Positions 1-56,321 of a stretch of 56,321 nucleotides of DNA are shown piece after piece (positions within the stretch are counted from its first letter, which is position 1; every line of letters begins with the position of its first letter). Under the pieces are notes generated by a model. The model was not told the DNA's origin. It saw only the letters and a program-made list of their open reading frames with translations, and made no database searches. The translations under genes were made by a program, and so were the position numbers. The DNA is from Opitutaceae bacterium (GTDB lineage Bacteria > Verrucomicrobiota > Verrucomicrobiia > Opitutales > Opitutaceae). The stretch spans positions 1 through 56,321 of the forward strand of contig SXSC01000063.1 of NCBI GenBank assembly GCA_005792355.1, in the 5' to 3' direction.

Positions 1-74
1 AACAATAAAGTCCGAGTGGTGACCAGACGCTCATATGGTTTCCGAACCTATAGGGCAATGGAGGTGGCCCTATA

Positions 75-647
75 TCATAACCTTGGCCATTTGCCCGAAC
101 CGGAATGCGCCCATGAATTCTGCTGACCAAGCGTTTTTCGAAAAGGTGTGCTGTCAAAGAGCTGGCCTGGGAGGCGACCATGCAGTCCACGAGGTCGGCC
201 TCGATGAGCGCCGCAAATCGCCTTCGCCGGACTGGTTGGAGGACATGCTGCCATTGGCGAGGACGAAGCCGGCAATGCCGTGCGGGGCGTGGTGGCGATG
301 AAATGCTGTACCCAGGCGAAGTTAGCGTTGCCCTTTGGCGGGACGCCGAATTGACGCCGCTGCCGGGCGGCGCCCTGCGGGTCAACCACCGGCTGCTCCT
401 TCTCCGCTGGTGCTCCGCGCCAGCTCACGTCGTCGTCCTTGCGGAACCAGTCGTAGTAGTTGAACGTCGGGTTGGCGAGGACGTAGTCGGCGAGCGGGTC
501 GGGAAGAAGGTCGCGGCGGAAGGGCTCAGCGTATTCGTGGGCGAAGTCGACTTCGATTTCACGCAGAGAGCGGTAGATCACCGCGAGACGTCGGGAGGTA
601 GATTCCCGGGCACACAGCACTTCTTGATGGATTCCCGACACGATCAA
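75..647 (-). pseudogene. hsdM: Decayed type I restriction-modification methylase (HsdM) fragment
   Basis: The minus-strand reading carries pieces of the HsdM N6-adenine methylase. ADYVLANPTFNYYDWF corresponds to the catalytic NPPF motif region, and is followed by [18 protein letters not shown]. After that the family sequence continues in other frames: [20 protein letters not shown] in a second frame, then EADLVDCMV and LPGQLF in the original or a third frame. At least two frameshifts are therefore present, the NPPF motif is mutated to NPTF, and both ends of the gene are missing. No HsdS or HsdR partner is visible. The N-terminal 45 residues of the longest frame (near 510-647) do not clearly belong to HsdM and may be fused foreign sequence. 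I regard it as a dead relic of a type I system; the family assignment is confident, exact limits are not. Confidence 0.72.
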
Positions 648-920
648 TGACCCTGCGGACGGAGTCGCTATGCGCGAGGTTTTTCAGAACGTGATCTGCG
701 ACTCGACCCCCACCCCGGGCACCAGCTTCCGCTTATTCGCTACGCGGCTGAGCTTCCACCGTCGTGCTTCGCGCCATCGCGGACAAGACGGCTGGCGGGA
801 CAGTCCCACGCCGGCGGACCAGGGTGGAATCGATTCTACGGGGTCAGTTTGGCGCCGGTCTCTCCGATCGTTTTTGCACCGCAGAGACGGGACCAGCAGG
901 GGGAGGATGAGGCCCGCCGA
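648..920. other. Intergenic stretch without recognisable gene
   Basis: No convincing coding frame. Around 878-890 there is a short ACCGCAGAGACGGGACC-like piece. It resembles the degenerate CGCAGAGAC/CACGGAT-type dispersed sequences seen elsewhere in the window (near 7416 and 12388). Confidence 0.4.
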
Positions 921-2219
921 CTACCGATCTCCCGTCAGCCCGCCGCCGGCCGGAGCGCCGACGCGGCGGACGAGATGGTGCACGGCCCCGACGATCCGCG
1001 CTTCGGCCGATTCGGCCAGCGGAGCGGGCAGGGCGCTCCAGAGCGTCGCACGGCCAGCCTCGTATCCGCCTTCCTGTTGCACGCGGCGCGTGGGCAGATA
1101 ACCCATGAGGTCGTTGCTGTAACCCGCCACCCAGACCACGGGTCCGCCGAAGGCGGCCTTGAAGCGCAGGGCGTATTCGGCGACCGGTTCGCCGCCCAGC
1201 GCGATAAGCAGCAGTTCGTCGCCCAGGCGCCACACCTGCACCGGCCAGGAAACACTGGTGACGAGAGGGCGCTGCTCCGCCAGCGCGGCGAGCAGAAAGG
1301 CGGCTTTCCGGCGGCGCGGCGGATCGTCGGACCGCAGGTCAGCTTCCAACTCGGCGAACGCGGGCAGCGGCTGCAACTCGAGCACGACCTCCTCGAACGC
1401 TGCCTGCAGCGATCCCGCGACCTCGCGTCCGCCGCGAGTCCAGCCCCGCTGAATTTCATCGGCGAGCGCCTGGCCGTGCGCGCGCGCGTGTTCGAGGGTG
1501 CCGCGCGGCGCCGGGTCCTGATCGGCCCCGGTCCCGGCGAGGAACAACGCCGTGGCGCCGGAAAATATTTTTTCCACGATCGCTTGCGCGACGCCGGAGT
1601 AGTCACCGTGGAATTCACCGCACGCCGGCGGCAGCGTGAGATTGTGACACGCGTAGCCGAACACGAGGGCGAGCGGGCGGCCGTCCAGGCGGCACGCCGC
1701 CAACACCGGGAGGTCATGGTCAACCGGGCCGGGCGGAGTGCGGCGATTCTTTGCGAAGCCGGCGCGGAGCGATTGCACGCGCAGGGTGGCGGGCTCGAGG
1801 CGTTCGAGCGCGGTGCCAATCAAGGTTGCAAGGGTTTCCTCCAACTGCGCGACGTACGGGGCGATCCTGGCGGCAAACTCCGGCGGGATTTCGAAGAAGG
1901 GAACTTTGTCGGGCCGGACCTCCGGGCCGGTGTGCGTATGCGAGGCGTTGAAGAGCAGTCGCTCGCGCGGAAGGTTCCAGCGCTGGAGCACGCGCGCCAC
2001 GACGGCGTCGGCCAAGGTGCGGGGAATCGCGATCAAGTCTGCTGTCACGACCACCACGCGCTCACCGTTGGCGTCCTCCAGCGCAAGGGCCTTGGCAAAG
2101 AGATCGCCCGCCGTGCCCGTCGACGCCTGGCGGCGCGCCGCCCAACCGGCGAGCCACATGCTCTCGGTGGGGGTGATGACGGTGGACGCGACGCCGGCTT
2201 TCCAAGTCGGGGGATTCAT
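921..2219 (-). CDS. Neutral/alkaline ceramidase-like hydrolase (short form)
   Basis: A 432-residue protein resembling the N-terminal catalytic domain of neutral/alkaline non-lysosomal ceramidases (PF04734). These are zinc amidases that cleave the N-acyl bond of sphingolipids. Visible signatures are KAGVASTVITP at the N-terminus, the metal-ligand-like SHTHTGPE at residues 93-100, GYACHNLTLPP near residue 205, and FHGDYSG in the position of the family's nucleophile loop. True ceramidases are about 650-700 residues with a C-terminal Ig-like domain; this protein lacks it, and many such short proteins in Verrucomicrobiota and Planctomycetota have unknown substrates. No signal peptide is evident. 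I chose the ATG at 2219 because homology starts there; an in-frame ATG at 2264 adds 15 unlikely residues. It follows the SDR gene by 51 bp on the same strand, so the two probably form an operon. Substrate is unknown. Confidence 0.85.
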   Translation of the reverse strand: MNPPTWKAGVASTVITPTESMWLAGWAARRQASTGTAGDLFAKALALEDANGERVVVVTADLIAIPRTLADAVVARVLQRWNLPRERLLFNASHTHTGPEVRPDKVPFFEIPPEFAARIAPYVAQLEETLATLIGTALERLEPATLRVQSLRAGFAKNRRTPPGPVDHDLPVLAACRLDGRPLALVFGYACHNLTLPPACGEFHGDYSGVAQAIVEKIFSGATALFLAGTGADQDPAPRGTLEHARAHGQALADEIQRGWTRGGREVAGSLQAAFEEVVLELQPLPAFAELEADLRSDDPPRRRKAAFLLAALAEQRPLVTSVSWPVQVWRLGDELLLIALGGEPVAEYALRFKAAFGGPVVWVAGYSNDLMGYLPTRRVQQEGGYEAGRATLWSALPAPLAESAEARIVGAVHHLVRRVGAPAGGGLTGDR

Positions 2220-2270
2220 TTCAGCAATACCAGTTTCACCACGAAGCGTTTTTGGGTCGCCCAAAAACGC

Positions 2271-3023
2271 TCACATCGCCGTCCAGCCGCCGTCCACGGG
2301 CAGGACGGCGCCGGTCACGTAGGACGACTCGTCGGAGGCGAGATAGAGGGCGGCGTCGGCAATCTCGCGCGGTTCGCCGATGCGACCGAGAAACGTCTTG
2401 CTGAGCTGGCGCTGGTGCAGCTCCGAACCGGCCGCGGGCGAGATGCGGGTCTTGATCGCCCCCGCGCAGATGACGTTGCAGCGAATATTGTGCGCACCGT
2501 AGTCGTAGGCCACGCTGCGGGTCAGGCCGACGATGGCGGTCTTGATCGCCGTGTAAGCCGCCGAGTTGCGCCCGCCCACGAGGCTCTGCACCGAGCCGAT
2601 GTTGACGATCGCGCCGCTTTTTTGGCGGAGCATAAACGGCACCACGCCCTGCGTGAACCATTGGGTGCCCATCAGTGAAACGCGGAAACATTTCTCCCAC
2701 TCGTCGTCGGTGGCGTCGCCGGCGTTGTGCCAGGTGCTGGCGAGGTAGGCGGCGTTGTTGCAGAGGATGTCGATGCGGCCGTGGCGGGCGGCGGCGGTCT
2801 CCACCACGCGGGTGACCTCCGCGGGATGAGCGACGTCGCAGGGAAGAAAGGTGGCGTCGCCCCCCGCGTGCCGGAACTCCGCCGCGGCGGCCTCGCCGGC
2901 CGCGGTGTCGCGGGAGCACATGAAGACGATGGCGCCTTCCGCGGCGTAGCGGTCGGCGATGGCGCGGCCGATGCCGTGGCCGGCGCCCGTGACGATGGCG
3001 ATTCGGTCTTGGAGACGTTTCAT
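2271..3023 (-). CDS. SDR family NAD(P)-dependent oxidoreductase
   Basis: Classical short-chain dehydrogenase/reductase of 250 residues. The cofactor-binding TGAGHGIG motif is at residues 12-19, CNNAA marks the following beta strand, and the catalytic triad is GSVQS (Ser) with YTAIK (Tyr and Lys). The C-terminal VTGAVLPVDGGW is the usual SDR tail. The ATG at 3023 places TGxxxGIG at the normal distance; a longer in-frame extension upstream has no SDR character. The enzyme is expected to oxidise a secondary alcohol or reduce a ketone in the cytoplasm, with unknown substrate. It lies 51 bp upstream of the ceramidase-like hydrolase on the same strand, which suggests co-transcription and perhaps processing of a product of that hydrolase. 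Confidence 0.9.
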   Translation of the reverse strand: MKRLQDRIAIVTGAGHGIGRAIADRYAAEGAIVFMCSRDTAAGEAAAAEFRHAGGDATFLPCDVAHPAEVTRVVETAAARHGRIDILCNNAAYLASTWHNAGDATDDEWEKCFRVSLMGTQWFTQGVVPFMLRQKSGAIVNIGSVQSLVGGRNSAAYTAIKTAIVGLTRSVAYDYGAHNIRCNVICAGAIKTRISPAAGSELHQRQLSKTFLGRIGEPREIADAALYLASDESSYVTGAVLPVDGGWTAM

Positions 3024-3333
3024 GATGAATTGAGCGAATTGGCCGCGAAGCACGCCGCAATCGCCAAGATCGGATTCTGGCTCGGTCTCGGCGCTCTTTG
3101 CAATATTATGCCTGAACAGCTGTTTTCCTGCGCGCAGCTTCAAGCCACGGAAATTGAACAGTGGGTAACAAAGAGAACGAAGCGTCGTTCGTCTCCCTCC
3201 GGGCTGGAGGCCGATCACGCTCCGGGCCGGAAGCCGCTCCCTTCGTTTGCTTCGTTGCCTTCGGTGCGTCGGATTGGAGTTCAAGCTTTGCTTGCCCGCC
3301 GGCGGCGGGTTGCGGCTGCGCGGCGGTAGGCTC
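3024..3333. other. Intergenic region with degenerate repeat sequence
   Basis: About 310 bp with no supported gene. It contains GTAACAAAGAGAACGAAG near 3164-3181, and later CTTCGTTTGCTTCGTTGCC near 3241-3260. These look like partial inverted copies of a dispersed non-coding repeat. The promoter of the SDR/ceramidase pair should lie within the first 100-150 bp. Confidence 0.4.
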
Positions 3334-4473
3334 TCAGTGCCTGCTCTTTGGTTCAGCTGCCGGCGTTGAGTTCATTTCCAAGGGATCTGAAACCCCAAAG
3401 CGGGCGGAAAACGCCGGCGAAGTCCGGGTGCGAATTCCGGAATCGCTCTGCGAAAAAAAGATGCAAGGGATGCCGTGTGCCTGCGCCCAGGCGAAGCCGG
3501 CCTCTTCGCCCATGACCATCAGGGCGGTGGCGAGGGCATCGGCCCGGGCGCTGTCGCGATCGACCACGCTGACCGAACTCAGAGTGCCCGGAACCGGCCG
3601 GCCGGTGCGCGGATCCAGGAGATGGGAATACCGCCGTTGGGCCTGATCGAAAAAATTGCGATAGTCGCCGGAGGTGGAAAGCGCGGAATCCGTCAGCTCG
3701 AGGATGCGAGCGATCTTCGTCCCGGCGGGATCGGGACGTTCGACGCCGACCCGCCATGCGTTGTGTCCGGGGCGCCCGCCGCGGACGCGGATCTCCCCGC
3801 CGATGGCGATCAGATAGGCGGTGCCTCCGTGTTGCTCAATCACTGTGGCGACCTCTTCGCAGGCATAGCCCTTGGCGATGCCCGAGAGGTCGATGGTCAG
3901 ATCGGCACTCCGCTTTCGTAGCGCCGGGGGTGACAGCCGTACCTCCAGTTTCCGGTAGTCTACCCGCCGCAAGGCCCGGGTGATCGCCGCGGCGCCGGGC
4001 GGCGTGGCCGGGGCCGGCTCCGGTCCGAAGCCCCAGACGCAAACGAGGGGATAGATCGTGAGATCGAACGCACCGGTCGTCAGGCGGCTGATGGGCTGGG
4101 CGCGATCGACCACTGCGGCCGTTTCCGGCCCGACCGGGAACCAGTCGGTGCCGGCGTAGGCGTTGAAACGGGAAACGTCGGAGGTTGTTCGATATGTCGA
4201 CAGCGCAGCCTCGAGCTGGTCGAGCCGTTGTTGGATCGCGGCCGGAAGGGCGCCCTCGGTCCGCTGGGCCTGGCCGGTGACGACGGCGACCGAAAAAGTC
4301 GTGCCCATGGTGCGACCGTTGATTCGCTCGAGGCCGTCGTCGGCCGCGCCGGCCGGGTGCGCGCCAAGGATCATGGCGCAAAGCAGGGGGCCGCCCCACT
4401 CGCGCCGGCACTTCAATCCCCCGGGCCGCTGCGTGGGGGCCACGCCGCGGTGGGAGCATCGTTTTGGCGGCAT
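3334..4473 (-). CDS. apbE: FAD:protein FMN transferase (ApbE family)
   Basis: ApbE-type flavin transferase of about 379 residues. It covalently attaches FMN from FAD to Thr or Ser residues of exported flavoproteins such as Rnf, Nqr or FMN-binding-domain proteins. Family signatures are GRTMGTTFSV near the mature N-terminus, LTTGAFDLTIYPLVCVWGFG, LTIDLSGIAKGYACEEV, GGEIRVRG, STSGDYRNFF, YSHLLDPRTGRP, and DADALATALMVMG in the form RADALATALMVMG (the metal-site region). An export signal precedes the domain (LLCAMILGAHPAGA then ADD), as expected for a periplasmic enzyme. The ATG at 4473 gives a basic stretch followed by the hydrophobic core; a shorter start at the Met of MILGAHPAGA is possible. 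No obvious flavoprotein target is adjacent. Confidence 0.88.
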   Translation of the reverse strand: MPPKRCSHRGVAPTQRPGGLKCRREWGGPLLCAMILGAHPAGAADDGLERINGRTMGTTFSVAVVTGQAQRTEGALPAAIQQRLDQLEAALSTYRTTSDVSRFNAYAGTDWFPVGPETAAVVDRAQPISRLTTGAFDLTIYPLVCVWGFGPEPAPATPPGAAAITRALRRVDYRKLEVRLSPPALRKRSADLTIDLSGIAKGYACEEVATVIEQHGGTAYLIAIGGEIRVRGGRPGHNAWRVGVERPDPAGTKIARILELTDSALSTSGDYRNFFDQAQRRYSHLLDPRTGRPVPGTLSSVSVVDRDSARADALATALMVMGEEAGFAWAQAHGIPCIFFSQSDSGIRTRTSPAFSARFGVSDPLEMNSTPAAEPKSRH

Positions 4474-4568
4474 GCCTGTGGCGAAATAACTTTGGTCAGC
4501 AACCATGGGAAGGGTGGCGTCAGCAAAGCCGTCTGGTCGCATGGGGCAAACCGAACATCTGCCCCCGG

Positions 4569-4801
4569 GGTGGGGCGAACTCCCCTCGGGGCCAGTGGGA
4601 TCAAATTGACCTGTCCCTTGAAGAGCGCCCGGGGGGCAGGCTCAAATTGGCCTGTCCCTTGTAGCGCGCGCCCAGAGGTGGGATCAAATTGGCCTGTCCC
4701 TTGTAGCGCGCGCCCGGGCGGCAGTCCGGGGTGCGGGCGAACTCCCCTTGAGGCCCGTGGGGTGAGACTGAATTGGCCTGTCCCTTGTAGCGCGCCCGGG
4801 G
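4569..4801. repeat. Cluster of imperfect direct repeats
   Basis: Four copies of a unit containing CAAATTGGCCTGTCCCTTG (or a close variant) occur near 4602, 4651, 4684 and 4770. Three are followed by TAGCGCGC and a G/C-rich run. A second block, GGCGAACTCCCCT followed by a GGCCAGTGGG or GGCCCGTGGG segment, occurs near 4573-4599 and again near 4735-4762. The larger period is therefore about 160 bp with internal sub-repeats. Minus-strand frames across the units give a repeated ARYKGQAN peptide, but stops and lack of context make coding unlikely. Confidence 0.75.
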
Positions 4802-4863
4802 GCAGTCGTTCGATTGATTCCCAGGGGATCGCATGCTCCGAAGCTTGCTTCGGCTTGGTTGGA

Positions 4864-4970
4864 TGTAGGAGCGGCATTACGCCGCGATGGTTTGGTCCGA
4901 CGAGAAATCGCGGGGTGAACCCGCTTGTCTCCTGCAGCTTCCATCAGATGCCCCGCCGCTTGCGGCGGGG
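4864..4970. repeat. REP-like inverted pair (TGTAGGAGCGG family) plus hairpin
   Basis: At 4864-4890 lies TGTAGGAGCGGCATTACGCC continuing into GCGATGG. Its partner in inverted orientation is at 4901-4936 (ATCGCGGGGTGAACCCGC then TTGTCTCCTGCA). The first resembles copies at 24323-24349 and 41410-41433. Immediately after is a strong hairpin at 4951-4970 with arms CCCCGCCGC and GCGGCGGGG. Confidence 0.6.
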
Positions 4971-5070
4971 TTGTTCGCTTGGAGAGGGCGCCCGCGGACC
5001 CCGGCTGCGCGCAACGCACACGCCGGCCCGTCGGGATAAACCCAAAAGCGGTTCGCATCCTGGCCGGTGC

Positions 5071-5345
5071 CGTACGCATGGCGGCGATGGAGATGGTCAG
5101 GCCCTTCTCGCAGTAGATCGCCTTGCCCGCGGCGACGGCGTCGAGGACCCTTTTCTCGTGCCAGTGATCCGGCGTGGCGATCACGACCGCCTCGACCTTG
5201 GGGTCGGCGAGCAGGTCGTGGTAGTCTTTGTACCGTTTGGCTCCGGGATTGCCGCAGGCCTGCAGGCCGCGCGCAACGTGCGGGCCATAGACATCGCAAA
5301 GGGCGACCACTTTGGCTTCGGGAATTGCAGAGCTAAGAAATGCGC
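5071..5345 (-). pseudogene. Truncated Gfo/Idh/MocA oxidoreductase fragment
   Basis: Minus-strand coding remnant of the NAD(P)-binding domain of a Gfo/Idh/MocA dehydrogenase. It includes AKVVALCDVYGPHVARGL, YKDYHDLLADPKVEAVVIAT, PDHWHEKRVLDAVAAGKAIY and CEKGLTISIA. The EKG/EKP lysine region is intact. The start of the Rossmann fold (GxGxxG) is missing upstream, and the frame runs into unrelated repeat sequence right after CEKGLTISIAAMR. It is broken at both ends, so it is a pseudogene scrap of roughly 90 residues. It sits next to the repeat cluster, which may have mediated the deletion. Confidence 0.8.
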
Positions 5346-5483
5346 ACCTTTCGCCAAAGAGTGCTGCGCGGCGGGCGGCCGACTGAGGTAGTGTCCTGCC
5401 GTTCTTTCCACCTTTTGGCAGCGTCGTCGTGACGTGGGATGATAGCCCCATGGAGAATCGAGCCCTCCTGCTGCCGCCACTTT

Positions 5484-5515
5484 TCGCCGCCGGCCCAACC
5501 GGCGGCGATTTTTTT
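5484..5515 (+). terminator. Strong intrinsic terminator, plus strand
   Basis: Perfect 10-bp stem: TCGCCGCCGG at 5484-5493, loop CCCAA, CCGGCGGCGA at 5499-5508. It is followed directly by seven T residues at 5509-5515. This is a textbook Rho-independent terminator reading rightward, yet no intact plus-strand gene ends upstream. It is probably a leftover of a lost gene or marks an unannotated transcript. Confidence 0.7.
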
Positions 5516-5711
5516 CCGGGGACCGCCTAACCCAAATTTCACCGCCATGAAGAGGATTCTCAGCGAAATTTTCGTCCCCGACTTGTCGGGGGAGCGATCA
5601 CATCGCGGTTAACCCCGACGAAGTCGGCCCGCCAGGGCGAAGATTTCACGCCTCTACGTATGCTGCGATCCGTCCGCATCGTGCATTTCTGCCACGATTT
5701 TGATCGTTCCA

Positions 5712-5806
5712 CAGGGAGCGGCGGTTTCCCCACCGCCGAAGAACCGTCGGCCGACCGTAGTTGGGCGGTTGGGCAACCGCCCCTCCTTCGGTTGCGGTTG
5801 CCGCGT
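5712..5806. repeat. Two-hairpin dispersed repeat, family A copy 1
   Basis: GAGCGGCGGTTTCCCCACCG starts one hairpin and GGGCGGTTGGGCAACCGCCC the second, followed by CTCCTTCGG. Related copies lie at 12433-12536, 28805-28900 and 46234-46333. The rest of 5346-6036 outside this element and the terminator shows no supported gene and should include the promoter of the following gene. Confidence 0.7.
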
Positions 5807-6036
5807 TGGGAAATCTTCGGGCTGACTCTGCGCCTCGTGGTCTGCCGCCGCCCGGTCGCACGTGGGCCAACCGGCGCGGGGTTTTTACTCGCAGAAAGCG
5901 AATCCTTCGCTTGAGTTTCGGCGCGACCATCCGTTGCCCCCGGGAGTCCGTTGCTGGCTGAAGCACCGGCGGCCCGTTTCGGTGCGACGCGGTGAAAGCA
6001 CGACCATCCCCCGGAATTTCCAACAGCATCAAAGCC

Positions 6037-7314
6037 ATGAATCGGCGTCGTTTCATCCTCAAATCCCTCGGTGCATCCCTGGCCCTCCCCGCACTTCCTT
6101 CGCTCCTGGCCAGTGCCGTGGGGAAAAAATCCGCCGTGCAGACAGCCAAGGGCGCGGGTGTCGGGTCGCGGCGGTTCGTCGCGATCGGGAATCTGCTTGG
6201 CTATCAGGTGAAACAGCTGTTTCCCGAAACCACGGGCGCGGCCTACGAGCAGACCACGCTGCTCAAGCCGCTTTGGGACGTGCGCAAGCACCTGACGGTT
6301 TATCGCGGACTCGACCACGGCATCAAGGGGGGCCACTTCGCGGTCCATTCGTTTCTCTCGGGCGTGCTCAATTCCGAAGCGCAAAACCGGCCCGGCGGCA
6401 ATGTCTCCATCGACCAGTTCATGGCCGACGAAATCGGTTTCCAGACACGCTTCCCCTCGCTGACGGTCGGCTCGGAGGGCGGCATCCACGGCGGCTGCCA
6501 GATCGCGTGGACGAAGTCCGGGGTGCGCGTGCCGCCCATCACGGGCCCGGCCGAGTTGTTCGACCGGCTCTTTGTCAGCGACTCCCAGGAGCGCCAGGAC
6601 CGGCGCAATCAGGAGAACCGGTTGCAGGCCTCCATTCTGGATTCCGGACTGGCGGACGCGAACCGTCTCTCCAAGCAGGTCAACCGCGAGGACAAGGCGA
6701 AGCTGGACGAGTACTTCACCTCGATTCGCGACGTCGAGAAGCGCCTCGAACTCCGCCAGCGGTGGGCCAGCCAGCCCAAGCCGAAGCCGCCCTTCGACCG
6801 GCCGGAGAACCGGAACCGGGTCCAGGATCTGCCGATGCTCTATGAGCTGATCGCGCTGGCGCTGCAGACGGATTCGACGCGCATCGCCACGCTGGAAATC
6901 GGCGGCGATTTTTTGCCACAGGACCTTGGCATCGACAAGGCCTACCACGGCCTCTCGCACCACGGCAACGACGAGGCCGCGATCAAGCACCTCATCACGC
7001 TCGAGACCTATCAGATCGATCAGTTCGGAAAATTTCTCGCCCGCCTGGCCAAGCTGGAGGACGGCGAGCGGACCTTGCTCGACTCGACGTCGGTGCTTTT
7101 CGGCAGCGGCATCGGCGATGCGAACACCCACAAGAACTCCGACCTCCCGATCATTCTCGCCGGCGGCGGCTATCGTCATGGCGAGTTCAAAAAGGTCCCG
7201 TCGGCGGGGCCGAACAAGGTGCCCCTGTGCAATCTCTACGTCGACATCGCGCAGCGCATGGGCGTCGAGACTGACTCGTTCGGCAACAGCACCGGTAGGT
7301 TCGGGATCGTGTAA
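6037..7314 (+). CDS. DUF1552 domain protein with twin-arginine-like leader
   Basis: A 425-residue protein of the DUF1552 family (PF07586), found mainly in Planctomycetota, Verrucomicrobiota and Myxococcota. The leader NRRRFILKSLGASLALPALPSLL looks like a twin-arginine export signal. Family landmarks are TVYRGLDHGIKGGHFAVHSF, PSLTVGSEGG, QDLPMLYELIALALQTDSTR, YHGLSHHGND, and the C-terminal LLDSTSVLFGSGIGDANTH and LPIILAGGG. The fold is related to sulfatase/DUF1501-type phosphatases, but no reaction is established. The ATG at 6037 places the RRR motif at the N-terminus; the in-frame ATG at 5992 only adds non-signal sequence. It precedes the DUF1587/DUF1592 cytochrome protein, its near-universal genomic partner. 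The order is reversed relative to the commonest arrangement. Both are probably secreted and act together. Confidence 0.9.
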   Translation: MNRRRFILKSLGASLALPALPSLLASAVGKKSAVQTAKGAGVGSRRFVAIGNLLGYQVKQLFPETTGAAYEQTTLLKPLWDVRKHLTVYRGLDHGIKGGHFAVHSFLSGVLNSEAQNRPGGNVSIDQFMADEIGFQTRFPSLTVGSEGGIHGGCQIAWTKSGVRVPPITGPAELFDRLFVSDSQERQDRRNQENRLQASILDSGLADANRLSKQVNREDKAKLDEYFTSIRDVEKRLELRQRWASQPKPKPPFDRPENRNRVQDLPMLYELIALALQTDSTRIATLEIGGDFLPQDLGIDKAYHGLSHHGNDEAAIKHLITLETYQIDQFGKFLARLAKLEDGERTLLDSTSVLFGSGIGDANTHKNSDLPIILAGGGYRHGEFKKVPSAGPNKVPLCNLYVDIAQRMGVETDSFGNSTGRFGIV

Positions 7315-7415
7315 GGTGGAGTCCGAGGAACCACCCGAAAAGGATCCAATCTTTGCCCCAGAGAACACGGAGTCCGAGCCGGAGTGCACCGAGCAATTCC
7401 CCAGAAATTGGCCAC

Positions 7416-7490
7416 GGATCACCCGGATGAGCACGGTTCCAATCCCTGCCTTTATCCGTGATGATCCGTGAAATCCGTGGTGAAAAATTT
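7416..7490. repeat. CACGGAT-type dispersed non-coding repeat
   Basis: GGCCACGGATCACCCGGATG, then TTATCCGTGATGATCCGTGA, then AATCCGTGG form an imperfect inverted array of CACGGAT/ATCCGTG words. A related degenerate piece occurs at 20883-20912. Its presence upstream of the next gene argues that the gene starts downstream of it. Confidence 0.5.
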
Positions 7491-7572
7491 TTGTTTCCTC
7501 ATTTTCCGTGACCCCGGGGTTTCCTCTGTGACCTCTGGGTCGAAAGATTGGGTCCGAACATTTCGCACGTCG

Positions 7573-10053
7573 GTGGGCAGGATAATTGCCCTCGGTTTCG
7601 CGCTCGGCGCGACTGCCGCTCACGCCGCGGAATCGCCCGGGCAAAAAGTGCTTGCGCAGTTTGTGGGGAAATACTGCCTGAAGTGCCACGACCGGGAGAC
7701 CGAGAAAGGCGATCGCGAATTCGAGAGTTTCAAGCTGCCGCTCGCCAAAGTGGCGGATCTCATCACGGCCAAGGATCTCGTTGATCAGCTCACGCTGGGG
7801 GAAATGCCGCCCGCGAAGGCGGAACTTCATCCCACCGACGACGAGCGGCTCGCTGTCATCCGGGTCCTGCGGGAGGGCATCGCGGCCGCGCGCGCCCAGT
7901 TCGAAAGCACCGCTGCCCGCACGGTGATGCGGCGGCTGTCGAACCGGGAATACGAGAACACGCTCGCGACCCTCTTTGGTCGCCGGGTGGACACCCTCGG
8001 CCTCACGGCCGAATTTCCGAAGGAGAAGGCGAGCGAGCACATTGACACCATCGGGCAATCGCTCGTCACGTCCGGCTTCCTGCTGGATCAGTATTTCCAG
8101 GCCGCCAATCGCCTCGTCGAGATGCGTCTCGGCCGTCCGGCGACCACGCCGAATTCATGGCACTTCACCGGCAATTTCGTGCAATACGAGGAGCTGTCGG
8201 GCCCGCACAAGGCGGCCTTCGCCAACAAGTATCTTTGCCTGTATGAGCAGCCGAACACCGACACGCGTCAGGGCGGCTACGGCCATATCGAGGACTTCCT
8301 CAAGGGCGTGCCGGTCTCCGGGCTCTACGAACTCGAGGTTCTGGCGCAGGCGATGCACCGCGACACCCATTACGATCCCACGATCTTCGGCATCGATTTT
8401 TCCGAACCCTTCCTGCTCGGGATCGTGCCCGGCGACGCCACCAAGAACCACATTCACTATCCCCAGGCGATCGAACCGCTCCTCGCGCAGGCGGCGGTGC
8501 CGGACGATCAACCGGCGTGGATCAAGTTTCGCGTCTGGCTCGAAGCCGGGCAGACGCCCCGCTTCATCTTCCCCAACGGGCCTTACGAATCGCGGGCATC
8601 CGTCATCGCGATCAACAAGCGCTACGCGGACGAGTTCCAGGGTCGGTTTGCCAAGGCGGGCGTCAGCCGCACGCACCTCCTGCGGGAGGGGAAACTCCCG
8701 CACATCCGCATCGGCGAGATCAAGCTGGCGGGCCCCATCCCCGAGAGCGGGGGCAGCCTTGAGGAGATCGCGGTGTTTGGTGCGCGCGGCTTTCAACCGC
8801 CGCAGGCGCTCGAGCGGCTCCAGGCCTTTGGCGCCCGCGCGTATCGCCGCCCGCTGACGTCGGCCGACCGCGCCGGCATCCGGAAAACCTATGACCGGCG
8901 GATCGCGGAAAAAGCGACGCCGCGTCAGGCGGCGCTGGATACGCTGAAGATGATCCTGTGCTCGCCGTCGTTTCTCTATTTCAGCGAAATCACGGATGAA
9001 AGAAATCCCCGGCTCGGCCCCTACGATCTCGCGTCGCGACTTTCCTACGCGCTCTGGAGCGCACCGCCCGACCCGGAGTTGCTCGCCGCCGCCGCCGCCA
9101 AGCGGCTGACCGAGCCCCGGGAACTGCGGCAGCAAAGCACGCGGCTCCTCGCGGACGATCGCGTCGGCGGATTCGTGCACGGTTTCCTCGACGCCTGGCT
9201 GAACCTGCGCGATCTCGGCAGCCAGCCGCCCGCGCGTGAATCGTCGCGCGTGTATTACGCCGAGAACCTGCCCGAGGCGATGAAGACGGAAGTGCGCCTG
9301 TTTTTCCGTCATCTGCTCCGGGAAAACGGCTCGGTGCGGCAGTTTCTCGACGCCGACTACACCTTTGCGGACAAGCGGCTGGCCAAACTCTACAACCTGC
9401 CCGAGCAGACGACCCTCCGCCTCGCCGACGGTTTTCAGCGGGTCAGCCTCGCGGGCAATCGCCAGCGGGGCGGCCTGCTCGGCATGGCGGGTGTGCTCAC
9501 GGTCAGTGCGAACGGAGTGGAAACGTCGCCCGTGACGCGCGGCGTCTGGGTCTCGGAAAACATCCTCGGCATCAAGCCGCCCCCGCCGCCGGATGTGGTT
9601 CCCGCGGTCGAGGCGGATGTGAGCGGCGCAACCACCATCCGCGAGCGGCTCGCGAAACACCGGGCCGACCCCGCCTGTGCCGAGTGCCATCGGAAAATCG
9701 ACCCGCTCGGCTTCAGTCTCGAGAGCTTCGACCCCATCGGCCGCTGGCGCGCGACCTATGCCAAACCCAGGGGCAATGCGCCCGCCCCGCAGATCGATTC
9801 CAGCGGCGAGTTTGGTTCCGGGCAGACCTATGCCGGCTTTCACGATTTCAAAACCATCCTCGTCGCGAGTCGCACGGATATTTTCACCCGCCACCTCATC
9901 CGGCAGTTTCTCAGCTACGCCACCGGCCGACACCTGGAGCCCAGCGACGACTTTGTGATCGACGACCTCCTGCAGGCCGTGAAGAACGACGGTTACGGCC
10001 TGCGCACCCTCCTCGTGGAGTCCCTCGCCAGCGAGATCTTCCGGTCGAGGTGA
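7573..10053 (+). CDS. DUF1587/DUF1592/DUF1588/DUF1585 cytochrome-type protein
   Basis: An 826-residue secreted protein of the PVC multidomain type. It has an N-terminal c-type haem motif CLKCH at residues 35-39, then DUF1587 (VMRRLSNREYENTLATLFG), a jelly-roll-like middle section, DUF1595/DUF1592 (YRRPLTSADRAGIRKTYD, ILCSPSFLYFSEI, RLSYALWSAPPDPELLAAA), DUF1588 (RGGLLGMAGVLTVSANG, then TSPVTRGVWVSENILG), a second CAECH near residue 702, and DUF1585 at the C-terminus. The reaction is unknown; the two haem motifs suggest periplasmic electron transfer. I prefer the GTG at 7573 because a signal peptide (RIIALGFALGATAAHA) follows at once. An ATG at 7468 would place a dispersed non-coding repeat inside the gene. 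It is paired with the preceding DUF1552 gene. Confidence 0.9.
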   Translation: MGRIIALGFALGATAAHAAESPGQKVLAQFVGKYCLKCHDRETEKGDREFESFKLPLAKVADLITAKDLVDQLTLGEMPPAKAELHPTDDERLAVIRVLREGIAAARAQFESTAARTVMRRLSNREYENTLATLFGRRVDTLGLTAEFPKEKASEHIDTIGQSLVTSGFLLDQYFQAANRLVEMRLGRPATTPNSWHFTGNFVQYEELSGPHKAAFANKYLCLYEQPNTDTRQGGYGHIEDFLKGVPVSGLYELEVLAQAMHRDTHYDPTIFGIDFSEPFLLGIVPGDATKNHIHYPQAIEPLLAQAAVPDDQPAWIKFRVWLEAGQTPRFIFPNGPYESRASVIAINKRYADEFQGRFAKAGVSRTHLLREGKLPHIRIGEIKLAGPIPESGGSLEEIAVFGARGFQPPQALERLQAFGARAYRRPLTSADRAGIRKTYDRRIAEKATPRQAALDTLKMILCSPSFLYFSEITDERNPRLGPYDLASRLSYALWSAPPDPELLAAAAAKRLTEPRELRQQSTRLLADDRVGGFVHGFLDAWLNLRDLGSQPPARESSRVYYAENLPEAMKTEVRLFFRHLLRENGSVRQFLDADYTFADKRLAKLYNLPEQTTLRLADGFQRVSLAGNRQRGGLLGMAGVLTVSANGVETSPVTRGVWVSENILGIKPPPPPDVVPAVEADVSGATTIRERLAKHRADPACAECHRKIDPLGFSLESFDPIGRWRATYAKPRGNAPAPQIDSSGEFGSGQTYAGFHDFKTILVASRTDIFTRHLIRQFLSYATGRHLEPSDDFVIDDLLQAVKNDGYGLRTLLVESLASEIFRSR

Positions 10054-10273
10054 GGCCCGTCGACGTGCCGTCGGCTTTCTGCTCCACCTTTTGCACGGCC
10101 GCTTCACTCCCAAAGCCACTGGCCGTGAGCACCGCAGAGACTTCCGCCGCCACCACCGGACTGAATTGTTGGCCGAGTCGGACCAAGTCAGTTCAACCAC
10201 GGCTGGACCGTTGCGTGCGCTTGGCAGAAATTGGCAAGTCTTCGAACAAAAGATCTGCTAGCAGGTGGGTCGC

Positions 10274-10738
10274 ATGAGAACATTGAAATCCCTCCTCGTC
10301 CTCGCACTCGTTGCCGCCGCCGCGGCCATCGGGGCCACCGTGGCCTCCAAAAACAGCAAACCCGCCGTGAAACTCGGCGCATTTTCCGTGAGCCTGTCCG
10401 TCAAGGACATCGCGGCATCGCGTGCGTTCTATGAAAAACTTGGTTTTAGCCAGGTATTGGGCGACCAAGGAAAGCACTGGCTGATCCTGCGCAACGGCGA
10501 GACGACCATCGGCCTTTTTCAAGGGTTGTTCCCGCGCAACACGCTCACGTTCAATCCAGGTTGGACGTCGCAGAACCAGCCGCTGCCGGAATTCCAGGAC
10601 GTGCGTGAAATCCAGCGTCAGTTGAAGGCGCAGGGGTTGAAACTCGACACCGAGGCCGACGAAAAGACGAAAGGCCCGGCGAGCCTCATGCTGACTGATC
10701 CGGATGGGAATCCCATCCTGCTCGATCAGCACCGGTAG
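10274..10738 (+). CDS. VOC (glyoxalase-fold) family protein with N-terminal membrane segment
   Basis: A 154-residue protein. Residues 4-25 form a hydrophobic segment (LKSLLVLALVAAAAAIGATVA), then a vicinal-oxygen-chelate fold begins at LGAFSVSLSVKDIAASRAFY with EKLGF, and ends with LMLTDPDGNPILLDQH. This resembles the Glo_EDI_BRP-like/PhnB group rather than metal-dependent glyoxalase I, and most members have no known substrate. The leader makes it probably periplasmic or anchored, which is unusual for VOC proteins. ATG at 10274 chosen; a GTG at 10265 is possible. It converges with the PQQ-propeller gene at 10795. Confidence 0.8.
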   Translation: MRTLKSLLVLALVAAAAAIGATVASKNSKPAVKLGAFSVSLSVKDIAASRAFYEKLGFSQVLGDQGKHWLILRNGETTIGLFQGLFPRNTLTFNPGWTSQNQPLPEFQDVREIQRQLKAQGLKLDTEADEKTKGPASLMLTDPDGNPILLDQHR

Positions 10739-10794
10739 GTCTCGCACCGCGTCTTCCTTCGGTCGCCCGCCCTGGTCCCGAAGGCCGCGGGGCC

Positions 10795-12192
10795 CTACGG
10801 CGCGGCCTCCGAGAGGCGATACAGCTTGGTCTGCGTCCGGAGGAAGAGGCTGGCGCCGGTGACGGCGGGCGTGGCGAGGCTCATTTCGCCGAGCGGGCTC
10901 TTGCCGAGCTCGGAATAGTTTTCGCCGGCGGCGAAGACAAACGTGGTGCCGTTTTCGTTCAAGGCATAGATGCGGCCGGCGCTCGCGATCGGTGAGCTCG
11001 AAAACGTGTTGCCCGAGCCACCGATGCGCTCGCGGTAGATCTCGCGACCAGTCGCGGCTTCGAAAACCTGCATCATGCCACCGTCGTTGATCGAATAGAG
11101 CAGCCCGCGATAATACAGCGGCGAGCCGGTGTAGGGTGTGCCGCGTGGCTGGAACCACGCGACGAACGGGCCGGAAGTTTCGCCCTCAGGGAGCGAGATG
11201 TCTCCCGTGGCGCCGGGCCTGATGGCGTAGAGCGGGCGGTTGTTTTCGCCTTGCGAGCCCGAGCCGACGAAGAGCAGGCCGCCGCCGACCGCGGGCGAGG
11301 GCGTCGCAGGGGTCATGCCGCGCAGACGCCAGAGTTCGCGGCCGTCGAGGCCGTAGCTCACCACCATGCCTTTGCCGACGGTGACGATCTCGGTGCGTTC
11401 CGGGGTCTGCCAGATGAAGGGCGTCGCCCAGCCGGATTTGTTTTTCGCGGCAAGCTCGGTGCGCGAGGTCGTCCACGCGATGGCGCCGGTCTGCGCGTCG
11501 AGCGCGGTCAGGAACGACTCGCCCTCGCTATCGCGCAGCACATACACGCTTCCGGCGTGCACGACGGGGGAGGAGGCGGTGCCGAAATCAAGGTAGATGG
11601 ACTGTGGCACCCACGAGCGCTGCCAGAGTACCTGGCCGTCGAGCGAAAGGCAGAAGAGGCCGACGTTGCCGCCGAACGAGGCGAAGATCCGCTCGCCGTC
11701 GGTGGCGGGTGTTTCGGAGGCGTAGGTGTTCTTGCGATGCCGGCCGCCAAACGGCTTGCCGCGGTGCGCCTCGCGCTCCCAGAGCCGCTTTCCGGTCCGG
11801 ACATCGTAGGCGAGCACGAGGTAGCTCACCTCCTCGATTTCGCGCGTCAGCTCGATGTCGCGCGCCAAGACGCGTTTGTTCACTTCGTCGTCGGGCAGGC
11901 CCTGCTTCTTCAACTCGGCGATATAGTCGTTGCCGAAAATGCCGGTCTGCGCGGGCTTGATCGCGCCTCGCGCGGTCGTAACGAAGACGCGGTTGCCGGC
12001 GACCACCGGGGACGACCAGCCGTTGCCGGGAACCTCGGCGACCCAGGTCACGTTTTTCGTCGCGGACCAGGTGACGGGCAGCGTGGCGCCGTCCGCCACC
12101 GCCGAACCCCCCGGCCCGCGAAACTGCGGCCACGTGAGCTCTTCGGCCGTTGAAGTCGCTGCCAAGAGAAGGAAAAGGATTGTTGTCCGCAT
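10795..12192 (-). CDS. PQQ-like beta-propeller repeat protein, secreted
   Basis: A 465-residue protein. The signal peptide is MRTTILFLLLAATSTAEE, followed by TWPQFRGPGG, the usual opening of the PVC-type PQQ_2 propellers. Repeated blade motifs include YLVLAYDVRTGKRLWER, LFCLSLDGQVLWQRSWV, SFLTALDAQTGAIAWTT, VVSYGLDGRELWRLRG and MMQVFEAATGREIYRERI. The fold resembles BamB, but the RGPGG start marks the Planctomycetota/Verrucomicrobiota outer-membrane-associated family whose function is unknown. ATG at 12192 places the signal peptide at the N-terminus; the longer ATG at 12225 adds a non-signal stretch. It is transcribed alone, converging with the VOC gene. Confidence 0.88.
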   Translation of the reverse strand: MRTTILFLLLAATSTAEELTWPQFRGPGGSAVADGATLPVTWSATKNVTWVAEVPGNGWSSPVVAGNRVFVTTARGAIKPAQTGIFGNDYIAELKKQGLPDDEVNKRVLARDIELTREIEEVSYLVLAYDVRTGKRLWEREAHRGKPFGGRHRKNTYASETPATDGERIFASFGGNVGLFCLSLDGQVLWQRSWVPQSIYLDFGTASSPVVHAGSVYVLRDSEGESFLTALDAQTGAIAWTTSRTELAAKNKSGWATPFIWQTPERTEIVTVGKGMVVSYGLDGRELWRLRGMTPATPSPAVGGGLLFVGSGSQGENNRPLYAIRPGATGDISLPEGETSGPFVAWFQPRGTPYTGSPLYYRGLLYSINDGGMMQVFEAATGREIYRERIGGSGNTFSSSPIASAGRIYALNENGTTFVFAAGENYSELGKSPLGEMSLATPAVTGASLFLRTQTKLYRLSEAAP

Positions 12193-12432
12193 GGTTTTGG
12201 TTGGCGCGAACACCGACGGAAACAACGGCCCGCTGCAATGCCTTTGCGACGAATGGCGGTCGGCGGCGATCCAATGATCTCCGGGCCGAGTGTGGTGCGA
12301 AAATGGACTCTTTCTTTCTCCGGCCTCCGCGTGCTGGTCCCGTCGCTGCGGGGCAACCTTCCGTTCAGTCGCTCCAAGCCTTGGACACCGCAGAGACAGG
12401 GCAAGAACGCAGAGAATACCCAGGGCGGTGGG

Positions 12433-12536
12433 GAGCGGCGGCTTGCCCGCCTGAGGCGAGGTTGCCCAACCGCCGACGTGCGGCGCAGGAAAGGGCGCTT
12501 GGGCAGGCGCCCTTCCTTCCGGCCGCCACCGTCAAC
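12433..12536. repeat. Two-hairpin dispersed repeat, family A copy 2
   Basis: Contains GAGCGGCGGCTTGCCCGCC, then AACCGCCGACGTGCGGCGCA, then GGGCGCTTGGGCAGGCGCCC and TTCCTTCCGG. It shares the second hairpin almost exactly with the copies at 28805 and 46234. Just before it, at 12388-12416, is a CCGCAGAGACAGGGCAAGAA piece of the other dispersed type. The interval 12193-12613 holds no other supported feature. Confidence 0.75.
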
Positions 12537-12613
12537 TCTGAGAAATACGCCCTGTACCGGGGTATCGCCGATTCGGCGTGGACGGGCGCGCGGCCGTGGT
12601 GTTGCGTGGGTGC

Positions 12614-13120
12614 ATGACGACCATTCCGGGAGCTTCCGCGATTCGCACGGTGCAGGCCGACATGGACCGGCCGGATCACCAGGCGGCGGTGTTGGCGATG
12701 GTCGATGCCTACTCGCGCGACCCGATGGGGGACGGCGCGCCCCTCTCCGCCGAAGCGCGCGCGCGGCTCATCCCGGGGTTGCGCCAGCATCCCACGACGC
12801 TGATTTTCCTGGCCTACGACGGCGAAGCCCCGGTGGGCGTGGCGGTGTGTTTTCTGGGTTTTTCCACGTTTGCGGCCAAGCCGCTCGTGAACCTGCACGA
12901 TGTATCCGTTGTGCCGACACACCGGGGCCGCGGCGTCGGCCGTATCTTGCTCGCCGCCGTCGAGGCCCGGGCGCGCGAGCTCGGCTGCTGCAAGCTCACG
13001 CTGGAGGTGTTGGACCAGAACCACCGGGCCCTGCGGACCTACCTCGCCGCCGGCTTCAAGCGCTATTCCCTCCAACCCGGCGCCGGCGAAGCGCTCTTCC
13101 TGTCGAAGCGGCTGAAGTGA
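12614..13120 (+). CDS. GNAT family N-acetyltransferase
   Basis: A 168-residue acyltransferase of the GNAT fold. The acetyl-CoA pyrophosphate-binding signature VVPTHRGRGVGRILLAAVE (R/Q-x-x-G-x-G) is near residues 97-115, preceded by the strand LVNLHDVSV. It is followed by LTLEVLDQNHRALRTYLAAGF, the typical motif B where the chain curls round CoA. It most resembles uncharacterised small-molecule or peptide acetyltransferases; the acceptor cannot be told. The ATG at 12614 was chosen because GNAT homology begins shortly after it; a longer frame begins at 12578 in repeat-derived sequence. It stands alone, downstream of a family A repeat. Confidence 0.88.
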   Translation: MTTIPGASAIRTVQADMDRPDHQAAVLAMVDAYSRDPMGDGAPLSAEARARLIPGLRQHPTTLIFLAYDGEAPVGVAVCFLGFSTFAAKPLVNLHDVSVVPTHRGRGVGRILLAAVEARARELGCCKLTLEVLDQNHRALRTYLAAGFKRYSLQPGAGEALFLSKRLK

Positions 13121-13302
13121 AGACGGCGGTGGGCCGGCGCGAAAGCGAGTTGGTAGTCCTCATTGGGGACGTGATTTGGGCCACAGACCCTCAGGACGTC
13201 AGTATCCTCAGACCCTGAGAGCGCCGCGGAGGTTATCCCGCTTCTTCGCTCTGAAAGCAGGCGTCGTCCAACAATGAACTGGTGTGCCGACCGCAAAGTA
13301 GC

Positions 13303-13378
13303 GTGACAAGTAGCGGCGAGCGCCAGCGAGTGGAGCGCGCCGGTGGTCCACTCGCTGGCGCTCGCAGCTACACGTCAC
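13303..13378. repeat. Large near-perfect inverted repeat (32-bp arms)
   Basis: Arms at 13303-13334 and 13347-13378 are reverse complements at 29 of 32 positions, with a 12-bp loop at 13335-13346. The core TGGCGCTCGC/GCGAGCGCCA and the outer GTGAC/GTCAC match. No coding frame uses it. It could fold as a long RNA hairpin or be a palindromic mobile element. Confidence 0.85.
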
Positions 13379-13402
13379 GAAAGTTATTGGTCGCGCCACT
13401 AG

Positions 13403-13533
13403 TCCCGTCGGCTATCTGCAGTCCCCCGGCATCGGCCACCCGATCAAGTCCAAGATCGAACTCGGCGTCTCCGGCAAGGACGGCTACTGCGAGGACATCA
13501 AGGTCTGGAATGTAGCGCCGGCGAAGTACACCC
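13403..13533 (+). pseudogene. C-terminal scrap of a DUF1080 (3-keto-disaccharide hydrolase-type) protein
   Basis: One plus-strand frame reads VGYLQSPGIGHPIKSKIELG followed by VSGKDGYCEDIKVWNVAPAK. This resembles the last beta strands of secreted DUF1080/concanavalin-like proteins (GLQ-S-GIDHPxKSK...F-DIKVW). Nothing of the remaining 150 or so residues is present. The match is short, so the family call is moderate. The rest of 13121-13683, apart from the hairpin, has no supported gene. Confidence 0.45.
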
Positions 13534-13683
13534 GCGCGCTTGGAGTAGCGATCGGTGGGTTGACCGCGCGGGTCGATGCAGGGTTGGTGCTGCCCGGTGA
13601 ACCGCAGCCAGATGGCGGAGCGGCTGGAGCAGGCGTTGGACCGCGCGCGGTAGCGCAGCTACGATTCCGCGGTGCGCCCGGGC

Positions 13684-14282
13684 TTACACGCCCCAACCTT
13701 CGCGGTATTTTCCGCGCAGCAGCTCGTTCGCCGCGGGCTCGTTCGTGATGCGGAGGTTGGGGGCGTCCCACTGCAGCCGCTTCTTCGTCAGCAGGGCGAT
13801 GTTGCCGAGCAGCACGGTTTCCGCCTGCGGACCGGAAACGTCTCCTTGAACAAGGGGCTGCACGTCGCCTCGACGCTGGTGGGAGCGCCGAGCTGCAAGG
13901 CGCGGGCGATGGGCGCGAACGAGTGACACCCGATATCGCCGAGGGCACCGGTGCCGAAATCGCGCCAACCGCGCCATTTGAAGGGATGATACGCGGGGCT
14001 GTAGGGCCGCTCCGGAGCGACGCCGAGCCAGAGATCCCAATCGAGCGTCGCGGGCACCGTGGCCTTTTCCTTGGGCCGTTCCACGCCCTGCGGCCAGATC
14101 GGCCGGTTCGTCCACACGTGTACTTCGCGGACCGGACCGATGGCGCCGGCCCCGAGGTATTCGCACAGCACGCGTCCGCCTTCGTCGGCCTGGGCTGGCA
14201 ACCGCGGTGGAAACGTCATGAGGGCCGCGGCCGACGCGGCACCTTTCAACAGAGCCCGACGGGAGACAGATAAGTCCTGCAT
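13684..14282 (-). pseudogene. Internally deleted and frameshifted twin-arginine Gfo/Idh/MocA oxidoreductase
   Basis: The start is intact: ATG at 14282, then a twin-arginine leader [26 protein letters not shown]. The next residues jump directly to the middle of the family, [40 protein letters not shown] and [20 protein letters not shown]. The whole NAD-binding Rossmann domain (about 130 residues) is missing. Near 13830 the reading moves to another frame, which finishes with [20 protein letters not shown] followed by PNLRITNEPAANELL, the usual family ending, with another internal loss before it. The gene cannot make an active dehydrogenase. Confidence 0.85.
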
Positions 14283-14524
14283 GAGAAACCTCGTTGGCAA
14301 GATTGTCCGCTTCTGGAACCGGGGCGGGGTGTACCGCGCGCGGAGGCGCGGTGTCGAAGATGTTCTGGACGGGGCGAAAGCCGGGGCGCCGGGCCGCCAG
14401 CCGCCCCGTTGCCGCCCTTGCCAGTTCGTCGGCGAGGCGTTCGACTTCGGTCTGCCGACGCATGAACTCCACCCCCGACTCCGCACCCGTTCGCCACGCC
14501 GCCATTCGGCGGGCCCAGACCTTG

Positions 14525-15214
14525 ATGACGCCGGCGCTCGTGCCGTCGATTTCGACCGAGTTGCTGACCACGGCCGACGGCGAGCTGAATCGCGAGCTGC
14601 ACCGTTTCCTTTTTGATCCGCCGTCGAATCCGACTCTGCTGAGGGGGAAAGCGATCGCCATCTGCTGCACCAACGGCGTCGAGGAAGTGGAGATCACGGG
14701 TTCGATTCGCTGGCTCACCGAGCACGGGGCCACGGTGCACGTCGTGTCGCCGCGGATCGGTGAATTTCATCCGACGCTCGGCCTGCGCTTTCCGGCACAG
14801 TGCGCCACGCACGTCCTGGCGATCCGGCTCATGGAGAATGCCGGCTGGCTCCAGATCGACCGTTACCTCGATCAGGCGAAGGTCACCGACTACGACGCCT
14901 GCATCTTCCCGGGCGGCTGTTGGAACCCCGATGCCCTGCGGGCCGATCCGTTGGCGCAGGCGTTTGTTCGCGGCATGTGGGAAGCCGGCAAACCGACCTG
15001 TGCGATCTGCCATGGCCAGTGGGTGATGGTGAGCGCGGGCATCCTCCGGGGGCGGAAGGCCACCGCAGTCTGGAACATCCACCCCGACCTCGCCAATGCG
15101 GGCGCCACGGTGCTGGACGAACCCTGTGTGATTGACGCCAACCTCATCACCGCGCGCTTTCCCTACGATCTGCCGCGCATGATTCACGCGATGGTGAAAC
15201 AACTGGTCGGTTGA
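14525..15214 (+). CDS. DJ-1/PfpI family (class I glutamine-amidotransferase-like) protein
   Basis: About 229 residues. [20 protein letters not shown] is the opening strand and acidic elbow of the DJ-1/PfpI fold. The middle has [20 protein letters not shown], and the nucleophile elbow is [10 protein letters not shown] with Cys near residue 162 followed by His as in PfpI proteases and glyoxalase III. The tail [20 protein letters not shown] is typical (xxxxPxDlpxf). Likely roles are deglycase, glyoxalase or chaperone-type stress functions in the cytoplasm. The start is uncertain: ATG at 14525 is used, with ATG at 14462 in the same frame as the alternative. It faces away from the broken oxidoreductase. 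Confidence 0.82.
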
Positions 15215-15405
15215 AGGGGCGATGGGGGCCTGGTCGATCCCACGGGAAGTCGGCACCCGTACCCCGTTGCCGTGGCGGCTGGTGACCGCCTCAACCACGG
15301 GGGCCGCCGCCGGCCCGTTGAAGCCGCGCGTCAGAATTCCCAATCCTCCGCGGGCTTGCATGGCGGGTGCTGGGGCGTCTTCATGCTGGTAGTCTAATCC
15401 CTCAC

Positions 15406-17250
15406 ATGAAAATCGCTCTTCGCTTCGCTGGAGTTCCCGTCGCGCTCGCCGTTCTTGGGGCGGCCGCCTTCGCGCAAAACCGCACGTTTACCAACCAGTA
15501 TTCGTTCGGCGACAGCCTGAGCGACAACGGCAACGCCTACCTGGCGTCTGGCCGCATCATCAACACCAACCCGCTCAATTTCGGCGGCCGCTGGTCGAAC
15601 GGCCCGACCTTCGTCGAGTTGCTCGGCAACAATCTCGCGATCGGCTCCGTCGCACCCGCCGCGGTCAAGACGAGCATGAACTTTGCGTTTGGCGGCGCGA
15701 CCGCGGTGCCGGCGCTGAGCGCGGTGCCGTTTCCGTCGCTGCCCGTGCAGCTCCAGCTGTTCCAGTCTCATGCTGTCACGGTGCAGCGCACCGATCTTTT
15801 CACGGTGTGGATGGGCGCGAATGATATTCTGAATACGGCGGGCCAGGGAAACCCCGCCGCCATGGCGCCGGCGGGAATCAATGCCGCGCAGGCGACGGCC
15901 AATGCGATTCAGTCCCTGGTCACGCTCGGCGCGAAGAATATCCTCGTCGTCAACATGCCCGACATCGGGTTCACGCCCACGGGCCTCTCCTCCGGTGGCG
16001 GCTCGTTGCTGACGGCCGGTTCGCTCGCCTACAACGCCGAGTTCGATGCCCGCCTCGGGCTCATCGCGGCCGGTGCGCCGGACGTCAACCTGACGCGCAT
16101 CGATGGGGCCGCGCTGATCGTGCGAGTGCAGCTCGATTTCAAGGCCCTCGGTTTCGCCAACGCGACCAGCGGCATCATCCTTCCCGCCAGCGCTGGCGGC
16201 GGCGGCGATCCGAATGGTTACGCGTTTTTCGATGGCATCCACCCGTCCGCCAAAACGCACGCCCTCCTCGCGAGCGTCGTCACGGAAGCGTTGAACCCGG
16301 AGCCCGTGCTCGGTTTTGCGGCGGCCCAGGGTACGGCCGCGCTCGCGTTGCAAAGTCTCGCCGCCGGCGCGATCGACGCCCGGCTCGCCCAGCTCGCCGG
16401 TTCGGCTCGGGTCGTGGGCCGGGCGGACGCCTTCGCCTCGCTCCGCTACGGCAGCGGCAATCGTGTGGCCGATGGGTTGCGGCCGAAATTTGCTTACGAT
16501 GCGCAGGTCGTCACCGCGGGCGTCGACCTGCGGGTGAGCGACGGGTTCACCGCCGGTGGGGCGATCAATACGGGCCGCCTCGTGGCCAAGGTCAGCGCGG
16601 GCGGCGGCAATTTTACCCTCGAGGATCAGTCCGGCCGGCTTTATGGCCAGTGGCAGGGCGGACCGGTGACACTGGCGATCGACGGCGATTATGGGGTGGC
16701 GAGCGTCAAGGGCGCGCACCGCACGACGGCGTTCGGCGGATTTCAAACCAACGGCAAGGCGAGCGGCACGCATTGGGGCGCGGGCGCCAAGGCGATTTGG
16801 ACCGTGGACGCCGCCGGGTTCAACCTGCGCCCGTGGCTCGGACTGCGCACCGAGCGCGTGACGATGGGAGCCTACACTGAGCGCGACGTGCCGTCACTCG
16901 CGATGGCGTTTGCCGAGCAGAAAGCAAAGAGTTCCGCGGGCAGCGTGGGTCTCGATTTCGGCGCCGACACGAAGCTGGCGACGCACGTGTTGCATTGGGA
17001 TTTCAACGCCGTCTGGCACGGCGAGTTCACCAACCAGACGCGCCGGGTGGCGGGCCAGCTGGCCAACAACTTCACGCGGCCCACGGTGGTGGGGATCACG
17101 GATGGCGACGGGCGCGGCCTCCAACTCGGCGGGGCCGCCACGCTTTTCTTCGCCAAGAACCTGAGCGTGACGCTGGGATATGCCGCCGACATCCGGCAGC
17201 ACGACAAACTGGCGAGCCGCGTCGGACTTTCCGTGCAGACGGGGTTCTGA
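15406..17250 (+). CDS. Autotransporter esterase/lipase (SGNH/GDSL passenger, EstA type)
   Basis: A 614-residue protein with three parts. Residues 1-23 form a signal peptide (VPVALAVLGAAAFA then QNR). The passenger is a GDSL hydrolase: FGDSLSDNGN with Ser37, NFAFGGATA (Gly block), VWMGANDIL (Asn block), and DGIHPSAKTH carrying the Asp and His. The C-terminal part, from roughly residue 340, is a 12-stranded autotransporter barrel with alternating aromatic strands and a terminal Phe (SVQTGF). It is expected to sit in the outer membrane and display a cell-surface carboxylesterase, as in Pseudomonas EstA. All four SGNH blocks are present, so it should be active. It is monocistronic. Confidence 0.92.
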   Translation: MKIALRFAGVPVALAVLGAAAFAQNRTFTNQYSFGDSLSDNGNAYLASGRIINTNPLNFGGRWSNGPTFVELLGNNLAIGSVAPAAVKTSMNFAFGGATAVPALSAVPFPSLPVQLQLFQSHAVTVQRTDLFTVWMGANDILNTAGQGNPAAMAPAGINAAQATANAIQSLVTLGAKNILVVNMPDIGFTPTGLSSGGGSLLTAGSLAYNAEFDARLGLIAAGAPDVNLTRIDGAALIVRVQLDFKALGFANATSGIILPASAGGGGDPNGYAFFDGIHPSAKTHALLASVVTEALNPEPVLGFAAAQGTAALALQSLAAGAIDARLAQLAGSARVVGRADAFASLRYGSGNRVADGLRPKFAYDAQVVTAGVDLRVSDGFTAGGAINTGRLVAKVSAGGGNFTLEDQSGRLYGQWQGGPVTLAIDGDYGVASVKGAHRTTAFGGFQTNGKASGTHWGAGAKAIWTVDAAGFNLRPWLGLRTERVTMGAYTERDVPSLAMAFAEQKAKSSAGSVGLDFGADTKLATHVLHWDFNAVWHGEFTNQTRRVAGQLANNFTRPTVVGITDGDGRGLQLGGAATLFFAKNLSVTLGYAADIRQHDKLASRVGLSVQTGF

Positions 17251-17345
17251 GTGGCAGCCGGAGGATTCGCGGGCAGCCCGACGGGGCACGTGGCGACTCG
17301 TCGGCCACACCGACTTGAAACTGTGCCGCCCGACGGGGTCACGTT

Positions 17346-17733
17346 GGAATGGCGCTTAAGTAATAACGAGGACTTTCTTCCGGAGGCGCTTGCGGCGTTG
17401 CGTGTCTGCCAGAGTCGTGAAGAGCACGCCGCGGCTTACCTGCTGCTTCGCTTTGAGCGAGGTCTGCACCGCGCGCCAGTTGGCGATGGCTGCGGCGAGC
17501 AACCCGGATTGCGCCCGGGAGACGGCGAGGCTCACGGTCTTTCCCTGGACCTTGCGGGTCCGCTTTCGGCGATGGGCGCTGGGGCAGGATGGCAAAGGAA
17601 TCGGTGGCAGAGGAATAAATCCGCCGACCTTTCATTCCCTTGCCACCCATTCCCCTGCCAAAAGTCCCCGACGACCGCGAAATTTGCCATGGTAACAGCT
17701 GTCGCCGCTCGAAAAAAACTTAAGCGCCATTCC
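17346..17733. mobile_element. Miniature transposable element (16-bp TIRs, 9-bp target duplication)
   Basis: Perfect 16-bp terminal inverted repeats: GGAATGGCGCTTAAGT at 17346-17361 and ACTTAAGCGCCATTCC at 17718-17733. They are flanked directly by identical 9-bp copies of GGTCACGTT at 17337-17345 and 17734-17742, the mark of a transposition event. The element is 388 bp and contains one short minus-strand ORF (17356-17595) but no transposase, so it must have been moved in trans. A 9-bp duplication fits several DDE families (for example IS4/IS1/IS256-like); I cannot name the parent. Confidence 0.88.
17356..17595 (-). CDS. Small basic protein inside the miniature element (DUF6788-like)
   Basis: A 79-residue minus-strand ORF that nearly fills the element, ending just inside the left terminal repeat. 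It contains RTRKVQGKTVSLAVSRAQSG followed by LLAAAIANWRAVQTSLKAKQ. This recalls small DUF6788-type proteins (KVxGKTVxVxLSxEQxxxLxxxIxNxRxL) that often accompany transposases in Verrucomicrobiota. The rest is rich in Arg and Lys. It may be a real passenger or regulatory gene, or the tail of a transposon gene captured when the element shrank. The family call comes from motif memory and is only tentative. Confidence 0.4.
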   Translation of the reverse strand: MPSCPSAHRRKRTRKVQGKTVSLAVSRAQSGLLAAAIANWRAVQTSLKAKQQVSRGVLFTTLADTQRRKRLRKKVLVIT

Positions 17734-17742
17734 GGTCACGTT

Positions 17743-17982
17743 GCGACTCTCGACAGCTCCGACTTGAAGTCGCTGAATCGGAATTGTGGGCCGAGCGCAG
17801 GGCTGGTGCGTAAACCGCCCGACGAATCCACCGCCGGCGGCGAGTGGTGGAGCATCACATCGAACCCTTCGCCGTTGTGCGTGATCCGCAAGTGAAGTGG
17901 ATACGGGGTGGGAGCACCCCGCCTCCATTCAGGCAGACATTGCTGGACTGGGATAATCAGGTTTCGCCGCAGGCGAAGCCGC
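17743..17982. other. Possible target-gene scrap downstream of the miniature element
   Basis: A minus-strand frame in 17745-17895 reads LRITHNGEGFDVMLHHSPPA then VDSSGGLRTSPALGPQFRF. It looks protein-like and ends at the insertion point. It may be what is left of a gene interrupted by the element. I do not recognise the family, and no continuation is evident on the other side. Confidence 0.3.
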
Positions 17983-19605
17983 TCAGAACGCCGAGCCGTC
18001 GGCCTTCGTGCCGCAGACGCTGACCTCGAGGCCGAGTTCGGCGGCGAGGGCGGCCTTGGCGTAGAGGGCGAGGTCGGCGGCTTTCGCGCTCCTGGCGTAG
18101 GCGACCTGGATGTGGTTGGCCTGGTGTCGCGCCATCATCTGATCGCGGCTCACCCCGTAGGTGACGGCGTGCATGATCGGCCACTGCACCGTCGTCTCCT
18201 TCCAGCGGCGCTCGGTTTCCTCGCGCGGGAGCGTGATGACTTTCGCCCGGCCGAGATCCATCTTGAGTTGGCCGTTGGCCACGAACACGCGGCTCCACAC
18301 GATCTCGCCGGGTTTGGCGATGCCGCGCACTGTGCCGCCGCCGAGCCGGAAATACATCGGCGGCTGGCGCAGCGAGTCGGTCCCCTTGTATCCGCCGATG
18401 TGATGCGCGGGCGGGGCGCTGCCGGAGATGAGGAACACCCACACGTACTCGTCGGTCGTGCCGCTCTGGTCATAGGCACCCCAGCGCAGGTCGTGCAGGG
18501 TGTTCTCGACCGGCTGGCCGAGGGCGGTGTGCACGCGGTTGGTGAAGAGCCCGTCGAGGCCGGCGCACTCGTCGACCTCGTTGAAATGCGTCAACGGCCG
18601 GCCCCGGCGGATGATCTTGCCGGCGGCGTTCTTCACCGGCGGGCGGTCGCGGTTGTTGAGAATTCCCTCCACCAGATCGCTGGCGGGCAGGAGATCCTTG
18701 AGTCCCTGCTGGTACTGGATGCCGATCGTCTCGCAACCGAACTCATCCGCGATCCGCAGCGCGGCGACGTAGGTCTTGCACTGCCAGAGGACCTGCGCCC
18801 GGGTCAGCTCGGTCTTTTCGTCGGTGCCGAAATGGAACTTCATCCCCTTCCGCACGAGCCAGGCGAGGACGGCCCGGGCCTCGGCGTCACTGACCTGCGT
18901 CGCGCCATAGTAGAGAGCCGACTGCGAGAGCCGCTCCTTGTAGACGCCGGTCGGGAAGAGGAGCTCGTCGGGGATGATCGCGTTGAACATGCCCATGCAG
19001 CCCTCGTCGAAGATCCCCATGATGGATTTGCGCCGGCGCAGATCCAGGGCGATGCGCCGGGCGACTGCCCGCGCCTTCGGTGGCACGGTGGCTCGCGCGA
19101 GCGGCTTCACGTGCGCGGTGCGGTGCGGGGCGACGCCGCGCTTCAGCCAGGACGAAAGTCCGTTGAGGAAGTACTCGTCGGTGAAGTCCTCGCTCCAGAG
19201 CGTGGAGTATTTCACGCCCGCCTTGGTGAGCGAGCCGTTGAGGTTGAGCATGCCGACGAGCCCGGGCCAGGTGCCGCTCCAGTTCGCGACGGTCAGGATC
19301 GGCGCCCGGTGGGAGATCAGCCCGTGCAGCAGGTGGTGCGAGTACTGCCACACCGCTTCGGCGACGATGATCGGGGTCGTGGGGTCGATCGTGGCGAACA
19401 CCGCCATGCCCTCTTTCTGCGAGCCGATGAAACCGTGTTGGACGGCCGGCTTGTAGGGATGCGCGCGGACGAGCTTGAAGCCGAGCCGGGCGACGGCGGC
19501 GGTGAGGGCCTTTTCCATTTCGCGCTGGGCGGGCCAGCACACGGCGTTGGCGGATTGGCGGAGGTCGCCGTTGGCGACGAGAAGAATTTGTCGGGTGCGG
19601 GACAT
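17983..19605 (-). CDS. L-fucose isomerase-like protein
   Basis: A 540-residue cytoplasmic protein related to the L-fucose/L-arabinose isomerase superfamily, which interconverts aldoses and ketoses using Mn2+. Features that fit are the N-terminal substrate-hexamer domain ([47 protein letters not shown]), a middle domain with [20 protein letters not shown], and a C-terminal domain with [20 protein letters not shown] and [10 protein letters not shown]. The assignment rests on overall pattern; metal ligands were not confirmed. Similar genes in this phylum are usually annotated as fucose isomerase-like with undetermined sugar. It is divergent from an AraC regulator (270 bp between the starts), which probably controls it in response to a sugar. 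Confidence 0.75.
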
Positions 19606-19875
19606 GGTGTGGTGGAGATTTGGAATTTAATGGACGATTGGGAGTGACCTTGCCGACAAATTCCTAAGATCGCCGCGAGCGGCGGAAAAGGAGTTGTCGC
19701 GAGATTTTTCGGTTCATGAATTGAGGCCGAGCGTCGCACGGCTTGGTCCGCCGGCTGGCATCGGTGGTTGCGAGTGTTTTGAAGGGTTCAACCAGCGGAG
19801 GATGGTCTGTCCAAGCGGGCTGGAGTACTTTGCGCTCGAAATGCGTCGGGCGGAATGGATAGATGCGGCATTCGC
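19606..19875. promoter_or_regulatory. Divergent promoter region between isomerase and AraC regulator
   Basis: The 270-bp gap separates two divergently transcribed genes, so it must hold both promoters and probably the AraC binding sites. I see no unambiguous -35/-10 pair or operator repeat by eye. The arrangement itself is the evidence. Confidence 0.45.
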
Positions 19876-20796
19876 ATGGATAAAATCGACCGCCCCGACG
19901 CCGCCCGGCTGTTGTCGCAGCAGGTGACCGGTGCGCGCTATTTTTTCCTGAACCTCGCCCCGCGCCGGCGGGATCCGCTGACGCTGACCTTGGGCGGTCG
20001 CGAGCATTGCAACCCCGACTACGTGATCGCGCGGCGCGAATTTCCGTTCTACGTGCTCGAATATGTGCTGGCGGGGCAGGGCAGCGTGCGCCTTGGCCGT
20101 CGCCGGCACACGCTGCGACCCGGCATGGTGTTTGCCTACGGCCCGACGACTGACTGCGAGATCCACACCGATCCACACCATCCGATGGTGAAATATTTCC
20201 TGGGTCTGGCGGGGGAGGGGGTGGCGCCGCGGTTGCGACGTTGCGGGGTCGGTCCGGGCAGCGCCCGGCAACTCGCGGCCCATGCGGAGGTGACGAGTGT
20301 GCTCGAGGATTTGTTGCGGGAAGGGCAGCGGTCGGGTGCGCTGGCGCGACGGATCTGCGCCGCTTTGTTTGAGCTGCTGCTGTTGAAAATCGAGGATATC
20401 TCGACGCTGGCGCCGCACCCGAGTGAGCCGGCGCGCGAGGCTTTTCTCCGCTGCAAGGCGCTGATCGACGCGGGGGCGGAGCGCCTCGGTTCACTGGAGG
20501 AAATTGCCCGGGTGGCCGGCGTGGAAACGTCGAGTGTGTGCCGCTGGTTCCGACGTTTCCAGGGTTCGACTCCGTACCAGTATTTGCTGCGCCGGAAGAT
20601 GAACCTCGCGGCCGAACATCTCATCGAGCATGGCGGGCTCGTGAAGGAGGTCGCCCAGCGCGTGGGTTTTGCCGACCCGTATCATTTTTCGCGCGCGTTC
20701 AAGTCGGTGCACGGGGTCGCCCCGCGTGAGCTGTTGCAGTATCGGCACGGCGGAGACGTGCGGCCCCGCCCCGCCGGCGTCGAAACTGTGGAATGA
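19876..20796 (+). CDS. AraC family transcriptional regulator
   Basis: A 306-residue regulator. The N-terminal cupin sensor is marked by FYVLEYVLAGQGSVRLGRRR and LRPGMVFAYGP. The C-terminal double helix-turn-helix has SLEEIARVAGVETSSVCRWF with RRFQGSTPYQYLLRRKMNLA, then VKEVAQRVGFADPYHFSRAF and KSVHGVAPRELLQ, all canonical. It probably binds a sugar and activates the divergent isomerase-like gene. ATG at 19876 chosen because it precedes MDKIDRPDAARLL; an ATG at 19855 in frame is also possible. Confidence 0.92.
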   Translation: MDKIDRPDAARLLSQQVTGARYFFLNLAPRRRDPLTLTLGGREHCNPDYVIARREFPFYVLEYVLAGQGSVRLGRRRHTLRPGMVFAYGPTTDCEIHTDPHHPMVKYFLGLAGEGVAPRLRRCGVGPGSARQLAAHAEVTSVLEDLLREGQRSGALARRICAALFELLLLKIEDISTLAPHPSEPAREAFLRCKALIDAGAERLGSLEEIARVAGVETSSVCRWFRRFQGSTPYQYLLRRKMNLAAEHLIEHGGLVKEVAQRVGFADPYHFSRAFKSVHGVAPRELLQYRHGGDVRPRPAGVETVE

Positions 20797-21166
20797 GGCG
20801 GGGTGTCAGTTCGCCGGTTTCAAGTCGCCGCCCCCGACGGGATGATTCCCATGGCTTTCAATAATCCTAAAAACCGCAGTTGAACCACGGATAGACGCGG
20901 ATGGACTCGGATATCAAGGAGGCACGAGGGGGGCTGGCTTTAAGTTTTTCAGTTGATTGACGCGAGCAACCGTTGGCTGACCGAGCACCGGCAGATGAGT
21001 ACCCCCGTCGCCGTGAGCCAGTACGTCTGCGCCTTCCGTCATCACCGCAGCTCGGATCGATCCTTCATCCAGCAGCGCACTGAAAAACTTAAAGCTGCCC
21101 CCCTTGGCCTGACCTCTGCCATTCGGAAGTGGTCCTCACGCGCGGAAGACATGGGCGGGGGCGCAC
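20797..21166. other. Gene-free stretch with CACGGAT-like repeat
   Basis: About 370 bp with no supported gene. At 20883-20912 GAACCACGGATAGACGCGG and ATGGACTCGGATATC belong to the same loose repeat type as 7416-7490. An open frame at 20953-21183 has no recognisable features. Confidence 0.4.
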
Positions 21167-21801
21167 TCATGGTACGGGCGTGATTATCCGACGCTCGTCG
21201 GAGTCTTCGACGAGCTGACGGTGCAGGCCACCGCCGGCCGCGAAATCCACCAAGGCAACTTGAACTCCTTCACGGCGGGCGAGCTTCATCGCTGGGATCA
21301 TGTCGGTGTCGCCGGAGATGAGAACGATTCGGTCGGCGATTCTCTTCAATGCGAGGGTGGCAACATCGATGCCGATGCGCATGTCGACACCCTTCTGCTC
21401 GAGGTTTACGAACACATCGGTCGCGGCGGGCGGGATGTGTACTTTGGCGCCCATTGCCCGCTTGATGAAACTGTCCGAAAGAGTCCAGCCCCGGTTGCGG
21501 GCTTCGCCAAGGCGCAACGCGACGAACGGTTTTTCTCCCATCTCTTTCAGAAAAAGCGTGCGCGCCTGAAATTTGCCCAGCGGCTTGAAATCGACCATCT
21601 GCCCGCTGATCGGGTTGGTCTCTTTTCCGCCAAACGGCGGGCAGTCGTAGTAAAATACGCGGAAGAGATTCTCTCCCGGCTGCAACGCGAGCAAGGCGTT
21701 GCGATACATGATGTCGGCGGTTATGCCGTGCGGCTGTTTGCCAAGAAGCTGGTCAAGCCGCGGCGAAACCATTCACCGTCGATCAGAATCGCGACTTTCA
21801 T
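21167..21801 (-). pseudogene. NYN-domain (PIN-like nuclease) protein with an N-terminal frameshift
   Basis: The N-terminus MKVAILIDGEWFRRG starts at ATG 21801 and carries the first catalytic Asp of the NYN/LabA fold. Its frame runs into stop after 26 residues. The rest of the protein continues in the next frame as LDQLLGKQPHGITADIMYRN, FRVFYYDCPPFGGKE, SFIKRAMGAKVHI, GVDMRIGIDVATLALKRIAD, VLISGDTDMIPAMKLARREG and VQVALVDF, all typical. One missing base near 21757 explains the break. It could be a real loss-of-function mutation, a sequencing error or a recoding event. NYN proteins are putative RNases, often in defence or RNA-processing contexts; an hsdM relic and a helicase relic are also in this window. 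Confidence 0.8.
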
Positions 21802-21818
21802 GTTGGGATAAAACAAGA

Positions 21819-21842
21819 CCCCTGCGGTCGAAACCGCAGGGG
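21819..21842. repeat. Perfect 10-bp hairpin upstream of the NYN gene
   Basis: Arms CCCCTGCGGT (21819-21828) and ACCGCAGGGG (21833-21842) with a CGAA loop. No T-run follows, so it is not a classical terminator. It lies 18 bp before the NYN start codon on the opposite strand, and could affect its 5' leader. Confidence 0.6.
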
Positions 21843-22142
21843 CCGGATAGTTGCCCGCCTACGGGCGTAGCGGTCTAGTGCCAAAACGATGGTCGGTTGG
21901 GGTCGTTTCTCAAGCCCAAATTCTCAGTTTGTCCGGGCGCATCTCGCGCCTTGCACCGCCGCGGCGACTGCGCCACTAACTTGGTTGCACTCGGAGAAAT
22001 CACTCACCGCCCAGCACCAGCAAACTAAAATCAATTTCGCGTAGCTTCGGCTGCTGTCCTTCTCGAAACCTAGGAAATTTCGGACCGAACAAGACGGCGC
22101 TCGACGCACGCCCCCGACTGGGGGCGTGTCGAAAGCGCTCTT

Positions 22143-22401
22143 GTGAAGGCTCTCCTACTACCCGCTCGCCTACTGGAAAGGCGACAAAGCCGCCGACCAA
22201 TCGGCGAAGTGGGACGAGGGCCGCCAGAAGCAGGTCGTCACGCTCATCCGCACCCTTTTTCTCAAGCGCTTCGAGAGCTCCGCCAAGGCGTTCGAGGGCT
22301 CGTGCTGGCGGCTGCTTCAGCGCCTGCTCGCCTGGGTCACCCGTCACTCGGAAACCATCCGGCTGATGAAAGAAATCGACGTGGTCATCACCAAACACGG
22401 C
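22143..22401 (+). pseudogene. Helicase-like C-terminal scrap (SNF2/HepA-type)
   Basis: A plus-strand frame reads YYPLAYWKGDKAADQSAKWD, then EGRQKQVVTLIRTLFLKRFE, then SSAKAFEGSCWRLLQRLLAW. It resembles the segment linking the two lobes in large bacterial DEAD/SNF2-like helicases (RT-LFLKRFESS-xAFE-SC), such as those in defence systems. No Walker motifs or other helicase motifs are present, and the frame has no proper start. The sequence to 22578 (ending DELPLV then stop) may be a further unrelated scrap. Treated as a decayed gene; assignment from pattern memory. Confidence 0.5.
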
Positions 22402-22779
22402 GGCTGGCCCGGTGCATTTTCATCCTGCCAAGCCTCGGCAAAGGGAAGCACCCACGGCCCCAAGGTGGCGGCCGCCGACTATCCTGTCCGCGGAGAAACG
22501 CTCGCCTTTGCCGCCGAGGATCAGGCCGCCTACGGTGCGCCCCAAAAAACCGAGCCAGAAGACGAACTGCCGCTGGTGTAATTCACGGAAAAGTGTCCGG
22601 TTCGCGCGCAACACCCCTGGTGGCCGTTGACTCGGCTCGCGCACCGATTGTCTGGTGGCCGTCGCCTTCCACTTCACCACCGGCCGATCCGCCGGCATCG
22701 AATTGTTGTCCCCGGGGCTGCAATTCCCTGACTCGAGTGGTTGCGACCGGCAGTTATTGAGGGGTGCGGTACGCGGACA

Positions 22780-22804
22780 CCGGGCTCAGCGAGCCCGGCT
22801 ACAC
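22780..22804. repeat. Short palindromic repeat, family D copy 1
   Basis: CCGGGCTCAGCGAGCCCGG followed by CTACAC. The inverted counterpart GTAGCTGGGCTCGTTGAGCC lies at 35348-35371. The remainder of 22582-22998 has no supported gene and should contain the promoter of the FG-GAP gene. Confidence 0.55.
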
Positions 22805-22998
22805 CAATCACCGGCTGGAGCATGAACAATTCAGCCGTCCGCTCCCGCCGTCCGAAGTGGGCCGCATTCTCAACGCGTCGCAACCGAGGCTTGCACCCAC
22901 GCGCACAATTGTGACCCGATGAGGGCGGGTGGATCTGCCGCGACCTTGCCGCTGCCACCTGTCATCCTGCTGTTGTCGTCTCCAATCGAATACCCGTC

Positions 22999-24255
22999 AT
23001 GAACTCAACCACCGGTCCGAGTCTCACCCGTCTCCTCACTCTGACACTCGCCTGCCTGCCCCTTCTGACCTGGGCGGCGGACGCGCCCAAGGGCGGAACC
23101 GCCACCGTCGCCCCGAAAAACGCCAAGAAAGGCGCGGCGGCACCCGGCCTGAAATTCCGCGTGCAACAACTGCATGTCGACAACAACGAGGGTTGCGCAG
23201 TCGCCGACTTCGATCGCGATGGCAAACTCGACGTCAGTGCCGGGGAGTTCTGGTACGCCGGGCCGGATTTCAAGACGAAGCGCCCGCTCCGCAAACTCGA
23301 GAAGTTCGACCGGGACTACCTCACCAATTGCGGCGAACACGCCCACGACGTAAACGGCGACGGCTTCCCGGACATCGTCAGCGGTTCGTTCGGCGACACC
23401 AACGTCAGCTGGTACGAAAATCCCGGCGCTTCCGGCCTGAAATCCGGAGCGCTATGGAAGCAGCACGTGTTGATCGACAGCGGCCTCGCCCAGAACGAGT
23501 GGAGCGATTTCCGCGACATGGATGGCGACGGCAAACCGGAATACGTCGTCAATTCGTATGGCCCCGCCAACGCCGTCATGGCCTACCGGTTTTCGAAAAA
23601 TGACCGAGGCGAACCCATTTTGCTGCCGTGGGTGATTCAGGCGGGAGCGCCGTTTGTGAACGGCCATGGCATCGGCTTCGGCGACATCAACGGCGACGGC
23701 CTGGAGGATCTCATCTATGGCAACGGCTGGTATGAGCGGCCCAAGGACGGCGCTTTGACGAAGCAATGGAAGCGCCATGCCGACTGGACGCGGCCGCATG
23801 CGAGCACGCCGATGATCGTGGTCGATCTCACGGGCGACGGCCGCAACGACATCATCTGGGGGCACGGCCACAATTACGGCCTGTATTGGGAGGAGCGGAA
23901 GGATGACAACCGGGACGGCAGCACGAACTGGCGCCACCACGTGATCGACGACAAGATTTCCCAGAACCACTGCCTCGTCTGGGCGGACATCGACAACGAT
24001 GGCAAACCCGATCTCATCACCGGCCGCCGGGTGAAGGCCCACAGCGGCAACGACCCGGGCGACAACGAGCCGGGCTGCGTCGCCTACTATACTTGGAACA
24101 AGGATACGCGGACTTTCGCCAAGCGCATGATCGCCGAGAATGGTCCCGGCATCGGCCTGCAGATCCGGCTCGCCGACCTCGATGGCAACGGCTGGAAAGA
24201 CCTCGTGGTCGCCGGCAAGAGCGGCACGCATATCCTCTGGAACGACGGGAAGTGA
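22999..24255 (+). CDS. Secreted FG-GAP/VCBS repeat protein
   Basis: A 418-residue protein. The signal peptide (LTLTLACLPLLTWAADA) is followed by a low-complexity Ala/Lys linker, then a beta-propeller built of FG-GAP/VCBS blades. At least six calcium-loop motifs of the DxDxDGxxD kind are visible: ADFDRDGKLD, DVNGDGFPD, DMDGDGKPE, DINGDGLED, DLTGDGRND, DIDNDGKPD and DLDGNGWKD. Such secreted propellers are abundant in PVC bacteria; they may bind carbohydrate or protein, and no enzymatic residues are evident. The gene is monocistronic and followed by a hairpin. Confidence 0.9.
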   Translation: MNSTTGPSLTRLLTLTLACLPLLTWAADAPKGGTATVAPKNAKKGAAAPGLKFRVQQLHVDNNEGCAVADFDRDGKLDVSAGEFWYAGPDFKTKRPLRKLEKFDRDYLTNCGEHAHDVNGDGFPDIVSGSFGDTNVSWYENPGASGLKSGALWKQHVLIDSGLAQNEWSDFRDMDGDGKPEYVVNSYGPANAVMAYRFSKNDRGEPILLPWVIQAGAPFVNGHGIGFGDINGDGLEDLIYGNGWYERPKDGALTKQWKRHADWTRPHASTPMIVVDLTGDGRNDIIWGHGHNYGLYWEERKDDNRDGSTNWRHHVIDDKISQNHCLVWADIDNDGKPDLITGRRVKAHSGNDPGDNEPGCVAYYTWNKDTRTFAKRMIAENGPGIGLQIRLADLDGNGWKDLVVAGKSGTHILWNDGK

Positions 24256-24260
24256 GAGGT

Positions 24261-24299
24261 AGGTTTCGCGCAGCGCGAAACCTTAGGCCGCCTGCGGCG
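24261..24299 (+). terminator. Hairpins after the FG-GAP gene (possible terminator)
   Basis: GGTTTCGCGC and GCGCGAAACC form a perfect 10-bp stem at 24262-24283 just after the stop codon. A second hairpin, CCGCC-TGC-GGCGG, follows immediately. No T-tract is present, so termination is plausible but not certain. Confidence 0.45.
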
Positions 24300-24322
24300 G
24301 CGGGGCCGGCTGGGGCTTGGGC

Positions 24323-24349
24323 TGTAGGAGCGGGTTTACCCCGCGATGG
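24323..24349. repeat. REP-like element, family C copy
   Basis: TGTAGGAGCGGGTTTACCCC then GCGATGG; matches the copies near 4864 and 41410. The rest of 24300-24664 has no supported gene. Confidence 0.65.
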
Positions 24350-24664
24350 TTTTGGCGCGCGAGCCACGGAGTGCGCGATCGGGCGCGTTGCCGAACAGAC
24401 GGTGATTGGGGTCGTTGCGGAGGGCGCCGCATTGTCGGCGCCCTATTCGGATCTCGTTGCCTGCGCCTGGCCCGCCATCGGTGAACGGAACGAAATGTCG
24501 TATCGTGCCACCTTGCGATCGCGGCGACGACAAAGCGTCGCCCTCCGAAGTCGAATGAGTTCCGGGACGATCAGACAAATCACCGGCCCGGAGCTGCGCC
24601 CGCTGCCGAGTTCGGACGGACAATCCGGTTGACGACCATTTCCATTAAGTAAAGATGTGCGGCT

Positions 24665-24904
24665 ATGGTAAAGACTCAGATTTCAAGTAAGGGGCAAACG
24701 ACGATTCCGGCGAAATATCGGGCGCGTTGGAAGTCGGTCGAAGTGGTTTGGGAAGACCTGCCGGATGGCAGCGCGCTCGTCCGGCCGGTGCCAGACATCA
24801 TGTCGCTCTTCGGTTCGGCGGGTTCCACGCCGGCGCGCGATCCCCTGGAGAAATCCAAGGCCCGCTCCGCCTGGGCCGGGCAAAGCGAAAGAGGCAAAGC
24901 TTAG
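24665..24904 (+). CDS. AbrB/MazE-type antitoxin (VapB-like)
   Basis: A 79-residue protein starting TQISSKGQTTIPAKYRARW, the swapped-hairpin AbrB DNA-binding motif of VapB/MazE antitoxins. This is followed by a flexible C-terminal tail that should wrap the toxin. It overlaps the next gene by one base if that gene starts at GTG 24904, which suggests translational coupling. Antitoxins of this type bind their own promoter and repress the operon, alone or with the toxin. Confidence 0.88.
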   Translation: MVKTQISSKGQTTIPAKYRARWKSVEVVWEDLPDGSALVRPVPDIMSLFGSAGSTPARDPLEKSKARSAWAGQSERGKA

Positions 24905-25320
24905 TGACCATGACATCCTGCTATCACCTCGATGCCAATGTGGTGCTGCGTTTCCTCCGGAACGACGATCCTCGGCAGTCCCCAGCCGCCGCCAAGCTAT
25001 TCGCGAGTGCCAAATCAGGCCGGATCCGGCTGGCCATCTCAGCCGTCACAGTGGCGGAAATATTCTATGTCCTGGCCCGAGTTTACAAACATCCCCGGGC
25101 CGATGCCGCGGGCAGGCTGATCCCGCTGATTCAATCCAATGTCCTCGAAGTTGAACATCGACGGCGCATCCTCGACGCTCTGCGGCGGGTCAGCGCGGCG
25201 AACGTCGATTTCGGTGATGGTTACCTGGCCGCGACGGCCGTCGAACAAGGCGACAAGGTCGCGTCGTTTGACGGGGATTTGCAGGCTTTCACGGATCTGA
25301 CCACGATGGTTCCGCAATAG
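24904..25320 (+). CDS. PIN-domain ribonuclease toxin (VapC-like)
   Basis: About 138 residues. The PIN acidic residues are visible: LDANVVLRFL (first Asp), TVAEIFYVL (Glu), FGDGYLAATA (Asp) and VASFDGDL (last Asp). VapC-type toxins cut specific RNAs when the antitoxin is degraded. GTG at 24904 shares its G with the antitoxin TAG stop; ATG at 24910 is an equally good alternative. It forms a VapBC-like module with the preceding gene. Confidence 0.9.
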   Translation: MTMTSCYHLDANVVLRFLRNDDPRQSPAAAKLFASAKSGRIRLAISAVTVAEIFYVLARVYKHPRADAAGRLIPLIQSNVLEVEHRRRILDALRRVSAANVDFGDGYLAATAVEQGDKVASFDGDLQAFTDLTTMVPQ

Positions 25321-25597
25321 GTCGGCAGTTTGAGCCCCCTGCCCGGTCCGCCGGTACTGGAGCGGAAACGCTCAACGCCCAAGTTCCCGGCAACCGAGTT
25401 TCGTCTGTTACTTGAGCGTTGAGTGCGAGATGTAGGAAGGAAAACGTTTGCTTGCTTCTGGCGAGTTGCGCGCCTGGTGCGCGCAACTATGGAGCCTTCT
25501 CCAGCTTGGCGGTGCCCTTCCGATGGAGTGCGAGTGCCCTCACCCGCCGGAGGAGGGTTGCGGTTGCCGCGTTAGGAAAAATGCGGGCTGGGCGCCC

Positions 25598-28500
25598 TCA
25601 GAAGCTCCCCTTGAAACCGAGCGTCCAGAGCGAACCGAAGTCGGCGTTACTCTGGCGTAGCCGTGCGACGGCCGGCGTGCTCGGGCCAACGATTTCGGCC
25701 TCGTCGGGCACGTGAGAAAGATTCCGGAGATTGGCGAAGAACGCGAATTTCTTGCTGAAACGGTATTCGGCAATCACATCGGTGACCAGGCGCGTCGCAC
25801 CCCAGGTGTAGGTGCCGGGCTCGATGCTGAGACCGTTGGCCACCGCGCCCCGCCGCGCGCGGCCACGATAATTCCAGTTCACGTGCACCACGACGCGCTC
25901 GCGCGTCAGGTTCGCGCCCCAACTGGCGCTTTTCGGCACGTAGCCGGAGAAATTGGCCGCCGCATCGCCGACCGCGCGCTGCACGCTGAGGTTGCCAAAA
26001 ACCTGCACGCCCCGCGCCCAGGCCGGCAGGAAGCTCAGGGCCTGCTTGTAGTTCACCGTCGTTCCCTCCGTGCGCACGCGGGTGGACAGATTATACTGGG
26101 TCACGACGTCGTAGCTTCCGTATTCGTCGAAATCCAAACCGTAGAGCCCGAGGAACTCCGGCTGCGCCCGGATGACGGTGTCACCGAAAAAATCCTCGTA
26201 ATCGCGGCGGAAAGCGCCGATCGAAAACTGGCCGAGACCGGCGAAATAGTACTCGAGCCGCACGTTCACCGTGCGGGAGCTCCACGCCTTGATCGAGGCG
26301 TTGTTGACGACAATCCGGTTGGCGTTCGACGGCGGAAGCTCCGTGTCGGGCAAGGTCAGGCCCCCGGAGTACTGGATGAAATCCGGACGCCCGACCGAGG
26401 TGTACACCGCCGCCCGCGCGACCAGATCGCTGAGGACGTTGAAGCTGGCATTGAGGCTCGGGAACAGCCGCAGATACTCCTTTTTTACGCGTCCGCCCCG
26501 ATCAAGGTAGGTGAGCTTCGACACCCCGAGCGCGTCGCTCGCGGGCAGGATTGTCAGGGGCCGGCCGTTGGCGCCGAGGATGGGCTGGCCCTGGGCGTTG
26601 TGCTGGTAGTTGCGCGTCGGATCGGTCAGGGGTCCGGCGGCGTCGATGTTGGTTTGTTCGGCGCGCACGCCGCCGACGAGCTTGAGCCGGTTCTGCAACA
26701 ACGGCAGGTCGCCGCGCAGATACGCCGCGGAAATAATCTCCCCGGCCCGATTCGACAGGCTGACTTCCGAACGGTAGGTGGTGTTGCCGCTCGGCACCCC
26801 AAAGTGAGCGGGGTTGGCCAGATAATGGTCGTACAGCTTGCCGCTCGAAATTCCCGTCACCCGGGGAAAGTCGTTGAGTTGGATGCGCTGCGCAAAAGTC
26901 GGGTTCAGGAACGGCGCCGCCCGATCGTCGCTCGCCGGGGTGAGGGTCGTGCTCGCCACGCCATCGCGGCCCAAAAACGTATACGCCGCGCCAAACCCCC
27001 GGCCATCGCGCACGGTGCGCCGAAAATCGAGCCCCGCCTTCAGCGACAAGGGCACGCTCCCGGCGAAGTCGCGGCGCACATTGGCGTACGCGCTGTGGCG
27101 GGTGTCGTCGGTGCTGCGCAAACTGCCGTTCGCCGCCGTCACGACATAGTTGTCGAGCGAGAACGGATCCACCGGCGCACCGGTCGCGCCGTCGGTCACG
27201 GTGACGGTGCGCGGGCGATAATAGCCGACGTCGTCGAAGGCCACCGTCAGTCCCGTGCGCCGCGCGGTGGTCGTGCCGAACAGCCCGCCCTCGACGTTGC
27301 GCGTGCGGTTGCGGGAGCGGGAGAGCGCCGCGCCGGCGTCCGCCTTCCACCCCGGCGCATCGTGCCGCCAGACCAGCGACGGCAGGTAGGTCCAATTCTC
27401 CCGCAGGCTGCTCGTGGTTCCGAGTTGCGCGGTGCCCGCTCCGACCGCGCCGCGAGTGGAGGTGAGCGAGAACTGGCCGGGGAGCACGCGGGCGGTGTCG
27501 AGCGTGAGCGTCGTGTGGTCGAGGATCACGTCGAAGGTGGAAAGCTGAAACGCGAAGGTGAGCCGGTCGTTGCGCGTCAGCTGGTAGTCCGCGCTGGCCG
27601 CGAGCGAGCGGCGCGTCGTCTTCCGTCCGGTGGCCTGGGCGACGAGACTGGAGAGATAGGGCTGGCCGAAGGGGGTATTGGGAAACGCCGCGCCGTTGGT
27701 GGCCGTGCCCCCGCCGCGCCACACGTTTTGGATCACGGGCGTGTCGGTCTGCCGGATCGAATGCCCGGCGGAGAGCGTGTATCCGAACCGCTTGTTCACC
27801 GGCGCCACCCAGGAGAAATCGAATCCGGGATGGAACTTGCGGTAGGGGGACGGCTGCCGGAGGTCGTGCCCGTTGTTGAGCAGCGAGACGTAGGTGCTGC
27901 CGCTGAACGCGGGCCGGGAGCGCTCGAAGGAACTGCGTGGGACCAGGTTCACCGAGCCGGCGAGCGCGGAGCCGTCCGACTCCGGGGTGGGCGAGAAGGA
28001 AACCTCGATCCGCGAGATGTTGGTGGTCGTGAAAACATCCATCGAGTTGGAGCGGGCCGTGCCCCCGTTGCCGCCGCTGCCAATCGGGCTGGCCACGCTG
28101 AAACCGCCGATCGTGATCGGAATGTTGTCGGACGGCACACCGTTGATCGAAATCTCGCGGGCGCTGTTCATGGTCACGCCGGGCAGGAACTTGAGAAACT
28201 CCGCCACATTGCCGTCGGGGACGTAGCCAAACTCGTCGGTGGACACGACGCTCTTCATGTTCGGCGCGAAACGCTGCTCGTTGATCGCGATGGCCGTGCC
28301 GCTCATCTCGCGCGAGTCGCCGACCACAAACTTCGCGAGCCTGACGGGCGCGCCGGCCACCGTGGCTGCGGGTTTCGTGCCGGAGGCCGACAGCGCAATG
28401 TCGTGCTGCGTCGTCTGGCCGGCCGCGACGGCGATGGCCTGGGTCGAGGTGCCGAGGCCGGTGTAGAACACCTTTACCTGCGCGGTGCCGGCGGGCACGT

Positions 28501-28735
28501 TGACCAGGCGGAACCGCCCATCCGAGTCGGTGAACGTCTCGAGGAGCGTCCCTTCGACGGTCAGACGAGCCAGTTCGAAGTTGGCGCCGGTCGCCGGATT
28601 GAACACCCGGCCCTCGATCATGCCGGTCCTCGGAACCGCAGGGGCGTTTGCCGGCGCACCTTCGGCCCCGGCGGCGCGGGAGGGTTGGGCAGAGAAACAG
28701 CCCAAGCAGAAAAGGAGTGCCACGGCCGGCGGCAC
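25598..28735 (-). CDS. TonB-dependent receptor with carboxypeptidase-regulatory-like domain
   Basis: About 1045 residues. A signal peptide (VPPAVALLFCLGCFSAQPSRA) is followed by a carboxypeptidase-regulatory/CNA-B-like domain (IEGRVFNPATGANFELARLT, DGRFRLVNVPAGTAQVKVFY). Then come the plug (NVAEFLKFLPGVTMN, ISINGVPSDNIPITIGGF, FTTTNISRIEVSFSPTPESD, LAGSVNLVP) and a long outer-membrane barrel ending FGSLWTLGFKGSF. It should import an oligosaccharide or metal complex with TonB/ExbBD, which are not in the window. The start is uncertain. In-frame ATGs at 28927, 28954 and 29014 place a family A repeat within the coding region, and the GTG at 28735 lies directly before the hydrophobic core. The opposite-strand sulfatase upstream suggests a sulfated glycan as substrate. 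Confidence 0.9.
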   Translation of the reverse strand: MPPAVALLFCLGCFSAQPSRAAGAEGAPANAPAVPRTGMIEGRVFNPATGANFELARLTVEGTLLETFTDSDGRFRLVNVPAGTAQVKVFYTGLGTSTQAIAVAAGQTTQHDIALSASGTKPAATVAGAPVRLAKFVVGDSREMSGTAIAINEQRFAPNMKSVVSTDEFGYVPDGNVAEFLKFLPGVTMNSAREISINGVPSDNIPITIGGFSVASPIGSGGNGGTARSNSMDVFTTTNISRIEVSFSPTPESDGSALAGSVNLVPRSSFERSRPAFSGSTYVSLLNNGHDLRQPSPYRKFHPGFDFSWVAPVNKRFGYTLSAGHSIRQTDTPVIQNVWRGGGTATNGAAFPNTPFGQPYLSSLVAQATGRKTTRRSLAASADYQLTRNDRLTFAFQLSTFDVILDHTTLTLDTARVLPGQFSLTSTRGAVGAGTAQLGTTSSLRENWTYLPSLVWRHDAPGWKADAGAALSRSRNRTRNVEGGLFGTTTARRTGLTVAFDDVGYYRPRTVTVTDGATGAPVDPFSLDNYVVTAANGSLRSTDDTRHSAYANVRRDFAGSVPLSLKAGLDFRRTVRDGRGFGAAYTFLGRDGVASTTLTPASDDRAAPFLNPTFAQRIQLNDFPRVTGISSGKLYDHYLANPAHFGVPSGNTTYRSEVSLSNRAGEIISAAYLRGDLPLLQNRLKLVGGVRAEQTNIDAAGPLTDPTRNYQHNAQGQPILGANGRPLTILPASDALGVSKLTYLDRGGRVKKEYLRLFPSLNASFNVLSDLVARAAVYTSVGRPDFIQYSGGLTLPDTELPPSNANRIVVNNASIKAWSSRTVNVRLEYYFAGLGQFSIGAFRRDYEDFFGDTVIRAQPEFLGLYGLDFDEYGSYDVVTQYNLSTRVRTEGTTVNYKQALSFLPAWARGVQVFGNLSVQRAVGDAAANFSGYVPKSASWGANLTRERVVVHVNWNYRGRARRGAVANGLSIEPGTYTWGATRLVTDVIAEYRFSKKFAFFANLRNLSHVPDEAEIVGPSTPAVARLRQSNADFGSLWTLGFKGSF

Positions 28736-28804
28736 GAGGCGTCTAAACGAGGCAGTAAAAAAGCGCGCAACTTCGGATAGACGGTGAGCGTTGCAGGTCC
28801 CGCG

Positions 28805-28900
28805 GAGCGGCGGTTTCCCAACCGCCGACCAGCTGCGCAGGCCATGGGCGCTTGGGCAGGCGCCCCTCCTTCCGACCGCAAGTGTCAACGTGGCGATGCG
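28805..28900. repeat. Two-hairpin dispersed repeat, family A copy 3
   Basis: GGAGCGGCGGTTTCCCAACC then GCCG, a short spacer, then GCGCAGGCCATGGGCGCTTG and GGCAGGCGCCCCTCCTTCCG, ending near GGCGATGCGCC. It sits about 70 bp before the GTG start used for the TonB receptor. The region 28736-29171 otherwise contains only the divergent promoters of the receptor and the sulfatase. Confidence 0.8.
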
Positions 28901-29171
28901 CCCGGCAAAAGATTGGATGAAGTGCATGGGAGGAGTCGTCGGGATTCGGGACATGAAGGTGGGGTTCAGAATCGTCGCCGGTGAGGCGCGGCGGTGGGCG
29001 CGCGATACCGGCATTCGGGCGTGATTCTTGGGCGAAGGGTGGGGATGATCACTCCTCAGCGGAGTGCCAGTGGGGATTTCTGGGGAATTGTGATGCTCCT
29101 TTCACCGGCGTGAATCGAGCCATTTCTCCGACGTTGACTTCGCCCGGCGCCGGCCGGAACCATCGCCGTCG

Positions 29172-30743
29172 ATGCGTTTGTACTCCCATCGCTTGCTCCC
29201 GGCGCTGCTGGCGGTCGCCGCCCTCGCACCGTCCCGGCTCCCGGCCGCCACCCCCGCCCGGCCCCCCAACATCGTGGTCATCCTCGCGGATGACTTTGGG
29301 GTGGGTGACATTCAGGCTTCGTATCCGGAAAACAAGGTCGCCACGCCGACCTTGGATCGGCTCGTGCGCCAGGGCATGAGTTTTACCGATGCTCACAGTG
29401 GATCGGCGGTCTGCACCCCGACTCGCTACGGGCTCCTGACCGGCCGCTATGCCTGGCGGAGCCGGCTGCAGGAATGGGTGCTCGCCGCCTACGAGCCGCC
29501 GCTGATCGCGGCGGACCGCCCGACCGTGCCCGGCTTTCTCCAGCAACAGGGGTATCGTACCCTTTGCATTGGCAAGTGGCATCTGGGCTGGGAGTGGCCG
29601 GGGCCGCAGCCGAGCCGGATGACCGAGCCACCCAACGACCAGAAGAAACTCGAGTGGGATTTCACCAAACCGATCCGCTCCGGCCCGACGACGCGCGGGT
29701 TCAACTACTACTTCGGTCCGGATGTGCCCAACTTTCCCCCGTTCACCTTCATCGAGAATGATCGCGTCGTCGTCCAGCCGACCGACCGCTACAAGGCCGA
29801 GGCCTCGCAGGGCGTGGTCCTGCCGCGCGGCTTCGAGGGAAGCCCGAGCGCCCCCGGTTGGCAGTTCGACGCCATTCTGCCGGAGCTCACCCGGCGCGCC
29901 GTGCGGCAGATTCATGACCTGGCGAAACAGGACCAACCGTTTTTCCTCTATTTCGCGCTGACGTCGCCGCATGAACCGGTCTCGCCGTCGAAGGAGTTCC
30001 GCGGGCGGAGCGGCATCGCGCCAATCGCGGACTTTCTCATGGAGACCGACTGGTCGGTGGGCGAGTTGATGAAGGCCCTCGATGACGCTGGAATTGCCAA
30101 GGACACCCTGGTGATTTTCACGGCGGACAACGGCCACTCGCACTATACGGGCTGGGAGCAGCTGATCGCCGCCGGGCACAAACCGAGCGGGCCCTATCGG
30201 GGTCACAAGGGCGACATCTGGGAAGGGGGGCACCGCGTGCCGCTGATCGCCCGTTGGCCGGGCCGCGTGGCGGCGAATGTAACCAATCCGCAGTTGGTGT
30301 GCCTGACCGACGCTTTTGCCACCGTGGCAGAACTCGTGGGTGCGAATCTCCCGGCGGCGGCCGCGGAGGATAGCTTTAGTTTTCTTCCGATGATGCTGGG
30401 GACTCCGCCGAAGTCGCCGCGCCGCACCGCGCTCGTCAGCCACTCCAATCCCGGCGAATTCGCCTACCGGGAGGGTCCGTGGAAACTCGTTTTCCGGCAC
30501 CGCGGCACCCTGAAGGATTCGCGCGGCAAACCGACCGTGCCCGAGTTGTACAACCTGGAGACGGACGTCGCCGAGCAAACCGATCAGTCGGCGCAACAGC
30601 CGGAGATGGTCGGCCGGCTGCGCGAGAACCTCGCGCAACTCATCGCCAGGGGCTCGAGCCGGGGCGTCCAGGGTTCGAGCAATGACACGCCGGTCCGGTT
30701 CGATATCACGCAGGCCACGCGCTGGGGACCCGCGGTGAAGTAG
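29172..30743 (+). CDS. Secreted arylsulfatase (Cys-type formylglycine sulfatase)
   Basis: A 523-residue S1-type sulfatase. Residues 1-26 form a signal peptide. NIVVILADDFGVGD gives the metal-binding Asp pair at 40-41. The formylglycine signature CTPTRYGLLTGR starts at Cys81 (C-x-P-x-R), with the second signature GKWHLGW and later FTADNGHSHY and SPHEP. A C-terminal ELYNLETDVAEQTD is typical of the group. Cys81 must be converted to formylglycine by a separate enzyme not present here. It hydrolyses sulfate esters, probably on algal or host glycans, in the periplasm or outside. It is divergent from the TonB receptor. Confidence 0.93.
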   Translation: MRLYSHRLLPALLAVAALAPSRLPAATPARPPNIVVILADDFGVGDIQASYPENKVATPTLDRLVRQGMSFTDAHSGSAVCTPTRYGLLTGRYAWRSRLQEWVLAAYEPPLIAADRPTVPGFLQQQGYRTLCIGKWHLGWEWPGPQPSRMTEPPNDQKKLEWDFTKPIRSGPTTRGFNYYFGPDVPNFPPFTFIENDRVVVQPTDRYKAEASQGVVLPRGFEGSPSAPGWQFDAILPELTRRAVRQIHDLAKQDQPFFLYFALTSPHEPVSPSKEFRGRSGIAPIADFLMETDWSVGELMKALDDAGIAKDTLVIFTADNGHSHYTGWEQLIAAGHKPSGPYRGHKGDIWEGGHRVPLIARWPGRVAANVTNPQLVCLTDAFATVAELVGANLPAAAAEDSFSFLPMMLGTPPKSPRRTALVSHSNPGEFAYREGPWKLVFRHRGTLKDSRGKPTVPELYNLETDVAEQTDQSAQQPEMVGRLRENLAQLIARGSSRGVQGSSNDTPVRFDITQATRWGPAVK

Positions 30744-31020
30744 CTCGGCCCGTTACCCGGGATCAGGTGGACGGAGGCAGCTTTGCCGTTTCGGGATGCA
30801 GGCCAAAAACACGGACGCTGAAATGGATTGGTTATGCCGTTAAGTACTACGACCAACGGGTTGGTCTCTACGTTCGGATAGTCAGCTTACCCGCCCCGCT
30901 GCGTTCGATTGTCTGGTTCGATCCCGTGACCGGGGTTCCCGCGCCTCGAAGCTTGCCCCGGGGATCTCCGCTCGCCGATATTTGACGTTCCACGCCCACG
31001 TCCCGTCCCCGTTGTTCCCC

Positions 31021-34000
31021 ATGTCATTCTGTCTTCGGTCTTCCCTTTGGTTCGTTCTCTCGTGCCTTGGCGCTGCCGCCGCGCATACGCCGTCCGCCTT
31101 CGACCTGCGCGAGGGCGACCGCGTGGTCTTCCTCGGCGACCGGATGATCGAGGGTGAGCAGTACGAGGGCTGGCTCGAAGTCATGCTCACCAGCCGCTTC
31201 GCCGATCGCGCCGTCACGTTTCGCAATCTCGGCTGGAGCGGTGACACGCCCGCGGGTGAGGCGCGGTTAGGTCTCAGCCTGCTCCAAGCGGGGAAGGAAC
31301 CCGCGGAGGAGGGCTGGAAGGGGCTCGTGCGACAGCTCGAGGACGCGCAGCCGACGGTGGCGTTTGTCGGCTACGGCATGGCGAGCTCGTTCGAAGGCGC
31401 CGCGGGCGTGGCGAAATTCAAGACCGACTACCATCGCGTGCTCGACACGATCGCGCGCGGGTCGCCGGGCGCGCGGCTCGTCCTGCTCTCGCCGCTGCGC
31501 CACGAAAATCTCGGCGCCCCATGGCCCGACCCGACGACGCACAATTCCCAACTGGCGCTCTACGCCAAGGCCGTCGGCGAAATCGCGGCGGCGCGGGGGG
31601 CGCGGTTTATTTCCCTGCTCGACCTGCTTCCGGCCCGGGTGGAAAAACTCACCGCCAACGGCATCCAGCCCACGCCGCACGGCTATCGCGTCATCGCCGA
31701 GCTGATCGAGGACCAGTTGTTCGGCGACTCCCCGCGCGGCGCGTGGCGCACGAGCCTGCAAGCGGAACCGCTGCGCCAGGCCATCCTGCGCAAGAACGAG
31801 TGGTTCTTCCATCGTTCGCGGCCGGCGAACCTGGCGTACATTTTCGGTTTTCGAAAACGCGAGCAGGGTCGCAACGCCACCGAGGTCCTGAAATTCGACG
31901 AGTTCATCGCCACCGAGGAAAAGCGTATCGCGCAGCTGCGCGCGCTCCAGCCGGCGACCGCGCCCGAAATTCCGCGGCGCGTCGGCAATCTCAACGCCGT
32001 TTTCACACCGCAGGCCCATCCCCAGTTTCAGGTCGCGGACGGCCTCGAGGTCACGCTTTGGGCGGAAAATCCGCTGCTGCACAAACCCATTCAGATGAAC
32101 TTCGACGCACGCGGCCGGCTGTGGGTCGCGAGTTCCGAGCTGTATCCACAAATTGAACCCGGCCAGGCCGCGACCGACCGGATCATCGTGCTCGAGGACA
32201 CCACCGGCGCGGGCCGGGCGGACCAGGCGACGGTCTTTGCTGACGGCCTGTTGATCCCCACGGGCGTCACGCCCGGCGACGGCGGCGTCTATGTCGCGCA
32301 GAGCACCGAGCTGCTGCACTTCACGGACACCGATGGCGACGGCAAGGCCGACGTGCGGCGCGTCGTGCTCAGCGGCTTCGGCACCGAGGACACGCATCAC
32401 AATCTGCATACGCTGAAATGGGGCCCGGATGGCCGGCTCTACATGGATCAGTCTGTCTACACCCGCACCAATGCCGAGACGCCCCATGGGGTGGTGCGCC
32501 TGATGGCCGGCGGCATCTTCCGTTTCGATCCGCGCGACCACCGGATGGAAATTCTCTTCCGGGGCTGGGTCAACGCGTGGGGTCACCAGTTCGATGACTT
32601 CGGTCAGTCGTTCGTGACGGATGGCGCCGGTTTCATGGGCATCAGTTGGGGCGTGCCCGGCGCGACGTATCGCACGCTCGCTCCGGCGCGGCGCGAATTG
32701 CAGAGCATCAGCCCCGGCAATTATCCGAAGTTCTGCGGCCTTGAGATTGTGCGCAGCACGCATTTCCCGGCGGACTGGCAGGGCGACTTCATCACCGCGG
32801 ATTTTCGTGCGCACCGCATCGTGCGGTTCAAGGCGAGCGATCAGGATTCGGGGTACGTGACCAAGGAGCTGCCCGATGTCATGCGCACCACCGCGGACTC
32901 GTTCCGCCCGATCGACGTGCGGCTCGGGCCCGACGGCGCGCTCTACGTCGCCGACTGGAGCAATCCGATCATCCAGCACGGTGAGGTGGATTTCCGCGAT
33001 CCGCGCCGCGACAAGTCGCACGGCCGGATCTGGCGCATCGCCGTGAAGGGTCGTGGCGCGTTGATGAAAACCGATCTGACCAAGTTGAAAAATCCCGAAC
33101 TGTTCGCGCGTCTGGCCGGACCCAATGGCTACGAGCAGGAGCAGACGCGCCGCGTGCTCGTCGAGCGCGGCGCCAGCGCGGTGCGCGCGGACCTTGAAGC
33201 GTGGGCGGGCCGGCAGACCGCGGAGCCGGCGCGGTTGCAGGGGCTCTGGCTGTATCAGGCGTTAAACCTCACCCCGCCGGCGCCGGCGGGCGGGCTGCTC
33301 ACGGCGCGCGACGCCCGGGTGCGGGCCGCGGCGGTCCGCGCGCTGCCCGACGCGGGCGCGTTGCCGCACCTCGAAAAACTCGTCGCCGATCCGAACGCGC
33401 GCGTGCGCGTCGAGGCCGTGCGCGCACTCGGCCGCCAGGGCACGGCCCGCGCCGCCGAACTCGCGCTCACCGCCCTCGATCGGCCGATGGATCCGTTTCT
33501 CGATTATGCGGTCTGGCTCACGATCAACGAACTCGCCGGGCCGTGGCTGGCGGCCGTGAAATCAGGGGCGTGGAAAATCGCGGGTCACGAGCGGCACCTC
33601 GAGTTTGGTCTCAACTCCGTCGAGCCCGCACTGGCGGCCGAGGTGCTGGCGCTGCTTGTCAGCCGCCAGGGAATTCCGCGCGATGGGTCCGGCCCCTGGA
33701 TCGAATTGATTGGATCGGCCGGGAGCGCGCCGGAGCTGCGGCGACTGTTCGACCTCGTCGGGCGCGGCGAGCTGGCCGGGCCGGTGGCGGTCCGGGCGCT
33801 CACGGCGCTGGCCGCTGCGGCGCGGCTGCGCGAGACGAAGCCGACCGGTAATATGGCAGATCTCGGCGCCTTGCTCCGGGCGGGGAGCCCGGCGGCGCGC
33901 ATCGCCACGATGCAGCTCGCCGGAGCGTGGAAAACGGTGGCGCTCGCGCCGCAGTTGCTCCAGGCGGCCAGCCGGACCACTGCGTCCGCGGCCGAGCGCG

Positions 34001-35289
34001 CGGCGGCATTTGCCGCCCTGCGCGACATCGGTGGCCCGGCGGTGGTCACCGAACTGAAGAAGCTCACCGGGCGTGGCACCAATGCATCTCCGGAGGTGCG
34101 CCGGGAGGCGGTCGTCATGCTCGCGGGGCTCAATTTCAACGTGGCGCTGCCCGACGTGTTGGCGGTCCTGCAGGCCACCACCGACGAGGCGGCGGCGCAG
34201 ACGTTGTGGCGCGGCTTGCTGGGGATCGGCGGCGCGAGCGCGAAACTCGCCGTCGAGTTGCCCAACCATGCCCTGCCCGCAGCGGTGGCCAGGGCCGGCC
34301 TGCGCCCCGCGCGCGAAGGCACCCAGCATCAGGCCCTGGTGTCCGTGCTGCTCAAGGCGGCCGGCCTCGCCGTTGCGGGGGTGCAACTCACCGCGGCGGA
34401 GATGCAGGCGTTGGCCCGCGAAGCGCTGGCCAAGGGTGACGCGGCGCGCGGCGAGCAGCTGTATCGTCGGGGCGAGCTGGCGTGCGTGGCCTGTCATGCG
34501 ATCGGTGGCGCGGGCGGGAAGATCGGCCCCGATCTCACGAGCATCGGCGCGAGCGCGCCGCCGGACTACCTCGTCGAGTCGTTGCTGTATCCCACGGCCA
34601 AGATCAAGGAGGGCTATCACTCGATGCTGCTCACGACCGCCGACGGACAGGAACACAGCGGGATGATCTCGCGCGAGACGGAAAACGAAGTCGTCCTGCG
34701 CAACGCGGCCAACCAGGAGATCTCGCTCCCGGCCAGGAGTGTGACCCGGCGCACCAGCGTGGGATCTTTGATGCCCGCGGGGCTGCTCGATTCGCTGCTG
34801 CCGGAGGAGCGCTTCGATCTCGTGAAGTTTTTGTCGATGCTCGGAAAACCGGGCGACTACGACGCGGCGCGGGGTGGGGTCGCGCGGGCGTGGAAACTTT
34901 ATCTGATTCTCAGTGCGAACGAGCACCTCGGCGTCGAGCGGGTTGTGCGGGGTGATTTCGCTTTGGAGGGCTGGGTGCCGGTGCTGTCGCTGGCGAGCGG
35001 CGCGTTGCCGATCGAGGCGATCGACGGCGCGTTTGGCACGCGCTTCAATAATCGCGGGTTGTTTGCCGCGACGCAGTTCGAAGCGGCCCGCGGTGGCACG
35101 GTGACGTTTACGCTCGCGGGAGGAGGCGCGACCGGGGCGTGGCTCAACGGCACCCGGATCACACCGGCCGCGACGTTTTCCGCCGAGGTGAAGCCGGGGG
35201 TGAACACCCTCGTGTTGCAGCTTGACGCCGTGACTCCGCCTGCGGCCTTGCGCCTCAGCGCGGGCGAGATGTCGTTCCGGACGGAGTGA
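31021..35289 (+). CDS. PVC-type fusion: degenerate SGNH domain, dehydrogenase propeller, HEAT repeats, cytochrome c
   Basis: A giant 1422-residue secreted protein. After a signal peptide (LWFVLSCLGAAAAH) comes an SGNH/GDSL-like domain (residues about 25-245), but its nucleophile block reads FLGDRMIEG, with Arg in place of Ser, and the last block is NGIQPTPHGY rather than DxxH, so it is probably inactive. Next is a membrane-bound dehydrogenase/NHL-like propeller (ADGLEVTLWAENPLLHKPIQ, WGPDGRLYMDQSVY, RLGPDGALYVADW). Then come HEAT-like helical repeats (ARVRVEAVRALGRQG and others). Last is a PVC haem domain: CVACH near residue 1156, GPDLTSIGASAPPDYLVESL, EHSGMISRETENEVVLRNAA and a C-terminal beta domain. 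It likely moves electrons in the periplasm. ATG 31021 begins the signal peptide; a TTG at 30982 is possible. Confidence 0.9.
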   Translation: MSFCLRSSLWFVLSCLGAAAAHTPSAFDLREGDRVVFLGDRMIEGEQYEGWLEVMLTSRFADRAVTFRNLGWSGDTPAGEARLGLSLLQAGKEPAEEGWKGLVRQLEDAQPTVAFVGYGMASSFEGAAGVAKFKTDYHRVLDTIARGSPGARLVLLSPLRHENLGAPWPDPTTHNSQLALYAKAVGEIAAARGARFISLLDLLPARVEKLTANGIQPTPHGYRVIAELIEDQLFGDSPRGAWRTSLQAEPLRQAILRKNEWFFHRSRPANLAYIFGFRKREQGRNATEVLKFDEFIATEEKRIAQLRALQPATAPEIPRRVGNLNAVFTPQAHPQFQVADGLEVTLWAENPLLHKPIQMNFDARGRLWVASSELYPQIEPGQAATDRIIVLEDTTGAGRADQATVFADGLLIPTGVTPGDGGVYVAQSTELLHFTDTDGDGKADVRRVVLSGFGTEDTHHNLHTLKWGPDGRLYMDQSVYTRTNAETPHGVVRLMAGGIFRFDPRDHRMEILFRGWVNAWGHQFDDFGQSFVTDGAGFMGISWGVPGATYRTLAPARRELQSISPGNYPKFCGLEIVRSTHFPADWQGDFITADFRAHRIVRFKASDQDSGYVTKELPDVMRTTADSFRPIDVRLGPDGALYVADWSNPIIQHGEVDFRDPRRDKSHGRIWRIAVKGRGALMKTDLTKLKNPELFARLAGPNGYEQEQTRRVLVERGASAVRADLEAWAGRQTAEPARLQGLWLYQALNLTPPAPAGGLLTARDARVRAAAVRALPDAGALPHLEKLVADPNARVRVEAVRALGRQGTARAAELALTALDRPMDPFLDYAVWLTINELAGPWLAAVKSGAWKIAGHERHLEFGLNSVEPALAAEVLALLVSRQGIPRDGSGPWIELIGSAGSAPELRRLFDLVGRGELAGPVAVRALTALAAAARLRETKPTGNMADLGALLRAGSPAARIATMQLAGAWKTVALAPQLLQAASRTTASAAERAAAFAALRDIGGPAVVTELKKLTGRGTNASPEVRREAVVMLAGLNFNVALPDVLAVLQATTDEAAAQTLWRGLLGIGGASAKLAVELPNHALPAAVARAGLRPAREGTQHQALVSVLLKAAGLAVAGVQLTAAEMQALAREALAKGDAARGEQLYRRGELACVACHAIGGAGGKIGPDLTSIGASAPPDYLVESLLYPTAKIKEGYHSMLLTTADGQEHSGMISRETENEVVLRNAANQEISLPARSVTRRTSVGSLMPAGLLDSLLPEERFDLVKFLSMLGKPGDYDAARGGVARAWKLYLILSANEHLGVERVVRGDFALEGWVPVLSLASGALPIEAIDGAFGTRFNNRGLFAATQFEAARGGTVTFTLAGGGATGAWLNGTRITPAATFSAEVKPGVNTLVLQLDAVTPPAALRLSAGEMSFRTE

Positions 35290-35347
35290 GTGTCCAGGCT
35301 GGACATTTTCCACCGCGGCTCGGGGCCGCAACCAACCTGGGCAAGTT

Positions 35348-35371
35348 GTAGCTGGGCTCGTTGAGCCCGGG
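35348..35371. repeat. Short palindromic repeat, family D copy 2
   Basis: GTAGCTGGGCTCGTTGAGCC then CGG, in the opposite orientation to the copy at 22780-22804. It lies between convergent genes (35289 and 35455) and might act as a bidirectional terminator. Confidence 0.55.
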
Positions 35372-35454
35372 AAAGCCCGTTCGTGTTTCAGTCAGCCTTT
35401 TCCCGGGGTCAGCGACCTCGGCTGCAACGGGCAACGATCAAATGGCAGCGGCCC

Positions 35455-35979
35455 CTACTTCCCGAGACAACACTGCTTGTATTTCGTCCCGCTGCCGCAG
35501 GGACACGGCTCGTTGCGACCGACTTTGGGGCCGGCGGCCCGGAGGGGCGCCGGGCCGGTGCGCAGCGTCCGGGTGAAGAGCCACCGCCCGCCGGTGCGGA
35601 CAAACTCGGATTTTTCCTGCATGGCGTGCTCCCCGCGTTCGTCGACGAAGAACGCGGTGAAGTCCACGAAGGCGATGTCGGGGGTGGCCCCCGGCTCATG
35701 CGCGTGAATCGCGAGGCGCGACCACTGGATCGGCGCCACGTCCTGTTCCTCGACATACGGCTTTTGCGCCGTCGGTCGGTACGTAATGTGCAAATAGCGG
35801 TAGTCGCGGGCCACATGCGCGGTGAAGCGCGAGCGCATGAGCTCCTCCGCGGTGGTCGCGGGTTGCGTGCCGTTCAGGCGCGGCTCGCAGCACTGCTCGA
35901 AGAGTTTCCCGGTGCCGCAGGAACAGGGCAGGCCGCGTTGCGGCGGAGGAAGTCCGGTGGGAGTGGTGGCGGATGACAT
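35455..35979 (-). CDS. YchJ family protein with two SEC-C zinc motifs
   Basis: A 174-residue protein. SEC-C motifs stand at both ends: [13 protein letters not shown] near residues 19-31 and [13 protein letters not shown] near the C-terminus. Between them is the YchJ-like NTF2 fold with [20 protein letters not shown] and [20 protein letters not shown] then [14 protein letters not shown]. The SEC-C motif binds zinc, as in SecA tails. The YchJ function is unknown. ATG at 35979 chosen; ATG at 35985 gives two extra residues. Its start region overlaps, on the other strand, the DUF4160-like scrap. Confidence 0.88.
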
Positions 35980-36097
35980 GACCATTACAGAGGCGCGCGG
36001 GAGCGTGGTTGGCGAGAGTGAAGGGTTGAAGCCGGCGGAGATTCGTGCAGCCTTGAGGCTCACCTACGAACACTGCGGGAACCTCTTGGAATCCTAG
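35978..36097 (+). pseudogene. DUF4160-like C-terminal scrap
   Basis: A 39-residue frame contains [20 protein letters not shown] then GNLLES, which looks like the end of DUF4160 proteins (S-G-SPAELRRI-RLVEEH-xLLxxW). The conserved PHVHV-type N-terminal half is missing. It ends one base before the DUF2442 gene, the usual partner of DUF4160. The pair is considered a putative toxin-antitoxin-like module; here only DUF2442 seems complete. Confidence 0.42.
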
Positions 36098-36098
36098 C

Positions 36099-36437
36099 AT
36101 GACTGGCAGCAACGCAAAAGTTAAGAGCGTCCGCATTGACGAGGCACTGCTCACGGTTTGGCTCGACGACGGTCGCATCGTGAGCGTTCCGCTGGCGTGG
36201 TATCCCGCGCTCGTGGCTGCAACGCCCGCGGAGCGCAAAGCATGGCAGGCAAGCGGTGCCGGTCGCGCCATCCACTGGCCCGCCCTCGACTACGACCTCA
36301 GTGTCGTAGGCCTCCTCGCCGGTCGCAAAGAACACCCCAATGCCTTGCGGTATTCTCGTGCCGCGAGGCCAAAGGCACTTCCCGCCCGTCGGTCCACGCG
36401 TCGCGCGAAGTCCGGCCGCCGATTGATTCCGGCGTGA
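36099..36437 (+). CDS. DUF2442 domain protein
   Basis: A 112-residue small protein with the DUF2442 pattern. This comprises VKSVRIDEALLTVWLDDGRI, VSVPLAWYPALVAATPAERK, then WPALDYDLSVVGLLAGR. The basic tail (ALPARRSTRRAKSGRR) is longer than usual and may contact nucleic acid. DUF2442 genes generally follow DUF4160 genes and are suspected toxin-antitoxin partners, with no proven activity. It starts one base after the truncated partner's stop. Confidence 0.85.
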   Translation: MTGSNAKVKSVRIDEALLTVWLDDGRIVSVPLAWYPALVAATPAERKAWQASGAGRAIHWPALDYDLSVVGLLAGRKEHPNALRYSRAARPKALPARRSTRRAKSGRRLIPA

Positions 36438-36489
36438 ACGCACGACTCATCGTTTGGAATGTTGGGTTCGGGCTCGTCAGATCCGATAC

Positions 36490-36685
36490 TGAACTCGGTC
36501 TCCGGGCTGCCGCCGCGACGGGCGATCTGCCGCAAAGGGTCAGCTATGCGGTAAAGAGTGCCTATGCGTTGCCGTTGCTTGAGCCCTACCTTGACGCGAG
36601 CGCGCCAGAACCTTCGGAGAATAAACTGGGATTTGAGGATATGGTCGCGCAAGCGCAGCAGTCGGTGGTGCTCATTTTGGTGTAG
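36490..36685 (+). pseudogene. C-terminal scrap of a trypsin-like serine peptidase
   Basis: The frame reads GLRAAAATGDLPQRVSYAVK then SAYALPLLEPYL, and ends VAQAQQSVVLILV and stop. It resembles the last strand of bacterial trypsin-like (S1C-related) domains, in which VNYAVKSSYALxxLE follows the active-site GNSGGP region. No catalytic motif is left, and no proper start exists. The family call rests on this short match. The interval 36686-36949 has no supported gene. Confidence 0.5.
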
Positions 36686-36949
36686 TGAGGAATGGGAGGC
36701 GGGTTCAGCTGAAGGGCGGCTTGAACACGCCGAGTGCGTTTAGAGGCAACTTCCGACAATGAGATGGGATTGAAGCAGCAGGAAACGAACGACAGGGGTC
36801 GGGCATCGAGTTAAGGCCTTGTTGTGCGCTGCGGTGGCGGCGAGCGTCGGACAAATTGCGCGGAGTTGGCGCGTGGGCGAATGTCCCAACATGACCGTTG
36901 CAAATTTCCCAGTGTTGCCAGCCGTCCTTAGATCCGATCAATCTCCGCC

Positions 36950-37261
36950 ATGGTTTCGATGGCGCAAATTCAAACCTATGCCGACGAGGTCGCACGCCGG
37001 TTCAAGCCGGAGAAAATCATCCTGTTCGGCTCGTATGCCTACGGCCGACCTACAGCAGACTCCGATGTGGATCTCCTGGTTGTGATCGCGCACGATCCGC
37101 GGTGTGGGCGCAAATCGGTCGAGATCCGCCAGGCGGTGCGCGCCGCGTTCCCGCTCGATCTCATCGTGCGTCATCCGCGCGTGGTTCGCCAGCGGCTAAA
37201 ACGTGGCGACGGGTTTCTTGAGGAAGTTACGTCCAAAGGAAGGGTGCTCTTTGAAAGCTGA
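36950..37261 (+). CDS. mntA: MNT-type minimal nucleotidyltransferase
   Basis: A 103-residue protein of the DNA polymerase beta-like nucleotidyltransferase fold. The motif GSYAYGRPTADSDVDLLVVI runs at residues 27-46 with the metal-binding Asp pair D39 and D41. This is the antitoxin of the HEPN/MNT class, known in some systems to AMPylate and silence the HEPN RNase toxin. The start may be 36950 or the Met at 36959. It overlaps the following HEPN gene by 11 bp. Confidence 0.9.
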   Translation: MVSMAQIQTYADEVARRFKPEKIILFGSYAYGRPTADSDVDLLVVIAHDPRCGRKSVEIRQAVRAAFPLDLIVRHPRVVRQRLKRGDGFLEEVTSKGRVLFES

Positions 37262-37646
37262 GACACCCGAGTGGGTGGCCAAGGTCGAGGGCGATTTCGC
37301 CGACGCGCAGCGCGGCGTTCGGGTGCGCAAGAATCCGAACTACGACGGGGCCTGTTTCCACTGTCAGCAGTGCATCGAGAAATACCTCAAAGGCCGCCTG
37401 ATCGAAGCTGGCATCAAATTCCCGCGGATTCACGACCTGTCACGACTGTTGGATCTCCTCGTGCCATTGGAACCTGCCTGGGAACTTTGGCGGCCCGATT
37501 TGGAAGTGCTTACGGATTACGCGGTGATGTTTCGTTATCCGGGCGAGACGGCGACACGCGCCCAAGCCAAAGAGGCGTTCGCAATCTGCCGCCGCCTGCG
37601 CGATCCCCTCCGCGAGAGTCTCAGCCTGCGCACCGGCAAGCTCTGA
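37251..37646 (+). CDS. hepT: HEPN domain protein (toxin partner of the nucleotidyltransferase)
   Basis: A 131-residue all-helical HEPN protein with KAETPEWVAKVEGDFADAQR, YDGACFHCQQCIEKYLKGRL, and FPRIHDLSRLLDLL near residues 58-71. The TTG at 37251 is chosen since a strong Shine-Dalgarno AAAGGAAGG (37235-37243) lies seven bases upstream, inside the mntA gene; no ATG fits. The classical RNase motif RxxxxxH is not obvious, so this could belong to the non-RNase HEPN group. The overlap with mntA implies translational coupling. Confidence 0.85.
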   Translation: MKAETPEWVAKVEGDFADAQRGVRVRKNPNYDGACFHCQQCIEKYLKGRLIEAGIKFPRIHDLSRLLDLLVPLEPAWELWRPDLEVLTDYAVMFRYPGETATRAQAKEAFAICRRLRDPLRESLSLRTGKL

Positions 37647-37765
37647 TGGCTGGGGCTGAGTTGGCGAAATTGAAGAACTGATTTGTTTTCACTCAACCTA
37701 CGCTCACAAACCGCTTCCCCCGCAGCAGAGATCGAACTTCGATACCGCCACTTCCGTTCCCCTCC

Positions 37766-39163
37766 ATGAAAGTCACCCCCTCCACCCGCCGGCACTTCCT
37801 CTCGACCGCGGCCACCGCCGCGACAGCCTTCACCATCTTGCCCCGGCATGTGCTCGGCGGGCCGCGCTTTGTGCCTCCGAGCGAAAAGGTCAACGTCGCG
37901 GTCGTGGGCGTCGGCGGCCGCGGCACGCAAAATTTGAGGGCGCTCCTCCAACTCGCCGATGTCCAGGTCATCGCCGTGGCCGATCCCGCGACGACCTACA
38001 ACCTCGAGGCGTTTTACTACAAGGGGCTCGGCGGTCGCGCTCCGGCCAAGGCCCACGTCGAGGAGCATTACGCGCAGTCGACGCCGAATTTCCGCTGCGC
38101 CGACTATGAGGACTTCCGCGTGATGCTCGAAAAGGAGAAGGCGATCGACGCCATCCTGTGCGGCACTCCGGATCACCTGCATGCCTATGTCTCCATTTTG
38201 TCGATGCGTGCAGGCAAGCACGTTTACTGCGAAAAGCCGCTCACGCACAGCATCTGGGAGGCGCGCGAGGTGGCGCGGGTCGCGCGGGAAACCGGCGTGG
38301 CCACGCAGACTGGCAACCAGGGGCACTCGAACGTCGGCATGCGCGAGACCGTCGAGCACCTCCGTGCCGGCACAATCGGTGCCGTGCGCGAAGTGCACGC
38401 CTGGGTGGGGACCCGACGCTGGAATCCGAAGCTGACCACGAAACCCGCTGACGCCCCGCCGTTGCCGGACGGATTCAACTGGGACTTGTGGATTGGGCCG
38501 CGCAACCCCCGGGCGTATAATCCGGCCTATCATCCGGTGGCGTGGCGCGATTTCTGGGCCTTTGGTGGTTCGAGTCTCGGCGATTTCGGCTGCCACGACC
38601 TCGACGCCCCGACCTGGGCGCTCGACCTGCCGCCGCCGAGCCGCATTCAGGCGGTCAGCGCAGGGCCGACCGATGCCGAAATCGCACCGCATGGTTGCAT
38701 GGTGTATTATGATTTCCCGGCGCGTGGCGATCAGCCGCCGGTGCGGCTCACCTGGTACGATGGCGGGCTGCGTCCCGCGGCGCCGGCGGCGATGGGCAAT
38801 TTTCCGCTGCCGGGGCGCGGGGTGATCTTTGTCGGCGAAAAAGGCGTGATTCAGTGCGACGGCGCCGGCGGTGCCCCGCGACTTTTTCCGGAGACGCTGC
38901 GGACCGCGCCGAAACCCGCCGCCACGATCAAACGTTCCAACGGCCACCACCGCGATTGGATCGACGCCTGCAAGGGCGGGGATCCGGCGAGCAGTCACTT
39001 CGCCTACGGCGCGCACCTCACGGAAATCGCGCACCTCGGCAATCTCGCGCTGCGCCTCGGCAAAGCGATCGAGTGGGATGCGGCCAACCTCCGCGTCCCC
39101 GGCCGGCCCGAAGCCGACGCGATCATCCGCGGCACCTATCGCAAGGGCTGGGAGATTGCGTAA
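37766..39163 (+). CDS. Gfo/Idh/MocA family oxidoreductase, twin-arginine exported
   Basis: A 465-residue NAD(P)-dependent dehydrogenase-like protein. The twin-arginine leader is TRRHFLSTAATAATAFTILP. The nucleotide site VNVAVVGVGGRGTQN follows, and the family lysine lies in GKHVYCEKPLTHSIWEAREV. The C-terminal domain includes GNQGHSNVGMRETVEHLRAG, WDLWIGPRNPRAYNPAYHPV and GGSSLGDFGCHDLDAP. Exported members in this phylum, likely carrying a tightly bound cofactor, act on sugars or sugar derivatives (GFOR- or glycosidase-like reactions). Its neighbour is an acetyl-xylan-esterase-like hydrolase converging on it. It is followed by a GTCAC-type palindrome. Confidence 0.92.
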   Translation: MKVTPSTRRHFLSTAATAATAFTILPRHVLGGPRFVPPSEKVNVAVVGVGGRGTQNLRALLQLADVQVIAVADPATTYNLEAFYYKGLGGRAPAKAHVEEHYAQSTPNFRCADYEDFRVMLEKEKAIDAILCGTPDHLHAYVSILSMRAGKHVYCEKPLTHSIWEAREVARVARETGVATQTGNQGHSNVGMRETVEHLRAGTIGAVREVHAWVGTRRWNPKLTTKPADAPPLPDGFNWDLWIGPRNPRAYNPAYHPVAWRDFWAFGGSSLGDFGCHDLDAPTWALDLPPPSRIQAVSAGPTDAEIAPHGCMVYYDFPARGDQPPVRLTWYDGGLRPAAPAAMGNFPLPGRGVIFVGEKGVIQCDGAGGAPRLFPETLRTAPKPAATIKRSNGHHRDWIDACKGGDPASSHFAYGAHLTEIAHLGNLALRLGKAIEWDAANLRVPGRPEADAIIRGTYRKGWEIA

Positions 39164-39198
39164 GAGCGGGGCCTGGCACGCGAAGCGCCTCCCGAATC

Positions 39199-39215
39199 AT
39201 GTCACCTATTGGGTG
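39199..39215. repeat. 17-nt palindrome, GTCAC family
   Basis: GTCACCTATTGGGTGAC: perfect or wobble pairing across eight positions around a central T. It lies 36 bp after the oxidoreductase stop. Same layout as the array at 50614-50761 with different but complementary arm bases. Confidence 0.65.
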
Positions 39216-39385
39216 ACAAGATGGGTGGGGTGCGCTGGGAAGTTGCGTGGGATGAATTCGCCCGGTTCCGCCTCATGAACTCGATCACGAGGTCGCCCGA
39301 CACGTCGTCGACCCAGCCCGTGGTCGTCGTCGACCCGCCGTCGATCGCCACCGGGCAGTCGGAAGTTTGAGGTGCATGGAGTCCA

Positions 39386-41386
39386 TCACCACTGCAGACG
39401 TCCGGCGGGCCAGCCGAGTTGCCGCGCGGTTTTCGTCGTCCACGACCAGTCGTCCGGATTCGCACCGTGCCACTTTACCGGCGAGCGCTCCGCGGCCATT
39501 GCGGCGGCCTGCGGCACGTCGAGGAAACGCAGGACGTTCAGATAGTCCGGCCCATTCAGATGCGACGCGGGCGGCGCGATCAGCTCCACCCCGGCGAGGC
39601 CGTCGATGAACAACGACGCATAGAGGGCGTTGATGGCCTGGTCGCGCACGCCGGCAAGTTGCACCGGCTGGCCGGTGAATTGGCGGGCCGCGCGCACCGC
39701 TTCGACCGCGCGGCGAATGTCCCACACACGCATGCCGTCGACCGTCTGGCCGAGCAGCATATAACGGCGGCGGATCTCGTTCTGGTCGGCGTCGCTTGCG
39801 GTCGACGCGGTCGGGCCGATGCCGCGGGGCGCCAGCACCAGGAGCGCCAGTTCGCCCCGCTCGACAGCGGCGGCGAAGGGTGCCGCGGGGCCGGGTTCCG
39901 CCCACGCTTTTTCGTCGGCGACGTAAATGACAAGGCGCCGCACCTCGGCCTCCGGGCCGCTGAAGAATACGCGCAACGGCAGCCGCACCGCGCCCTGGCT
40001 GGTGAACTCCCACGTGGCTTCGCGGATTGCCCCGACCGTCTGCCCGCCGACCGGCGTGAGTTGGATCGGTCCGGCCTCGGCCGGCCAACCGCCAAAGGAT
40101 TTTTCCCGCAGGGCCTGGAGCCACGCGTCGCGCTGGTGTTGCCACGCCGGCGCATCGACGGGTACGGCGGGCGCCGCCATTGGCACAAAGGTCTCGTGGA
40201 TCTTCGTCGTGCGCTCATCGACGGGATGCCCACCGACCGGAAAAACCCGGAGCTGTTTCGGCGCGAAAAACTTTTCCGCCGCCGCGCTGATGAGCGGATC
40301 CCCGCCCTTCAGCCAGCGGTTGAACCAGCGAAAGGCCGGCACCTGCAGATCCTGGGTGTCCTTGTGCGGTCCCTCGGTGATGAGGAGGCCGAGTTTGCCG
40401 GCCGCCTGGTGGAGCGCGTAGATCGCCGCGACCTCGCGGTGCACGCGCAACACGCCGTCGAGCGGGAAGATCGTGTCCTTGTCCGAATTCGCAATGAGCA
40501 GCGGGCGCGGCGCGAGGAGGGCGGCGACTTTCGCGTAGTCCCAGCGATAAGTGTTCACCAGGTACATGCAGTCGCAGTGGCCCTTGACGATGCCGTCGAC
40601 CACGTGGTTGTGGAGATCGGTGATGCCCGCGACGGGCACGGCCACCTTGATGCGGTCATCAAGCGCGGCCGTGTACCACGTGTAGGCGCCGCCGCCGGAA
40701 CGACCGGTCATGCCGATTTTTTCGCCGTCGACCTCGGGCCGCGACTGCAGGTAGTCGAGCGCGCGGATGCCGTTCCAGGCCTCGACGCCCGCCGGCGTGT
40801 AGCCGCGGGAATTCCACCAGTACTGTCCAAAGCGTCGCGTGCCGTGATGCACGCCCTCGAGTTCGCCGAGCTGAATCGTGTCGATTGTGAGGCAGACATA
40901 GCCGTGCCGCGCGAACCAGGCGCCGTGGTGTTGGTAACCCGTCTTGTTGCCCATGCTCGCGCCGCCGTCCTTTACGTTGGCGTGGCCGCAGCCGTAGAGA
41001 ATCGCCGGCACCTTTTTCCCCGAGAGGTTTTTCGGCACATAGAGATTGGCGGTGACGTACAGGCCGGGCAGCGACTGAAAGTGCAGGTTCTCGACCAAAA
41101 ACTCCGCGTGTTCCACCCGGCCCGTGATGGTCGCCTTGAGGTCCGTACGTTCGGGCAACGGCGACAGCCCGAGCATCTCGCAGAGCTCCGCGCGATACCT
41201 CGCCCGCTGGTCCGTCCAGTCGCGCAGCGTCTTCACGTCGGAAAATGTCTGCGCGTGCACGCGGCCGGTCTCGTCGCGAAAATACTGGGCGAGCAGGCGG
41301 TCGCCCGGGCCGGGTTCCGCGGCGGGGGCGGCTGGGAGCGCACGGCCGAACGAACACAGCAGAACGGCGGCAAGCATGATTCTCAT
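39386..41386 (-). CDS. Acetyl-xylan-esterase-like alpha/beta hydrolase, secreted
   Basis: A 666-residue protein with signal peptide (MLAAVLLCSFGRALPAAPA) and an alpha/beta hydrolase domain: the nucleophile GMTGRSGGGAYTWY (Ser230), Asp in LIANSDKDTIFPLD (about 304) and His341 in TEGPHKDTQ. It resembles AXE1/dienelactone-type esterases fused to an additional C-terminal half (residues 400-666) that reads like a second, degenerate hydrolase domain. YGCGHANVKDGGAS and HHGAWFARHGYVCLTIDT are typical of the Verrucomicrobiota/Planctomycetota group. Likely role: removal of acetyl groups from xylan or related glycans. ATG 41386 chosen since it begins the signal peptide. Confidence 0.87.
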   Translation of the reverse strand: MRIMLAAVLLCSFGRALPAAPAAEPGPGDRLLAQYFRDETGRVHAQTFSDVKTLRDWTDQRARYRAELCEMLGLSPLPERTDLKATITGRVEHAEFLVENLHFQSLPGLYVTANLYVPKNLSGKKVPAILYGCGHANVKDGGASMGNKTGYQHHGAWFARHGYVCLTIDTIQLGELEGVHHGTRRFGQYWWNSRGYTPAGVEAWNGIRALDYLQSRPEVDGEKIGMTGRSGGGAYTWYTAALDDRIKVAVPVAGITDLHNHVVDGIVKGHCDCMYLVNTYRWDYAKVAALLAPRPLLIANSDKDTIFPLDGVLRVHREVAAIYALHQAAGKLGLLITEGPHKDTQDLQVPAFRWFNRWLKGGDPLISAAAEKFFAPKQLRVFPVGGHPVDERTTKIHETFVPMAAPAVPVDAPAWQHQRDAWLQALREKSFGGWPAEAGPIQLTPVGGQTVGAIREATWEFTSQGAVRLPLRVFFSGPEAEVRRLVIYVADEKAWAEPGPAAPFAAAVERGELALLVLAPRGIGPTASTASDADQNEIRRRYMLLGQTVDGMRVWDIRRAVEAVRAARQFTGQPVQLAGVRDQAINALYASLFIDGLAGVELIAPPASHLNGPDYLNVLRFLDVPQAAAMAAERSPVKWHGANPDDWSWTTKTARQLGWPAGRLQW

Positions 41387-41409
41387 GTGAAAGGGCGGGA
41401 GGTTCGGCG

Positions 41410-41478
41410 GTAGGAGCGGCTTTCCGCCGCGACTCGGAGACAACTTCAAGCTTCGCGGCGTAAAGCCGCTCGTACAAC
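41410..41478. repeat. REP-like inverted pair (family C) upstream of the esterase
   Basis: GTAGGAGCGGCTTTCCGCCG at 41410-41429 and its inverted counterpart TTCGCGGCGTAAAGCCGCTC GTACA at about 41452-41476 form a pair. They sit between the divergent esterase and aspartyl-protease genes. Confidence 0.65.
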
Positions 41479-41532
41479 CCCAGAAAACGTTTTCCGCGTT
41501 GCCTTGGAGCGGAAGCGGGCGATGTTTTTGTC

Positions 41533-41925
41533 ATGGGTCTCTTCTACGTTGGCTGCAAAGTGGAAAACCACAAAGACGGCAAATCCGCCGTCATCCCGCG
41601 ACTCATGGTCGATTCGGGTTCGCAGTTCACGTGGGTCGATGCCAAGATACTGGAGAGGATCGGCATCGAACGCCGGAAAAAAGATCTCCAGATTCAAATG
41701 GCCAATGGCCAGGTCATCACGCGATCGGTTGGCTACGTCATCCTGCGGGTCGACAAGACCGAGACCACGGACGAAGTGGTGTTTGGCGATCCGGGAGACT
41801 TGTCGCTGCTGGGCTGCCGGGCCCTCGAAGGCCTGAACCTGCGGGTCGATGCCCGCGCGAAGCGCCTGGCAGCCGCCGGGCCAATCATCGCGGCCACGGC
41901 CATCAAGCTCCGACTGCGCAAATGA
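41533..41925 (+). CDS. Retropepsin-like (clan AA) aspartyl protease
   Basis: A 130-residue protein. LMVDSGSQFTWVDAKIL contains the D-S/T-G active-site triad with hydrophobic flanks, and DLSLLGCRALEGLNLRVD matches the second conserved LLG motif of clan AA single-domain proteases. Such proteins dimerise like viral retropepsins; bacterial function is mostly unknown. No signal peptide. Its TGA overlaps the ATG of the next gene (ATGA), so the pair is translationally coupled. The partner is a secreted amidohydrolase. Confidence 0.85.
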   Translation: MGLFYVGCKVENHKDGKSAVIPRLMVDSGSQFTWVDAKILERIGIERRKKDLQIQMANGQVITRSVGYVILRVDKTETTDEVVFGDPGDLSLLGCRALEGLNLRVDARAKRLAAAGPIIAATAIKLRLRK

Positions 41926-43670
41926 GCTCGCTGCGGACGGATCGGCCCCGGAAAAAACGCATCCTCGCGGCCGCAGTGCTGGCCCTGGCCCCGTTGTGCG
42001 CCGCCCAGGAGGCGCCGCCCGATGCCATCTTCCACAGCGGCAAGGTCGTCACCGCCGATGCCGGCTTCAGCGTGCGGGAGGCCTTCGCGGTGCGCGCCGG
42101 GCGGATCGTCGCCGTCGGCGGCACGGCCGAGCTGCGCCGGCTCGCGCGCCCGGGCCAGACGCAGCTGCACGATCTCGGCGGCAAGATGGTGCTGCCGGGG
42201 CTGATCGATTCCCACGTGCACGCGCCGGCGGCCGCGATGTTCGAATTCGATCACGAGGTGCCCGACATGGAGACGATCGCCGACGTGCTCGCGTACATTT
42301 CCGCGCGGGCGAGGATCGTCCCCGCGGGGGAGTGGATCCAAACCTCGCAGGTCTTCATCACGCGGCTCAAGGAGGCCCGCTACCCGACCCGCGCCGAGCT
42401 CGACGCGGCGGCGCCGAAGCATCCCGTGAATTTTCGCACCGGACCCGACAACATGCTGAACACGCTCGCGCTCGCGCAGTGCGGCTTCGATCGCAATTTC
42501 GCGGTGAAGGACAGCGGCCCGGGTTATCTGGAAAAGGACGCGAACGGCGAACCCAACGGGCTCACGCGTGGAATCGGGCGATACATCAAGGTTCCCAGCG
42601 GCCGGGCGGCGACCGACGCGGAGCAGCAGGCCCGGCTGCAGGCGTTGTTTCGCGACTACAATCAGATCGGCTTCACGGCGATCGCCGATCGCGGCGCTTC
42701 GCCCTCCTCGATCGCGCAGTACGAGAAATTGCGGGCGGCGGGCGGCCTCACCGTGCGCGTGGCGATGTCGCAGACGATTCCGACCGTCGGCGCCATGGAG
42801 TCGATCTTGGCGGCCATCGATCAGATCGCCGCGAGCCCGTTGCGCCGCGAGGACGCCTGGCTGCGTCTGATCGGCACCAAGATCTGGCTCGACGGCGGCA
42901 TGCTCACGGGCAGCGCCTACATGCTGCAGCCGTGGGGAAAAAACGAAAACTACGGCATCCGCGACGACGCCTACCGTGGCGTGCTCAACGTGCCGCCCGA
43001 CCGTCTCCTCCCCATGGTGCGGCGCGTCGCCGGGCACGGACTGCAGTTCACCGCGCACGCGGTCGGCGATGCCGCGGGCGCGACGCTGCTCGACGCCTAC
43101 GAGACGGTGAATCGCGAGCAGCCGATTCGTTCGCTGCGCATGGGCATCACGCACTCGAACTTCATGACGCGCGAGACGGTGGAGCAGTCGGCGCGTCTCG
43201 GGGTGGTTCTCGATATCCAGCCCATCTGGCTCTATCTCGACACCCGCACGCTGGTGCAACAATTTGGCTACGACCGGCTCCGCTATTTTCAACCGCTCCG
43301 GAGCATTCTCGCCGCCGGCGGCATGACGGGCGGCGGCTCCGACCACATGCTGAAGATCGGCGACCTGCGGGCGATCAACCCGTACAATCCCTTCCTCGCG
43401 ATGTGGACGACGATCACACGGCAGGCGAAATGGCACGAGGGGAAGCTCCATCCCGAGGAGGCGCTCACGCGCCGGCAGGCGATCGAGTTCTACACCCGCA
43501 ACAACGCCTTCCTGCTCTTCTGGGAGAAGGAGCTGGGCTCGCTCGAGCCCGGCAAACGTGCCGACTTCATCGTCGTCGATCGCGACCTGCTCACGTGTTC
43601 CGACGATGCCGTGAAGGACACCAAGGTGCTGCAAACCTGGATCGAGGGAAAATCGGTCTATCGGCGGTAG
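41922..43670 (+). CDS. Secreted YtcJ-type amidohydrolase
   Basis: A 582-residue metal-dependent hydrolase. Signal segment KRILAAAVLALAPLCAAQ, then the amidohydrolase-3 pattern: IFHSGKVVTADAGFSVREAF, MVLPGLIDSHVHAP with the HxH metal pair near residue 97, HAVGDAAG later, and C-terminal GSLEPGKRADFIVVDRDLL. YtcJ-like enzymes hydrolyse N-acyl or cyclic amides; substrate unknown. Start at ATG 41922 overlaps the protease gene by four bases. Another YtcJ-type gene lies at 46275-48026, so the cluster carries two. Confidence 0.9.
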   Translation: MSSLRTDRPRKKRILAAAVLALAPLCAAQEAPPDAIFHSGKVVTADAGFSVREAFAVRAGRIVAVGGTAELRRLARPGQTQLHDLGGKMVLPGLIDSHVHAPAAAMFEFDHEVPDMETIADVLAYISARARIVPAGEWIQTSQVFITRLKEARYPTRAELDAAAPKHPVNFRTGPDNMLNTLALAQCGFDRNFAVKDSGPGYLEKDANGEPNGLTRGIGRYIKVPSGRAATDAEQQARLQALFRDYNQIGFTAIADRGASPSSIAQYEKLRAAGGLTVRVAMSQTIPTVGAMESILAAIDQIAASPLRREDAWLRLIGTKIWLDGGMLTGSAYMLQPWGKNENYGIRDDAYRGVLNVPPDRLLPMVRRVAGHGLQFTAHAVGDAAGATLLDAYETVNREQPIRSLRMGITHSNFMTRETVEQSARLGVVLDIQPIWLYLDTRTLVQQFGYDRLRYFQPLRSILAAGGMTGGGSDHMLKIGDLRAINPYNPFLAMWTTITRQAKWHEGKLHPEEALTRRQAIEFYTRNNAFLLFWEKELGSLEPGKRADFIVVDRDLLTCSDDAVKDTKVLQTWIEGKSVYRR

Positions 43671-43979
43671 GGCGGGCGGGGGCGAGCGCCGCCGCGCGCG
43701 ATTACCCTGATTGAGTGCCAGTGCCGATTAAGGCGGAGCATCGAGTTTTCTTCGCACGCTCTCCGGTCAGGCCGTTGGGGATCCGGCCTTCGCGCAAGCC
43801 GGCGGCGGTCATCGCAACGGGCTCCACCTCGGACTGAATCGCACGGATCGGTAGCCCGCCCCCCGGCGGCCTTACCCCCAATTTCGGGTATAAGGGCCGC
43901 TCGACGGCCGGCGGGGCGCGATCGCTTCATCACTCACGCCCGCGCGTGTCAGCGCGCGGCACTCACCACCAGCCCGTCC
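43671..43979. other. Intergenic region upstream of ligA-like gene
   Basis: 309 bp, no supported gene. A minus-strand frame reads AAGLREGRIPNGLTGERAKK TR near 43750-43810; it seems protein-like but short, with no start or family. The promoter of the ligase gene is expected here. Confidence 0.4.
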
Positions 43980-45986
43980 ATGAAAACAAAATACCTCGCC
44001 AGCTTCTGTCTTCTCGGGGCCTCGTTGCTCGCCGCCCCCGCCGCCGATCCCGCGCTCGTCGCCCGTCAGCAGATCGCGGATCTCCGCCGTGAAATCGCGC
44101 GCCACGACGACCGCTATCACCGGCAGGCCGCGCCCGCAATCAGCGACGCCGATTTCGACGCGCTGAAGCGGCGCCTCGCCGGCCTCGAGCGGGAGCATCC
44201 CGCCGCGGCCGTCACGGCTCCGGCCCCGCCGGAAATCGGCGACGACCGTACCGGGCTGTTTCGGACGCAACCTCACCGCGAGCGCATGCTGAGTCTCGAG
44301 AAGGCCTTTAAGGAGGCCGATCTGCGGGCGTGGCATGCGCGACTGGCGAAGCGGCTTGGTCGCGAGGACCTCAGTTATGTCATCGAACCGAAATACGACG
44401 GGCTTGCCGTCAGCCTGACCTACGTGCGGGGCCGTCTGATCCGCGCCGTCACGCGGGGCAACGGGAGCGAGGGCGATGACATCACGGCCAATGTCATCCA
44501 GATGGCCGGTCTGCCGCGGGAGCTGGCGGGCGATCCGTTGCCGGAGTTCATCGAGGTGCGGGGGGAGGTGTACGTGCCGTTCGACACCTTTGCCCGGGTG
44601 AATGCGGCCCGCGAGGCGGCGGGCGAGACGTTGTTCGCCAACCCGCGCAACCTCGCCGCGGGCACGGTCCGCCAGCTCGATGCGCAGGAAGTCGCGGGCC
44701 GCGGTCTGCGCCTCGTGTGTTATGCCGTGGGCGGGTGCGAACCGCGGGCGGCGTTGCCGGCGACCCAGCGCGAGCTCACGCGCCAGTTCAGGGCCTGGGG
44801 GCTGCCGGCCATCGAGGAATCCTGGTCGGCCGGCGGCAGCCACGAAATGGTGCTCGCCGTCGCCGCGTGCGGACGCGCGCGCGGCGTGCTCGCGTTTCCC
44901 GTCGACGGCGCCGTCGTGAAACTGGATTCGCTGGCGCTGCAGCGCGAAGTCGGTGCGGGCGAAAACTCTCCGCGCTGGGCGATCGCGTTCAAGTTCGCGC
45001 CGGAGCGGGCCGAGACGCAGGTGCTCGCCATCACGATCCAGGTGGGCCGCACCGGGGTGTTCACGCCCGTGGCTGAACTGGCGCCGGTGCGCCTCGCGGG
45101 AACCACCGTCGCGCGGGCGACGCTGCACAACCGCGACGAGATCGGGCGAAAAGACATCCGGGTCGGTGACACCGTCTACGTCGAGAAGGCCGGCGAGATT
45201 ATTCCCGCGATCGTCGGGGTGAATCACGCGCGCCGGCCGGCGGGCGCGTCGCCGTTTGTGTTTCCCGAAAAATGTCCGGACTGCGGCGCGGGCGTGGCGC
45301 AGCGGGCCGGGGAAGTGGCGGCGCGTTGTGGCAACGCGACCTGTCCCGCGCAGCTGCGCCGTCGGATCGAGCACTTTGCCTCGAAGGCCTGCGTCGACAT
45401 CGAGGGTCTCGGGCCCGCGATGATCGAGGCGTTGGTGACCAAGGGCTGGGTGAAGGATTTGCCTGACCTCTATCGGCTGTATCGCCCGGACTTGCTGACG
45501 GTGGGGCGGAACAACGCGCCGTCGGTCGATCGCCTCCTCGCGGCGATCGAGGCGAGCAAACGCGTGGAATTGTGGCGCGTGATCCATGGGCTCGGCCTGC
45601 CCCAAGTCGGGGCGGTGGCCGCCCGGGAGCTGGCCCGGAAACATCGCAGTCTCGCGGCGCTCGCGGTCGCGGAGCCGCGCCACCAGGTGCTGATCGCCTC
45701 CTTGTTGGAGGCCGGAGTGCGACCGGTCGTGCCGGGCAGTGATGGCACGCGCCTAGAGGGGAAGACGTTTGTTCTCACCGGCACACTGCCGACTCTCTCC
45801 CGGGCGCAGGCCACGGGGAAGATCGAGGCGGCCGGCGGCCACGTCGCGGGCAGCGTGGGTCGACGCACGCACTACGTCGTCGTGGGCGCCGACTCCGGCA
45901 CCAAGCGGGAAGAGGCGCGGAAGCTGGGTGTGCCGGAGATCGACGAGGCCGGGCTGCTGCGACTGCTGGCGGAACCGAACCAGTAG
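43980..45986 (+). CDS. ligA: NAD-dependent DNA ligase with predicted signal peptide (LigA paralogue)
   Basis: A 668-residue LigA-family protein. Relative to E. coli LigA it has about 24 extra N-terminal residues forming a Sec-type leader: KTK, then YLASFCLLGASLLAAPA. Domain Ia keeps the NMN-site residues as Y46, H47, D56 and D60, with F59 replacing Tyr. The AMP-accepting lysine is K138 in EPKYDG. RGEVYVP, FANPRNLAAGTVRQLD, PVDGAVVKLD and PRWAIAFKFAPE are intact. OB fold follows, then zinc Cys 432, 435, 450, 455, helix-hairpin-helix region (about 465-580, lacking one expected segment) and BRCT (590-664). It should join nicks with NAD+, but the leader predicts a periplasmic location. ATG 43980 is the only sensible start; there is no shorter Met before domain Ia. 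Possibly an accessory ligase besides the replicative one. Confidence 0.93.
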   Translation: MKTKYLASFCLLGASLLAAPAADPALVARQQIADLRREIARHDDRYHRQAAPAISDADFDALKRRLAGLEREHPAAAVTAPAPPEIGDDRTGLFRTQPHRERMLSLEKAFKEADLRAWHARLAKRLGREDLSYVIEPKYDGLAVSLTYVRGRLIRAVTRGNGSEGDDITANVIQMAGLPRELAGDPLPEFIEVRGEVYVPFDTFARVNAAREAAGETLFANPRNLAAGTVRQLDAQEVAGRGLRLVCYAVGGCEPRAALPATQRELTRQFRAWGLPAIEESWSAGGSHEMVLAVAACGRARGVLAFPVDGAVVKLDSLALQREVGAGENSPRWAIAFKFAPERAETQVLAITIQVGRTGVFTPVAELAPVRLAGTTVARATLHNRDEIGRKDIRVGDTVYVEKAGEIIPAIVGVNHARRPAGASPFVFPEKCPDCGAGVAQRAGEVAARCGNATCPAQLRRRIEHFASKACVDIEGLGPAMIEALVTKGWVKDLPDLYRLYRPDLLTVGRNNAPSVDRLLAAIEASKRVELWRVIHGLGLPQVGAVAARELARKHRSLAALAVAEPRHQVLIASLLEAGVRPVVPGSDGTRLEGKTFVLTGTLPTLSRAQATGKIEAAGGHVAGSVGRRTHYVVVGADSGTKREEARKLGVPEIDEAGLLRLLAEPNQ

Positions 45987-46233
45987 TCGCGTGCTGCGCG
46001 TGCCGTCTCCCGCCGCAAGCGACACCACCGAAAGGTGGAGCCCGATGTCCCCAGCGGGCTTCAGGGCTGAATTCGGAACCCGGACCGGAGTGCAACCCCC
46101 AGTGAAAGTTTGACCAGTCTCGCCCGTGGCGATTCGTTTTGCGGTGTGCACGCGACCCCACGTCAACCGACCGCGATCAGGTTCACCTCCGGTGTACGCC
46201 CCTCCGCGCTGACATTGAGCGCCGCAGCGCCAG

Positions 46234-46333
46234 GAGAGCGGCGGTTGCCTAACCGCCGGCGTGCGGCGCAGGCCATGGGCGTTTGGGCAAGCGCCCCTCC
46301 CTCGGCCGGCCAACGTCATCCGGCGGATGCGCC
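46234..46333. repeat. Two-hairpin dispersed repeat, family A copy 4
   Basis: GAGCGGCGGTTGCCTAACCG then CCGGCGTGCGGCGCAGGCCA and GGGCGTTTGGGCAAGCGCCC then CTCCCTCGG, ending GGCGGATGCGCC. The ATG used for the next gene lies inside it. The interval 45987-46233 has no other supported feature. Confidence 0.8.
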
Positions 46334-48026
46334 TCTTTCCGGCCCACGCCTGGATCATTCGATCCTCCGCACGATTTTCTTCATCATTGCCGCGATCGCG
46401 CTGACGAACGCCGTGCGTGCGGCGGCGTTGGTGCTCACCCAGGGCCGGGTGTACACGGGCGACGCGAAACAACCCCGGGCCGAGGCGGTGCTCGCGGTGG
46501 ACGGGCGCATCGCCTTTGTGGGTGGCGCCGCCGAGGCCCAGCGCCGGGCGCCCGCCGGTGCCCGGGTGATCGATCTGGCCGGTCGCACCGTCTTCCCGGG
46601 GTTCGTCGACGCCCATGCGCATCTCGTCGGCATCGGATTTCGTGAGTTGAACTTCAACCTCGAGGGCACGGCCGGCCTCGGCGAATTGCAGGAGAAACTG
46701 CGCCGTCGCGCCGCCAGTGAGCCGGGCCCGGGCGGTTGGATCGTCGGGCGCGGCTGGATCGAGTCGCAGTGGTCGCCCCCGAAATTTCCCACGCGGGCCG
46801 ACCTCGATGCGGTGGTGCCCGATCGCCCCGTGGTGCTCACCCGCGCGGATGGCCACGCGTTGGTCGCAAATTCGCGCGCGCTCGCCCTCGCGCGCATCGA
46901 TCGCACGACACCGAATCCCTCGGGCGGCGAAATCCTGCGCGACGCGAACGGCGAGGCGACCGGCCTCCTGATTGATCAGGCGATGGACCTGGTGCGACGG
47001 CTCGTCCCGGGTGCGACCGAGGCCGAGACAGCCCGGGCGATCGTGATCGGGGCTGAACGCGAGGTGCGGCTCGGTTGGACGCAGATTCACGTGGCTGGCG
47101 CGAGCACGAGCGAGGTGCGGCTGCTCCAGCGTTTGAGCGCTGAAGGGAAAACCAAGCTGCGCCTGTTTGTCGCCGTGAGCGGACCTGGTGCCGCGGCGGA
47201 AGAATTGCTGGGCACTGGGTCCCTGGTCGGGGAGAACTGCAGGGTTCGCGGGATCAAGTGTTACATTGACGGCGCGCTCGGTTCGCGCGGCGCGGCGCTG
47301 CTGGAGCCCTATGCCGATGCCCCCGCGAGCCGCGGTCTTCTGCTCAACACCCCGGAGAAGCTGTTGCCGTTCTTTATCCGCGCGCTCCGGGCCGGCCTCC
47401 AGGTCCAGACCCACGCCATCGGCGACCGTGGCAACCGGCTCGTGCTCGATTTATACGAGCAGGCCTTCGCCGCCGTGCCGCCGGGCGAGCGGAAAGTTGC
47501 CGAACCGCGCTGGCGGATCGAACATGCCCAAGTGCTGCACGCCGACGACATCCCCCGTTTCAAGCGGCTCGGCGTCATCGCCTCGATGCAGCCGTCGCAT
47601 GCGATCGGGGATTTGTATTTTGCGCCCAGCCGGCTCGGTCCGGCCCGCCTCGGCGGCGCGTACGCCTGGCGCAGCCTGCTCGACGCCGGGGCGATCGTGG
47701 CGGGCGGATCCGATGCCCCGGTGGAGCGCGGCGAACCGATGATCGAATTCTACGCCGCGGTCGCCCGCCGGGCGCCCGATGGTTTCGCCAACGCCGACTG
47801 GCGCCGTGAGCAGCGGGTCACGCGGGCCGAGGCGTTGAAGCTGTTCACGCTCGGGCCGGCGTTTGCGTCGTTCGAGGAAAAAGAGCGCGGCAGCATCGAG
47901 GTGGGCAAGGTCGCCGACTTCACCGTGCTCTCGGCCGACATCCTGGAGATTCCCGAGGCGGAGATTTTGAAAACCCGGTGCGTGATGACCGTGATCGCCG
48001 GCGCGATCGTGTGGGAGCAACGGTAG
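46275..48026 (+). CDS. Secreted YtcJ-type amidohydrolase (second copy)
   Basis: About 583 residues. A signal-like segment SILRTIFFIIAAIALTNAVR precedes the amidohydrolase-3 domain: LTQGRVYTGDAKQPRAEAVL, TVFPGFVDAHAHLVGIGFRE with the HxH pair, HAIGDRGNR, RIEHAQVL, GGSDAPVERGEP and C-terminal GSIEVGKVADFTVLS. The start is difficult. Going upstream from the signal segment, the first in-frame ATG is at 46275, inside a family A repeat, giving an untypical 35-residue extension. GTG 46413 would give a leaderless protein. A rare start codon is possible. It is followed after two bases by the Nramp-like transporter, so they probably form an operon. Confidence 0.87.
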   Translation: MGVWASAPPSAGQRHPADAPLSGPRLDHSILRTIFFIIAAIALTNAVRAAALVLTQGRVYTGDAKQPRAEAVLAVDGRIAFVGGAAEAQRRAPAGARVIDLAGRTVFPGFVDAHAHLVGIGFRELNFNLEGTAGLGELQEKLRRRAASEPGPGGWIVGRGWIESQWSPPKFPTRADLDAVVPDRPVVLTRADGHALVANSRALALARIDRTTPNPSGGEILRDANGEATGLLIDQAMDLVRRLVPGATEAETARAIVIGAEREVRLGWTQIHVAGASTSEVRLLQRLSAEGKTKLRLFVAVSGPGAAAEELLGTGSLVGENCRVRGIKCYIDGALGSRGAALLEPYADAPASRGLLLNTPEKLLPFFIRALRAGLQVQTHAIGDRGNRLVLDLYEQAFAAVPPGERKVAEPRWRIEHAQVLHADDIPRFKRLGVIASMQPSHAIGDLYFAPSRLGPARLGGAYAWRSLLDAGAIVAGGSDAPVERGEPMIEFYAAVARRAPDGFANADWRREQRVTRAEALKLFTLGPAFASFEEKERGSIEVGKVADFTVLSADILEIPEAEILKTRCVMTVIAGAIVWEQR

Positions 48027-48028
48027 CC

Positions 48029-49333
48029 ATGGCCGCCGCCCTGCGCGACCGGCTCCGCTCCCTCGGTCCCGGGCTGGTCCTCGCGGCGGCCGGCATCGGC
48101 GCAGGGGACGTGGTCGTGGCGTCGGTCACCGGGATCAAATTTGGCACCACGCTGCTCTGGGCGGTCGTCTTCACGGTGGCGCTCAAATTTGTGGTTACCG
48201 AGGCGCTGGCCCGCTGGCAGCTGGCCACGGGTGAGACGATCGTGCGCGCCTGGGTGACGCGGTTGCCGCGCTGGGTCGCGGTGCTGTTCGCGGTGTACCT
48301 GCTGTTTTGGACCTTCCTGGTCGGGGCGTCGCTGAGCAGCGCCTGCGGGCTGGCGGGGGCGAGTATTTATCCCCGCCTGCCGACGCCGATCTGGGGCGCG
48401 CTGCACGCGGTGGTGGCCGCCTTGCTCGTCGGGCTCAACCGCTACGAGCGGTTCCAGCGCATGATGAAGGGGCTGGTCGCGTTGATGGCGCTGTGTGTGC
48501 TCGGCTGCGCCGTCGTGGCCGCTCCGCCGCTCGCGGAGGTGTTGCGCGGGCTGTTCATTCCCCGCATGCCGGCGGCGGGTGGCGGCCGGGCCGTGCTCGC
48601 CCTGCTGGGCGGCATCGGCGGCAGCCTGACGGTGGTCTGCTACGGCTATTGGATGCGGGCGGCGGCGTGGCGTGGCGCGGAAAAGCTGGCGACGATGCGC
48701 CTCGACCTGCGGCTCGCGTACGCCTTCACCGGGCTCTTTGGCATCGCGCTGATCGCGATCGCCGCCGGCGTCGAGGCGCAAGGTACCGGTGGCGCGCGGC
48801 TCGCCCTGGAAATCGCGGCTCGGCTCGAGTCGGTGGCGGGGCCGGCCGGCCGGTGGGTGTTTTTGGTCGGGTTCTGGGGCACGGTGTTCACCGCGATGCT
48901 CGGAGTCTGGCACGGTGTGCCGCAGATCTATGTGGACTTGGCGGGCGCGTGGCGGCGCGGCGCAAATGGAGGCCGGGTGCCCGGACCCGGCGAGCGACCG
49001 GCCGACGCGCCGGAGCAGGTTGAGGGCACGCCGCCTCCCTCGCGGGATCAGCGACGCGATCGCGGCGTTTATCTCGCCGCGCTGGGATTTCTCGCGGGCC
49101 CGCCGCTGGCGCTGCTGTGGTTCCGGCAGCCCGTCGCCGTGGTCGTGGCGTTCTCGGTCACGGGCGCGTTTGTGATGCCGTTTCTCGCGGGAACGCTCCT
49201 CTACCTCAACAACCGCCGTGACTGGATGGGGCTGCTCGCCAACCGCTGGCCGGGCAACACCGCGCTGGTCGTGTGCCTCATCGTCTTCGGCGCCGTGTGT
49301 GTGGTGGAAATTTGGTCGGCGCTTGGAGCATAG
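48029..49333 (+). CDS. Nramp-related membrane transporter
   Basis: A 434-residue integral membrane protein with about 11 helices. The opening LRSLGPGLVLAAAGIGAGDV belongs to Nramp (SLC11) proteins. However, the metal-binding DPGN of helix 1 is replaced by GAGD, and the helix 6 MPH is not evident (region GYWMRAAAW). Such divergent Nramp-like proteins in PVC bacteria may carry other substrates. A hydrophilic insert lies at residues 308-345 (GANGGRVPGPGERPADAPEQ). It starts two bases after the amidohydrolase stop, so it is cotranscribed and may import its cofactor or product. Confidence 0.87.
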   Translation: MAAALRDRLRSLGPGLVLAAAGIGAGDVVVASVTGIKFGTTLLWAVVFTVALKFVVTEALARWQLATGETIVRAWVTRLPRWVAVLFAVYLLFWTFLVGASLSSACGLAGASIYPRLPTPIWGALHAVVAALLVGLNRYERFQRMMKGLVALMALCVLGCAVVAAPPLAEVLRGLFIPRMPAAGGGRAVLALLGGIGGSLTVVCYGYWMRAAAWRGAEKLATMRLDLRLAYAFTGLFGIALIAIAAGVEAQGTGGARLALEIAARLESVAGPAGRWVFLVGFWGTVFTAMLGVWHGVPQIYVDLAGAWRRGANGGRVPGPGERPADAPEQVEGTPPPSRDQRRDRGVYLAALGFLAGPPLALLWFRQPVAVVVAFSVTGAFVMPFLAGTLLYLNNRRDWMGLLANRWPGNTALVVCLIVFGAVCVVEIWSALGA

Positions 49334-49511
49334 CGCGGGAGTTTTTGCATCGCGGCAACCGCAACCGAACGGCGCCACCCGGGACTTCATCGTGCCCGTA
49401 ATCGTTCCTCGTTCTCCCCGGAAAATCTCCGGGCGCTTGACGCAAGAGAAAGATTAGGAATCGGCGCAACCGGGGATTGCCTCGGGGCGCCCCGGCGGGT
49501 GTGCTGGCGGG

Positions 49512-50621
49512 GTGCCCGCCGCGCTCCGTATCCGATCCCTCGATATCTCAGTCCTCGATCTTCCGCTGCACGAACCGTTCGGCATTTCCGGCGGTGCGCA
49601 GGCGGTGGCGAACAACGTCCTCGTCGCGCTCGAACTGGCCGACGGCACGCGCGGCTACGGCGAAGCCGCGCCCCTGCCGCCCTATAACGGCGAGACCCAG
49701 GCCGACGCCCTGGCAACGTTGCGGACGGCGCGCGAGTGGCTGCCCGGACGCGAGACGGGGGACTGGCGGACGCTGGCGGCGGAGTTTCGGGGGCGCGGAG
49801 GGGCCGCCTGCGGTTCCGCGCAATGCGCCTTCGAAGTGGCGTTGCTCGACGCGGTCACCCGCAGCGAGCGCCAGCCCCTCTGGAAATTTTTCGGCGGGGC
49901 CGGGACCGAGTTGGAAACCGACATGACGGTGACCACGGGCTCCGCCGCCCAGGCGGCAGCGGGGGCCCGGGCGATCCGGGCGCGGGGCATTCGCATGATC
50001 AAGGTCAAGGTGGGCGGCAAGGACGGTCCGGCCCACGATCTGGCGCGCATCGCCGCGATTCACGAAGTCGCGCCGGACTCGCCGCTCATCCTCGACGGCA
50101 ATGCCGGGGTTTCCCCGGCGGCCGCGCGCGAGTTGGTGCGCGGGCTCAAGGCCCGGGGCATCGCTCCGGCGCTGCTCGAACAGTGGCTCGGCAAGGACGA
50201 TCTCACGGGCGCCCGCGCGCTCGCCGCCGAGAGCGGCTGGCTGGTGGCCGCAGACGAGTCAGTGACCAGTGCCGCGGATGCACGGCGGGTCGTCGCGGAG
50301 CGGGCCGCCCAGGTGATCAACATCAAGCTGATGAAGGCGGGCGTCGCGGAAGCGCTCGAGATTGCCGCGGTCGCCCGCGCCGCGGGCCTGGCGCTCATGA
50401 TTGGTGGCAACATCGAATCAATGCTCGCGATGACGGCATCGGCCTGTTTCGCGGCGGGACAAGGAGGCTTCACGTTTGCCGATCTCGACACGCCGCTGTT
50501 TCTCGCGAGCAACCCCTTCGACGGCGGTTACGCGCTCGACGGCGGCCGCATCTCCGTCGCGCACCTCACCGCCGGCCACGGCGTCACCCCGCTTCCCGGA
50601 CTCCCCGGCCACGTCATGTAA
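49512..50621 (+). CDS. Dipeptide epimerase (enolase superfamily)
   Basis: A 369-residue enolase-superfamily protein of the L-Ala-D/L-Glu epimerase type. Signatures are LPLHEPFGISGGAQAVANNV at the capping domain, RMIKVKVGG with the KxK catalytic lysine near residues 164-166, LILDGNAG, LLEQWL and VAADESV (three metal acids), and INIKLMKAG with the opposite-face lysine. The GGNIESML motif is frequent in dipeptide epimerases. It epimerises the second residue of short peptides, often from peptidoglycan. The start is GTG 49512. Its stop codon lies inside a palindromic repeat. Located downstream of the amidohydrolase/Nramp operon, it fits a peptide-recycling function. Confidence 0.9.
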   Translation: MPAALRIRSLDISVLDLPLHEPFGISGGAQAVANNVLVALELADGTRGYGEAAPLPPYNGETQADALATLRTAREWLPGRETGDWRTLAAEFRGRGGAACGSAQCAFEVALLDAVTRSERQPLWKFFGGAGTELETDMTVTTGSAAQAAAGARAIRARGIRMIKVKVGGKDGPAHDLARIAAIHEVAPDSPLILDGNAGVSPAAARELVRGLKARGIAPALLEQWLGKDDLTGARALAAESGWLVAADESVTSAADARRVVAERAAQVINIKLMKAGVAEALEIAAVARAAGLALMIGGNIESMLAMTASACFAAGQGGFTFADLDTPLFLASNPFDGGYALDGGRISVAHLTAGHGVTPLPGLPGHVM

Positions 50622-50761
50622 TACGTGACGTGGTTGTTTGGCCCCAGCGAATCTTGTCACGTAATACGTGACCGAAAACTTCAGTTCCGCTGGCGGTCTT
50701 GTCATTCATTAGATGACGAAGGTCTTGGGCACACCGCGAGATTTGTCACGGAATCCGGAAT
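50614..50761. repeat. Array of four spaced 17-nt palindromes (GTCAC family)
   Basis: GTCATGTAATACGTGAC (50614-50630), GTCACGTAATACGTGAC (50656-50672), GTCATTCATTAGATGAC (50701-50717) and a half-decayed GTCACGGAATCCGGAAT (50745-50761). Starts are 42, 45 and 44 bp apart, near four helical turns. Several arm bases change with matching changes in the opposite arm. Spacers are about 25-28 nt and unlike each other apart from a shared TCTT/ATTT just before each repeat. The first overlaps the epimerase stop codon, and the last lies 100 bp upstream of an AbrB/PIN operon. Confidence 0.75.
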
Positions 50762-50860
50762 ATGATGATAAAAGGGGAATTATTGATATAAGTAGGACTA
50801 ATGCAAGAATTCCCTCTTTTGGAGTTTGACGGATAAAATACATCTATTCTCATTATTGCC
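50762..50860 (+). promoter_or_regulatory. AT-rich promoter region of the AbrB/PIN operon
   Basis: This ~100-bp stretch is strikingly AT-rich in a GC-rich chromosome (ATGATGATAAAAGGGGAATT, ATTGATATAAGTAGGACTAA and ATAAAATACATCTATTCTCA). TTGACG at 50826-50831 may be a -35 box; no perfectly spaced -10 is evident (TATTCT at 50845 and CATTAT at 50851 are candidates). Autoregulation by the antitoxin is expected. Confidence 0.4.
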
Positions 50861-51127
50861 ATGAGCACACCCGCCGCCGCCGAAACCGTTTGGTTCACCA
50901 CGAAGGGCCAGGTCGTCATCCCGCGCCAGCTCCGGAAGGAATTTCAGATTGAGGACGGCACGCGCGCCGTGGTGACCTCCACGCCCGAAGGCATTCTGCT
51001 GAAGCCCGTCACCCGTTGGTCGATCGATCGCGGCTTTGGCCTCCTGAAGCGCAAGCCCGGTGGCAAACCGTTCGCCGAGGAATGGGCGGAGCACAAGCGC
51101 GCGGAAAGCGAACTGGAGGACAAGTAA
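50861..51127 (+). CDS. AbrB-family antitoxin (VapB-like)
   Basis: An 88-residue protein with the swapped-hairpin motif TVWFTTKGQVVIPRQLRKEF then DGTRAVVTSTPEGILLKPVT, and an acidic/basic C-terminal tail ending SELEDK. It binds DNA and masks the PIN toxin encoded one base after its stop. Autorepression is likely; the palindrome array upstream is a candidate operator. Confidence 0.9.
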   Translation: MSTPAAAETVWFTTKGQVVIPRQLRKEFQIEDGTRAVVTSTPEGILLKPVTRWSIDRGFGLLKRKPGGKPFAEEWAEHKRAESELEDK

Positions 51128-51128
51128 A

Positions 51129-51530
51129 ATGCCGGCGATCCTCGATTCGTACGCGCTGATCGCCTTTTTTCGCGGGGAAGAGGGAGCGGTGAAGGAACTG
51201 CTCCACAAGGCGGCGGACGCCGACCGCCCGGTGCACATGACCGAAGTGAATTACGCCGAGGTAAAATACACCCTGCTGAAGAAGGACGGCGCGGAAGCCT
51301 GGCGGCAGGCGGCGGACGTCTTGCGCAGCCTGCCGGTTGAATTCCACCCGGTCTTGCGGCCACTCGCAGACTCGGCCGCCGACTTCAAGGTGCGCTTCAA
51401 AATCAGCCTGGCCGATGCATTTGCCGCCGCGCTGGCGAAAGAAATGAAGGCGGAATTGGTCACGGGTGATCCGCAGTTCAAAGCGCTGGAAAAGGAAATC
51501 AAAATCGTTTGGCTCAAAGGCGGGAGATGA
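51129..51530 (+). CDS. PIN-domain ribonuclease toxin (VapC-like)
   Basis: A 133-residue PIN protein: ILDSYALIAFFRGEEG (first Asp), NYAEVKYTLL (Glu), ISLADAFAAALAKEMKAELV (Asp) and TGDPQFKALEK (last Asp). The four acidic positions of an RNase are present. ATG 51129 lies one base after the antitoxin stop. The proteins of this module are unlike the pair at 24665-25320, so they are not a recent duplication. Confidence 0.92.
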   Translation: MPAILDSYALIAFFRGEEGAVKELLHKAADADRPVHMTEVNYAEVKYTLLKKDGAEAWRQAADVLRSLPVEFHPVLRPLADSAADFKVRFKISLADAFAAALAKEMKAELVTGDPQFKALEKEIKIVWLKGGR

Positions 51531-51672
51531 AACCGAAGTCATTCGCAAGTCATGAACTCGTGACGTTGGCCGTTGTCCTGTGTGGCGGCGACGCTACCCG
51601 AGGAAGACGAAGAATCTGTTGATGTGGCGTCGCGCCACCTTTTGCTCGAGAAATCAGCATTCACCCAAGAAC

Positions 51673-52458
51673 ATGACATCACCCCAAACCGCTCTCGTCA
51701 CCGGCGCTTCGCGCGGCATCGGCCGCGGCATCGCCCTCGAACTCGCCCGTGCAGGCTGTCGCGTGGCCATCAATTACGCCGGCAACGCCGAGGCCGCCGC
51801 CGAGGCGCTGGCGCTCGTGCGGGCCGCGGGCGGCGACGGGTTTACGGTGCAGGGCGATGTCGCCGTGGCCGCGGACCGCGAACGGTTGGTGGCGGAAACC
51901 GTCGCGAAGTTTGGCCGCATCGACCTGCTCGTGAACAACGCCGGGGTCGCCCCCAAGGTGCGCGCGGACCTGCTCGACGCGGGCGAGGAGAGTTTCGACC
52001 GCCTTTTCGCCATCAACCTGAAGGGGCCGTTCTTTCTCTCGCAGTTGGTCGCGAAACAGATGCTGCGGCAGGCGGCCGACGCGGAGGGTTTCCGTGGCCG
52101 GCTGGTGAACATCACTTCGATTTCGGCCTACACCGCCTCGATCAGCCGGGGCGACTACTGCATGGTGAAGGCCGGGCTGGCGATGATGACCAAGCTCTTC
52201 GCGGACCGTCTCGCCACCGATGGAATCAACGTCTACGAGATTCGGCCGGGCGTGATCGCCACCGACATGACCGGCGGCGTGAAGGCGAAATACGACAAGC
52301 TGATCGTCGAGGACGAACGCGGCATCTCGCCGATCCGCCGCTGGGGCATTCCCGCGGACATCGGCCGGGCGGTGCGAGCGATCATGGAGGACCGGTTCCC
52401 GTTCTCCACCGGGGCGGTCTTTGACGTGGACGGCGGATTTCACCTGCACCGGCTCTAA
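51673..52458 (+). CDS. SDR family oxidoreductase (3-ketoacyl-ACP-reductase-like)
   Basis: A 261-residue [11 protein letters not shown] at residues 10-17 binds the cofactor, NNAG follows, Ser in [12 protein letters not shown] and Tyr/Lys in [10 protein letters not shown] are catalytic, and [13 protein letters not shown] closes. The family is often annotated FabG-like, yet the isolated position suggests a sugar or other small-molecule reductase. ATG at 51673 chosen; an ATG at 51580 adds a non-homologous stretch. Transcribed alone, 142 bp after the PIN gene. Confidence 0.9.
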
Positions 52459-52500
52459 TATTGCTTCGTTACGTTTCGCGTGAAAAACCCGAAGCCTGAA

Positions 52501-52519
52501 TGTAACGTCTTACGTTACA
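52501..52519. repeat. 19-nt palindrome downstream of the SDR gene
   Basis: TGTAACGTCTTACGTTACA has 8-bp complementary arms around CTT. It resembles the GTCAC palindromes in size and in position downstream of a gene, with different arms. Confidence 0.55.
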
Positions 52520-52937
52520 TGTTCGATGAGAACCCGGCGTCCTTTGGACTGTGACGTAACACCGTAATGCCAACCCGACCGCCACGGCCCACGGTTTGTC
52601 CGTGGTGGCGGCAGCGTGGTCGCCGGTGCGCTCGCCGAAATCTCCACGGGGATCACCACGGTCGTGCTCGCGGCGGACGCGACCCTTCCGGGCGCTGCGT
52701 TTTCTGGAGGAATGGCAACCGGGGCGACGATGCGGCCGTCGCGCTCCCGAGCCCCGCGATCGCGATTGTGGCGATCAACCAGAAAAACGCAGAGGAGATC
52801 GCCGGAGAGTTCATGCGCCGGGCAATTGCCTGAAGATGGCATCCGCTTGCGGGGAGCAGCTTGACGCAGAACAGAGGGCGAACGCGCCGGAGCGCGCCGG
52901 CGCCGCCGTGGTGGCGTGGCCGCCGGATCGGTTCAGC
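52520..52937. other. Gene-free stretch with a possible decayed gene
   Basis: Two plus-strand frames are protein-like: VVAGALAEISTGITTVVLAA near 52618-52680 and SPAIAIVAINQKNAEEIAGE FMRRAIA then stop near 52754-52833. Together they could be a frameshifted gene end; I do not recognise the family. Confidence 0.3.
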
Positions 52938-55900
52938 TCAGAAATCCACCGCAAAGGTCAGCTGCGTCACGCGCGAGTCGATCGTCGCGAGGCGCGAGAT
53001 GGCGCCGGTCGTGAGCGCGCCGACGGGGATCGGGTCGTTTTCGTTGAGGGCGTTGCGGATATTGAGCTGCACGCGGTAGTTGAAATGGCCGAAGGCCTTC
53101 AGCTTGCCGCGATACGCCGCGAGCAGATCGAGGTAGCCCTCGGTCCTGCCGTGATAGGCCTTGTCGAGGTCGAGGAGGACCGTGCCGGTCGAGTTGGTCT
53201 TGGTGCCGTAGCCGATGGTGGGGGCGGAGCGCCAGCGGTAGGCGCCGCCGACGTTGAAGCCCTTGAGGCGGCCTTCGCTGAAGCGGTAATTCACGATCGC
53301 GTTGGCGCGGCCACCGCGGGCGGTGGCGGTGGCGCGGCCGTCGGCGGCGGTCATGAAGGCGAGGGCCTGGCCGACGAGCGAACTATTGTAATATTGTTCG
53401 AGTGTCTGGCCGGTGGGCGCAGTGGCACTGTAAGGCGCGGTTTTCCACGTCACGGGCTGGCCGGCGGTGTCGCGTTCGCCGTTTTTGGCGACGACGCCGG
53501 TCCAGACGGGGAGGCGGGCATCGCGCCACGCGTACCACGGGCCGCCGATGTTGGACTCGACGGCCTCGGACTTGGCACCGTTGAGGCGGATGTTCCAGGC
53601 GCGCGTCGGGGAGAAATTCAGCTCGGCCTCGTAGCCGTCGGAGGTGAAGTCCGACATGATGAAATAATTCGGCCGGCCGGCGGTGCGGAAGCCGCGTTTG
53701 TTGCCGTCGTTCACATTGATGGTGGGCGCGGCGGGATCGAGGGCGAGGACGCGCTGCTCGAGGTTGAAAAAGATGTCGCGGTAGATGTTGATCGAATTCG
53801 AGGCGCGCTGGGGGCCGAGGGAGTTTTCGTATTTGTTGAGGCGGAGGGTGAGGCGGTCGCCGAAGAGATCGAGGCGGATGCCGTAGTCGCGGCCGTCGCC
53901 GCCGGCACCGGGGATGTCGTTGCCGAAGGGATCGTAGCGGCCGATGTTGAGATCAAAGGTCGTGGACTTGTTGTAGAACGCGGAAATCCATTTGAACGGC
54001 CGCGCGACGACGCCGACGTTCCGGTTGATGCCGGTCTGGGTGGGGCCGTAGGCGGCGTAGCGCGCATCCCAGAGGAGGGGGAAGAGACCGGAGAAATCCT
54101 GCCGGGTGGAGTCCGCGTCGAGGTTGGCGGATTTGGCGGTGTCCTTGCGATAGCCATACGTGAGGACGAGGCGATCGCGGCGCTCGCGGTCGGGGAGGAA
54201 GAAGCCCTGCCACGCGAAGATCTGCGCGACGGATTTGTTCAAACTGCCACTCGCGACCTGGCCGGAGCCGAGGCGTTTGCCGTCGGTGGCGCGGAGCGGG
54301 GTGTCGTAGAGGTAAAGGGTATAGGGGCGGCCATTGGCGTCGTTGAGCGACACGTCGCCCGTCATGGAGATGGCGGTCTGCGTGGGCTCGTAGGGGTTGG
54401 CAAAGTAGTGGCGGAATTGCGGCTGGCGCGTGCCGTGGTTCGCCCAGCCGGAGACGGTTTTGGGCTGCAACGTGAGGCCGGGGAAGACGGGGTCGTCGAG
54501 GATGCGGCGGTCGAATGATTGTTGCGAGAGGTCGTTGGATTTCGAGCCGGTGCAGAGGCCGGAGAGCCGATGGCGGCCGAGGTATTTCTTCCAGCCCGCG
54601 GCGTTCGCGCCGCCGAGTTTGCGCGCGAGGTTCAGCTCGTAAGAGAGCGTGGCGCGCCAGTCGTCGCGATCGTGAAGCTCGATCGTATTGCCGGCGGAGC
54701 CCTGGTAGTAGAGCTGGCCGACGTTGGGGTTCGGGGTGGTGGTGCCGGGGATGAAGCGATTGGCGTCGACGTTGAGGTTGAAGTCGCTGCTGCCCGACGT
54801 GGCGCCACCACTGAGCTTGTGGTTGATCGCGTTCTCCCGGTTGACCGCGACTTCGAGGAACAGCGTGTCGACGATTTTTTGCTCGAGGATGACGGTCTTG
54901 GTGGTGCCGCCGAGCTGACTGGTGCGGGCGTGGCCGACGATGTTCACGTCGAACGGAAAAATCTTCGGATCGAGCACGGTGAAGCCGCCGCCGGCGTCGA
55001 ACGTCTGGTCCACCCCCGGCAGCGTGCCGGGGCTGCGCACGGTGACGGACTGGTTCCAACTCCGCGTGGGGACCGAGCCGCCCTGGATGACGACCGGCGA
55101 ATTGCCGCCCTGCGCGAAGATGCGGTTGGTGCCGATGCCGGTGAGGCTGGAGTTGTCGTAGATCGGCCGGGCGGTCGTGTAGCCGCTGCCGGCGACTTTG
55201 TCGGCAATGAGCCATGGGCTGAACTGGTCGCTGGGGACGATGCGGCCGGCGCGGTTCCAGTTGCGCGCGTCCTTTTCATATTGGAGCACGAGGGTGGTCG
55301 GCTTGAAGGGCTTGAACGTGAGTGCGCCGTAGAGCCGTTCGTCGCGGTCGAGGTTCGGCGTCTTTTCGGTGTATTCGCGTTTCGACAGGCCCATCAGACG
55401 AAGGGCGAGCGTTTGCGGAACGAGGACGGTATTGGCGTCGAAGGTGGCACGCTTGGAATTCTCCGAGTCGTACGTGAGTTCGAAGCCGTAGCGATTGCGC
55501 AGGAGGGCGCGCGCGGGCGAGGCGTCGAGGATGCCGGCGGGACTACCGAGACCAAAGAGGATGGCGTTGGGGCCACTGGCCACAGTGGCACGCTCGAGGT
55601 TGAAGTTGTCGGTGGGGTTGGAAATTTTGAAAAAATTTCGCGTGAGCGTGCCGGAGCCGATCCCGCGCACGCGGCCACCCGCACCCGGGTCGGAGACTTG
55701 GCCGCCGGCGGTGGCGGGGACGTAATCGGAGGCGTTCTCGACGTTGGCGGTGTAGATGAGGGCCTGGTCGAGGGACGTGAGGCCGAGGTCCTGCATGAAA
55801 TCCTTGGTGAGCGTCTCGATTTGGTTCGGCACATCTTTGAAATCGGTGCGCAGGCGGCTGCCGGCGAGAGTTTCGGTGGCGACCCAGCCGGTCTCGGACG

Positions 55901-56075
55901 ACGACGAGATGACGAAGGGTGACAGCTCGACGACGGTTTCGTCCGCGGCGGCGGAGCGCACGGCGGCTGGCGCGGTCGCGGGCGCCGGAAGGGATTGGGC
56001 GGAGAGGGAGGCGATCCAGGCTGGTGCGACGAGGCATGCGGTGGAATAGCAGCGGAGCCGGGCAATGGATCTCAT
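52938..56075 (-). CDS. TonB-dependent receptor (Opitutaceae type)
   Basis: A 1045-residue outer-membrane receptor. Signal peptide (CLVAPAWIASLSAQS), then the opening VVELSPFVISSSSETGWVAT, followed by ETLAGSRLRTDFKDVPNQIE, typical of Opitutaceae receptors and likely containing the TonB box. The plug shows FMQDLGLTSLDQALIYTANV, NFNLERATVASGPNAILFGL and SPAGILD, and the barrel ends RVTQLTFAVDF with terminal Phe. Unlike the receptor at 25598 it lacks the carboxypeptidase-regulatory domain. It would import an unknown nutrient with TonB energy. ATG 56075 is followed by a short basic N-region. Confidence 0.93.
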   Translation of the reverse strand: MRSIARLRCYSTACLVAPAWIASLSAQSLPAPATAPAAVRSAAADETVVELSPFVISSSSETGWVATETLAGSRLRTDFKDVPNQIETLTKDFMQDLGLTSLDQALIYTANVENASDYVPATAGGQVSDPGAGGRVRGIGSGTLTRNFFKISNPTDNFNLERATVASGPNAILFGLGSPAGILDASPARALLRNRYGFELTYDSENSKRATFDANTVLVPQTLALRLMGLSKREYTEKTPNLDRDERLYGALTFKPFKPTTLVLQYEKDARNWNRAGRIVPSDQFSPWLIADKVAGSGYTTARPIYDNSSLTGIGTNRIFAQGGNSPVVIQGGSVPTRSWNQSVTVRSPGTLPGVDQTFDAGGGFTVLDPKIFPFDVNIVGHARTSQLGGTTKTVILEQKIVDTLFLEVAVNRENAINHKLSGGATSGSSDFNLNVDANRFIPGTTTPNPNVGQLYYQGSAGNTIELHDRDDWRATLSYELNLARKLGGANAAGWKKYLGRHRLSGLCTGSKSNDLSQQSFDRRILDDPVFPGLTLQPKTVSGWANHGTRQPQFRHYFANPYEPTQTAISMTGDVSLNDANGRPYTLYLYDTPLRATDGKRLGSGQVASGSLNKSVAQIFAWQGFFLPDRERRDRLVLTYGYRKDTAKSANLDADSTRQDFSGLFPLLWDARYAAYGPTQTGINRNVGVVARPFKWISAFYNKSTTFDLNIGRYDPFGNDIPGAGGDGRDYGIRLDLFGDRLTLRLNKYENSLGPQRASNSINIYRDIFFNLEQRVLALDPAAPTINVNDGNKRGFRTAGRPNYFIMSDFTSDGYEAELNFSPTRAWNIRLNGAKSEAVESNIGGPWYAWRDARLPVWTGVVAKNGERDTAGQPVTWKTAPYSATAPTGQTLEQYYNSSLVGQALAFMTAADGRATATARGGRANAIVNYRFSEGRLKGFNVGGAYRWRSAPTIGYGTKTNSTGTVLLDLDKAYHGRTEGYLDLLAAYRGKLKAFGHFNYRVQLNIRNALNENDPIPVGALTTGAISRLATIDSRVTQLTFAVDF

Positions 56076-56321
56076 GGGAAAGAGTGGAAACGGCAGGATG
56101 GCAGACGCGGGGGAGGAGCGTGCATGCGGGGAGGCTGGGGCGATTTACACCTATGGTGGCGGCAGGGTGCCGGCGCAATCTTTTCGGGCTCCAGGGCACA
56201 ATTCGTGGGTGAAACGAGTGTATAAGTCGAAAGCGTGAGAGAATTCAAGGCAGCTGGGAAAGGGGCGGGTTGGGCAACTATCGCACCCACGTCCTCGCTC
56301 GCTCGGGGGCGGCCGGCGTGC
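56076..56321. other. Upstream region of the TonB receptor
   Basis: 246 bp to the window edge, no supported gene. AT-richer words around 56190-56240 could belong to the receptor's promoter. Confidence 0.35.

Follow-up and report, generated by a model that had tools for sequence, protein, structure and literature searches.

Does the ligase gene at 43980..45986 of this window (the whole stretch of DNA analysed, 56,321 nucleotides) encode an NAD-type DNA ligase that works outside the cytoplasm and, if so, with what cofactor and on what DNA? With the exception of LigE, which is ATP-dependent, no DNA ligase is known to us to have been placed outside the cytoplasm. Here, we propose as a likely reading of the sequence that the window ligase is a duplicated NAD-type LigA paralogue with a Sec leader, and that it would work outside the cytoplasm.

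The ligase gene and its domains

The features are as follows:

43980..45986, + strand: leadered LigA paralogue, 668 aa plus stop (open reading frame with Pfam and NCBIfam matches)
43980..44042, + strand: predicted Sec leader, residues 1-21 (sequence, leader rule, low pLDDT; cleavage putative)
44061..44207, + strand: domain Ia (NMN-binding), about residues 28-76 (Nlig-Ia match below cut-off; alignment)
44259..45005, + strand: adenylation domain, residues 94-342 (Pfam), with the K138 codon at 44391-44393
45012..45242, + strand: OB fold, residues 345-421 (Pfam)
45270..45350, + strand: C4 zinc finger, residues 431-457 (Pfam; C432, C435, C450 and C455 kept)
45396..45674, + strand: helix-hairpin-helix (HhH) region, residues 473-565 (HHH matches below cut-off)
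45750..45965, + strand: BRCT domain, residues 591-662 (Pfam)
41850..43667, + strand: YtcJ-like amidohydrolase (Amidohydro_3), upstream neighbour (homologues near the ligase in the same genus)

Pfam matches to DNA_ligase_aden, OB, the C4 zinc finger and BRCT lie above cut-off, and those to HHH_2, HHH_5 and Nlig-Ia (20.8 bits) below it. The LigA domain order is thus present (adenylation, OB, zinc finger, HhH below cut-off, BRCT), with the last portion of the HhH region shorter than in several relatives. The protein resembles LigA (TIGR00575 / PRK07956) in domain order, catalytic residues and zinc finger, and scores 683 bits (cut-off 369) and 639.9 bits (cut-off 444.45) against the NCBIfam LigA equivalogs. 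It is predicted to adopt the LigA fold: the model has a mean pLDDT of 84.6 and a pTM of 0.56, with residues 1-18 at a pLDDT under 50, and its top PDB matches are NAD-type ligases, namely the modelled complex 9a6z at rank 1 and the E. coli crystal 2owo at rank 2 (E 6e-59, TM 0.54 to the query, a loose whole-chain fit). When the structures are aligned, the protein is 36% identical to E. coli LigA.

In the alignment to E. coli LigA (2owo), K138 is the equivalent of the AMP lysine. The earlier note had claimed that the catalytic motifs, K138 included, and most NMN-site residues are kept, and this is confirmed: in domain Ia, Y46, H47, D56 and D60 are kept and F59 replaces Y35 of the E. coli enzyme.

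The leader of the window protein

Residue 29 of the window ligase pairs with residue 5 of E. coli LigA (2owo), which leaves 24 extra N-terminal residues, and the extension reads MKTKYLASFCLLGASLLAAPA-ADP. Over the best run of 12 uncharged residues in it, mean hydropathy is 2.16, and the protein shows the positive n-region and hydrophobic core of a Sec leader. On the claim that about 24 added residues form a Sec-like leader, the alignment, the hydropathy and the leader rule given below all agree. The AAPA-ADP stretch is a candidate signal peptidase site, and we infer from it that cleavage would follow the AxA at residue 21; A-x-A occurs at shuffle level across the group. The ATG at 43980 is the earliest ATG, GTG or TTG downstream of the preceding stop in this frame, and an in-frame TTG lies at residue 16, a start at which would yield a leaderless protein. 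A promoter scan found none. As a feature of the sequence, the leader is real.

The leader across homologues

We compared 222 distinct ligase open reading frames, 80 of them from a broad scan (among the matches listed) and 142 from Opitutales and other Verrucomicrobia, the latter divided into a leadered group of 59 and 83 others. The broad scan was queried with the leadered alignment, and ordinary LigAs make up most of the matches listed; several of its 80 frames come from Verrucomicrobia, and one, the second frame of L090, is itself of the leadered kind. The same rule was applied to all: a start codon at most 80 residues upstream of the domain, K or R before the core, and as core an uncharged 12-residue window with a mean hydropathy of at least 1.8.

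By this rule 50 of the 59 copies in the leadered group carry a leader, and of those 50, 39 score best from an ATG start. In five more that fail it (L036, L043, L046, L261 and L279) the leader is clear by eye. Three of the 59 are doubtful, L037 and L268 having no K/R after the ATG and L275 no start codon near the core, and in L265 the N-terminus is cut by the contig end. Among the other LigAs of Opitutales and Verrucomicrobia, the rule picks out 1 of 83 (L030, from a TTG with a likelier start downstream), and in the broad scan 2 of 80 (among the matches listed), from TTG and GTG starts; the second frame of L090 is leader-like by eye and missed by the rule. When controls are restricted to those with at least 40 residues of open frame upstream, room that many of them have little of, 3 of 58 pass.

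Of 57 copies scored (L036, with no scoreable window, and L265 being excluded), 55 have a net positive charge ahead of the core and none a negative one. The A-x-A motif occurs in the leaders about as often as in shuffled sequences (31/57 vs 30.5 expected), so the cleavage site draws no independent support from it. Tat export does not account for the group as a whole (Tat-like leaders in 2/57), nor does a lipoprotein nature (a lipobox-like stretch in 3/57). A single odd start or a mis-assembly was rejected in view of the 59 copies, 50 of which follow the rule while five are clear by eye. Judged on these N-termini, the leader is a lineage-wide trait.

A second, leaderless ligase and the spread of the pair

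The window belongs to a draft genome of 8.4 Mb (416 contigs, completeness 98%, contamination 5.06%), in which contig C403 encodes the single further NAD ligase. This second enzyme is 683 aa long, starts MSPAEVSSRIVELR and is leaderless; hence the leaderless LigA that the earlier note had said should be looked for, and whose absence, together with poor signal scores, it would have held against its reading, is present. In the trees, both copies cluster with the matching copy type from genomes of the same genus, so neither looks like a contaminant.

At least 22 of 57 relatives, the window genome counted, have a leadered copy, a minimum figure because G006 and G019 have split or truncated genes that were counted as leaderless. 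These carriers are the window genome, 15 others of its genus, five from other genera of the family and one from another family of the order. A leaderless LigA accompanies the leadered one in 21 of the 22, the exception being G026, which is 80% complete. Unlike LigA, the window ligase is leadered and is a second copy beside a leaderless LigA, and BRCT and HhH are often reduced in its group; the leader and the second copy argue against its being the cytoplasmic, essential replication ligase.

Sampling was widened to 141 genomes at the level of the class and 120 at that of the family, and selected regions were then retrieved from the matches. Since these regions (40 of them from the family search) were picked mostly as likely leadered, the figure of 59 is no measure of prevalence. 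A phylum search of 288 genomes gave matches only and covers the limits of the group beyond the order in part. Within one genus, a comparison of genome size between 16 carriers and 10 non-carriers gave p 0.005, on rounded draft sizes, and has no place in our argument. One genome, G020, has three LigA-type genes (L040, L060 and L071), one leadered and two leaderless ones of different clades. The record L090, which bears the title Akkermansia muciniphila, has two ligases at about 8000-13500, one leaderless and one of the leadered type, with some 2 kb between them; since both cluster with Opitutales, the title is doubtful.

Phylogeny

A quick tree was built from 149 rows, leaving out three short frames (L268 being too short) and the broad-scan loci above L096. 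In it, 53 rows of the leadered type form one clade, X1 (SH-aLRT 100), made up of 52 group members and the second frame of L090. Six others (L211, L253, L255, L256, L260 and L264) form a second clade, X2, also with support of 100. The expectation that leadered homologues would form a clade holds for the 53, with the six placed apart. A careful tree of 59 rows places 20 of the 21 tested X1 rows together (100/100) and L210 beside the five tested X2 rows. Constraining X1 and X2 to one clade (26 leadered of the 59 rows) costs 17 log-likelihood units, with a p-AU of 0.101, by which a single origin is neither proven nor rejected; on these sequences one or two origins of the leadered group are possible. 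The leadered copy of G028, placed on the leaderless side in the first tree, later fell among the six X2 rows.

Conservation within the leadered group

Eight catalytic residues (K138, D140, G141, R159, E196, D309, K314 and K338) are unchanged in 59/59 copies. At the NMN site, D56 and D60 are each kept in 58 of 59 (one gap each) and Y46 in 57 (one P, one gap), and position 59 is Y in 57 copies, F in the window alone and a gap in one. The column of H47 (E. coli H23) is more varied: F is the commonest residue (24 copies), followed by H (18), Y (14) and N (one), with two gaps, whereas the 83 leaderless copies have 68 Y, 7 H, 6 R and no F; phenylalanine at this position in leadered copies may bear on NAD+ use.

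The zinc cysteines are kept in the leadered copies except for one S and one gap. Separately, they are missing from 7 of the 83 leaderless LigAs. A BRCT match is found in 33/53 X1, 0/6 X2 and 82/83 leaderless copies, so that 26 of the 59 have none, among them L268, which ends at a contig edge. The HhH region is shortened in several copies of the group.

Comparison with LigB and LigE

By analogy, the nearest functional parallel to the window ligase would be E. coli LigB (YicF, NF005987), likewise a second NAD-type ligase with a Sec-like leader. Clear Sec-like leaders are found on LigB of E. coli (L213:5489-7171), Enterobacter (L284:301-1971) and Klebsiella (L285:280-1956), and those of the last two (one each) are equivalent to the leader of E. 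coli K-12 LigB, with a different sequence. E. coli LigB has no BRCT in the account available to us in part (PMC5507437), like part of the leadered group; in the same portion of that source we found no mention of signal, periplasm, secretion, localisation or export for LigB. In the excerpted report on a cpxR deletion, ligB is 3.6 fold and endA 2.4 fold higher, and its authors note that many effects of the deletion can be indirect (PMC2731931).

As an identity for the window ligase, LigB was rejected: the score is 161.7 bits vs a cut-off of 498, and the LigB hallmarks of a reduced cysteine finger and no BRCT, as given in the available part of PMC5507437, are absent from a protein that has both zinc finger and BRCT. 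The two enzymes share 25% identity over 478 columns, and LigB sits on a separate long branch, far from the window ligase. Given this low identity and distance in the tree, the two leaders are probably independent, and it seems probable from the sequences that exported NAD-type ligases arose at least twice. The earlier note had taken an exported NAD-type ligase to be undescribed. This stands for the open-licence PMC literature, where no report of one appears among the matches listed; that the window group should be unique is made improbable by the LigB leaders.

LigE is a predicted exported ATP-dependent DNA ligase of proteobacteria (PMC6144786, PMC12221376, PMC10799422). In the available parts of these reports it is, like the window ligase, an accessory enzyme that accompanies a replicative NAD ligase and has a leader predicted to direct it to the periplasm; it differs in being a minimal ATP enzyme, mostly without added domains, whereas the window ligase is a near-complete NAD enzyme. 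The identification as LigE was also rejected, the window protein having NAD-type domains and no ATP-ligase family among its 7 Pfam matches.

Competence genes and a possible exported partner

The flanks of the 59 leadered loci, 50 of which have at least 1 kb on either side, were searched for nine marker proteins, and no common operon was found with these markers. In three species of one genus (L198, L267 and L276) the gene immediately after the leadered ligase, in the same orientation, is dprA. One further genome has comEC two genes from the ligase, on the opposite strand. Found after looking, this adjacency is a weak hint from gene order at DNA uptake; most loci have no competence neighbour among the markers searched. 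ComEC is present in 21 of 22 carriers (missing from G016, 85% complete) and in 50 of 57 relatives overall, and being near-universal does not discriminate carriers. For Endonuclease_NS, which could be an exported partner, no clear association with the leadered ligase emerges (14/21 carriers vs 6/15 family non-carriers, G015 and G056 excluded; Fisher p 0.18).

What might an exported ligase do?

In the explanation that we favour, the precursor would be sent through Sec, and by the positive charge before the core the enzyme is predicted to be periplasmic whether the leader is cut or uncut. The ligase would fold in the periplasm with its zinc finger in place and draw NAD+ from lysed cells or the medium, a use of NAD+ that is proposed because the adenylation site, like most of the NMN pocket, is preserved. 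The nicks that it would seal are those of double-stranded DNA, periplasmic or extracellular, and most likely of DNA that is taken up or cell-held, and the leaderless LigA would handle replication. To the broader proposal, that an Opitutales lineage runs NAD+-dependent ligation outside the cytoplasm through a dedicated LigA paralogue, with enterobacterial LigB as an independent case, extracytoplasmic NAD+ as the ligation cofactor and DNA repaired before or without uptake, we give an even chance. From a leadered lineage of intact NAD-type ligases it would follow that DNA is sealed, and NAD+ available for use, on the far side of the inner membrane; through its parallel in E. coli LigB, the idea can be tested in a common laboratory strain.

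One option within this explanation is that the exported ligase mainly serves the extracellular DNA of biofilms or aggregates and not uptake, a sub-version whose probability overlaps with that of the whole and which we regard as possible though tentative. The dprA and comEC neighbours in two lineages speak against it, while the absence of a conserved competence operon at most loci is in its favour, as are the effect of the predicted exported LigE on gonococcal biofilm (PMC10799422, PMC12221376) and the rise of ligB expression in E. coli biofilms (PMC5507437), both as reported in the parts of these sources available.

Two further alternatives would change the explanation itself. If the start were mis-called, the enzyme would be a leaderless, cytoplasmic back-up ligase, and the TTG at residue 16, the A-x-A count at shuffle level and the 3/59 doubtful leaders are in keeping with this; we consider it unlikely, since hydrophobic, positively flanked N-termini recur in 50/59 copies by rule and in five by eye despite their differing sequences, ATG is the best-scoring start in 39/50, and such N-termini are rare elsewhere (3/58 LigAs with room). 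Moreover, positive charge before the core would put the enzyme outside even if it were anchored. The Tat pathway carries folded proteins, and Tat export would permit a ligase to be adenylated before export and to act once; Tat-like leaders in just 2/57 weigh against such a single-use enzyme. The same improbable reading covers a ligase exported as a DNA-binding scaffold, for which one could cite the 26/59 copies with no BRCT, the shortened HhH of several and the activity of E. coli LigB in vitro, under 1% of that of LigA in the available part of PMC5507437. The eight catalytic residues kept in 59/59 copies weigh against this reading.

Other neighbouring genes

Outside the window genus, the commonest neighbour of the leadered ligase is an MBL-fold (PhnP-like) gene. 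It accompanies the ligase, in the same orientation, at 9 of 59 loci, all from other genera (L208, L249, L250, L254, L257, L261, L262, L263 and L274), eight times downstream and once upstream. Among the other loci searched it likewise occurs in L207 and L148; L074 and L225 in this search are smaller cuts of leadered loci. A YtcJ-like amidohydrolase lies near the ligase in six loci of the same genus (the window, L033, L034, L040, L045 and L046), a proximity that probably reflects location and not mechanism. In the window, Amidohydro_3 genes stand on both sides of the ligase, at 41850-43667 and 46146-48023.
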